Source of the DNA: a virus | Length of the DNA stretch: 35,541 bases | Strand: one strand, 5' to 3' | Virus record (IMG/VR): IMGVR_UViG_3300032116_000683 | Coordinates: 1 to 35,541 of that record | In this document: piece after piece, positions 1 through 35,541 of the stretch | Position numbering within the stretch: the first letter of the stretch is position 1 | Layout of the letters: the number at the start of each line of letters is the position of its first letter | The notes under the pieces: generated by a model | Seen by the model: the letters and a program-made list of their open reading frames with translations, nothing else | Told to the model about the DNA's origin: nothing | Databases searched by the model: none | Position numbers and translations under genes: made by a program

Positions 1-39
1 GAAATATTTGACCTTAAAAAATCTTGTAAATTAGCGTAA
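1..39 (+). CDS. C-terminal end of an upstream late gene (partial)
   Basis: The frame beginning at base 1 reads 12 codons (E I F D L K K S C K L A) and stops at TAA 37-39. That TAA overlaps the ATG of the next gene as TAATG, a junction style seen repeatedly elsewhere in the window, which is why the frame is believed. Nothing can be said about function; by position it belongs to the rightward late (virion) block. Confidence 0.55.
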   Translation, partial: EIFDLKKSCKLA

Positions 40-3000
40 TGAACTCTTGTCCGATACCATCAGAATTTGAACCATTAGTAGAACATGCTATATCCGTAGG
101 TATACCTGAAAGATCTGCTGTAAGTCAGGCATTGAGAGCATATATGATTCATAACTCTAGCCTTAAGCCAGGGGAAGAACCTACTATGCCGACTAGTGAT
201 GAGTTCAATAAAATAATGGATGATTATAATATCTTCATTAACTCTCCTGATAGGCAAACCGTGACAGAAGCTCCGGTAGGTTCTAAGGATTATTTTGTTG
301 ATATAGAGAATGCATTCCCTTGGTATAAGGTTATAAGAGAAGGTCTGCAGATTGACACTGAATCTCAGTCAAATCTTAAAGGTCGTGCCATTATAAATGC
401 TATTGCAGAAAAACTAAGTAGTAATTTAGGCGTACCCTATCAGTTTGTTACTGCTGCTGAAGCACAAGAGATTACTAAAGATGTGAATGTTTGGTCTGGA
501 CAACCTGCATTTTATTTCGGAGATACCATTTATATCTTACCAGAACTAGCAACAGAGAAGTCTGTCTTCCATGAATTTGCTCATCCTTTAGTAAGAGCAA
601 TTGCAACAGCCAATCCTGAACTATTTAATAGCCTCTATAAACAGGTAATGGCTACATCGAAGGGTCAAGAATTACTTGACCGTTCAAAGAAAGCTTATCC
701 TTCTGCTGCACCAAATGATCCAATCATAATGGAGGAAGTATTGGTTATGGCTTTAACTCAGGCAGCAACAGATACATCTGATTCTGCATTTAACAAGTTC
801 ATTTCCAATCTGTTGTATGCAATCAAGCAACTTCTACGTAGAGTATTCGGAAAAGTAAAAGTTGAAAAACTTAATCCTAATACTACTATTGGGGAGCTTG
901 CAGATATGCTGATGATGGAAGAGTTTGATATAGATACAAAATCTATTACTCGTGAAGACATAGCTGCTTACATGACCGAGTATGATAACTTGATTGAGTC
1001 AATGGAAAAAGTATCACAGAATACTTTGCAAAACTCAACTGATGAGTTATTTAGTATGATCTCTGGTCATATCCAGCTTATAAAAAATAATAAGGATTAT
1101 AAGGCAATGGAACAAATCCTTAAAGATTTGTACCAGAGGTCTGACCTTAGGGAGATTTACGAAAGCTTAGCACCTTACCAAAGTAAGAATGTATACTTGG
1201 TAAATGAAATGACAAGACTTCAACAGGATGCTGAATTTGCTAAGCAACACACTAAAGCATTTCTTGATAGTTTATTGCGTCTGAATGTAATGACTGATAG
1301 AGTGCATACTGAACTCATCAATCTTGTGAAGGATATGAATTCCCAAGATAATGTAGCTAAGGTATTTTACTTTAACAACATTATGAATTCATGGGATGAG
1401 TTCTTAAATGGTATGGAGACTACCATTAACAATGAACTACAGGCAGGAGCAATTAAACCTGATAATCCTATTATATCCTTAGTCGGAGGTATCAGAAGAA
1501 AGATATCCAACGCACAGAAGACAGCAAACAAAGTATATACTGAAGGTGTATCTCAGGTTCTCAAGTCTCAGATAGCACCGATGAAAACTGCTATTGATGA
1601 TAAGTATGACCAGATTATGGAGGATCTCCGTAGAAGAAATGCTCCTGCAAGTATTATAGCCCAGAAACAAAAAGACTATTGGGGTCTTGAAGGACCAGAA
1701 CTTTCTGAATTCCTTGATCTTAAAAATAAGAAAGATAAAGGACTACCAATGTCTTCTATTGAATCTCACAACTATGAGATTCTAAAAATGAAAAGCTATA
1801 GAGACGGTGCATATCTTACCGATGAGAAGATTGATTACTTAATGACCGGTAGACTTGGTGATGGTCATGCCCTTAATTCCTTTATGGAAGCTTTTGTATA
1901 TAACCAAGATCCAATTGTATTTGGATTTGCTGGATGGGTAAAGAATAATCTTACTGAAGTATTTACCTCATCCCAAAGAAAAGGTAATACATTCCTTAAT
2001 GAGGTTAAACCTATACTTGAGGCTGCTGGTTATAACCAATCTAATCCTGCTGCATTTGGAAGAAGAGCAACCTTTAGAGATAAGAAAGGTGGCATAGATA
2101 AGGATGGTAAATACGTTACTAAAGATGTAAATACTATTATTAATCCTTGGAAAGACTATAGATCTGACATTGCTAGACTGGAATCTGAAATTAGAGCAGC
2201 AACTGAGGTGGCATATGCATCAGGAAACAATGATGAGGTTCTAAGACTTAAGAAAGAAAAAAGAGACTACGAACAAAAGTATTTTCATACGCCATATACG
2301 GAGGAGTACTATAAGAGATTTAATATCTTTAATCAAGGTCCTGGGGATATTATCGGTGCAAAAGCAGAAGCTGCTAGAAACGAGTTATTGTCAAGAATTC
2401 AAAATCTTACCACATCAATTGGTATCTCGACAACAAATGAGAACTTTGATACTAGGGATGAATTAGCAAATCTTTGGAGAGAATACAGACAGCTGCATTC
2501 TAACTATACTTCTTCAGGTCAATTAAAAGATGAGGAAGGAGTTAAAATTGCAGAAAGATTACGAGAGTTTAGAAATAGTTCTAAGGACTTGTATGATAAT
2601 ACTCTAATTCCAGAACTATTTACTAATTCTCTTGCTCTATATGAGCAGTCACTTATTGACCAAGGCTACGAGAAATGGGGTGTACCATTTATGAAACTTA
2701 GAAATAAGTGGATTGAAAAGAATACTAGAACTGTAATTAAGGATAGCTTTTATGCTGAACAAAAAAGAATTACAGATGAAATTAAAAAGATAACTAGTAA
2801 ACTTCCCAAAAACTTACAGGCTGATTATGATATAAGCAAGCATTATGAAAAGCTTTTGCAGCTGATGAATCCCTATAGAGATGAGGATAACCAGCCTGAA
2901 GCTACAGCCATGGACCTACGTAACATCGAGGCCATAAAGGAAACACAGGAGTTAATTAATCTTGCAAAAGAAAATTTACCCAAGCTTACTGGTCTAACAG

Positions 3001-5771
3001 AATTGGAACATGTTACCCTTAGTAATTACTATGAAAAATTATCTGAGGGGGAGCCAGTTACTCAAGAAGAAAGAGATGAGGTAAAAGTATTACTAGATAA
3101 GAAATCACAGTTTGGTTTGTCTAAAGAAGATAAAACTAAACTGTACCAGCTATACTCAGAGCTAGGAGAATTACAGCAATCATATCCAACAGATTATTAC
3201 ATGGATATGTTCAATAACTATCTGAGCCTTGTTGATATGAATCTTTTAGAGTCAAACTTTGACATGAAAGATCTTACAATGGATACTGCAGATAGAGTGT
3301 TGAACATGGACTTCTATAATACTATAGTTAGTACTAATCCTGAATTTAAAGAATGGTTTGATAAAAATCATATTATCAAAACAGTTACCGATAAATTTGG
3401 GGTAAAGACTAGAAAGATAGAACGTGTAAAAGCTTGGAGTGTAGTAAGACCCAAGAACATACAGTACTATGAAATATTTAGCTTTACTAACTCATTAGGT
3501 CAGGACGAGGCAATTGTAGGTATGCCTAATCACCTTTACTATGAGAGAACTGTAAGGCAGAAGTTTGTTACGAAGCCTGTATCTGTACTTGAGGCAATTG
3601 AACAGGGAGATATCACCAAGGCCAACATAGATAATAAAGGTAACTGGTTACCTAGATTAGACATTGACGATAAGAAATATGTAAATGAAAAGTTCTTTAA
3701 TATCCGCAACACGGATAAGAACTTGTATAATGCTATTATTGCCTTAACTAAATGGCATTTTACCTTCCAGGAAAACAGTCCCAATAATTCTAAATTAGGT
3801 TTTGATATACCTAGATATAGAAAGGAAGGTTATGAGTCTAGAATGGAATACTTTACTGCTGAAGGTAAATTAGAAAATCCAATATCTAGGTGGTGGAGAA
3901 GAATTAGATCACTGTGGAAACCTGCAGCTGATGATGCTGACGAAGGATACAACTTCAAAGATCAGATGATGATGATGGATGGCGAAGTATACAATGATGA
4001 GAATGCCGGAATTCCAATCACTGGACTATCTGCTCTAGAAGCTGATGATGTGTCATTAGATTTAACTTATGGTATGTTAAAATTTATGATTGCATCTGAA
4101 AAGCAGAGAAAGCTTGTTGAGATGAATCCAATGGCTAGGGCACTACAGATGGTAATGAGAGGTTCCGAAGATGCTATTAATGAATTTAAAAACATTAATA
4201 AAAGAACACAGAAAAACAATAGTCCCTGGAGTCTTGTTGGAGAAAAAACAACACTAGGTAAGAGTAAAGGGAAATCAATAAGAGAAACAGCAATAGATAA
4301 CTTTATAGAAAGAGAATTTGAAGGAGTAGTACGTAAAGGTGTTCTAGGTAAGGATAAGGACAATCACTGGATTAACAAAGCCGTAGATAACATTATGAAG
4401 TTATCCGCTTTTGGATACTTTGCTATGGACGTACCTAGTGCACTTAAGAACTCTTTTTCTGCTAGAATCCAGAGTATTCAAGAAGCAGCTGGAGGTCAAT
4501 ACTACAACATGACCAACTATGCTAAAGGAGTAGCATGGTCAAATAAAACAATGTGGGAGATAAGTCTTAACGTAAATAAGTTTGGACCTAAGTCACATGA
4601 CGAACAGCTTGTTGAAATATTTGATGCATATCAGGGTAGATTTGAGGAAAAGTTTGCAGACCATGGTTCAAGATCGTTAACTAAAGATGCACTTGGTGGA
4701 CTAACTTGGATGACTAGCTTCCGTAAATGGACAGAATTAAATTCATCATTGTCTATATTCGGTGCAATGATGCATCACGAGAAAAATGTAACCCAAACAA
4801 TTAATGGAGTTACTAAAAGAATTGCATATATCGATGCATGGGAAACAGTAGACAATCAAATAAGATTAAAAGAAGGTGTAGACCCTGAATGGGGGATTAA
4901 TGGAGTTAAGTTTAAAGCATTTAAGAATAAGGTACAGGGTGTAAACAATAACCTGAACGGTTCTTTTGCTAAGTTTGATTATGCTGAGGCCGATAAGTTT
5001 ATGGCCTTCAGATTTATAATAGCCTTTAAGCGCTGGTTTATTAGAATGTTCTTGAACAGATATCAGTTTAGAGGTAGTATACGTAATCCTAAATACAGAT
5101 ATGATGCTGCTGTTGGAGATACTGTAATGGGATTCCATGTTGAAGCAATGAGAGCACTCTTCAGAGGAATACAAAGCAGAGGAGAATACTTTAGTTTCTT
5201 ATCACCATCAGAGAAGGCTGCATTATACAAGACAACTGCCGATGTAGCATATCTTATTCTATTTAGCATGGCTATCTCAATGATCTTCGGATTTGATGAA
5301 GATGATGAAGATAAATTTGAGAAACTTAGAAATAGATCAGGACCATTGCCCTTCTTTGGGGTAAGTGAGAATGAAGCTGATTTTAAATTAGGAGGATGGT
5401 TAACTAACCATGCACTTCTTATGACAATGCAACTTAAAAATGAAACGGTTCAATGGCTACCTTTGCCTGGACTAGGTGCAGATAACTATCTAGAGATTCT
5501 CAAGTTAGATGCCATAGCAATGAAAAATACTTTAGATAACTATAAGAAGATGGGTGGTGCATTAGGTCTTGTGGCAGGTAATGCTCTATTCGGAATAGAT
5601 GACACTAAAGCATATTGGGATCAGAGAGAAGGACCATACTCATGGATGCAAGAAGGAGAAGAAGGAAGTAAAGCAATAAGTTATTTCTTTAGATCATTTG
5701 GCGTTACAGGTAAATCATTAGATCCTGCACAAGCAACAACTAACTGGGTTAAATCATCAAATTGGAGATAA
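39..5771 (+). CDS. Giant (1910 aa) late protein with N-terminal zincin-like motif; putative virion-associated/ejection protein
   Basis: This is a single open frame of 1910 residues starting in a TAATG overlap with the preceding gene. Residues 178-182 read HEFAH, an HExxH zinc-protease signature, inside a helix of the form SVFHEFAHPLVRAI. A long middle part (about 300-1350) is charged, helix-rich and probably partly coiled coil. Near 1430-1800 there are aromatic, amphipathic segments, and a hydrophobic stretch (AYLILFSMAISMIFGF) is followed at once by an acidic patch (DEDDED). Very long proteins of this build at the end of a phage late operon are usually packaged in the virion and ejected, or are polyvalent proteins combining enzymatic domains. 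The HEFAH motif suggests a metallopeptidase, but the third zinc ligand was not identified. I saw no DxDxD-type RNA polymerase active site. The size and direction make a virion role likely; the exact function is inference. Confidence 0.8.
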   Translation: MNSCPIPSEFEPLVEHAISVGIPERSAVSQALRAYMIHNSSLKPGEEPTMPTSDEFNKIMDDYNIFINSPDRQTVTEAPVGSKDYFVDIENAFPWYKVIREGLQIDTESQSNLKGRAIINAIAEKLSSNLGVPYQFVTAAEAQEITKDVNVWSGQPAFYFGDTIYILPELATEKSVFHEFAHPLVRAIATANPELFNSLYKQVMATSKGQELLDRSKKAYPSAAPNDPIIMEEVLVMALTQAATDTSDSAFNKFISNLLYAIKQLLRRVFGKVKVEKLNPNTTIGELADMLMMEEFDIDTKSITREDIAAYMTEYDNLIESMEKVSQNTLQNSTDELFSMISGHIQLIKNNKDYKAMEQILKDLYQRSDLREIYESLAPYQSKNVYLVNEMTRLQQDAEFAKQHTKAFLDSLLRLNVMTDRVHTELINLVKDMNSQDNVAKVFYFNNIMNSWDEFLNGMETTINNELQAGAIKPDNPIISLVGGIRRKISNAQKTANKVYTEGVSQVLKSQIAPMKTAIDDKYDQIMEDLRRRNAPASIIAQKQKDYWGLEGPELSEFLDLKNKKDKGLPMSSIESHNYEILKMKSYRDGAYLTDEKIDYLMTGRLGDGHALNSFMEAFVYNQDPIVFGFAGWVKNNLTEVFTSSQRKGNTFLNEVKPILEAAGYNQSNPAAFGRRATFRDKKGGIDKDGKYVTKDVNTIINPWKDYRSDIARLESEIRAATEVAYASGNNDEVLRLKKEKRDYEQKYFHTPYTEEYYKRFNIFNQGPGDIIGAKAEAARNELLSRIQNLTTSIGISTTNENFDTRDELANLWREYRQLHSNYTSSGQLKDEEGVKIAERLREFRNSSKDLYDNTLIPELFTNSLALYEQSLIDQGYEKWGVPFMKLRNKWIEKNTRTVIKDSFYAEQKRITDEIKKITSKLPKNLQADYDISKHYEKLLQLMNPYRDEDNQPEATAMDLRNIEAIKETQELINLAKENLPKLTGLTELEHVTLSNYYEKLSEGEPVTQEERDEVKVLLDKKSQFGLSKEDKTKLYQLYSELGELQQSYPTDYYMDMFNNYLSLVDMNLLESNFDMKDLTMDTADRVLNMDFYNTIVSTNPEFKEWFDKNHIIKTVTDKFGVKTRKIERVKAWSVVRPKNIQYYEIFSFTNSLGQDEAIVGMPNHLYYERTVRQKFVTKPVSVLEAIEQGDITKANIDNKGNWLPRLDIDDKKYVNEKFFNIRNTDKNLYNAIIALTKWHFTFQENSPNNSKLGFDIPRYRKEGYESRMEYFTAEGKLENPISRWWRRIRSLWKPAADDADEGYNFKDQMMMMDGEVYNDENAGIPITGLSALEADDVSLDLTYGMLKFMIASEKQRKLVEMNPMARALQMVMRGSEDAINEFKNINKRTQKNNSPWSLVGEKTTLGKSKGKSIRETAIDNFIEREFEGVVRKGVLGKDKDNHWINKAVDNIMKLSAFGYFAMDVPSALKNSFSARIQSIQEAAGGQYYNMTNYAKGVAWSNKTMWEISLNVNKFGPKSHDEQLVEIFDAYQGRFEEKFADHGSRSLTKDALGGLTWMTSFRKWTELNSSLSIFGAMMHHEKNVTQTINGVTKRIAYIDAWETVDNQIRLKEGVDPEWGINGVKFKAFKNKVQGVNNNLNGSFAKFDYAEADKFMAFRFIIAFKRWFIRMFLNRYQFRGSIRNPKYRYDAAVGDTVMGFHVEAMRALFRGIQSRGEYFSFLSPSEKAALYKTTADVAYLILFSMAISMIFGFDEDDEDKFEKLRNRSGPLPFFGVSENEADFKLGGWLTNHALLMTMQLKNETVQWLPLPGLGADNYLEILKLDAIAMKNTLDNYKKMGGALGLVAGNALFGIDDTKAYWDQREGPYSWMQEGEEGSKAISYFFRSFGVTGKSLDPAQATTNWVKSSNWR

Positions 5772-5775
5772 TAGA

Positions 5776-5919
5776 ATGGCAAAAACAGTATCAGTAAAGA
5801 ATGCCTTTGCACCTAAAGGCACAAGAAAAAAAAGACCAGGTGTAGTAGCTAAGAGTAGAAACAGTGGATTAAAGTCCAGTAAAAACTACAAGAAGAAATA
5901 TCGCGGTCAGGGTAGGTAA
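5776..5919 (+). CDS. Small very basic protein (47 aa)
   Basis: ATG at 5776 follows the stop of the giant gene by four bases, with GGAG about nine bases upstream. The 47-residue product is about one third Lys/Arg, with no acidic residue, and ends in the Lys/Tyr/Gly-rich segment KSSKNYKKKYRGQGR. Such composition suits binding of nucleic acid or packaging with DNA in the capsid. It is the last gene of the rightward block before the convergent terminator. I am fairly sure it is a gene because the whole interval to the hairpin is otherwise empty and the spacing is operon-like; the function is unknown. Confidence 0.7.
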   Translation: MAKTVSVKNAFAPKGTRKKRPGVVAKSRNSGLKSSKNYKKKYRGQGR

Positions 5920-5921
5920 AG

Positions 5922-5944
5922 AAAAACCCCGGTATTACCCGGGG
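5922..5944 (-). terminator. Rho-independent terminator at the convergent junction
   Basis: CCCCGG (5927-5932), a six-base loop and CCGGGG (5939-5944) form a GC-only stem. Read on the minus strand it is followed by TTTTT (5926-5922), so it is a classical terminator for the leftward replication block, whose last gene stops at 5978. On the plus strand no T-run follows, so it may stop rightward transcripts less efficiently. Confidence 0.85.
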
Positions 5945-5977
5945 CCTCTCCTAATCAAATAATAACAAACTAAAACA

Positions 5978-6262
5978 CTACACTAAAGTTGTAGCAAACT
6001 TGCTAAACTTAGTTTCTTTGGTTTTGTCAACGATTGTGATAGATAGTTCATCTGAACACCAAGCAGTCATCATTGCTTTGATGTGCGTTTTAACTGCTTT
6101 GATGTCATTAAATACTTCGGATACTTGAAGAATCTGACCATTTTTAGCTACTGTTTTTACAACATAGCCATAGACAGTTGTTCTTTCTTTCTCACCAGTT
6201 TCTTCATTAGCTACCATGATTCTTCTCTTTGAATCATGGATTTGGATTGTTGGTTCTTTCAT
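5978..6262 (-). CDS. Hypothetical protein, 94 aa (last gene of the leftward block)
   Basis: The start overlaps the stop of the MazG-like gene as ATGA, so it is probably translationally coupled. The middle (YGYVVKTVAKNGQILQVSEV, then a helix with KAVKTHIKAM) looks like a beta-hairpin followed by a helix, faintly recalling the NGE/strand/helix repeat of DUF1508 (YegP-like) proteins. That is an impression, not an identification. The gene lies directly upstream of the leftward terminator. Function unknown. Confidence 0.8.
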   Translation of the reverse strand: MKEPTIQIHDSKRRIMVANEETGEKERTTVYGYVVKTVAKNGQILQVSEVFNDIKAVKTHIKAMMTAWCSDELSITIVDKTKETKFSKFATTLV

Positions 6263-6639
6263 TGGATTATTTTTTTAATATCAGGACGAAAATACGAAGG
6301 ACCTTTTAATATTTTACCATCTTCTCTATAAATTGGTTTACCATCGGCACCCAATTTACTCATATTAGATCTATGAATTTCTCTAAAGACTTCCTCAATC
6401 TTATGCTGAAGACCGTGCTTTAGTATTGTACCATAGATAATATAAAGCTGATCTCCTAGGGCATCAGCAATTCCAACTAGGTCATCATTTTCTACTGCCT
6501 CTAGGTACTCATTGTTCTCTTCTGCAAGTAAGGAGTATCGTAACTTACCTTCATTAGCGCTGATCAGCCTAGGTTTGTTTCCATCTTTCTGGTCAAATAC
6601 AGTATGGAAGTCACCAACCATTTGAATATAATCTCTCAT
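6259..6639 (-). CDS. MazG-like / PRA-PH-like nucleotide pyrophosphohydrolase
   Basis: Residues about 33-60 carry the acidic metal-binding pattern of all-alpha NTP pyrophosphatases: EENNEYLEA followed by a helix with DALGDQLYIIYG (ExxE...D pattern). The C-terminal part has the segment SNMSKLGADGKP and a late GPSYFRPDI, typical of phage proteins of the phosphoribosyl-ATP pyrophosphohydrolase-like family. These enzymes hydrolyse (d)NTPs to the monophosphate and pyrophosphate. In a phage they are thought to adjust nucleotide pools or lower alarmones; which substrate applies here is not evident. It is coupled by ATGA to the 94-aa gene downstream. Confidence 0.85.
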   Translation of the reverse strand: MRDYIQMVGDFHTVFDQKDGNKPRLISANEGKLRYSLLAEENNEYLEAVENDDLVGIADALGDQLYIIYGTILKHGLQHKIEEVFREIHRSNMSKLGADGKPIYREDGKILKGPSYFRPDIKKIIQ

Positions 6640-6644
6640 ATCTA

Positions 6645-7085
6645 CTACTCAGGTTTAAGGGTATAAATTAATCTATCATGCAAGGATTCGGTAATACTCC
6701 AAAGATTATCACTTCCACCTTCATAGTTCGGATAATTAGGATTATAATTAATCCTTTTATACAACATACCCTTTATGATTAGCATATAAGCAATTACATC
6801 ACCGATCTTTTCATCTATTGCCTCAGCCGTTGATGTCTCTGATGCAATCATATCTTTTACAGACTGCAGGTGTTTAACAGCATATTCCCATGCTACCTGT
6901 TCAGCTTTACAATGGTACGACAGTCCTCCTGCCGCTCTTTTAAAATTAGAAAATACATCATCTATAGATGCATATTCAGCATTCTTCTTGTGAAATCTTT
7001 CCATAATCTCAGCAAGACTATGCAATGACATCTGTTCAAAATCTTCGAAGTTCATAGCAGTTAAAGGTATGGGGAGGGATTTCAT
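6645..7085 (-). CDS. DUF1599/MazG-like putative nucleotide-metabolism protein
   Basis: The all-helical 146-residue protein has KKNAEYASIDDVFSNFKRAA near residues 34-53 and EKIGDVIAYMLIIKGML near 102-118, the order seen in phage DUF1599-type proteins related to MazG and believed to act on nucleotides. It sits directly before the MazG-like gene, which fits a nucleotide-pool pair. The start is uncertain: the ATG at 7085 lies in the loop of a GC-rich hairpin, whereas an internal ATG at 7055 (MNFEDFEQ) is unstructured and would give 136 aa without losing the domain. Confidence 0.8.
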   Translation of the reverse strand: MKSLPIPLTAMNFEDFEQMSLHSLAEIMERFHKKNAEYASIDDVFSNFKRAAGGLSYHCKAEQVAWEYAVKHLQSVKDMIASETSTAEAIDEKIGDVIAYMLIIKGMLYKRINYNPNYPNYEGGSDNLWSITESLHDRLIYTLKPE

Positions 7086-7095
7086 GCCCCTCCCC
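7071..7095 (-). promoter_or_regulatory. GC-rich hairpin around a start codon
   Basis: GGGGAGGG (7071-7078) pairs perfectly with CCCTCCCC (7088-7095) across a nine-base loop. In the leftward mRNA the loop contains the ATG at 7085-7083. No T-run follows on the minus strand, so it is not a standard terminator. It could hide the start codon, stabilise an mRNA end, or act as a weak attenuator, with the real start being 7055. Confidence 0.6.
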
Positions 7096-7102
7096 TGGTT
7101 AA

Positions 7103-7990
7103 TTAAAGTTCAGGAAGTTCTAATGGACTATTATCGTCAAAGATACTAAGAATCTCATCAGAATTTGTAACAGGTTCCGCTTCATCAATGACATCAAATA
7201 TATTCATTTGATTATCAGGCACTTGCTCTTCAGTCTCAGACGGAGTAATGTTTACTGCAACACTAGGTTGATTGATAACATTATTTAGAATGTGGCTGTA
7301 TGCTTTGCTCTGATCTTCAAACCAGGTCTTAGGATGAGAATGCTTCAATGCATAACCGATACTGTTATAGAAGTTCCACAAATTATTTTTAGAGTATTCT
7401 TCAAATAATGCTACCTCATTAACAATGTGATCCCTTACCATAGATACTTGTTCTTTATTAAGAACTTGCTCTTCAATAAACAATCTACCAGTAATCTCAG
7501 ACATCTCTTTAACAGTAAGCTCTTTGGCAATCATTTGGTTCTTACCATTACACAAGTAATTGTAGAACATATTAGCCTGATTCAATTGTGTTTCAATCAT
7601 CTCTACAGCTAATTGATCAGCATTACCCGTATGCTTTCTAGCAAAGTTGGATAGATGTCCTGCAAATATGTAAGAGTTAGTTCTCTCAATATATGCACCG
7701 ATGCCGCACTTAAATCTTGTTGACTTATCATATGAGTTACCCCATACAAACATCATCTTCAAATCTGGATCACTTCCGTAATCCAATAAAATTTTACCCA
7801 TAGCAACAGTACCGGATGCATTAGATGCATACAGTTCCTGTTTAATATTAAAGCCTTTATTTACAATTGTTTCAAGACTCTTGTCAATAATTGACTTATG
7901 GCTAATGGGAGTATACCTACCCCCATGATTCGGTATTGCAACCTGCTCCAAGAAGGAACGGGTTATACCACTTGGCAATGTTCTGCTCAT
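7103..7990 (-). CDS. DUF932-like phage/plasmid protein (295 aa)
   Basis: The centre (residues about 85-115) reads MMFVWGNSYDKSTRFKCGIG and continues to a segment with HTGNAD. Near residues 203-235 the pattern NLWNFYNSIGYALKHSHPKT occurs. This arrangement matches the DUF932 type of proteins, common in phages and plasmids and often encoded near replication genes; their function is unsettled. The C-terminal 60 residues are acidic and low complexity. It lies directly after the DNA polymerase gene (one base between stop and start), so it is co-translated with the replication core. Family assignment is from memory of the pattern. Confidence 0.8.
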   Translation of the reverse strand: MSRTLPSGITRSFLEQVAIPNHGGRYTPISHKSIIDKSLETIVNKGFNIKQELYASNASGTVAMGKILLDYGSDPDLKMMFVWGNSYDKSTRFKCGIGAYIERTNSYIFAGHLSNFARKHTGNADQLAVEMIETQLNQANMFYNYLCNGKNQMIAKELTVKEMSEITGRLFIEEQVLNKEQVSMVRDHIVNEVALFEEYSKNNLWNFYNSIGYALKHSHPKTWFEDQSKAYSHILNNVINQPSVAVNITPSETEEQVPDNQMNIFDVIDEAEPVTNSDEILSIFDDNSPLELPEL

Positions 7991-7991
7991 T

Positions 7992-9980
7992 CTAAAAAAG
8001 TGTTAATTGATATTGGTTTTGAGAACTAGTAACATTACTAATCTCTTTATAGATACGATCTATATAATACTTTTCATTTAGATCATAATCAGACCAGGGA
8101 AGATCTACATACTCGTTAAATACTTTCTGCTGCCATCTGCCTGATTCTGTTTGTATTTCTCTACCGTCCATAGTGTTACGCTTTACTATTTTGCATCCTT
8201 TATTTGATACATAGTAGCGTACTATTTTCTGTAGCTCATTGCTTATTTTCTCTGTCCCTACGATACAGGTCTCAATAAACTTCCAGTCACCCTTAGCCTT
8301 TACACCTGCACAATAATCAAATATGTTTTTATTGTCCCGTAAATAATGTTCTGGTAGTACATCATGAACGAAGTAATAATAAATAGCTTTAGGAATAATC
8401 AGGAAACTTTTGTTTTTATGAAGAGCTAGATCCGAAAATTCAAATCTACCCTTGCACTTAGTTGCGTTATAATAATAGCAATCTTTGTCTTGGGTAAATA
8501 TATAATGTGGACTTTGCGACCTCAAGTTTTCCCACTCTTCCTTGGAACATGATTTAGTTTTATGTACAGCAATGTAATTATTTACATCAGCAAGAATCAG
8601 TTTATTGTACTGGTCATGCTCTAGACTTAGCTTCGTTAGTTTCTCCCATTCTGCACAGATTTCTAGATACTTGTCTTTGTAATGTGCTGGTATCATCATC
8701 TCAAGACCATCTGTATTCTGCATAATAGGAATTGATCCGGGAATTCCAGTGCTAAGCATTTCATATAACATGGTCAAACAAAGCTGGCCATTTACAGTAA
8801 TACGCATAGTAAACTCAGGATCATACAAAAAGCTATTCTCGTCATTGCTAAGACCATAGGTACTATTCAGAATGATCTTATAAACATAATTTCTAGGATC
8901 TTTCTTCGGTATCTTTTTCCTTTCCTCAAAGAACCATTGGTACTGCTCACAAAATTCTTCCTTAGGTAGATGTGCTGGAGACCATTTATTCATGATGGCT
9001 AGATTAGGATAGAAACTAGTAACGTCTGACGTCATTATAATCATCCCATCTTTAGCCTCATAGATACCTGGAGATGTTGCACCATGAACACCGCCAAGAC
9101 CAAAGTCAGTTTTAACACCCTTATGTGTAATAGAATATTTAAATCCACCCTTTGTATTTCTTGTATCAAGAACTATGGATTTAAACTTATCTAGCACACT
9201 CTTAAATTCAGGATGTTTAAACTTAATGTATGGCAGTATGATATCACCTATCCGTATTGTTTCTCTTCTTGTCCTAAGTTGATTCAGCTCATACTTATTT
9301 ATACCAGTCTTCTTACTCAAGAAGTGCATAAATAAAAGCTTAGAAATCCTAGGTTCAGAAGCACTAAACATATCAATATCATATTCCTTTGTCAGTGCTT
9401 TCCGTAAAGCTATCTGACTCTTGCTAAGCTGATATATCTTAGTAGTGGACTTAACGTCATTAATACAATACTGAATAATAGTATCTAGCTGTTCTTGTTT
9501 TGTTATAGACGTTGTATGATGAATTGGCATCTCTTGAATGTTATACCAATCCATGCTATACTGTATCCACTTTAAACTAGATTTCTTTGCAGGATTATCC
9601 CAGTGATTCAACTTATATAGATCAATGGTATTAATTACATTGTTCTTCCAAGTCGGCTTAAAATCTTGTTCAGTGATTATCCTCTGTGCCTCTTCATATA
9701 TTTCAGCAGCTATATGTTCACCGTTCATGGTATCATAAATACCAATACCAAAACGGTTCATTATAAATGAAGTAATCTGATTATCGAATCCAATACCATT
9801 AAAGCTGATATGGAACTCGTCATCAAGTACATTATCTACAAGGAATAGATATAGCTTCTGTATATCATTACGAAGCCTAGATACAACGAATACCCTTAAA
9901 TCTTCAGGATCTTTATAGTGCTGAGCACATAAAACAGTACAATCTACTAATGTCTCATAGTCTATAATCCAATGATTCAT
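7992..9980 (-). CDS. Family B DNA polymerase with 3'-5' exonuclease domain
   Basis: The exonuclease domain is complete: ExoI DYE (7-9), ExoII with N61 and F65-D66 (NGIGFD), ExoIII YCIND (171-175). The polymerase domain has motif A SDVTSFYPN (318-326), motif B with KKIPKK and KIILNSTYG (355-376), and motif C QNTDG (421-425). A GGVHG element (296-300) precedes motif A. In motif C the usual DTD is NTD: the catalytic second Asp is kept and only the first, non-essential one is changed. At 662 aa it is a compact member of the family. I could not decide whether it is protein-primed, but a toprim primase, a DnaB-like helicase and an SSB-like protein in the same block favour primase-initiated replication. 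Confidence 0.95.
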   Translation of the reverse strand: MNHWIIDYETLVDCTVLCAQHYKDPEDLRVFVVSRLRNDIQKLYLFLVDNVLDDEFHISFNGIGFDNQITSFIMNRFGIGIYDTMNGEHIAAEIYEEAQRIITEQDFKPTWKNNVINTIDLYKLNHWDNPAKKSSLKWIQYSMDWYNIQEMPIHHTTSITKQEQLDTIIQYCINDVKSTTKIYQLSKSQIALRKALTKEYDIDMFSASEPRISKLLFMHFLSKKTGINKYELNQLRTRRETIRIGDIILPYIKFKHPEFKSVLDKFKSIVLDTRNTKGGFKYSITHKGVKTDFGLGGVHGATSPGIYEAKDGMIIMTSDVTSFYPNLAIMNKWSPAHLPKEEFCEQYQWFFEERKKIPKKDPRNYVYKIILNSTYGLSNDENSFLYDPEFTMRITVNGQLCLTMLYEMLSTGIPGSIPIMQNTDGLEMMIPAHYKDKYLEICAEWEKLTKLSLEHDQYNKLILADVNNYIAVHKTKSCSKEEWENLRSQSPHYIFTQDKDCYYYNATKCKGRFEFSDLALHKNKSFLIIPKAIYYYFVHDVLPEHYLRDNKNIFDYCAGVKAKGDWKFIETCIVGTEKISNELQKIVRYYVSNKGCKIVKRNTMDGREIQTESGRWQQKVFNEYVDLPWSDYDLNEKYYIDRIYKEISNVTSSQNQYQLTLF

Positions 9981-9986
9981 TAGTTA

Positions 9987-10358
9987 TTATTCCGTTACCG
10001 CTGTTTCAAAAAACTTTTTAAAGTCATACTTGTCTGAGTTAAAAGCAAAATGATTTACAAATGCTTCAATATCAGATCTCTCTTCTAAATAATACTCTTG
10101 GTATGTTTCAAGAGTTCTTCTTTCTTCTTTAACCATTTTATCTGCAGACTTAGGATTCTTCCTAGGTTCTGGATCACCATTAGCATCTAGCTTTGTGATT
10201 AAATGGAATTGATCTTTCTTGTTCTTACCGATAACAGCCAAGACTTTTAGCTGTGAATCAAAGATACATTCTACAAATGGACAGTCTTCCGTTGCAGGAA
10301 TCATTTTAAACGTCTGGTTGTTTTTCCAACTAGACGTAAATAACATCATATTATTCAT
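9987..10358 (-). CDS. Hypothetical protein, 123 aa, upstream of the polymerase
   Basis: The N-terminal 60 residues look like a beta-rich domain (MLFTSSWKNNQTFKMIPA, then a segment with VECIFDSQLKVLAVIGKNKK). The C-terminal half is charged and helical with an acidic/aromatic end. No family was recognised. It is six bases from the polymerase start, so a role with the polymerase is a reasonable guess from context only. Confidence 0.8.
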   Translation of the reverse strand: MNNMMLFTSSWKNNQTFKMIPATEDCPFVECIFDSQLKVLAVIGKNKKDQFHLITKLDANGDPEPRKNPKSADKMVKEERRTLETYQEYYLEERSDIEAFVNHFAFNSDKYDFKKFFETAVTE

Positions 10359-10376
10359 GTTGGTTTTTTAAGGATA

Positions 10377-10928
10377 CTAGAACAAAGATATAGATTTAAC
10401 CTTTGCTTTCAAATTTTCTTTCTTTAAATCTGGCTTTGAACATAACTCGCCAACATCACGTAGGATCTTTTCACTGACATTCAGTAAGTTAGCATATTGC
10501 TCATAGTAAATTTCGGGATTTAGATAGCTGTTTATTTGATGATAATTAGACTTATTAGCCATAAAAAACTTAAGTACTTTATTCTTAGTATCAGTAGTCA
10601 TATGAGAATACCGACCGGCTAAGAATTGTTCCCAGTCATATTTATAACTAGACATATCAAAAACATACACACCCTCATCGTTTGTTGTTTCGTAGAAAGA
10701 ATGGAAAAGTTTATTGCTGGTAAGTTTATTCTTTTCAAATCTTCTAAATACATCATCGTCCCTCAAGTGATATACACATACAAACTTCATATCTTCAGGA
10801 TCATGAAGACCAGTCCAACTGATATAACTCTCAATTGGAACAGCCTCAGAACCTTTTCTAATATCCAAAAGAGGATATATAAATAATCTAGACTTTTGGA
10901 TATATTCAGTATACAGTTTAGTTACCAT
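10377..10928 (-). CDS. Hypothetical protein, 183 aa
   Basis: A charged, mixed alpha/beta protein rich in Tyr and Lys with a basic C terminus (KKENLKAKVKSISLF). No catalytic motif, membrane segment or signal peptide is visible. It lies between the PD-(D/E)XK nuclease gene (two bases upstream) and a 123-aa unknown, inside the replication block. Function unknown. Confidence 0.8.
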   Translation of the reverse strand: MVTKLYTEYIQKSRLFIYPLLDIRKGSEAVPIESYISWTGLHDPEDMKFVCVYHLRDDDVFRRFEKNKLTSNKLFHSFYETTNDEGVYVFDMSSYKYDWEQFLAGRYSHMTTDTKNKVLKFFMANKSNYHQINSYLNPEIYYEQYANLLNVSEKILRDVGELCSKPDLKKENLKAKVKSISLF

Positions 10929-10930
10929 TT

Positions 10931-11890
10931 TTATAGGGTGATTTTACCTGTTGCAAACTCATATGGTAAAGCGTAATATCTATTATTATAATGATATTTA
11001 GCTATTTCAAGTTTGTCTTTAAGTTTTTCTCTCCATAATAACATAGTATTTTTTTCAACATCAAACACATATATCTGCTGATATTTATCAATTACTAAAA
11101 AATTGAAATCAATTTCTGTTGGATCTATTTGCTTTGTGCAGGCAACTAGTTCCACATACATTGCTGCTTGCATCCAATAGTTATAGTAATCAACAGTATC
11201 TGCAAACTCACTAACAGTCTTACCAGTAGTTTTAAGGTCGCAAATTGTGACCTTAGAATCCCTTATTATAATTCTATCTACAATACCTTTAATACCAAAG
11301 GGATAATCATTAATTGTACAATTTAACGGGACCTCGCTTTCTACATGGTCACCAGACAAAGCATCCATTGCTAATTGATTATTTCTAATCATCTCAACGG
11401 ATTCTTTAGCCTTGGTGTACATATCTTCATCAATAATATCCTTACCTGATCTGTTCTTCAGGAATTCAAAATATGCAATTGCATCTTCGGTAAGGATTTT
11501 TTCCAGTCTTTGTTCATCAGTCTTCAGTCTTTGATGAAAGTTAATGTCTTTCAATATGTCAAGTATTTCGCTCTGAAAACTTGACATTGATTCATCTGCA
11601 CGTCTCTGCTCTACAGCACTTCTAAATACACGATCTATTACCTGTTTGGTTGGACCTGTAGGTACAGAACCAGAAGCAAGAATAAATTGCTTATTGAATG
11701 ATTCTGCATCAAGCAGAAGGCAATGCAATAGCCTGCCCTCTACAAGATGCGTATCTGTTCTGTCGTCCTGCTGATTTAGAATGTAATGCTTATAGAATAT
11801 AGATGGTGAATACAATAACTTATTTAATCCAGAATAACTGAAATGAAACCTGTTCTCATAAAATCTTTCTTCTGCTTGTGGATCAAACAT
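10931..11890 (-). CDS. PD-(D/E)XK nuclease (RecB/Cas4-type exonuclease)
   Basis: The order of motifs is that of RecB-like nucleases: an early EGRLLHCLLLD with H56, an acidic residue at E185, then KGIVDRIIIRD with D205, CDLKTTGK with D218 and K220, and a QAAMY box (241-245) that in this superfamily contributes the conserved Gln and Tyr. No Cys cluster for an iron-sulfur site is seen, unlike Cas4. In phages such nucleases usually resect DNA ends for recombination; the Sak4-like ATPase encoded upstream in the same block is a plausible partner. Its ATG overlaps the end of the preceding gene by eight bases. Confidence 0.9.
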   Translation of the reverse strand: MFDPQAEERFYENRFHFSYSGLNKLLYSPSIFYKHYILNQQDDRTDTHLVEGRLLHCLLLDAESFNKQFILASGSVPTGPTKQVIDRVFRSAVEQRRADESMSSFQSEILDILKDINFHQRLKTDEQRLEKILTEDAIAYFEFLKNRSGKDIIDEDMYTKAKESVEMIRNNQLAMDALSGDHVESEVPLNCTINDYPFGIKGIVDRIIIRDSKVTICDLKTTGKTVSEFADTVDYYNYWMQAAMYVELVACTKQIDPTEIDFNFLVIDKYQQIYVFDVEKNTMLLWREKLKDKLEIAKYHYNNRYYALPYEFATGKITL

Positions 11891-12971
11891 CTACTTCTTC
11901 GGGTTTAGTTATTTCCATAAAGATTTCGTATGGTATAATATCAATTGATATATTCAAAACATTATTACGTTTTGTCTCCTCAATTATACCATAGCTATTA
12001 ACTCTGTTAAGTATTTTGCTAGACAGATCCTCATAGATTTCTTTAGTCAAGCAATTCTTTTCTTTAAATAAAGCTATTGCTTCTATATTATCTAAATGCT
12101 GAAGCTTCATAATAGATTCCATGAATGTCTTATGCGCCTTAGTATTACGATGTTTATAATACACAATAACATATGACAAATCATTTATTAATTTCCAGAT
12201 ATAATAGAGAGAAGCATCAATGTTACAATTATATAACATGTTGATTGCCACGGCTTTATCATCATCTGTTCCTTTAAACATCATAACTAACGTATCATAG
12301 ATGTCCTTATCTATAGTAACTTTATCTATACCCTTGAACAAACTATCTACGCTTACTACTGGAACCTTTCTAGAGAGCATGTTATATAGAATATAAATAC
12401 CCTCATCCGTAATATAATTACTTTTACCTTCAGTAGCATACATAGTCCAGTCTTCATATCTGGTATTGATTTCTTTAGTATATGCAATAGAAGTCTGCTC
12501 ATTAAGAAGATCGGGAGTTATTCCTGCTAATGATGACATGAAGTTTATAAACTCATTTTTTATCTTAGGACCACAATGCTCATAATCAAACAGATTAATA
12601 TATGCTTGACACATCAATGCCCTAGAATCCACAGTATAGTCATACATTGAGCAATATGCGGATACATGATCATTGCCAATAAAGAAATCTGCTTTGCTGA
12701 TATCAGTAGTAATCTTCAAATCATAACGCTTACAGATTTCTTTGATGTCATCCTTCTTAAGGTTATTTTTTGGTAGGATAAATCCTTTTGCATCTTTAGG
12801 TATACTGCTTATGTCTGTATACGCCGTAAACATTTTATATATCTTACTATAAGTATCCCCATTAACAAAGTGGATATTATAATAATTACCGGGTCTGACC
12901 AATAGGCCAGACCCTTCAATAAACTTTAATCTATCTAATTGTTCTTCTGTTAATTTTATGCTTCTCTGCAT
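11883..12971 (-). CDS. Hypothetical protein, 362 aa
   Basis: Residues about 1-110 form an alpha/beta part in which KGFILPKNNLKKDDIKEICK followed by an AD-FFIGND element faintly resembles a BRCT-like fold. The rest (about 150-350) appears all-helical. No catalytic motif was found. It sits between the MoxR-type ATPase and the PD-(D/E)XK nuclease, so a role in replication or recombination, or as part of the MoxR/VWA group, is possible. The BRCT idea is weak. Confidence 0.8.
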   Translation of the reverse strand: MQRSIKLTEEQLDRLKFIEGSGLLVRPGNYYNIHFVNGDTYSKIYKMFTAYTDISSIPKDAKGFILPKNNLKKDDIKEICKRYDLKITTDISKADFFIGNDHVSAYCSMYDYTVDSRALMCQAYINLFDYEHCGPKIKNEFINFMSSLAGITPDLLNEQTSIAYTKEINTRYEDWTMYATEGKSNYITDEGIYILYNMLSRKVPVVSVDSLFKGIDKVTIDKDIYDTLVMMFKGTDDDKAVAINMLYNCNIDASLYYIWKLINDLSYVIVYYKHRNTKAHKTFMESIMKLQHLDNIEAIALFKEKNCLTKEIYEDLSSKILNRVNSYGIIEETKRNNVLNISIDIIPYEIFMEITKPEEVDV

Positions 12972-12977
12972 AGCTTA

Positions 12978-14147
12978 TTATTTTACAGCCATTTTAACAA
13001 TTTCAGGATCCATCATCAGCTTAGTAAACTTGGTTTTGTTGCCATTAATTACATTCTTGATGATGTGATATTTAATGTCATTAGTAAATACATCAGACGT
13101 TACAATATTCTTTACGCGCTCTAGAATCTTATCTGTTATTGCCTCTGTATTACTATAGTTAACAGTATAATTAATGAGGCGAGTAGCTAGAACACTTGCA
13201 ATGTCAGCACGATATCCAGGACCTGTACCGATTGTTTCATACAACTCAGACTTTACAGTATCCCAATTTTGATTCAGGAGAATCTGATTAGGAGAAATCA
13301 TCTTGTCAAGTCTATTGTTGATGAACATGGTAAACATTGTACCGAATGTATCTCCTACAGAACCTTCTGCAATAAACTGAATCATTGGAAGATTTTTCTC
13401 AAAAGAATCAAAGCTGCTAATAGAGTTAAAGAATGTAGTAATACTACGAGCATTGGTTTCTTTGTTTACCAACTCTGGATTTAGCAGTAAGAAATTGATA
13501 CAACGAGTATCTAGGTTTGCAGACTCTGCCCATTTAGCCCAGCAATCAATATCAAACTTAAGATTAGCTGTAATGAAACGAGTCTTTTGTGCAACGTCAA
13601 TAGATGTTACATTGTAATCACCATTGTCAGGATTCGTAGTCAAGATAATGTGCCAGTCTTTTGGAAGCTTCCATGAAATATATTCTTGACGGTCAATCAA
13701 ATCCATACAAGCCTGTAGGAATCTAGAATCAGCACGAGTATAGTCATCTAAGATAAGAATACCACCCTCACCTTTGCCTTGAATCCATTCTGGTGCAGCA
13801 TGAGTCATTCTCTTTTCACCTGTTGGAATATACTTGTTCTGGATATACAAAGGCAAAGTATTCTCAGGAACCCATTTAGTTACATCATCTTTCTTAATCT
13901 CAAATTCCTTCATTGGAAAACCGGTCAAGTCACCGATCTCTTCTATCTGTGCAAGATTTAACTTTACAACATGCAGACCTAGTTCTTTACCTATTTCTAG
14001 AATAGTACTTGTCTTACCGATACCTGCTTCACCCTCTACAGCAACAGCTACTGGAATCTTTCCATTCTGCTGAAGATATCTATTATTAGATACAATATGA
14101 TTAATAAAACCCTTAAGTTCTGAAGTATTTAAATTTACTTGTGCCAT
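12978..14147 (-). CDS. MoxR-type AAA+ ATPase
   Basis: Walker A is GEAGIGKT (39-46), Walker B is GGILILDDYTRAD (128-140) and sensor 1 is TTNPDNGDYNV (170-180). The DDYTRAD version of Walker B replaces the usual DE of MoxR proteins with DD, a variant that keeps metal binding but may change hydrolysis. MoxR ATPases typically work with a VWA-domain protein to remodel or insert metals into targets, and the next gene downstream upstream-partner (14149-15351) encodes exactly such a protein, one base away. The target in this phage is unknown. Confidence 0.9.
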   Translation of the reverse strand: MAQVNLNTSELKGFINHIVSNNRYLQQNGKIPVAVAVEGEAGIGKTSTILEIGKELGLHVVKLNLAQIEEIGDLTGFPMKEFEIKKDDVTKWVPENTLPLYIQNKYIPTGEKRMTHAAPEWIQGKGEGGILILDDYTRADSRFLQACMDLIDRQEYISWKLPKDWHIILTTNPDNGDYNVTSIDVAQKTRFITANLKFDIDCWAKWAESANLDTRCINFLLLNPELVNKETNARSITTFFNSISSFDSFEKNLPMIQFIAEGSVGDTFGTMFTMFINNRLDKMISPNQILLNQNWDTVKSELYETIGTGPGYRADIASVLATRLINYTVNYSNTEAITDKILERVKNIVTSDVFTNDIKYHIIKNVINGNKTKFTKLMMDPEIVKMAVK

Positions 14148-14148
14148 C

Positions 14149-15351
14149 TTAATTCAATTTAATTTGTGGTCCTTTTAATGATTTATTTATGCTACCTCTG
14201 GTTGATATAACCCAAAGCATTTTACCTTTTACATTTATGTCTGTATCACACTCACCATCAGTAAGATAGATAAGGCATGTATATTTTCCAACGTTTGCAT
14301 TATAATACTCTAGAACAGGATCAAAACTAGTACCGCCTCTGCCGTGAATAACTAGTTCTTGTCCTTTTTTATAGTCTCCAATATAACTGATAGACGTATC
14401 ACATTGAATTACTGTGATATCACTACCTGTACGATTGATATGATCTATCTCATGAAAGAATTCCTTTAATTCTTTTTCTGAAACAGAACCACTAGTATCA
14501 ATAGCTACAAGTACATGTCGTTTCTGTTTAATCTTAAGACCTGGATTTTCCTCAAACCTTTTATTGAACTTACGTCTTAGCTTTTTAGTAAAGACTTTTT
14601 GAGAACCACCGGCAAATCTTCTTAGATATCCCTTCCAATCAAATTTCGATGGTTCTTTTATATTAAGTCTTCCTAGAATATTCTTAAGTTCTCCAGGTAT
14701 AACACCTCTAGATTTCTCTATTTGGTCTTGGATCTCAGATAAGATATGTTCTGTTTGCTTTTCAATTAGTTTCTTTTCTGCATCACTGAGATTTTCAAAT
14801 TCACCCCATGATTCGTGATTAGGTATTAAGTCTCCCATTTTTGTATGGGATTCTCCAGAACCTTGATCATCAATCATTTGCTGAATTCTTTGACTAGATT
14901 CGCTATCAGGATTATTATCAAGTTCATCCTTGATAAGGTCATAATAGATATGCCAGCCAGCTTTTTCAGGAAGATTTAATTGTACAAATGGATCCGTTTT
15001 GATTGTGCATCCACCATCTGGTAAGTTAATACCATCAATGTATTGATTAATCTCTAGGTCCATTGCAATGTTAGAAAGCTTCTTGTCATAGCCAAGATTC
15101 TCAGAACAAATGTGAAAGAATGCAATATGCAACAGCTCATGCTTTAATAGTCCCAACTTATGGGGATCAGAAAGAGACCCCCAAAAGTCAGGATTAACCA
15201 CGAGCTGATAATTTATATTATTCTTAGAGACACCTGCAGTAGGTACTCTATCAGACCATATCTTATTCAAACTAATTAGAAATAAACCATAGAATGGTTC
15301 TTTCAGCATTAGTTCTTTACTGGTCTTTGCTAGTGAATCTTGATGATTCAT
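14149..15351 (-). CDS. VWA-domain protein with DUF2201-type metallopeptidase-like N-terminal domain
   Basis: The N-terminal domain has HELLH (71-75) followed by NIAMDLEINQYI (93-104), the two conserved blocks of the putative metallopeptidase domain DUF2201. The C-terminal VWA domain has a full MIDAS: DTSGSVS (284-290), GGTSFDP (338-344) and TDGECD (363-368). A low-complexity charged linker joins them. Start 15351 is preferred over the internal ATG at 15309 because the first helix of the domain (KTSKELMLKEPF) begins before 15309. It overlaps the 148-aa gene by 35 bases and is followed one base later by the MoxR ATPase, its expected partner. Confidence 0.9.
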   Translation of the reverse strand: MNHQDSLAKTSKELMLKEPFYGLFLISLNKIWSDRVPTAGVSKNNINYQLVVNPDFWGSLSDPHKLGLLKHELLHIAFFHICSENLGYDKKLSNIAMDLEINQYIDGINLPDGGCTIKTDPFVQLNLPEKAGWHIYYDLIKDELDNNPDSESSQRIQQMIDDQGSGESHTKMGDLIPNHESWGEFENLSDAEKKLIEKQTEHILSEIQDQIEKSRGVIPGELKNILGRLNIKEPSKFDWKGYLRRFAGGSQKVFTKKLRRKFNKRFEENPGLKIKQKRHVLVAIDTSGSVSEKELKEFFHEIDHINRTGSDITVIQCDTSISYIGDYKKGQELVIHGRGGTSFDPVLEYYNANVGKYTCLIYLTDGECDTDINVKGKMLWVISTRGSINKSLKGPQIKLN

Positions 15352-15763
15352 TCTTAATAGGTATTAGTTTTAGATTAAAATCACTCAGGAAACTGAATCC
15401 CCACTCCATCATGTTTCTTTTTATGGAAATAGAAAACTTATTTAGAAAATACTCTAAAGCTTCCTGCAAAACATTGTGATGTTTTATCTCGTTGTATATG
15501 GCGTTATAGGTAACTGGAGCATCAAAATCTATATGCTTGCATATCAATTTTAACTTATCCTCCATCATAGTTTCTGTAAATACAGCAGTACGAATTTCTG
15601 CACTTGATTCTTTAAATAAGATTAATAGATAAGGTAGATTTTCAGTTACATCTATATGTCTAATTGTTTCTGCAGCAACTGTCAAGTTATCCTTGTCACT
15701 TGACTGCATCATTTTAAGCATATTATCACAAATCTCTGACGTTAATTCTAATTGATTAGTCAT
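15317..15763 (-). CDS. Hypothetical helical protein, 148 aa, in the MoxR/VWA group
   Basis: Mostly short helical repeats (for example AAETIRHIDVTENLPYLLIL, then SSAEIRTAVF), giving a HEAT-repeat-like impression in the first 100 residues. The ATG overlaps the stop of the DUF6915-like gene by eight bases and its own end overlaps the VWA gene by 35 bases, so it is tightly bound to this gene set. It might be an adaptor for the ATPase/VWA pair; this is inference from position and helical build. Confidence 0.8.
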   Translation of the reverse strand: MTNQLELTSEICDNMLKMMQSSDKDNLTVAAETIRHIDVTENLPYLLILFKESSAEIRTAVFTETMMEDKLKLICKHIDFDAPVTYNAIYNEIKHHNVLQEALEYFLNKFSISIKRNMMEWGFSFLSDFNLKLIPIKNESSRFTSKDQ

Positions 15764-16097
15764 TGATATCCAGTGTTTTAAGCATCCACTTTTGTGGATT
15801 ATTCATAAATAATATCCATTCTCTTGCACTTGGTATATAACCATTGCAATCTTCTTTTACATGTTGTTCTCCAACATAACGGGTGTAAACTTTCTTACCA
15901 TCAGAATTGATGAAGGAAGCACCAAAGATTCTTTCACATTCAAATATTCCCTCACTGTGATGACGGAATAGACGATGCATACTATGACCATACCAGCCCT
16001 TAGTCTCATCAAACCAGTTATGAATGTCTGTGTAATCTTCTAGTTTACCACCCCATTTTTTGACAGAACTTTTTGCATGTTCATGGGGATGTGCCAT
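15756..16097 (-). CDS. DUF6915-like protein
   Basis: The 113-aa protein begins with HPHEHAKSSVKKWGGK and has RLFRHHSEGIFECERIFGAS, then VGEQHVKEDCNGYIPSAREW. These are the conserved blocks I associate with DUF6915: many His, GEQHV, and a late Trp helix. The clustered His/Glu residues could bind metal. Its start shares a base with the stop of the DUF6878-like gene (TGATG). Function unknown; the family name is from pattern memory. Confidence 0.8.
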   Translation of the reverse strand: MAHPHEHAKSSVKKWGGKLEDYTDIHNWFDETKGWYGHSMHRLFRHHSEGIFECERIFGASFINSDGKKVYTRYVGEQHVKEDCNGYIPSAREWILFMNNPQKWMLKTLDIND

Positions 16098-16462
16098 CAG
16101 GAATTTACGTTTAGCTTACTTAAGATATTTACAAGGTCTCCTTCTTCACTATTAGGTTCTTCTACATACTGAACACCTTCTATGTTCCAAGTCTTTTTCT
16201 TAAGATTCATATACAATGTACCACGACCACCTTCATTATTATACCAGTCATAGCCATAATTATGATTAATAATTTCTTCTCCAATCATTTTTATTATTGC
16301 CTCTGACTTATCATCGATATCAATTTCATCATTATCAGCATCAAGATATCTCCATTCATCTATATCACCACTATCTCCTGATCCAGAGAAGTCTACTTCT
16401 ACCATTTCTATTCCTTGCTCGCATATAGACAGCATAGCTGCCATGATTTCTGCTTCAGTCAT
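16097..16462 (-). CDS. DUF6878-like acidic protein
   Basis: The 121-residue protein is strongly acidic. Residues about 20-35 read VEVDFSGSGDSGDIDEW, and later there is YDWYNNEGGRGTLYMNLKKK. The FSGSGDSG box and the aromatic-NEGGRGT strand match the DUF6878 pattern. It is coupled by ATGA to the GIY-YIG gene and runs straight into the DUF6915-like gene. A partner role for the VWA/MoxR pair is an inference from neighbourhood. Confidence 0.8.
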   Translation of the reverse strand: MTEAEIMAAMLSICEQGIEMVEVDFSGSGDSGDIDEWRYLDADNDEIDIDDKSEAIIKMIGEEIINHNYGYDWYNNEGGRGTLYMNLKKKTWNIEGVQYVEEPNSEEGDLVNILSKLNVNS

Positions 16463-16881
16463 TTGTTTTGTTTGTAAAATTTACCGAGAATATTTCCGTT
16501 TAACCAAGATTCAGATTCAAGTACTCCAAACATAAATTGGTACTTTACTTCTTGGTATGATAGCTCAGACTTAGTATAACATATCTTTATGATTTCTCTT
16601 TTGATATGTACACCATCTTTATGAGCTTGTTTTAGTATCTCATTGCTACTAAAATAATTTTGATACGTACATTTCCGTACACGTTTGTACGTCTTTTTAC
16701 GTTTGTCTGTAGGCATTGCCTTCTTACTAAGCTTTGTTTTTACTTCTGCATAAAAGTTTTTCTTGCCGACGTAACTTACTGATTTACCGTCAATTATGGC
16801 TCCCATAATATAGATAAAACCAACGGCATTTTCAGGTATCATGTCTTCAGTAAACACGGTACCATTATATAACCAACTCAT
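16459..16881 (-). CDS. GIY-YIG-family nuclease (putative)
   Basis: GFIYIM (21-26) and SYVGKK (36-41) correspond to the two strands that name the GIY-YIG fold (here FIY and YVG). They are followed by the basic segment KKAMPTDKRKKTYKRVRK, a YFSSNEIL element and KREIIKICYTKSELSYQEVK carrying a catalytic-type Glu, then a late LNGN. This layout is that of the small phage GIY-YIG nucleases related to Seg-type homing enzymes. It lies between primase and the DUF6878-like gene, with ATGA overlaps on both sides, so it seems integrated in the operon rather than a free-standing insert. Substrate unknown. Confidence 0.8.
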   Translation of the reverse strand: MSWLYNGTVFTEDMIPENAVGFIYIMGAIIDGKSVSYVGKKNFYAEVKTKLSKKAMPTDKRKKTYKRVRKCTYQNYFSSNEILKQAHKDGVHIKREIIKICYTKSELSYQEVKYQFMFGVLESESWLNGNILGKFYKQNK

Positions 16882-17846
16882 CTTAGTAAAATATTTTTAA
16901 GAATCGGTCTAAGAATTCTATCCACAGTTTCAACACCATGTACCTTAACTGAATCAGATAAATCCTTTTCTAACTTCAGATGTATACCCGGAATCTGATA
17001 TAGCGCATTGTATTTTGCCATTGCTTCTATACCAACCTTATCGTTATCAAGTAAAGTACAAATAGCTTTATATTTTATTTTATATAAATCTATTATCTCT
17101 TTGCGGATTATACTGTTCTCACTGTCTGGTGCAACGACTTCTACAGGATACCCCATAGAATCTATGCACATAGCATCCTTTAAAGAACTGCATATTACTA
17201 GATATGGTTTCTTAAACTCTAGCTGATCTGTGCCTTGCAAATAATCTCTGACCTTTATGAATTTATAGTCTTGACTTTTAGGTCTGTAGATTTTACATAT
17301 CTGGTTATTTGAATTATAATAACCATACATATAATTACTACGCACATCAAAACCCGGTTTGTCAGTGCAAGTAAAAGCATAATATTCAATAGGCCTTACA
17401 TTAAATTTTTCTAATGTTTCGGAGCCTATGTTATACTGTAGCCAGTAACTTGCATCTAGATTATTCCAAGATCTTGTTACTACTGTTGACAGCTCATACT
17501 TATTTTCCTCAACTATGGGGCTGAGAGTATATCCGTTTTTATTCTTCTCTAGGAATACCGAATAGTCTTTCATTATCAGCTGAACGGTTTCAGGATATTC
17601 TAGATGATATAATTCAGATACTAGATTTACATCACTACCACCATAACCGGTAGAAAAATCTTTCCATTTGTATTTACCATCTCTGTAATAGATAAAGAAA
17701 CTAGGGTTAGTGTCTTTATGATTGAACAAAGATTTCATCTTAACACTCTGACCTGTAAGCTTTTCGGTTAGCTTACAATAATATTCATATATCCAAGTAG
17801 ATGGAACCTCATCTATTGATACTACTATTGATCTTGTACTAAGCAT
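16878..17846 (-). CDS. DNA primase with toprim domain
   Basis: The N-terminal region (about 30-100) has SLFNHKDTNPSFFIYYRDG and WKDFSTGYGGSDVNLVSELY, the conserved primase N-terminal pattern but without an evident Cys4 zinc finger. The toprim domain has LVICSSLKDAMCIDSMG (motif with the catalytic acidic position near 216-232), LLDNDKVGIEAM (DxD-like) and a late DLSDSV. It should synthesise RNA primers for the DnaB-like helicase-led fork. A strong terminator lies just upstream (17851-17886), so it needs read-through or its own promoter. Confidence 0.88.
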   Translation of the reverse strand: MLSTRSIVVSIDEVPSTWIYEYYCKLTEKLTGQSVKMKSLFNHKDTNPSFFIYYRDGKYKWKDFSTGYGGSDVNLVSELYHLEYPETVQLIMKDYSVFLEKNKNGYTLSPIVEENKYELSTVVTRSWNNLDASYWLQYNIGSETLEKFNVRPIEYYAFTCTDKPGFDVRSNYMYGYYNSNNQICKIYRPKSQDYKFIKVRDYLQGTDQLEFKKPYLVICSSLKDAMCIDSMGYPVEVVAPDSENSIIRKEIIDLYKIKYKAICTLLDNDKVGIEAMAKYNALYQIPGIHLKLEKDLSDSVKVHGVETVDRILRPILKNILLR

Positions 17847-17850
17847 GCTA

Positions 17851-17886
17851 TAAAAAATTAAAGGGGACAGTTAATTCTGCCCCCTT
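17851..17886 (-). terminator. Rho-independent terminator downstream of the SSB-like gene
   Basis: Arms AAGGGGACAG (17861-17870) and CTGCCCCCTT (17877-17886) enclose a six-base loop. In the leftward RNA all ten pairs form, one being G-U; on the plus strand that position is an A-C mismatch, so the hairpin favours leftward transcripts. TTTTTT follows on the minus strand (within 17851-17860). It divides the leftward block between the SSB-like gene and primase. Confidence 0.85.
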
Positions 17887-17906
17887 CATAGTTTAACCTT
17901 TAAACA

Positions 17907-18596
17907 TTACAACTCAAAGTCATCAGCCAGAGACTTCTTTGTTGTACTTTCTCCAAATGTTTTAACCTCTACGGTCTTACCTTTCTTAATGTGGACCTCA
18001 GGATTGAACTTAACTACTTTGCTTTTTACTTCATCAACCTCAGCACTTTCGTATGCAATACCATCCTTAGACCATTTAGGAAAATACAAATCGTGGTTAG
18101 TATAGCCAGCCTTATTCTGATATTCCTTACCGGCAATACATACACGCAGGAACTTATTGGCAAATGGTTTATCATAATTAAATTGATTAACCAATGAGTC
18201 AACAGTATCATGCTTCTCATCTTGTGATTCCAACCAGGCTAGTGACTTAGTCTCTTTACACAGGTTCTTGATTGCTTTAAGAATCTCTTCATCACGAACA
18301 ATTACATTTCCTTTTGGAGTTGTTGCATCAGCAAATGGATACTCAGTAAGCTTAACACGGCCTACCTGACCCTGATGACGACCCAAGTCTGGATTGTCTT
18401 TGTCAACATAAAATCCCTCAAAGTCATCACCTAATGCAGGACCTTCAACATCTAGAATGATATTGTAAGCTTCCTTATTATAAGGTGTTGCTTCAAGTCG
18501 GATATTATAAATTTTTACAGAGGCATTTCCTGGGGACAATGTCTTTGCTACTGATGATGATGAACCGTTTTCTTTAATGTTCTTTGTACTAATCAT
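17907..18596 (-). CDS. Putative single-stranded DNA-binding protein
   Basis: I prefer the ATG at 18596 (MISTKNIKENG, 229 aa) over the upstream ATG at 18635, because 18596 lies just after the stop of the Sak4-like gene while 18635 overlaps it. The body is beta-rich (VKIYNIRLEATPYNKEAYNI), and the C terminus is basic then ends in the acidic/aromatic tail SLADDFEL, like the protein-interaction tails of phage and bacterial SSBs. It sits directly after a Sak4-like recombinase gene, a common SSB position. The SSB role is inferred from tail and context, not from a recognised OB-fold motif. Confidence 0.78.
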   Translation of the reverse strand: MISTKNIKENGSSSSVAKTLSPGNASVKIYNIRLEATPYNKEAYNIILDVEGPALGDDFEGFYVDKDNPDLGRHQGQVGRVKLTEYPFADATTPKGNVIVRDEEILKAIKNLCKETKSLAWLESQDEKHDTVDSLVNQFNYDKPFANKFLRVCIAGKEYQNKAGYTNHDLYFPKWSKDGIAYESAEVDEVKSKVVKFNPEVHIKKGKTVEVKTFGESTTKKSLADDFEL

Positions 18597-18606
18597 GGTT
18601 TTAAAT

Positions 18607-19350
18607 TTAGTCGATGAAGATTTGAGACCAGTCAACTGTTACGCTACCGTCCTCGTTAATTTTTGAAATTTCAAATTCTTTATTCTTTAAATGAATAGGT
18701 CTAGCACCACAAGATACATCATCTTTAGTTTTAAAACTAAGAATGTTAGTATCTCCTCGTCTATATAAATAACCTATTGCATCAGAGTGCTGCATGATAA
18801 TTCTCTTAAGTTTACCTGTTAGATCTAAATCCATTGATGTGAATTCAGCTCCATTCTTTTCCAGCAACACATCCTTTACGTGACCAGCAAGAATAACTCT
18901 TGGTGCCCATTTCTTAATATAGGCAATAATAGTTGAAAAAGCCTCACGAAGCCAAGGATAGCCGGCACCATTAGGCATGTTAAGTATGCTACCATATTTA
19001 ACCTTACCCTCTGAAAACCAGGACTTTCCCATGGGAGATTGAGAATAAAGTTCCTCAGCAAATGGGACACAAATTTCTTCTAAAGCAGTAATTGTATCTA
19101 CGGCTACGTACTTATAGGGATAACCTGCATCCTTAATTGCTTTACCGATTGCCTTAATCTCATCTACATTGGCAGCACCAATTTTTAAAGCCTCAACATA
19201 CTTAGAACCAGATTCTAAATCTAGAATCAAACAATCAGGTAGGTCAGCAAACAAGGTAGTCTTACCTACCTTAGGCTTACTAAAGATTACAAGATTCTCT
19301 GGACTTGTAGTTTCAGGCTTCTGTTTTTTTGTTGGCAGTACTATTTCCAT
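18607..19350 (-). CDS. Sak4-like RecA-fold ATPase (single-strand annealing/recombination)
   Basis: A minimal RecA-like core of 247 aa: Walker A IFSKPKVGKTT (22-32; the first Gly of the P-loop is Ser), then DCLILDLESGSKYVEAL, and Walker B YKYVAVDTITALEEI (about 78-92). These are the marks of the phage nucleotide-binding AAA_24/Sak4 group, which anneal or exchange DNA strands with a partner SSB. The SSB-like gene directly downstream fits. Its start overlaps the stop of the 181-aa gene. Confidence 0.88.
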   Translation of the reverse strand: MEIVLPTKKQKPETTSPENLVIFSKPKVGKTTLFADLPDCLILDLESGSKYVEALKIGAANVDEIKAIGKAIKDAGYPYKYVAVDTITALEEICVPFAEELYSQSPMGKSWFSEGKVKYGSILNMPNGAGYPWLREAFSTIIAYIKKWAPRVILAGHVKDVLLEKNGAEFTSMDLDLTGKLKRIIMQHSDAIGYLYRRGDTNILSFKTKDDVSCGARPIHLKNKEFEISKINEDGSVTVDWSQIFID

Positions 19351-19895
19351 TACGATTTAATTATTTGATTTAGCCACTTCTTCCTACTTACAGGTTTTTG
19401 CAACATGATTGCTGCTAAATCTCTAAGAGTAATTCTATCTAGAGGACAGTCCTCATCTGGATCCATGATCTCATCAAATGTATCAAACATAATTATCTGA
19501 GAATCAGCAGTTTCCTTTTTAACTGGAGCAACTATAACTTCTAGTTCACTTACGGGTACTAGATATCTGCGATCACTGCTGTTTTCTAGTTCAACAGAAT
19601 CATATTCTTCTTCCCAATACTTGTTATGTTTCCACTTATACAAGGTTCTTTCCTCAGTCTCAGGTTCAAATTCCTTATTTACAAACTCTGTGTAGATATC
19701 TTGTCCCTTCTTTAGCTGACTTGGAAATAAACTAACATGTAATTCATTCTTTGTATACGGTTTATAAGCCATTGTAGGTACAAACAAAGGATCATCTATA
19801 CCAAGTGCCTCAAAAGTTTTCTGGTGATAATCTACAAGATTTTGCATCCTAGCTTTCTTATCAACCAGGTTCTTCTTTTCTTGAGTCTTAATCAT
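19350..19895 (-). CDS. Hypothetical protein, 181 aa, between helicase and Sak4-like genes
   Basis: An alpha/beta protein with a basic N-terminal helix, an acidic middle (EFEPETEERTLYKWKHNKYW) and a C-terminal basic helix (KPVSRKKWLNQIIKS). No motif was recognised. The one-base overlaps with the genes on both sides show tight coupling with the helicase and Sak4-like ATPase, so an accessory replication role is plausible. Confidence 0.82.
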   Translation of the reverse strand: MIKTQEKKNLVDKKARMQNLVDYHQKTFEALGIDDPLFVPTMAYKPYTKNELHVSLFPSQLKKGQDIYTEFVNKEFEPETEERTLYKWKHNKYWEEEYDSVELENSSDRRYLVPVSELEVIVAPVKKETADSQIIMFDTFDEIMDPDEDCPLDRITLRDLAAIMLQKPVSRKKWLNQIIKS

Positions 19896-20884
19896 TATTT
19901 TGTATTTAAACGTTTTTCTTGTTTCGGTGGTGTCGGTATTTCTACCACAGTCATACTTTCAAAATTACCTTTGAAGAAACTCATTCTGGTATCACCATTT
20001 CTGCATTTCAGAAAGTGCATTACCATAACTCGTTCATCATCAATGATATATCTTTCAGGACCGTAGTACCGAATCTTGAAATACCCTGGTCTATTGAGAC
20101 CAACAACAACGTCAGCATGCTGAAGCAAAGCATCGGCACCCATAAGATCTGAAGATAAGATATAGTTACCAGCCCTACCATCTTCATTTCTCTCTGGATT
20201 ATCAATGTTTCTGTTAAGCTGACTTAAAATAATAAACGCAATAGGATATCTTCTCTTAAGTTTTGTAAGAGTCTCTGCAAATTCATAAAGCATATCCTGC
20301 TTATTCTGTCCATTATTTACCTTAAGCAGGTATGAATGGTCAAGAGTAATAATCGTATTGACGTATTTTGGAACTTCACCTTCTGTATTAATGTGACTTT
20401 CCATGTAATCAATAATTACATCTTCAATCTCTTTAACAGTCATAGGAGTTTCTACTACATCGATAGGATACTTTACTCTAATCTTTGCATAGTCATAACA
20501 TTTTAAAAGAGTTTCATCATCTAGCTGACCATTAGCACTGCACAAATCTTTGTATGATCTATTGACCACACTAGAGAATTCACGTAATGCTGTTACTCTG
20601 GAAAGCATCTCGAACTGAAATTCTAATATCCTAAATTCTTCACCTTTATTCAGTACAAATGCGTTATTTACAATATTGTCTTTTACTAAAGTCTTACCAG
20701 CACCAGACCTACCTGCAATAACAGTTAGAGTATTCCACTCTATACCATCGGTAGATGCATCATTAAATTTAGGCCAAGGTGTTTTGATACTACGTATCTT
20801 ACCTTCTCGCCTTCCTTTCATGTATTCTAGTGCTTGGACAAAACCATCTTTCTGCCCTTTCCAAGCATGCTTTTTTTCTACCAT
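19895..20884 (-). CDS. DnaB-like (SF4) replicative helicase
   Basis: The C-terminal ATPase domain of DnaB fills most of the 329 aa: GIEWNTLTVIAGRSGAGKT with Walker A at 58-65, a helicase H1a-like EFQFEMLS, Walker B NTIITLDHSYLL, H3 PIAFIILSQLNRNID, and the late H4-type block from AGNYILSSDLMGADALLQHA with the arginine-containing FLKCRNGD. The usual DnaB N-terminal primase-binding domain is missing, so interaction with the primase must differ or need another protein. It should be the fork helicase of this phage. Confidence 0.93.
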   Translation of the reverse strand: MVEKKHAWKGQKDGFVQALEYMKGRREGKIRSIKTPWPKFNDASTDGIEWNTLTVIAGRSGAGKTLVKDNIVNNAFVLNKGEEFRILEFQFEMLSRVTALREFSSVVNRSYKDLCSANGQLDDETLLKCYDYAKIRVKYPIDVVETPMTVKEIEDVIIDYMESHINTEGEVPKYVNTIITLDHSYLLKVNNGQNKQDMLYEFAETLTKLKRRYPIAFIILSQLNRNIDNPERNEDGRAGNYILSSDLMGADALLQHADVVVGLNRPGYFKIRYYGPERYIIDDERVMVMHFLKCRNGDTRMSFFKGNFESMTVVEIPTPPKQEKRLNTK

Positions 20885-20919
20885 TATACTGAAAATGAGA
20901 TTGTTACCGGAGCAGTAAC

Positions 20920-21117
20920 TTAGAATGATTCTAGGACTTTCCGGGATATAAAACTATAACCTTTACTCAACAATTCCAAGAGAATGTTAATAAAAATTAT
21001 CTGCAGAAAACTAATTTGAATGTGTAGTATATCAGTACTAACCCTCCAAACAATTACATGTAACAGGAGCATGATGGATAACATCATTACAACGGCTGCC
21101 AACTTTTTATACTTCAT
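20920..21117 (-). CDS. Small membrane protein, 65 aa
   Basis: After a short basic start (MKYKKLA) comes a hydrophobic helix (VVMMLSIMLLLHVIVW) and probably a second one (SFLQIIFINILLELL), ending with a basic tail. The ATG overlaps the stop of the winged-helix-like gene as ATGA, which supports translation. A two-helix inner-membrane protein inside the replication core; role unknown. Confidence 0.7.
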   Translation of the reverse strand: MKYKKLAAVVMMLSIMLLLHVIVWRVSTDILHIQISFLQIIFINILLELLSKGYSFISRKVLESF

Positions 21118-21692
21118 ACTACTTTTTCTGATAATGTGGTTTCTTCTTCGTAACCACCATTTAAAATTATCTCACAATAACTAGCAAGATCTGAATCTTT
21201 TGTCTTGTCTGGGTTAGTTTTACCAATAAAGTATTGTGAATTTCTCATGTACATAAACTTCTGTTTCTCAAAACTATCTACATAGTAGGCTGTTGCTTTA
21301 AGAATTGTATCCCAACTATAGTCATAGTTCTGAAAGAACCATTTAAAGGCTTTATCTATATCTCTACGGTTTACTCTAGCTGATTTACCACTAGGTAATT
21401 TACCTTTAGGGAATAGATTAAGGTACTGAGTAATATAATCTTCAGATACAGTAGCTTTTTCTTCTACTATTTTTTCCTGGAATATATCCTCAACCTTTTT
21501 CAATACTGCTTTACCTTCCTCGGTTATTGCATACTTATCATCTATAAGTTTAGCTGCATTAAGATTTCTTAATTCAGTATGTGCATTTACAGATTTAGGT
21601 CTGCGCTTATTAGCAATGCACCATAAGATGTGAAATGCATTGGGAGTTACATCCAGCTCATCAAGGATATCGTAAAACTGTATTAGTATCAT
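21114..21692 (-). CDS. Putative winged-helix DNA-binding protein (192 aa)
   Basis: The first 75 residues (NAFHILWCIANKRRP, then LRNLNAAKLIDDKYAITEEG) look like a winged-helix domain with its HTH and beta wing. The C-terminal part has a domain with GKSARVNRRDIDKAFKWFF and a helix before YFIGKTN. Position directly upstream of the DnaB-like helicase, together with DNA-binding build, suggests an origin-binding or helicase-loading role; this is inference. It overlaps the preceding gene by 32 bases. Confidence 0.8.
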   Translation of the reverse strand: MILIQFYDILDELDVTPNAFHILWCIANKRRPKSVNAHTELRNLNAAKLIDDKYAITEEGKAVLKKVEDIFQEKIVEEKATVSEDYITQYLNLFPKGKLPSGKSARVNRRDIDKAFKWFFQNYDYSWDTILKATAYYVDSFEKQKFMYMRNSQYFIGKTNPDKTKDSDLASYCEIILNGGYEEETTLSEKVV

Positions 21693-21978
21693 AAAGAAAT
21701 CTTTGGTCTAAGGCAAATTGAGTATAGTTAGCTTCTGTTGTTCTGAATTTATGAGTAGTATCTAGCTCATTAGACATCTCAGCAACAATCAATTTTGCTT
21801 TGTCATAATTGATACCAAATATAGAAAGAGCATCATACAATCCTTTTGCTTGAACATATCTTTTATTGCTAAAAACAATAAATGTGAATTCTCCAGACTT
21901 GTAATCTAAATATCCACGGATAGATATTTTTTCAGGTAGTGGTACATAATTTTTAGTAGTTAATTTTCTGCTTCCCAT
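21661..21978 (-). CDS. Hypothetical protein, 105 aa
   Basis: A strand-rich first half (ISIRGYLDYKSGEFTFIVFS) is followed by a helix (LYDALSIFGINYDKAKLI) and a charged C terminus. No family recognised. Its start lies 26 bases inside the end of the uracil-DNA glycosylase gene, and no other Met in the frame would avoid the overlap without losing most of the protein. Confidence 0.75.
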   Translation of the reverse strand: MGSRKLTTKNYVPLPEKISIRGYLDYKSGEFTFIVFSNKRYVQAKGLYDALSIFGINYDKAKLIVAEMSNELDTTHKFRTTEANYTQFALDQRFLYDTNTVLRYP

Positions 21979-22657
21979 TTCTTTCTAGTTCTTTATTTAT
22001 TTTATTCCACAAATCATTGCAATCCCATTCAGCTTGTCCAGTATAAGCTGCACTTGCAGGATGCGTAGCAAAAATTTTGTAATGATTATCTGGTATCATA
22101 TCAGCATATTCCTGTGCTCTTTTACCAAGAAATACGTAGATTAGACCTGGTTTATTCCAAATCAGATGATCAATAATTGCTGCAGTAAACGGTTTCCATA
22201 CTAGCTGATGAGACCCAGGTTTATTTATTGTCGTAGTCAATGCACTATTTAGCATTAACATTCCTTGATTAGCCCATTTTGTTAAGTCTGCTGATCTTTC
22301 TAGCTGCTGATCTGTGGTCCTTTCTATAGAATCATACATATACTTTAGGGACTTCTCTATTGTGCCGTACATGCTACAACTAAATGCAATGCCATCTGCT
22401 ACATTTACTTGGGGATAAGGATCTTGGCCAAGTATTACAACCCTAGTATTTTCATATGTACATTCCTCAAATGCTCTGAATAGATTCTTTATCTGTGGGG
22501 TCCACTTTTTACCGTTAACTGATTCATTATAAAGGAATTCCAATATATTATCAAAGTCTGATGACATAATAAAATTTACAGTTGCTGGTCCCCAACCAGC
22601 TGACTTCAACTTTTGAAACAGTTTTTCTTTTATTTCTTGTAAGTTTATATCTTTCAT
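21953..22657 (-). CDS. ung: Uracil-DNA glycosylase, family 1
   Basis: The water-activating motif is GQDPYP (77-82), the mid motif is LMLNSALTT (134-142) and the DNA-intercalating loop is HPASAAY (199-205), where most family members have HPSP. At 234 aa it is a normal size. It removes uracil from DNA, starting base-excision repair, so phage DNA is unlikely to contain uracil by design. It is the first leftward gene after the inserted rightward cassette; only 28 bases separate it from that divergent gene, and no clear leftward promoter motif was found there. Confidence 0.95.
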   Translation of the reverse strand: MKDINLQEIKEKLFQKLKSAGWGPATVNFIMSSDFDNILEFLYNESVNGKKWTPQIKNLFRAFEECTYENTRVVILGQDPYPQVNVADGIAFSCSMYGTIEKSLKYMYDSIERTTDQQLERSADLTKWANQGMLMLNSALTTTINKPGSHQLVWKPFTAAIIDHLIWNKPGLIYVFLGKRAQEYADMIPDNHYKIFATHPASAAYTGQAEWDCNDLWNKINKELERNGKQKINY

Positions 22658-22666
22658 TTATATTTG
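22636..22666 (+). promoter_or_regulatory. Bacteroidota-type promoter for the rightward cassette gene
   Basis: CTTG at 22636-22639 (three of four matches to the -33 box TTTG), 19 bases, then TATATTTG at 22659-22666, a full match to TAnnTTTG at -7. Transcription would begin near 22673, leaving a leader of about 13 bases before ATG 22686. The motif is established for Bacteroidota primary sigma factor; its use here is inferred. Most of it lies inside the start of the ung gene. Confidence 0.65.
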
Positions 22667-22685
22667 TGCATTAAATAAAATCAAC

Positions 22686-23045
22686 ATGTCAGAAGAAACA
22701 ACAATCCCAGTAGAAGACCTCAAGCCTGTAAGAGCTGAGGTATATAAGGAAAATACTAGCATTGCTATTGAACTTCCTGTAGATTACGTTATGCGATTTA
22801 ATCAAATGCTATTGGAATTTGTACCATTCAAAGACCAAGAACATTTTACGGAGGTAATGAAAAAGATTGGTCAAGGCACTATTGATGATGCTTTTACATA
22901 CCATTGCCAAACCATTCTTGCATTCCTTACTTTGGTAGAATCTGCAGCAAGAACACAAGATAAACTGCATTGGGTTGAATACGATCCTGCAACACAAACC
23001 AAAACACCAGTTGATGGTCCTGCAAAAGAAGATAATGTAGGATAA
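22686..23045 (+). CDS. Acidic 119-aa protein, lone rightward gene in the leftward block (moron-like)
   Basis: No family recognised. The protein is acidic, with a strand (TSIAIELPVDYV) and two helices (RFNQMLLEFVPF, then TIDDAFTYHCQTILAFLTLV), and a Pro/Thr-rich charged C terminus. It is probably soluble. It is the only rightward gene in a stretch of about 28 kb of leftward genes and carries its own promoter (22636-22666) and terminator (23030-23068). That autonomy is the mark of a moron: a later-acquired unit expressed on its own. The opposite-strand frame in the same place is a shadow. Confidence 0.82.
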   Translation: MSEETTIPVEDLKPVRAEVYKENTSIAIELPVDYVMRFNQMLLEFVPFKDQEHFTEVMKKIGQGTIDDAFTYHCQTILAFLTLVESAARTQDKLHWVEYDPATQTKTPVDGPAKEDNVG

Positions 23046-23068
23046 AACCTACATTATCTCACTTTTTT
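23030..23068 (+). terminator. Rho-independent terminator overlapping the end of the rightward gene
   Basis: GATAATGTAGG (23031-23041) and CCTACATTATC (23048-23058) pair perfectly around ATAAAA, with one further A-T pair outside (23030/23059). CAC and TTTTTT (23063-23068) follow. The left arm encodes the last residues D-N-V-G and the stop codon lies at the edge of the loop. Confidence 0.85.
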
Positions 23069-23071
23069 GGT

Positions 23072-23099
23072 CTTAATGTAGGTTAAATCCTACAATATC
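23072..23099 (-). terminator. Mirror-image hairpin at the end of the leftward 125-aa gene
   Basis: Read leftward, 23099-23072 is nearly the same 28-base unit as 23031-23058 read rightward, so the two convergent genes end in an inverted pair of hairpins. The stem here is imperfect (TGTAGG/CCTACA core, 6 bp) and encodes the last residues of the 125-aa gene. No T-run follows on the minus strand, so it alone may be a weak terminator; arms from the two units can also pair with each other. Confidence 0.5.
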
Positions 23100-23450
23100 A
23101 CCTATTTCAATTATTGCCTGTATTGCTAGACTCATCTCATCTTTTGAGCAGTCAGCAAACGACTTGCATTTTCCATCAATGCATAGTCCAGACCGGATTT
23201 TTACCTCATGTTTTACACTCTCAAATGTATCACCTGTATAGGTTGCTACTTCTCTTATGCATTTCATCAATTTAGATAACTGAGCATAAGATTTATCTGC
23301 GCTAATTACTTCGTAAGTAACTGCAACAACCTGTCCTTCCTCTAATGATTTTACAAATAGATCTAATTTTGATCTACTCATGTCATGTACAATGACTAAT
23401 TCTTTATTCTGTTTTCTTAGCTGAATTGTTATTGGAAGCTGGTCTGCCAT
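23073..23450 (-). CDS. Conserved-looking phage protein, 125 aa
   Basis: The N-terminal third is beta-rich; the centre has YAQLSKLMKCIREVATYTGD then a KIRSGLC strand, and the C terminus reads KSFADCSKDEMSLAIQAIIE. The helix-SGLC-SKDE layout resembles phage proteins with a NinB-like organisation, which would suggest recombination, but this is a weak memory-based guess. Start 23450 overlaps the preceding gene by 47 bases; an internal ATG at 23381 (MSRSKLDLF) would avoid the overlap. Confidence 0.78.
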   Translation of the reverse strand: MADQLPITIQLRKQNKELVIVHDMSRSKLDLFVKSLEEGQVVAVTYEVISADKSYAQLSKLMKCIREVATYTGDTFESVKHEVKIRSGLCIDGKCKSFADCSKDEMSLAIQAIIEIGDIVGFNLH

Positions 23451-23808
23451 AATTCTTCTTCTTTTTATATGGACCGCGTTTTTTACTCAAACCTTGTTGA
23501 GGATTTACAGGAGTAACGTTAGGATTAGTTTCTGTTTTTTCAGACTGCTTTGCTGTCTTTGATAGTTCGCTAAGTTCTTTATCTTTTGCACAAAGACTGA
23601 CATCAAGCATATTGATTCGTGAATTAGCAGCAATCAATTTTGAATTTAAATTATTGATTTCTGATTGCTTAATGCTTAGACCGCTTTCAAGAGAACTGAT
23701 TCTATCAATCAGTTTTTTTGCAGCATCTTTCCATTTAAGATCAACAAGAATACCTGATGCAAGGGCACCGCCAATTGCAAATAACAAACAAGTGAATAAA
23801 CAACTCAT
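23404..23808 (-). CDS. Membrane-anchored coiled-coil protein with AT-hook-like tail (134 aa)
   Basis: Residues 1-20 (SCLFTCLLFAIGGALASGIL) form a single hydrophobic helix; it could be an anchor or a signal peptide. Residues about 35-90 are a heptad-like coiled coil (ISSLESGLSIKQSEINNLNS). The tail has KKRGPYKKKKNYGRPA, two basic RGP/GRP elements like AT-hooks, which bind the minor groove of AT-rich DNA. The build suggests a tether between membrane and DNA. That the AT-hook-like segment is functional is inference. Confidence 0.75.
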   Translation of the reverse strand: MSCLFTCLLFAIGGALASGILVDLKWKDAAKKLIDRISSLESGLSIKQSEINNLNSKLIAANSRINMLDVSLCAKDKELSELSKTAKQSEKTETNPNVTPVNPQQGLSKKRGPYKKKKNYGRPASNNNSAKKTE

Positions 23809-24119
23809 GATTTTTGATTTTTATAATCGTTAATTAATTTAGTTACTTCTACTAGATCATAGTATTCTAATGATCCGGCAGCTTTGCCAAAGTTACTAAG
23901 AACTTTGGTAATTTCCACCATATCCATCTCAGGAATATCCCAAAAACTTTTTATTACGTGTCCGTGCTCCTTAATAATGATATCAAGAAATGTATTTAGA
24001 ACATTTTTAGTTTTCTGTTTATTGAACCAAGAGATAGTTGTAGTTTCATCAGCTGCATATACACATATCTGCAGAAGCATTAGTAGATTAATAACTTTTA
24101 GTTTGTCCTCATCAGTCAT
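23805..24119 (-). CDS. Hypothetical helical protein, 104 aa
   Basis: Predominantly helical (LKVINLLMLLQICVY, then NVLNTFLDIIIKEHG and LVEVTKLINDYKNQKS). No membrane segment long enough to be certain, no motif. Its stop overlaps the start of the coiled-coil protein by four bases and it starts one base after the radical-SAM gene. Function unknown. Confidence 0.78.
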   Translation of the reverse strand: MTDEDKLKVINLLMLLQICVYAADETTTISWFNKQKTKNVLNTFLDIIIKEHGHVIKSFWDIPEMDMVEITKVLSNFGKAAGSLEYYDLVEVTKLINDYKNQKS

Positions 24120-24120
24120 A

Positions 24121-24984
24121 TTAAAAAATGTATCTAATTGTATTCCAAGGGATTATCAAATCGTGCAACATTTTAAACTGATAGATATAATCATTTTTTA
24201 GGTCGTGCTTGTACCTAATATTCCTACCCCCATATTCGGATACTTTATCTTCCTGAATATCTGGTCTCCATAATAGTTCTTCACCAGGTATACCATGATC
24301 CAGGTTATACTTATGCTTATCAGCATTATGGGTAAGGAAGATTACCTCTGCTTTTACTTTGTGCTTGGTAGTAACATACTTATCCACTAGCTGAAATAGT
24401 GCTGCATACTCTTGTTCCCATCCTTCTGTTACGATTACAGGACTGAAGTTTATGTGTACATCCCAACCAGCTGCTAAGAACTCATCAATAGCAATAATTC
24501 TATCTAATATCTTGCTAGTCCCTGGCTCTAATAAATCAGCATATTTCTGGGGCATGAGGCTAAATCGTATCCTCATAGAATTAGCAGGATCATAATCTAG
24601 CAATTTGCGGTTTACATATTTAGTAGCAAATGAACCAAATGCTTTTCCATGAGTCTTAAAAAACCTAACTATCTTATCAAAGTCATAATACTTATGATGA
24701 AGTGCTAGGTCTTCATTACAACCTATATCATAAGTTACATAATGCTTATGAGTCTGATTAGGTTTATCTACATCTGCAAACCAAGAGTGATGATCAATGG
24801 CAGTAAGAACATCATGTATATTCTTAGCTACTGTTAGACCTTCTGGCTTATGTCTTTTCATGTAGCAATATGAACAATTAAAGCCTATACAACCATACCC
24901 AAAACTGGGTGCAATGAAGTCAGTAGATCTACCCGAAGGTCTGATCTGCATAGACTTCCGGGTAACTAATTTTACTTTACTCAT
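24121..24984 (-). CDS. Radical-SAM protein of the spore-photoproduct-lyase-like type
   Basis: The segment SFGYGCIGFNCSYCYMKRHK holds C32, C37 and C40, the cysteines for a 4Fe-4S cluster, but spaced CX4CX2C instead of the canonical CX3CX2C. Further on are SMRIRFSLMPQK and AAGWDVHINFSPVIVTEGWE, typical of SPL-like proteins found in phages. SPL repairs UV-induced thymine dimers in spores; phage relatives are of unknown activity. The flanking ung gene suggests a DNA-repair theme, but this is inferred. The start is coupled to the preceding gene by ATGA. Confidence 0.82.
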   Translation of the reverse strand: MSKVKLVTRKSMQIRPSGRSTDFIAPSFGYGCIGFNCSYCYMKRHKPEGLTVAKNIHDVLTAIDHHSWFADVDKPNQTHKHYVTYDIGCNEDLALHHKYYDFDKIVRFFKTHGKAFGSFATKYVNRKLLDYDPANSMRIRFSLMPQKYADLLEPGTSKILDRIIAIDEFLAAGWDVHINFSPVIVTEGWEQEYAALFQLVDKYVTTKHKVKAEVIFLTHNADKHKYNLDHGIPGEELLWRPDIQEDKVSEYGGRNIRYKHDLKNDYIYQFKMLHDLIIPWNTIRYIF

Positions 24985-25274
24985 ACTAGTTCTTCTTGTA
25001 GTTCTTCTATACTAATACTATCTAATACCTCATCTAACGGAGCAAACCGGATAATGTTAAAACTAGGTTCTTGTTTTCTACCAAATGTGTCTCTTACAAT
25101 AAGAGGATTTTTAATTTCCATTAGAGTAATGCCCATTTTATCATGCATATCATAATATCTCATCTCTCGGACAGTATAGATATTATCTTTAATAGGTCTA
25201 TTAGGGATAATCTCAATTGACCGGGGATCAAATACATCATCTATACATACTACTTGATCACCTTCTTTAATCAT
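24981..25274 (-). CDS. Small phage protein with SH3-like strand pattern (97 aa)
   Basis: I choose ATG 25274 (MIKEGDQVVCIDD) over 25292 because the reading then begins at the domain and overlaps the preceding stop by only eight bases, with GGAG about ten bases upstream. Strands GDQVVCIDD, DNIYTVREMRYY and GITLMEIKNP, then EPSFNIIRFAPLDE, match a small family common in Bacteroidota phages, with the look of an SH3-like barrel. Function unknown. Confidence 0.82.
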   Translation of the reverse strand: MIKEGDQVVCIDDVFDPRSIEIIPNRPIKDNIYTVREMRYYDMHDKMGITLMEIKNPLIVRDTFGRKQEPSFNIIRFAPLDEVLDSISIEELQEELV

Positions 25275-25488
25275 TGGCTCTTTCTCCTTCATTAATTCTT
25301 TGATTAATCATTTGGTAAATCTCATCTACAAGAGCATACTCTTCTTTACTGAGTTCTCTGTACTTCCAGATTTGTCTAACATCCTCTCTGATATTATGCA
25401 GAGCAATGTAGTACTCCTGTCCATTGACAGCATGTCGGAAATCATCTACATCTTCAGGAAGATTAAACTCTAGTGTTACTTTACTCAT
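25267..25488 (-). CDS. Small phage protein, 73 aa
   Basis: Starts with MSKVTLEFNLPEDVDDFRHA, a pattern I know from many phages of Bacteroidota and Firmicutes: an N-terminal beta strand, a negatively charged turn and then helices (YIALHNIREDVRQIWKY). The function of the family is unknown. It begins immediately after the stop of a 14-residue micro-frame (25489-25533). Confidence 0.82.
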   Translation of the reverse strand: MSKVTLEFNLPEDVDDFRHAVNGQEYYIALHNIREDVRQIWKYRELSKEEYALVDEIYQMINQRINEGERAND

Positions 25489-25533
25489 TTATAACAAGTT
25501 TATTAAGTTTATTAAAAAAAGATAAACTCTCAT
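25489..25533 (-). CDS. Possible 14-aa micro-gene
   Basis: ATG at 25533-25531 overlaps the stop of the 123-aa gene (ATGA) and is preceded by an ideal Shine-Dalgarno (GGAGGTGA, three bases before ATG). It ends in TAA directly adjacent to the next ATG. The product would be the hydrophobic peptide MRVYLFLINLINLL. It may be a genuine micropeptide or just a translational relay that delivers ribosomes to the 73-aa gene. Confidence 0.4.
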   Translation of the reverse strand: MRVYLFLINLINLL

Positions 25534-25544
25534 TTGTCACCTCC
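25530..25544 (-). promoter_or_regulatory. Shine-Dalgarno/ATGA translational coupler (copy 1)
   Basis: Minus strand reads GGAGGTGACAAATGA. GGAGGTGA is fully complementary to the 16S anti-SD, and ATGA joins stop and start. In the upstream frame the same bases encode G-G-D-K-stop, the end of the 123-aa protein. Confidence 0.75.
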
Positions 25545-25901
25545 TTTTACTATTTCAATTAGTTTCTTTAGGCATTCCAACTCTGCTTCTTCGTAGGTAG
25601 TATAGCTCATACCCCTTTGCTCACCATCGGGAAATATAACCTTAAAGAACTCTCCCAAATCTGACATACCTGATTGAATAAAAAACCTTACTTTATACTT
25701 CTCTCTGAACCATCTAAATGCTTGTTGGTATAGTGGTGCATATGCAAGTAATTTATACGAACCAGATCTTCTTTCACCAAGATAAACACCATCAATGGAT
25801 AATGCGGCTGAGTCATTTGGATACCAAGCTATACACTTTTCATCAAACCCAAGTTTAATGAGTTCTAATGCTTGTTCGTATGGAATAAATTCTTTATTCA
25901 T
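25530..25901 (-). CDS. Phage protein of unknown function, 123 aa
   Basis: The sequence begins MNKEFIPYEQALELIKLGFD, then has CIAWYPNDS, an APLYQQAFRWFREKY segment and a C-terminal EEAELECLKKLIEIV helix. This arrangement is familiar from many small proteins of Bacteroidota phages and prophages; the family's function is not known to me. Its last four residues GGDK are encoded by the Shine-Dalgarno of the following frame. It follows the 29-aa membrane peptide gene by three bases. Confidence 0.85.
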   Translation of the reverse strand: MNKEFIPYEQALELIKLGFDEKCIAWYPNDSAALSIDGVYLGERRSGSYKLLAYAPLYQQAFRWFREKYKVRFFIQSGMSDLGEFFKVIFPDGEQRGMSYTTYEEAELECLKKLIEIVKGGDK

Positions 25902-25904
25902 TGT

Positions 25905-25994
25905 TTACTTCCTTAATTTTTTATTGATTTCATTTAACTCAAGTGCACATAACCATATTGATAGGCTTACAATAACTGCTGCTAAGATTATCAT
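25905..25994 (-). CDS. 29-aa membrane micro-protein
   Basis: ATG 25994-25992 overlaps the stop of the 67-aa gene as ATGA and has a strong Shine-Dalgarno (GGAGGTGA) before it. The product is one hydrophobic helix (IILAAVIVSLSIWLCALEL) followed by a polar, basic tail ending KKLRK. The frame fills an otherwise empty 89-base interval exactly and stops three bases before the next ATG. A positive-inside single-pass membrane peptide is likely. Confidence 0.65.
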   Translation of the reverse strand: MIILAAVIVSLSIWLCALELNEINKKLRK

Positions 25995-26005
25995 TCGTCA
26001 CCTCC
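25991..26005 (-). promoter_or_regulatory. Shine-Dalgarno/ATGA translational coupler (copy 2)
   Basis: Minus strand reads GGAGGTGACGAATGA: ideal anti-SD match, then ATGA joining the stop of the 67-aa gene (G-G-D-E-stop) to the start of the 29-aa gene. It lies in a 29-base unit (25991-26019) repeated at 26191-26219 with one mismatch, exactly 200 bases apart. Confidence 0.75.
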
Positions 26006-26194
26006 GTATGTTTCGTTGTCAATTACAATTGAATATCTATTTAAATAACCATATCTTGCCCACCAAGTACCGATAAAAGTTAGAGAAATTTGTTGTGCAT
26101 CTACTGTGAATTGATGTTTATACCAAGTACCTTTTCTCCATTTACGATACCATTGAAATCTATTTAACCATAGATAATCTAACCATTTATTCAT
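25991..26194 (-). CDS. Small protein, 67 aa, Trp/Tyr/Arg-rich
   Basis: Unusually rich in Trp, Tyr and Arg (MNKWLDYLWLNRFQWYRKWR, later a segment with GTWWARYGYLNRYS), with no membrane segment. It is preceded by an ideal Shine-Dalgarno and ATGA overlap, and it ends in the motif NETYGGDE, nearly identical to the end of the gene upstream (NETYGGDK). The shared tail comes from the repeated coupler sequence. Function unknown. Confidence 0.7.
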   Translation of the reverse strand: MNKWLDYLWLNRFQWYRKWRKGTWYKHQFTVDAQQISLTFIGTWWARYGYLNRYSIVIDNETYGGDE

Positions 26195-26205
26195 TTGTCA
26201 CCTCC
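26191..26205 (-). promoter_or_regulatory. Shine-Dalgarno/ATGA translational coupler (copy 3)
   Basis: Minus strand reads GGAGGTGACAAATGA, identical to copy 1 and one base different from copy 2. It ends the 86-aa gene (G-G-D-K-stop) and starts the 67-aa gene. Confidence 0.75.
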
Positions 26206-26451
26206 GTATGTTTCGTTGTAGTATTGCTCACTGGTCATCATTGATATATGGCTAACCTCATAAGCATTAATAATCTGCTCCTTCTCCATTGCTTTGGCTT
26301 CAGATAAGCATTTTCTAAAATGCTCTCTTTCCTTTAAGTCAGAGAACTCAAGGAAAGGTAATAGGTGTGCAAATAACCACTCTACTGCTGTTTGCTTTTT
26401 CATATCAGTATTCATTTCAGCTAACCACTCTACTGCTGTTTGTTTACTCAT
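26191..26451 (-). CDS. KQTAVEWL-type small phage protein, 86 aa, with duplicated start
   Basis: I choose ATG 26451 (MSKQTAVEWLAEMNTD), which overlaps the preceding stop by eight bases. Sixteen codons later the same words occur again as MKKQTAVEWLFAHLLPFLE, so an alternative start at 26403 would give a shorter, canonical version. The remainder (EHFRKCLSEAKAMEKEQIIN, then QYYNETYGGDK) matches a family widespread in Bacteroidota phages. Function unknown. Confidence 0.78.
   Translation of the reverse strand: MSKQTAVEWLAEMNTDMKKQTAVEWLFAHLLPFLEFSDLKEREHFRKCLSEAKAMEKEQIINAYEVSHISMMTSEQYYNETYGGDK
26374..26442 (-). repeat. Direct repeat of 21 bp within the 5' end of the 86-aa gene
   Basis: Positions 26374-26394 and 26422-26442 are identical, 48 bases (16 codons) apart. 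Both copies encode KQTAVEWL preceded by a Met, so the gene start has been duplicated in frame. Confidence 0.85.
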
Positions 26452-26608
26452 TTGTATCCTCCCAATAATATTTACATGTACCATCTTTTTCTAGTGGTAT
26501 TCCTAAGAAATAACTCTGCCTAAACTCTGATGGAGTAGCAGTATGTCTGTAACAAGAGTGTTTCAGGGGGCAATCACCCCCTGAACACATTGAGATATCT
26601 GGACACAT
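26444..26608 (-). CDS. Cysteine-rich small protein, 54 aa
   Basis: Start 26608 follows the stop of the exported-protein gene as TAACATG; the longer frame from 26653 would overlap that gene by 44 bases. The sequence CPDISMCSGGDCPLKHSCYR contains four cysteines, with another near the end (DGTCKYYW), a set suited to a metal or iron-sulfur site. The pattern, including PSEFRQSYF, is one I know from many Bacteroidota phages; function unknown. Confidence 0.8.
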   Translation of the reverse strand: MCPDISMCSGGDCPLKHSCYRHTATPSEFRQSYFLGIPLEKDGTCKYYWEDTNE

Positions 26609-26609
26609 G

Positions 26610-27122
26610 TTATTTTGGCTTAACTGTAAATTTATTTTCTCTGCAATCCGCAATGATGGTCATAAAGTATGCTTGGTCATCTGCCTTTACTGGACGGGTA
26701 AATGAATCATAGCTTCTACCATTCTGGAAGTATACTTTTATAATTTTATGCGATGCTAAAGCAGCAATATCAGAAGAGTCAAGATGAAACCATGCATTAC
26801 CCTCACAGTTAAACTTATTCCAGCTTACTAATGAAAGTTTAGTGCTATCGTCAAACATGATAATGAATTTATCATTCTCATTACAGTTACCAATATTGAC
26901 ACTAGTAATCATAATATCTGCAATAGATAACTGACCTCCATCTTCTACAATCCGGGCATCCATTGTAAAACCCTGAGTCTTAGCATCATTAGCAAAAATG
27001 ATATTGTGTCTGGGATAATAATAACATATTTCAGTCATCTCATCACAGTCTTTTACAATACAGTGTTGTGAAAAGGATAGGAAAGGCAAAGCCATTGCCA
27101 TAGCAATAAATACTTTTTTCAT
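26610..27122 (-). CDS. Exported protein with signal peptide, 170 aa
   Basis: The N terminus (MKKVFIAMAMALPFLSFSQ) is a typical Sec signal peptide, with SFSQ the kind of cleavage region common in Bacteroidota. The mature part has several cysteines (for example VKDCDEMTEICYYYPRHN and a late NCRE-like DCRENK), which may form disulfides in the periplasm, and a beta-rich layout. No family recognised. A periplasmic phage protein in an accessory region might affect superinfection or lysis; this is only a suggestion. Confidence 0.8.
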   Translation of the reverse strand: MKKVFIAMAMALPFLSFSQHCIVKDCDEMTEICYYYPRHNIIFANDAKTQGFTMDARIVEDGGQLSIADIMITSVNIGNCNENDKFIIMFDDSTKLSLVSWNKFNCEGNAWFHLDSSDIAALASHKIIKVYFQNGRSYDSFTRPVKADDQAYFMTIIADCRENKFTVKPK

Positions 27123-27129
27123 TTGTTGG

Positions 27130-27513
27130 TTAAAATTTATAAGATGATACTTCTTCTACTTTTAGAACTTTAGTGGTATAGTTACCACTGGCTTCTATAT
27201 CCTGAATGAATCTCAGGAAGACTTGTAACTGATACATTTGGTCATATTCTAAGACTAACTCGGGTAGTGTATCTACCCATCTGAATCCACTGCCGGTATT
27301 TAGTATATGAAATACATTTACACCACGTATTTCTTCAGACCATTCACCAGTATCAGAGTACTCCATACTATACATAGTACCAGACTCAGTCTCTCTAATT
27401 TTAATAGTATACTCATGTCTAAACCCATCACCTGAATCTGAGTATACATGGTAAATATCTGGGTCAGCTAGTAAGACCAATAGATCTTTAAGCAATTTGG
27501 TTTTTTTACTCAT
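27130..27513 (-). CDS. Hypothetical protein, 127 aa
   Basis: The ATG at 27513 (MSKKTKLLKDLLVLLADPD) is used; the longer reading begins with TTG at 27522. The stop of the preceding micro-gene is one base away (TAGTATG). After an N-terminal helix come beta strands rich in Gly/Ser/Tyr and Glu (YSDSGDGFRHEYTIKIRETE). No family recognised. Confidence 0.78.
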   Translation of the reverse strand: MSKKTKLLKDLLVLLADPDIYHVYSDSGDGFRHEYTIKIRETESGTMYSMEYSDTGEWSEEIRGVNVFHILNTGSGFRWVDTLPELVLEYDQMYQLQVFLRFIQDIEASGNYTTKVLKVEEVSSYKF

Positions 27514-27514
27514 A

Positions 27515-27604
27515 CTATTCAAAATTTGCGTAACCTAGATCCTCCCATACAGGAGGTTTGGTTTCATTAGGATCATTCGTCCTTAGTTGATTTGCCGATT
27601 CCAT
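27515..27604 (-). CDS. 29-aa micro-gene between the 127-aa and 88-aa genes
   Basis: ATG 27604-27602 lies 30 bases inside the end of the 88-aa gene; the frame ends with TAG 27517-27515, one base before the next ATG. The product is polar with no membrane segment: it begins MESANQLRTNDPNETKPPVW and ends DLGYANFE. It fills a 59-base interval with nothing else in it, and its stop fits the pattern of the block, so it is probably translated. Function unknown. Confidence 0.5.
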   Translation of the reverse strand: MESANQLRTNDPNETKPPVWEDLGYANFE

Positions 27605-27839
27605 TCTTTTTACCCCAGTTAATTATTGTTCTTTCTATTAAAAATAATACATCAGGAGCAATTTCTCCATCACAATCCTCTACACAATACACATTTTTAA
27701 CATTATAGGGTTGAAAATCAGCCGGAACTGGCTTATCTACAATTGTTTTCTCTACTGTAAATACATATTTACGATCTAATTCTATGGTACCCTCATATAC
27801 CTCGGTTACACTAACCGGGCTGTTGCTCATTTTGATCAT
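27573..27839 (-). CDS. Hypothetical protein, 88 aa
   Basis: Strand-rich first half (VTEVYEGTIELDRKYVFTVE), a CVEDCDGEIAPDVLFLIERT segment and a basic, polar end. No motif recognised. Start 27839 or, three codons later, 27830; both overlap the preceding 38-aa frame. It is in the middle of the small-gene run. Confidence 0.68.
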   Translation of the reverse strand: MIKMSNSPVSVTEVYEGTIELDRKYVFTVEKTIVDKPVPADFQPYNVKNVYCVEDCDGEIAPDVLFLIERTIINWGKKNGIGKSTKDE

Positions 27840-27927
27840 TAAAAGATTGTATTAGTTTTTCTTGAATTGACTTAGATACAGGAACATCATCCCAGTATAT
27901 AAAAATAAGATCACTTGAGTTTGCCAT
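27811..27927 (-). CDS. 38-aa micro-gene
   Basis: ATG 27927-27925 overlaps the end of the membrane protein gene (stop at 27911) and the TAG at 27813-27811 lies inside the start of the 88-aa gene, so it bridges an otherwise empty 71-base interval. The peptide begins MANSSDLIFIYWDDVPVSKS and ends in a polar Gln-rich stretch. Its overlaps on both sides match the style of the block. Confidence 0.55.
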   Translation of the reverse strand: MANSSDLIFIYWDDVPVSKSIQEKLIQSFNDQNEQQPG

Positions 27928-28318
27928 AATCTTTTGTATAGCCCCAAAGGACCATAACACAAGATATGAAATAAACAGATGTTAGGGATAACCAAATGTC
28001 AAATTCGATATATCCATAACGGCGATGGTCTAGAATGGCATTGATGATAGTAACAATCCAACAACCTGCTGCAATCACATAGTATATAGGACCATTACGA
28101 AAATCATACTTCATGTACTGCAGTATCTTTACTGTGTTGTCCATGAATCTATTCATCTCATAGTCTAGTGCCCATACCATTACTAGAGCAAGGTTTATCA
28201 GTAGGCCGAAGTAAAACAGGTATTCTGTTACCATTCCACCTATCAGGGCAAATCCTGTAGATAAGCATAGATATAAAATACCGTTACTAAAGGATGATTT
28301 AGTTATTACTGGCTTCAT
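27911..28318 (-). CDS. Membrane protein with four predicted helices, 135 aa
   Basis: ATG 28318 joins the stop of the GroES-like gene as TAATG (the longer frame starts with TTG). Hydrophobic helices: GILYLCLSTGFALIGGMV, LFYFGLLINLALVMVWAL, YYVIAAGCWIVTIINAIL and LTSVYFISCVMVLWGY. The loop between helices 2 and 3 is charged. No family recognised. Confidence 0.8.
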   Translation of the reverse strand: MKPVITKSSFSNGILYLCLSTGFALIGGMVTEYLFYFGLLINLALVMVWALDYEMNRFMDNTVKILQYMKYDFRNGPIYYVIAAGCWIVTIINAILDHRRYGYIEFDIWLSLTSVYFISCVMVLWGYTKDYGKLK

Positions 28319-28596
28319 TACCAAACAATTGCAACGTTATTCTCGTAGGCAATAAAATACATAGTGCCATCGATATCAATTACCTCACAGTTAGCTAATG
28401 CTGTACCGATATATACCTGATCTCCTGTCTTTACAGAAGTGCATTCATCACCAGTAGCTACTACATTAAGCTTACTCCATGATTTCATGAACTCTGCTTC
28501 AAGGTTTGCCTGAACATCTTCTGTAAGGATTACCTGACTTTCAGGTCTTACGGGCTTTTCAATAAGGATTCTCTTTCCTTTTAATTTAAGATTCAT
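28318..28596 (-). CDS. GroES/Cpn10-like co-chaperonin
   Basis: The 92-aa protein starts with LKLKGKRILIEKP, the first strand of Cpn10, continues into an acidic mobile-loop region (VILTEDVQANLEAEF), and then shows VVATGDECTSVKTGDQVYIG and a last strand YFIAYENNVAIVW, like the VxxVGxG...VKVGDxVLF pattern. Phages such as T4 encode a GroES-like cap (gp31) to fold capsid protein with host GroEL. The fit is by eye; the mobile loop is not the usual IML tripeptide, so a divergent member is most likely. Confidence 0.72.
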   Translation of the reverse strand: MNLKLKGKRILIEKPVRPESQVILTEDVQANLEAEFMKSWSKLNVVATGDECTSVKTGDQVYIGTALANCEVIDIDGTMYFIAYENNVAIVW

Positions 28597-28798
28597 CTTC
28601 GTTGGTTTTTGGTTTATTTACTTTATTCATACCGTCTGGTATAAAATGATATCTGCAATAGAACCAGTCTCCGTATTTATCTATTTCAGATTTAGGGTAA
28701 CCGTTTTCTATTAGCCATTCTTTTACGTTTACTACATCAGTAGGTATTGGTTTTGGGAACCCGTACCTATAACCATTAGGTGGATCAATTATTTTCAT
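28586..28798 (-). CDS. Small phage protein, 70 aa
   Basis: Starts MKIIDPPNGYRYGFPKPIP, then VNVKEWLIENGYPKSEIDKY and WFYCRYHFI. The combination, a PNGYRYGFPK start and a NGYPKSEID turn, is familiar from Bacteroidota phages; the function is unknown. Coupled to both neighbours by overlaps. Confidence 0.8.
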   Translation of the reverse strand: MKIIDPPNGYRYGFPKPIPTDVVNVKEWLIENGYPKSEIDKYGDWFYCRYHFIPDGMNKVNKPKTNEDES

Positions 28799-29001
28799 GC
28801 GCCGTCATCTGAATAGTAATCAGAATATTCCTCGCTAAAACATTTAGTACAGATAATAGATGTAGTTAGCAAATCAAAGTAGATGCTATCTACCATGTTT
28901 TCATCATCTTCTAATCTAGCTAATTCTTGCGCACATTTGTAGATAGCATCTTTATCACAATATCTACATAGGCCAGTGCAGTTGTCTTCAGGATCTAGCA
29001 T
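28795..29001 (-). CDS. Putative zinc-ribbon small protein, 68 aa
   Basis: Cysteines in the order CTGLCRYC (8, 12, 15), C27 and, 29 residues on, CTKC (57, 60) would supply a zinc site or two. The rest is acidic. No family recognised. It overlaps both neighbours. Confidence 0.7.
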   Translation of the reverse strand: MLDPEDNCTGLCRYCDKDAIYKCAQELARLEDDENMVDSIYFDLLTTSIICTKCFSEEYSDYYSDDGA

Positions 29002-29395
29002 TATTCTTTTCTTTTAAATATTTTCTATACCAATTATATACTGATTCGAAAGGTACACCCATGATAATTGGGAATACTATGAATGCAACAAATATACTCA
29101 GTAGGAGCCTTGGGGTTATTGCTAAACCAATTGCAAGAAATAAACAACGCTGCATAAAGAACTGATTCATATGCCAACGATCAGTCAAGAATACAAGTAT
29201 TGTAGAACTAAATGGAAACTTTTCTGGAAACATAGGTTTGATTAAACCGAGGTACCACCAATGACATTTGTATTCTTTTGTGAAATCATACTTACGATGC
29301 CAATCAAATGTTTTCATTTCTTCATCAGCAAGAGCATCCATTTTACCTTTGAATACTCCTGCTGCAACAATTAGTAATAGTATTAGTGCAGTCAT
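28988..29395 (-). CDS. Membrane protein, 135 aa
   Basis: Begins with a hydrophobic helix (ALILLLIVAAGVF), then a soluble loop KGKMDALADEEMKTFDWHRK, a FPFSSTILVFLTDRWH segment and a C-terminal hydrophobic helix pair (RCLFLAIGLAITPRLLLS, then IFVAFIVFPIIMG). The order of blocks is one I remember from membrane proteins of Bacteroidota phages. The last 30 bases overlap the zinc-ribbon gene. Function unknown. Confidence 0.8.
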   Translation of the reverse strand: MTALILLLIVAAGVFKGKMDALADEEMKTFDWHRKYDFTKEYKCHWWYLGLIKPMFPEKFPFSSTILVFLTDRWHMNQFFMQRCLFLAIGLAITPRLLLSIFVAFIVFPIIMGVPFESVYNWYRKYLKEKNNARS

Positions 29396-29405
29396 GGTTT
29401 GTATT

Positions 29406-29418
29406 TATTGGACCAATA
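29406..29418. promoter_or_regulatory. Perfect dyad TATTGG-A-CCAATA (possible operator)
   Basis: Six-base arms TATTGG and CCAATA with a one-base spacer lie in the 36-base interval between the ClpS-like gene and the 135-aa membrane protein gene. An uninterrupted dyad at the start of the small-gene run is a plausible operator or promoter element. A related TATTGGCCATATA occurs in the divergent region near 34093. No protein partner is known. Confidence 0.35.
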
Positions 29419-29431
29419 TACACTAAATACC

Positions 29432-29704
29432 CTACAGTTGTATCTCTGTAGTTAAATCATTGGCAGCCAGTTGGTTATTGATACTAACCAACTCATCTAT
29501 ACTACCGTGCTTAACTGCGTACTTACCTTTAGAATGTACTAGCTGTGCACATTGTTCTGCCTGAATAAGATTATGATTACAGAAAGCCATTAGGCACAAT
29601 ATAACGTGCTCAAATGAATTGTGATTGTCATTGTATAATACAATCCTAGGTTGTGATTCTACATCTTCAAGTAATTCTTCAACGTGTTCTACTTGTGTAT
29701 TCAT
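29432..29704 (-). CDS. clpS: ClpS-like N-degron adaptor
   Basis: The 90-aa protein has PRIVLYNDNHNSFEHV (19-34), in which N25-D26 correspond to the Asn-Asp that bind the free amino terminus of N-degron substrates, and LVHSKGKYAVK (55-65), with H57 matching the third substrate-contacting residue. The helix CNHNLIQAEQC between them is as in Bacteroidota ClpS. ClpS delivers proteins with destabilising N-terminal residues to the ClpAP protease. A phage copy could steer host proteolysis. It is coupled by ATGA to the SF2 helicase. Confidence 0.88.
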   Translation of the reverse strand: MNTQVEHVEELLEDVESQPRIVLYNDNHNSFEHVILCLMAFCNHNLIQAEQCAQLVHSKGKYAVKHGSIDELVSINNQLAANDLTTEIQL

Positions 29705-30822
29705 GCTGTAAATTTTGAACTTTTAGATACCCACATTACTTTAGATGGATCATAGTCCTCAAGTGCTGACTTGACCCATGTTTCGTCTACGGTATTTCTA
29801 TAGCATAGGATATGAATCTTCCCTGTCTCGTCTGGATTTAATCTAAGCAAACGACCTAGTCTTTGTGATGACTTACGCTCATTACCATATGAATGCATGA
29901 TTATACCCTGTTTTAAATCTGGTATATTAACACCTTCATTTAATTGTAGGACACATGCAAGTTTAAATATATCTCCAGATTTAAATTTTTCAAGGTTAGA
30001 CTCAGAACTTCTGTTGCCACTGAAATAAGAATAACTGCACAGTCTACTAGCTTGGTCTTTTGTATTAGCAAATAGGATTACTTTATCATTGATATAATTC
30101 AGTAACTCCTTGGCATACACCTCTTTACTAGGATAAGACATCAGTCCCTTCATTCTAAGGATACGCTTCATTTGTAATTCTCTCTGACTATTAGCACCAT
30201 CTATTGCTCTGCACCAATAGTTGTAATCATCTAACTCTGATGTATAATAACCTCCAGTCTTGGTCTTCTTGAAATAGTTTTTGCGAGTATCTAAATCTAG
30301 AACATGTACGTATATTATGTAATCGTTTAAGATACCATCACTGACCGCATCATCTACCATATAGGTAAACTTAATGGGACAATGCTTTGCTACCATCTCA
30401 CCTTTCTCAGATGATGCTATCTTAGGGGGTGTACCTGTTACACCAACGATACAACCTTTATAGTTAGATAGAACAGTATCATGCTTACGTAAAAGGTTAT
30501 GACACTCGTCAAGAATAATCAAATCATAATTACTCAGGTTCTTCTTATATAAGGAAAGATAAGTCCCGTAGGAAATGTCAAGATTAGAATCCTCATATCC
30601 ATGTTTAACTATCTCGTCCTTCCAGGATCTATGTATAGATACCTTCGGTGCAACAACCAAAGTCTTTAATGGAATAACTCTAGCACTTGATAGGTAATTA
30701 ATATACTCTAGGCATATCTTAGTTTTACCCACACCCATACTGATTCCCAAACCAACACGTGAATTTGCAGATAAACCTTTTAATATTTTAATAGCTTCCG
30801 CCTGTATATCATCCCTTGTCAT
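29701..30822 (-). CDS. SF2 DEAD/DECH-box helicase
   Basis: I choose ATG 30822 (MTRDDIQAEAIKIL, 373 aa) because the longer frame from 30906 adds a non-helicase sequence and overlaps the preceding gene by almost 100 bases. Motifs in order: Walker A SMGVGKT (28-34), DECH (105-108), TGTPP (129-133), and SQRLGRLLRLNPD near the C terminus as motif VI. This fits SNF2/UvrB-like SF2 ATPases of phages, possibly in recombination or replication restart. Confidence 0.9.
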   Translation of the reverse strand: MTRDDIQAEAIKILKGLSANSRVGLGISMGVGKTKICLEYINYLSSARVIPLKTLVVAPKVSIHRSWKDEIVKHGYEDSNLDISYGTYLSLYKKNLSNYDLIILDECHNLLRKHDTVLSNYKGCIVGVTGTPPKIASSEKGEMVAKHCPIKFTYMVDDAVSDGILNDYIIYVHVLDLDTRKNYFKKTKTGGYYTSELDDYNYWCRAIDGANSQRELQMKRILRMKGLMSYPSKEVYAKELLNYINDKVILFANTKDQASRLCSYSYFSGNRSSESNLEKFKSGDIFKLACVLQLNEGVNIPDLKQGIIMHSYGNERKSSQRLGRLLRLNPDETGKIHILCYRNTVDETWVKSALEDYDPSKVMWVSKSSKFTA

Positions 30823-31156
30823 TTGCTTTTGCCTTATAATAAATTTTATTAGGATAACCTTCTGGAAAATATAACTGCAACAAGTCACAGATATATATCT
30901 CACCATAATACGAATCGTACCTACCTGCCTCCATCTCCTCGTTATGAATCTTCTCTAGATTTTTAGCATCACTCATATGATACTTACTTACCTCAAAAGA
31001 TATTTCAGTTGTACTTATTCCTACCTCCTCCTCTACTAGACTCTCTAGACTTGATGGTAACTGGAGATCTTTTGAATCTCCTCTCCATGTAGGTTCATGC
31101 AGGTACCAATGTTTGGTACCATTCTCATCTTCGTATTTCTTAAATCTAATAATCAT
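30809..31156 (-). CDS. Hypothetical protein, 115 aa
   Basis: ATG 31156 (MIIRFKKYEDENG) overlaps the previous stop as ATGA; the six-base longer frame uses TTG. Mixed alpha/beta, with LVEEEVGISTTEISFEVSKY and a late LLQLYFPEGYPN. No family recognised. Its end overlaps the helicase start by 14 bases. Confidence 0.78.
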   Translation of the reverse strand: MIIRFKKYEDENGTKHWYLHEPTWRGDSKDLQLPSSLESLVEEEVGISTTEISFEVSKYHMSDAKNLEKIHNEEMEAGRYDSYYGEIYICDLLQLYFPEGYPNKIYYKAKANDKG

Positions 31157-31455
31157 ACCCAAGCGTTTTTACATTGCTTAGAACTTAAGCTAATTGATTT
31201 TACAAGTTTAGTATATTTAAAATCAAGTGCATCATCTCCATAACTTTTGTAGATATTAATTTCTGCTTTGTTAGGACTGATTCTAAATCTTCTATTTCTT
31301 ACCCTTGTTATTACAGATTTGACACTATCGGCTGAAAGAAATTCAGGTTCAATAAAGGTTGATGCATACTCAGGTGTAGCTTCATTTGGAAAATAAACAT
31401 CTGCAGTAACTACATAACCCTCAAACTTATCTAATAACTGTTTCATTTTTCCCAT
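31153..31455 (-). CDS. Hypothetical protein, 100 aa
   Basis: A predicted beta-rich middle (YVVTADVYFPNEA, then VKSVITRVRNRRFRISPNKA) and a basic, polar C terminus. No motif found. One base separates it from the HNH gene, and ATGA couples it to the next gene. Confidence 0.75.
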   Translation of the reverse strand: MGKMKQLLDKFEGYVVTADVYFPNEATPEYASTFIEPEFLSADSVKSVITRVRNRRFRISPNKAEINIYKSYGDDALDFKYTKLVKSISLSSKQCKNAWV

Positions 31456-31456
31456 A

Positions 31457-31858
31457 CTAATGATATAGTTTTAATGCTTTTGCTTTTGCTGGATTATCAT
31501 GTATCCACGTATGACAGGTTCTACATATAGACATGAATTCAGAATCATCTAGATATAGTCCACCTACTCTACCTTGTTTATGATGTATGTCTGTAGCATT
31601 GAGGCTACAACCCGGTAGCCTAGCCTCACACATAGGATGTGTAGATAGATATGCTTTTCTTAGAGCAGTATATGCAGCATCTAACTTTTCCTTCTTAGAA
31701 GATTTGGGGGACAAAGGTTTCTGCTTTGTTGGTTTAATTTTGTCCTTACTAGAATGGCAACTCCAGCAGTCCTTACAGAACCTCTGTCTCCCCTCTTTCT
31801 TCCATATAGGCTTTTGAATGCCGCAACCGCTGCAAATTTTAGGTTTTGCAACTAACAT
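31457..31858 (-). CDS. HNH endonuclease with N-terminal zinc ribbon
   Basis: An N-terminal CSGCGIQKP...FCKDCW (C9, C12, C31, C34) makes a zinc ribbon. The C-terminal HNH domain contains CEARLPGCSLNATDIHHKQG with the catalytic-type DIHH and CRTCHTWIHDNP, the second zinc/His block. Such nucleases cut DNA in packaging, recombination or as homing enzymes. It is within the small leftward genes, not beside a terminase gene, so a packaging role is not shown. Confidence 0.88.
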   Translation of the reverse strand: MLVAKPKICSGCGIQKPIWKKEGRQRFCKDCWSCHSSKDKIKPTKQKPLSPKSSKKEKLDAAYTALRKAYLSTHPMCEARLPGCSLNATDIHHKQGRVGGLYLDDSEFMSICRTCHTWIHDNPAKAKALKLYH

Positions 31859-31868
31859 TTTGATACTT

Positions 31869-32183
31869 TTAGAAACGGTAACGGTAATCTACGATCTCTT
31901 GAATCTGATCGTAAAGTTTAGAATCAACCTCACCAATGATACTGGCTATTGGTTCTAACTTTTCATGCAAGTTAACAACAGTTCTGTAATGATCACTGTT
32001 TTGAATCTCAGTAATCTCTTCGTCGAATAGAGTATTTTTAATTATAATACTACCCATGTCGAACATGTCAACTACTGACTCATATTTTTTATCAGCAAGT
32101 ACAGTTTCATACAGATCATAGAGTGACTTGTTTGTAAAGTAAACAAACAGTAACTCTTTGTTGCTTAACTCGTTGAGGTTCAT
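31869..32183 (-). CDS. Hypothetical protein, 104 aa
   Basis: Helical and acidic (NELSNKELLFVYFTNKSLYD, later VVNLHEKLEPIASIIGEV), with no motif. ATGA couples it to the 154-aa gene. Function unknown. Confidence 0.78.
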   Translation of the reverse strand: MNLNELSNKELLFVYFTNKSLYDLYETVLADKKYESVVDMFDMGSIIIKNTLFDEEITEIQNSDHYRTVVNLHEKLEPIASIIGEVDSKLYDQIQEIVDYRYRF

Positions 32184-32644
32184 CTTAATTCATAAAAGTT
32201 AGACGGTAGTACTTTCTCCTGAATTAGTTTCTCTATGATATTCTCTTTCTTAATACCAAGATCTTTGAATTCAGTTGTGCTAATGTACGTATCATCCACT
32301 ATCCCGGCAAACTTTTCCGAATAATCTTTAGCAAATGTACTATGATGAAATAGTTTGCACAGGAAATTAGAAACAAACTCATGAATAAGTTCTTGCTTCC
32401 ATATGTTCAGAACTTTTTGTGCTCTTTGATGTACCCCATTTATCCTCTTCTTCTTAGAGTAATGCATAGTATTTAGTTCATCTTTAGAATATACAGATAG
32501 TCCAAACAATGCACGTTTGTAAAGAAAGTTTTGATAGGCATTGAACCTATCTTGCTCATAGATAACTTGAGAAGTAAATCTTTTTGGAAACTTCTGATAC
32601 TCAGACAGTCCTCCAGTGTAAGTAACTTTTTGGTAGAGTGGCAT
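32180..32644 (-). CDS. Hypothetical protein, 154 aa
   Basis: A basic and aromatic-rich N-terminal half (FPKRFTSQVIYEQDRFNAYQ, then a KKKRINGVHQRAQKVLN segment) and an acidic C-terminal helix. The HQRAQKVLN-type helix could contact nucleic acid, but no family was recognised. It lies just after a terminator (32663-32700), so it starts a new segment of the leftward block. Confidence 0.78.
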   Translation of the reverse strand: MPLYQKVTYTGGLSEYQKFPKRFTSQVIYEQDRFNAYQNFLYKRALFGLSVYSKDELNTMHYSKKKRINGVHQRAQKVLNIWKQELIHEFVSNFLCKLFHHSTFAKDYSEKFAGIVDDTYISTTEFKDLGIKKENIIEKLIQEKVLPSNFYELR

Positions 32645-32662
32645 AATAGATTGATTATTAAG

Positions 32663-32700
32663 TTGATAAAAAATAAATGGGGGCTGTTACACCCCCATTT
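32663..32700 (-). terminator. Rho-independent terminator after the 157-aa gene
   Basis: AAATGGGGG (32675-32683) pairs with CCCCCATTT (32692-32700), nine base pairs around an eight-base loop. A T-rich run follows on the minus strand (within 32664-32674). It closes the first leftward segment, downstream of the 157-aa gene. Confidence 0.85.
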
Positions 32701-32724
32701 GACCTAAATACTATACTTAAACAA

Positions 32725-33198
32725 TTACAGACTAAATGGATCGTTATCCACGTCTGCAACTTCTTCTGTCTCAGCAAATTTAATATTTGCCTGACGTATT
32801 GCTTCACCATTTGTATGAGAAATTGTCTCATCAGTATCTGTTCCGCTCTGATTATAGAAACATTTGCGGTAGATAGGCTGCTCATTTACCATACATACAA
32901 TACCAGTTTTACCTGCAATCTTAAAATCTAATGAAGGTTCTTTGGCATTGAATGGAGTCAATGATTCCTTGATAATGATTTTGCCAGGAAGAATTTCTCC
33001 TGCCATAAATCCAAGGCTTTCCAATTCATCTACAGTACCATGCATCAATGCACTCAGTACTTTGCTACGTACCCAACCTTTGTCTGTAATAACAGTACGC
33101 TTTTGTTCTACACGGATATGACCATAATTTGGATTTTCCTTAGATGGAATAACTACTTGACCAACCTCATTGGCAGTCACATAAACTTTACTAAGCAT
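32725..33198 (-). CDS. Protein with SSB-like acidic tail, 157 aa
   Basis: Starts with a strand (KVYVTANEVGQVVIPSKENP) and then alternates strands and loops (GHIRVEQKRTVITDKGWVRS). The last 20 residues are acidic and end in VDNDPFSL, like the C-terminal tails of single-strand DNA-binding proteins. It is the first large leftward gene after two small ones and is followed by a terminator, so it may be made early and in quantity. An SSB-type role is inferred from the tail only. Confidence 0.75.
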   Translation of the reverse strand: MLSKVYVTANEVGQVVIPSKENPNYGHIRVEQKRTVITDKGWVRSKVLSALMHGTVDELESLGFMAGEILPGKIIIKESLTPFNAKEPSLDFKIAGKTGIVCMVNEQPIYRKCFYNQSGTDTDETISHTNGEAIRQANIKFAETEEVADVDNDPFSL

Positions 33199-33224
33199 TG
33201 TAATAATAGATTTAAATTGTTAGA

Positions 33225-33509
33225 CTAATTTTCAAGGTCGTCAAAATTTATACTGTCGTCCTTGGTATCTGGAAACTCATCAGGATAAAACTCTTTATAA
33301 TAAAAGTCTATATCCCCTGATTCAGTTTCCTCTTCTGAATCAGTTTCTTCCAGTTCATCTTTATTACTTAGTACTGAATTCTTAAACGGATTTAGTATTA
33401 CCTCCCCCATATTGGTGGCGATAAGGTATTGGATATCTTCAGGTGTTAGGTTTAAAACATCCGAAATATCTAGCCATATCGTCTTACCATTGGGTAACTG
33501 ATAATACAT
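33225..33509 (-). CDS. Acidic hypothetical protein, 94 aa
   Basis: Starts MYYQLPNGKTIWLDISDVLN, with a long Glu/Asp-rich stretch later (EETDSEEETESGDIDFYY) and an acidic end. A DNA-mimic or anti-host role would fit such composition but there is no evidence. Function unknown. Confidence 0.72.
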   Translation of the reverse strand: MYYQLPNGKTIWLDISDVLNLTPEDIQYLIATNMGEVILNPFKNSVLSNKDELEETDSEEETESGDIDFYYKEFYPDEFPDTKDDSINFDDLEN

Positions 33510-33590
33510 ATATCAAAGTTACTCAGTCTAATAAATAATTAATGAACTTAAGATATGATATACAAAATAATGTGCACTAAATAGCTAATA
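33510..33590 (-). promoter_or_regulatory. 81-bp intergenic region, possible leftward promoter
   Basis: This is the longest gap in the early leftward genes. Minus strand holds TAACTTTG (33521-33514), which fits the Bacteroidota -7 element TAnnTTTG, but no good TTTG is found 19-21 bases upstream and it lies only five bases from the ATG at 33509, so any transcript would have almost no leader. AT-rich, otherwise featureless. Confidence 0.3.
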
Positions 33591-34058
33591 CTAAATTAGA
33601 TCACCTGGAACTATTGCTGGCTTCGCAGGAACTATTGTATTATCCATTAAGATACAATCAGGATTGAATTCCATTTCTCGTTTCTGAAATGTGTTACTCT
33701 TATCTATAAACCTAACGATGCCCTTGTAGCAATTACATGAAACAGGATCTATAGAGGTAACTTCAACATATATTCCATGATCAATAATGTATCCCTCTTC
33801 AATAGACCTATCTACATCTATGTTATAGTACAAGGTTTCAGTTGCGATTCTAACTTTGTCACCCGGCCTGAATTTAATTTCAGGAAAGGTATTGGTTAAA
33901 GCCATAAAGAAATCATTGCCAGCATAACCCTTCATTATAAGCTTTGCTAGGTACTGAACCATGAGATCTTTGTCTGGAAGACTGTTAACCAGTATGTTAT
34001 CTAGAATTTTAGATAACGTTTCTTTGTTTATTGTTACACTAAATTGGTCTTGAGCCAT
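33591..34058 (-). CDS. First leftward gene; hypothetical protein, 155 aa
   Basis: An N-terminal helical half (INKETLSKILDNILVNSLPD) followed by a beta-rich domain (FRPGDKVRIATETLYYNIDV, then GIYVEVTSIDPVSCNCYKGI) with an SH3-like look. It opens the leftward block, divergent from the metallophosphoesterase gene with 58 bases between. First genes of an early block are often takeover functions, but none is recognised here. Confidence 0.78.
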   Translation of the reverse strand: MAQDQFSVTINKETLSKILDNILVNSLPDKDLMVQYLAKLIMKGYAGNDFFMALTNTFPEIKFRPGDKVRIATETLYYNIDVDRSIEEGYIIDHGIYVEVTSIDPVSCNCYKGIVRFIDKSNTFQKREMEFNPDCILMDNTIVPAKPAIVPGDLI

Positions 34059-34116
34059 AAAATAATTAGGTTGATTAAGGTTTTTATACGATATTGGCCA
34101 TATAATTAACTGTTAG
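34059..34116. promoter_or_regulatory. Divergent promoter region (inferred)
   Basis: Both divergent gene sets must be read from here or from further upstream. It is very AT-rich with a near-dyad ATATTGGCCATAT (34091-34103). I found no full match to the Bacteroidota TTTG/TAnnTTTG pattern on either strand, so either a divergent or a phage-specific promoter is used. Confidence 0.4.
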
Positions 34117-35121
34117 ATGGCTAAAAAAAGATCTAAAGGCACGGAGATATGCATCACAGCATTAAAAAAATTTCCTAATACACCATTACTTACACTAGCT
34201 AAAAAGATATATGCAGAAGAGCCTCTGCATTTTAGTAATGTAGAGCACATTAGAAAAACTTTATCTTATCATGCCGGTAAAAGTGGACTTAGGAATAGAA
34301 AAAAACTAAAAGATAAATCAATGATGCAAGAAGTATCTTATAACTATGCTCCGTTTGAAAGTATTCCACAATCATTTGAAGAAATCCGGGAGCCATATGT
34401 ATTAGGCAGTGCCACAAAAAAGATTCTAATATTATCTGATATTCATTTCCCTTATCATAATGCTAAAGCACTAAAGGCTGCAATAGATAAAGGAATACAG
34501 GAACAAGTAGACTGCATCATTCTTAATGGAGACATACTAGATTTCTACCAACTATCTGACTTCTCTAAGGATCCAAGCAAACCTAGATTCCGTAAAGAAA
34601 TAGAATTAGGCAAATGGTTTCTTAATGAATTAAGACTAGCATTTCCTAAAGCACAGATATACTATAAAATTGGTAACCATGAGATGAGACTAGAAAGATA
34701 TCTGAAGGTAAAGGCACCAGAAATATTTGATACTGATGAATTTAGATTGGAAATCTTACTAGAGTTTGCTAAACATCATGTGATATTGATAGATAAGTAC
34801 ACTGTAATTAAAGCAGGTAATCTTAACATCATTCACGGTCATGAATACAGAGGAGCTGGAGGTGCATACCCTGCTAAGTATATCTATGGTAAATCAAAAG
34901 TCAATACAATCTGTGGTCATTACCATAGATCGAGCACATACCTAGACAAAAACATGGATGGTCATTATCATGGAGGATTTTCCACAGGATGCCTGTGTGA
35001 ACTATCTCCTGATTACATGCCATACAATGAATGGGTACATGGATTTGCCGTTGTCACCATGAAACAAAACGGAAACTTTAGTGTTCAGAATCTTACAATA
35101 GATAATGGGGAGATACGCTAA
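34117..35121 (+). CDS. Calcineurin-like metallophosphoesterase with N-terminal helical domain
   Basis: Metal-binding blocks in order: ILSDIH with D108 and H110, LNGDILD with G138-D139, IGNHE (185-189), IIHGHEYRG with H240-G-H242, and ICGHYHRSS with GHYH (267-270). The first 65 residues (LTLAKKIYAEEPLHFSNVEH, then a KTLSYHAGKSGLR segment) look like a helix-turn-helix domain. It resembles phage phosphoesterases with an unclear substrate, possibly nucleotides or nucleic acid ends. No signal peptide; cytoplasmic. It heads a short rightward pair with the 77-aa gene (TAATG overlap). Confidence 0.92.
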   Translation: MAKKRSKGTEICITALKKFPNTPLLTLAKKIYAEEPLHFSNVEHIRKTLSYHAGKSGLRNRKKLKDKSMMQEVSYNYAPFESIPQSFEEIREPYVLGSATKKILILSDIHFPYHNAKALKAAIDKGIQEQVDCIILNGDILDFYQLSDFSKDPSKPRFRKEIELGKWFLNELRLAFPKAQIYYKIGNHEMRLERYLKVKAPEIFDTDEFRLEILLEFAKHHVILIDKYTVIKAGNLNIIHGHEYRGAGGAYPAKYIYGKSKVNTICGHYHRSSTYLDKNMDGHYHGGFSTGCLCELSPDYMPYNEWVHGFAVVTMKQNGNFSVQNLTIDNGEIR

Positions 35122-35354
35122 TGCCTACTGTAATAAAGCTAGGATTGTTTGATTCAAACATGATACGCAGTGATCAGAATGAATTAGATATTCCTGAAAT
35201 ATATATTGACCATGCTGTTATGCAAGTTGTAGATGAAAATGCACAGCTTGTTGTGCAGTTTACCTACGAAGAACTTCGGGGTATCATGGCTATTATAGCA
35301 GCTGAACAGGAGAAGAAACATATCTATATAGCCGCAGCATCTAAAGATAATTAG
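35121..35354 (+). CDS. Hypothetical protein, 77 aa
   Basis: Starts in a TAATG overlap with the phosphoesterase, with GGGGAG about nine bases before it, so the two are probably co-translated. The first 50 residues are beta-rich (VIKLGLFDSNMIRSDQNELD), then a helix (LRGIMAIIAAEQEKK). The stop codon TAG (35352-35354) directly abuts the 3' end of the tRNA-Leu on the other strand. Function unknown. Confidence 0.75.
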   Translation: MPTVIKLGLFDSNMIRSDQNELDIPEIYIDHAVMQVVDENAQLVVQFTYEELRGIMAIIAAEQEKKHIYIAAASKDN

Positions 35355-35439
35355 TACTCAGAATGGGACTCGAACCCATACAGCTGTTATAGCCAAGGGA
35401 TTTTAAGTCCCTCATGTCTACCTATTCCATCATCTGAGC
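35355..35439 (-). tRNA. tRNA-Leu (anticodon UAA)
   Basis: On the minus strand the acceptor GCTCAGA pairs with TCTGAGT (one G-U pair), the D region reads GATGGAATAGGTAGACATG as in leucine tRNAs, the anticodon loop is CTTAAAA (anticodon TAA), a long variable arm marks a class II tRNA, and the T arm holds GGGTTCGAGTCCC. CCA is not encoded. Discriminator A. It reads UUA, a codon expected to be common in an AT-rich genome. Confidence 0.93.
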
Positions 35440-35513
35440 AATTAGTACCCGATCAGGTATAAATTTTTATAATAACGTATAATTATACCCTATCAGGTGT
35501 AATAATAGATTAG
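35440..35513 (-). repeat. tRNA spacer with repeated hairpin unit
   Basis: Two copies of the unit ACCTGATnGGGTA (minus strand, near 35498-35486 and 35458-35446) each can form a small hairpin of four to five pairs. GTACTAAT follows the 3' end of the partial tRNA, recurs right before tRNA-Leu, and follows the 3' end of tRNA-Leu as well. They may be processing signals in a multi-tRNA transcript or relics of recombination among tRNA genes. Confidence 0.45.
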
Positions 35514-35541
35514 TACCTCCACCAGGATTCGAACCTGGAAT
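35514..35541 (-). tRNA. 3' part of a second tRNA (cut by window end)
   Basis: On the minus strand CCAGG-TTCGAAT-CCTGG forms a complete T arm, followed by TGGAGGT (3' half of the acceptor stem) and discriminator A. The anticodon lies outside the window, so identity is unknown. With tRNA-Leu it shows a leftward tRNA cluster extending to the right. Confidence 0.85.

Follow-up and report, generated by a model that had tools for sequence, protein, structure and literature searches.

The window, the whole stretch of DNA analysed here, is a 35.5-kb fragment (35,541 nt) that covers positions 1 to 35,541 of the IMG/VR virus record IMGVR_UViG_3300032116_000683. Its minus strand encodes a homolog of ClpS, the small adaptor that hands proteins to the Clp protease if they begin with certain amino acids. 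Bacteria and plastids are known to use ClpS for recognizing such N-degrons. The gene and its surroundings comprise the following features:

28318-28596, minus strand: gene for a 92-aa GroES-like protein with a weak match to phrog_3188 (E 3.8e-4) and no Pfam match.
28988-29395, minus strand: gene for a 135-aa protein without a family match; next gene downstream of clpS and, in the relative L160, directly after a deletion scar.
29432-29704, minus strand: clpS, 90 aa, ATG start and TAG stop; N-terminal extension (NTE) residues 1-17, ClpS core residues 18-90; pocket residues N25, D26 and H57, with F31 and A53 at the positions of M40 and M62 of Escherichia coli ClpS (from alignment and fold).
29701-29704, minus strand: ATGA stop/start overlap of the helicase gene and clpS, kept in the relatives L003-L005 and in the divergent loci L007 and L012.
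29701-30906, minus strand: SF2 helicase gene (ResIII/Helicase_C; phrog_16), upstream of clpS and ending in the ATGA overlap.

The identity of the 90-aa protein as ClpS is near certain. It matches the Pfam family ClpS (PF02617) with an E-value of 1.4e-13 and a score of 50.9 bits (cut-off 23), and its AlphaFold2 model (mean pLDDT 89) aligns with solved ClpS structures at Z 12.5-14.9, the top match having an rmsd of 1.2 over 74 residues. Nearly all of the best PDB matches of this model are ClpS proteins; an L7/L12 domain, which has an unrelated fold, follows at about Z 10. With the NCBIfam equivalogs PRK13019 and PRK00033 the protein reaches 26.5 bits and stays below the cut-off of 117. The cellular ClpS of a flavobacterial metagenome-assembled genome (MAG; L010) also fails this cut-off with 37.7 bits, indicating that these models miss this type of Bacteroidota ClpS, and the protein was not assigned to them. 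Comparison with three relatives of 90% identity gave a dN/dS of 0.05-0.07, pointing to purifying selection and thus to a selected gene; together with the fold, this rules out a chance or decayed open reading frame. The preliminary description of this DNA as encoding a phage-borne ClpS is therefore borne out by the Pfam match, the fold and the viral nature of the record, among whose proteins are matches to DNA polymerase and helicase families of phages.

The first ATG of the helicase gene is at 30906, but translation probably starts at the ATG at 30822, which gives a protein of 373 aa like those of L003-L005. The ATGA coupling of helicase and clpS had been described as unusual. The overlap exists, but overlaps of this 4-base type are found in 10 of the 51 adjacent minus-strand gene pairs of the window, so that it was discarded as an unusual signal. 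Conservation of the gene order was followed in a helicase-alignment scan, from which the 80 best-scoring loci, a non-random sample, were taken; 75 of these are viral and include 3 kb or more of downstream sequence. ClpS is encoded within 7 kb downstream of the helicase in 42 of these 75 loci, mostly directly behind it. The exact 4-base overlap recurs in L007 and L012, whose ClpS proteins are only about 46% identical to that of the window. The order of helicase and ClpS is thus conserved over a wide viral group, for which a general synteny of the block may be the explanation.

Further genes of the window include a spore photoproduct lyase-like gene at 24121-24984 on the minus strand (Pfam SPL, E 8e-21), while the hosts are presumably non-sporulating; an extra partial copy is present in L004, and no match was found in L160. 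The region 12978-15351, also on the minus strand, encodes a putative 389-aa MoxR-like ATPase (P-loop recognized by eye, no Pfam match) adjoining a DUF2201 metallopeptidase/VWA-like protein.

A natural deletion of clpS was found in L160, which has a helicase with 95% identity and the same gene order but does not encode ClpS. All that is left of clpS is a scar of its last ~27 nt, located between the helicase and the following gene (L160:7524-7650; GATTTAACTAGAAGAGTACAACTATAA, compared to GATTTAACTACAGAGATACAACTGTAG in the window). Accordingly, at least one close relative can do without clpS, as would be expected of an accessory gene whose value depends on the host, and its loss there indicates that its benefit is conditional. 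Such a deletable gene might also be recently acquired host DNA that has no role for the phage. This reading is largely refuted and very improbable, because clpS evolves under the purifying selection described above, because the helicase-ClpS order is kept between viruses with strongly diverged ClpS proteins, and because a single scan revealed 361 viral contigs encoding ClpS.

The clpS region is syntenic with L002-L005 across all or nearly all of its length. L005 lies on a 123.7-kb syntenic relative (G001), which encodes a major head protein (capsid), terminase, portal and other structural proteins. Distant relatives of its capsid protein occur in crAss-like phages, in Cellulophaga phages and in Leptolyngbya phage Lbo-JY46. 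A search for named phages with near DNA matches to the window found none; the named relatives of its helicase are almost all phages of Flavobacterium, Cellulophaga and Bacteroides. The best inference from the helicase relatives, the capsid relatives, which include gut crAss-like phages, and the type of ClpS is that the host probably belongs to the Bacteroidota. The relationship of the capsid to the cyanobacterium-labelled phage Lbo-JY46 keeps this assignment from being certain.

Among sampled Bacteroidia genomes, 126 of 149 encode ClpS themselves, which indicates that the hosts have an N-degron pathway. The preliminary description had named ClpA, within ClpAP, as the partner of the phage protein. 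This part probably does not hold, since none of 40 sampled Bacteroidia genomes encodes a protein above the ClpA family cut-off, which is passed by three control genomes. A flavobacterial MAG that is related to the phage by its ClpS encodes a Clp_N protein with a UVR-like middle region as in ClpC. Given these two observations, and assuming a Bacteroidia host, the partner of the phage ClpS is likely to be ClpC rather than ClpA. A comparable pairing is known from Mycobacterium tuberculosis, in which ClpS acts with ClpC1 (PMC6274998).

The substrate pocket of the window ClpS is conserved. In an alignment with ClpS from E. coli K-12 (taken from NC_000913), N25, D26 and H57 coincide with N34, D35 and H66, the residues contacting the α-amino group, as the preliminary description had proposed. 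This Asn/Asp/His triad is identical in the window protein, in E. coli and in all of 94 distinct bacterial ClpS, nearly all from Bacteroidia. M40 and M62 of E. coli are replaced by F31 and A53, respectively, both of which are nonpolar. Since Bacteroidia ClpS have Phe throughout at the M40 position and usually Ala, Thr or Ser (once Val) at the M62 position, the pocket is of the host type. The N-terminal segment, whose loss would have spoken against an adaptor, is also present: the NTE comprises 17 residues before the core compared to 26 in E. coli, and the 24 residues preceding the pocket Asn equal the minimum among bacterial ClpS. At the positions of E. coli E79 and K84, considered with regard to docking on the N-domain of ClpA or ClpC, the window protein has Ser and Val, a point against an adaptor role that is tempered by the variation of both positions among Bacteroidia ClpS. 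E. coli ClpS uses its NTE to switch ClpAP from SsrA-tagged to N-degron substrates, and delivery is inhibited when entry of the NTE into the pore is blocked (PMC9663308).

The comparison of 84 distinct viral with the 94 distinct bacterial ClpS revealed two kinds of viral protein. The length of the segment preceding the pocket Asn has a bimodal distribution: 66 of the 84 viral proteins have at least 24 residues there, as do all 94 bacterial ones, and the remaining 18 have only 12-13, leaving about 5 residues before the core. This short form is absent from the bacterial set (Fisher p 5e-7, with sequences counted as independent despite their relatedness). No room for a longer reading frame starting with ATG, GTG or TTG was found for these proteins, which form a single clade with a support of 100/99 (L194, L196-L200, L209, L210, L212, L217, L219, L222, L228, L230, L237, L239-L241). 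They are located downstream of the same helicase, that is at the same genomic site as clpS in the window, they still match the Pfam family ClpS (eight of eight tested), and they share a conserved C-terminal tail of the type YES-N-L-H/Y. In 11 of the 18 the pocket His is replaced by Asp, for which the tree requires two label changes that are forced by well-supported branches. A separate viral lineage (L007:5980-6249, L012:3980-4249 and L039) has retained the NTE and carries Asn instead of the pocket His. The L012 contig, which is filed under a Campylobacteraceae MAG and is syntenic with the viral L007, is probably a misbinned phage contig. In a tree of viral and bacterial ClpS, which are short proteins and give weak support, the viral ones fall into several groups among the bacterial ones, and a single origin from one host lineage was not recovered.

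Considering the effect of blocked NTE entry in E. coli, the core-only proteins are not expected to hand over cargo by the established mechanism. By this analogy, a classical role in delivery is unlikely for them, and they may instead block ClpC or differ in specificity. It is conceivable, though rather doubtful, that ClpS has evolved in two ways at the helicase site, with complete adaptors on the one hand and, on the other, a core-only clade through which viruses inhibit host ClpC or change its specificity. The loss of the gene, or the lack of its delivery parts, in relatives at the same spot points to more than one use of ClpS by phages. The apparent inability of the sister clade to deliver suggests that phages can keep a ClpS without productive adaptor function, and the main rival explanation for the window protein starts from this point. 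It holds that the phage ClpS acts as a competitor or brake, which occupies ClpC, displaces host ClpS or other substrates and shields phage proteins, N-degron delivery being secondary. The core without NTE at the same site, the absence of the pocket His from most members of the clade and the inhibited delivery in E. coli agree with such a role. The window ClpS, however, is of the complete kind and keeps both NTE and His under purifying selection, although a pure blocker would need neither. A competitor role is considered unlikely.

Other parts of the Clp system are encoded by some of the phages carrying ClpS. Among 17 large viral records with ClpS, five also encode ClpP (L151, L152, L153, L154 and L155), none of which belongs to the lineage of the window; in the three ClpP proteins examined, the motifs with the active-site Ser, His and Asp look intact by eye. 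In the ClpP-carrying lineage, ClpS can adjoin a terminase gene and one for a HAD-like protein (L052). Matches to AAA_2 occur in 2 of the 17 records, in proteins of about 400 aa; the one from L156 was rejected as a ClpA/C protein, as it looks MoxR-like and has a VWA-type neighbour. Neither a ClpP (PF00574) nor an AAA_2 match was found in G001 and G002, which speaks against a phage-encoded Clp partner in the window's own lineage. It would be the host unfoldase that works with phage ClpS, in some phages together with phage ClpP. The neighbouring GroES-like gene, which belongs to the same cluster and lies about 1 kb from clpS, and the ClpP genes of other ClpS phages could also indicate a general support of proteostasis, in which ClpS contributes to sustained folding and turnover and has no specific target. 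For phage Atu_ph07, which carries several Clp proteins, a relief of stress was proposed by the authors (PMC6102473). As the GroES match is weak and lacks Pfam support, and as ClpP was not found in G001, the nearest long relative of the window, this explanation is improbable for the window ClpS.

Altogether, the most likely explanation, which we regard as somewhat probable, is that the window ClpS is a functional N-degron adaptor that productively serves the host Clp protease. During infection, the phage protein would bind proteins with a bulky hydrophobic first residue via N25, D26 and H57, as suggested by the conserved residues and the fold. It would then attach to the unfoldase of its host, expected from the gene content of Bacteroidota to be ClpC. 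By analogy to the mechanism of ClpAPS in E. coli, the NTE would enter the pore of ClpC and the cargo would be handed over to ClpCP. The additional phage copy would raise the ratio of ClpS to ClpC, so that N-degron substrates would be favoured and others, such as SsrA-tagged proteins, would be degraded less.

The window ClpS resembles the bacterial ClpS (PF02617) of Bacteroidia in the Asn/Asp/His pocket, the Phe at the M40 position, the NTE and the fold, and it is 49-51% identical to the ClpS of flavobacterial MAGs (L010 and L011) over nearly the whole protein. In contrast to these, it is encoded by a phage beside a phage helicase, and its NTE has a length near the lower limit of the bacterial range. 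With E. coli ClpS (3O2B, 2W9R) it shares the fold and the N34/D35/H66 pocket, but identity amounts to only about 20-23%, M40 and M62 are replaced by Phe and Ala, E79 and K84 are not kept, the tandem prolines at the NTE-core junction (Pro24-Pro25 in E. coli; PMC9663308) are missing, and the expected partner is ClpC instead of ClpA.

ClpS from phages has been annotated before, in Agrobacterium phage Atu_ph07 in 2018 (PMC6102473) and in jumbo phages in 2021 (PMC7824862), and the gene of the window adds to these known cases. Delivery of targets to host ClpAP has already been proposed for phage ClpS (PMC7824862, PMC6102473); the literature searched contains annotation-level statements only and describes no experiments on a phage ClpS, and a natural clpS deletion, a core-only clade or a setting with ClpC instead of ClpA was not found in it. 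Matches in BFVD include the ClpS of Atu_ph07, Klebsiella phage RaK2 and other jumbo phages. In structure alignments, those of Atu_ph07 and RaK2 share no more than 17-18% identity with the window protein, and both phages infect Proteobacteria, whereas the window phage belongs to a group of probable Bacteroidota phages with crAss-like capsid relatives. This group offers a natural comparison between a complete ClpS in the window, a clean deletion in L160 and core-only ClpS with changed pockets in sister phages, which would test whether phages feed or jam the Clp protease of their hosts.
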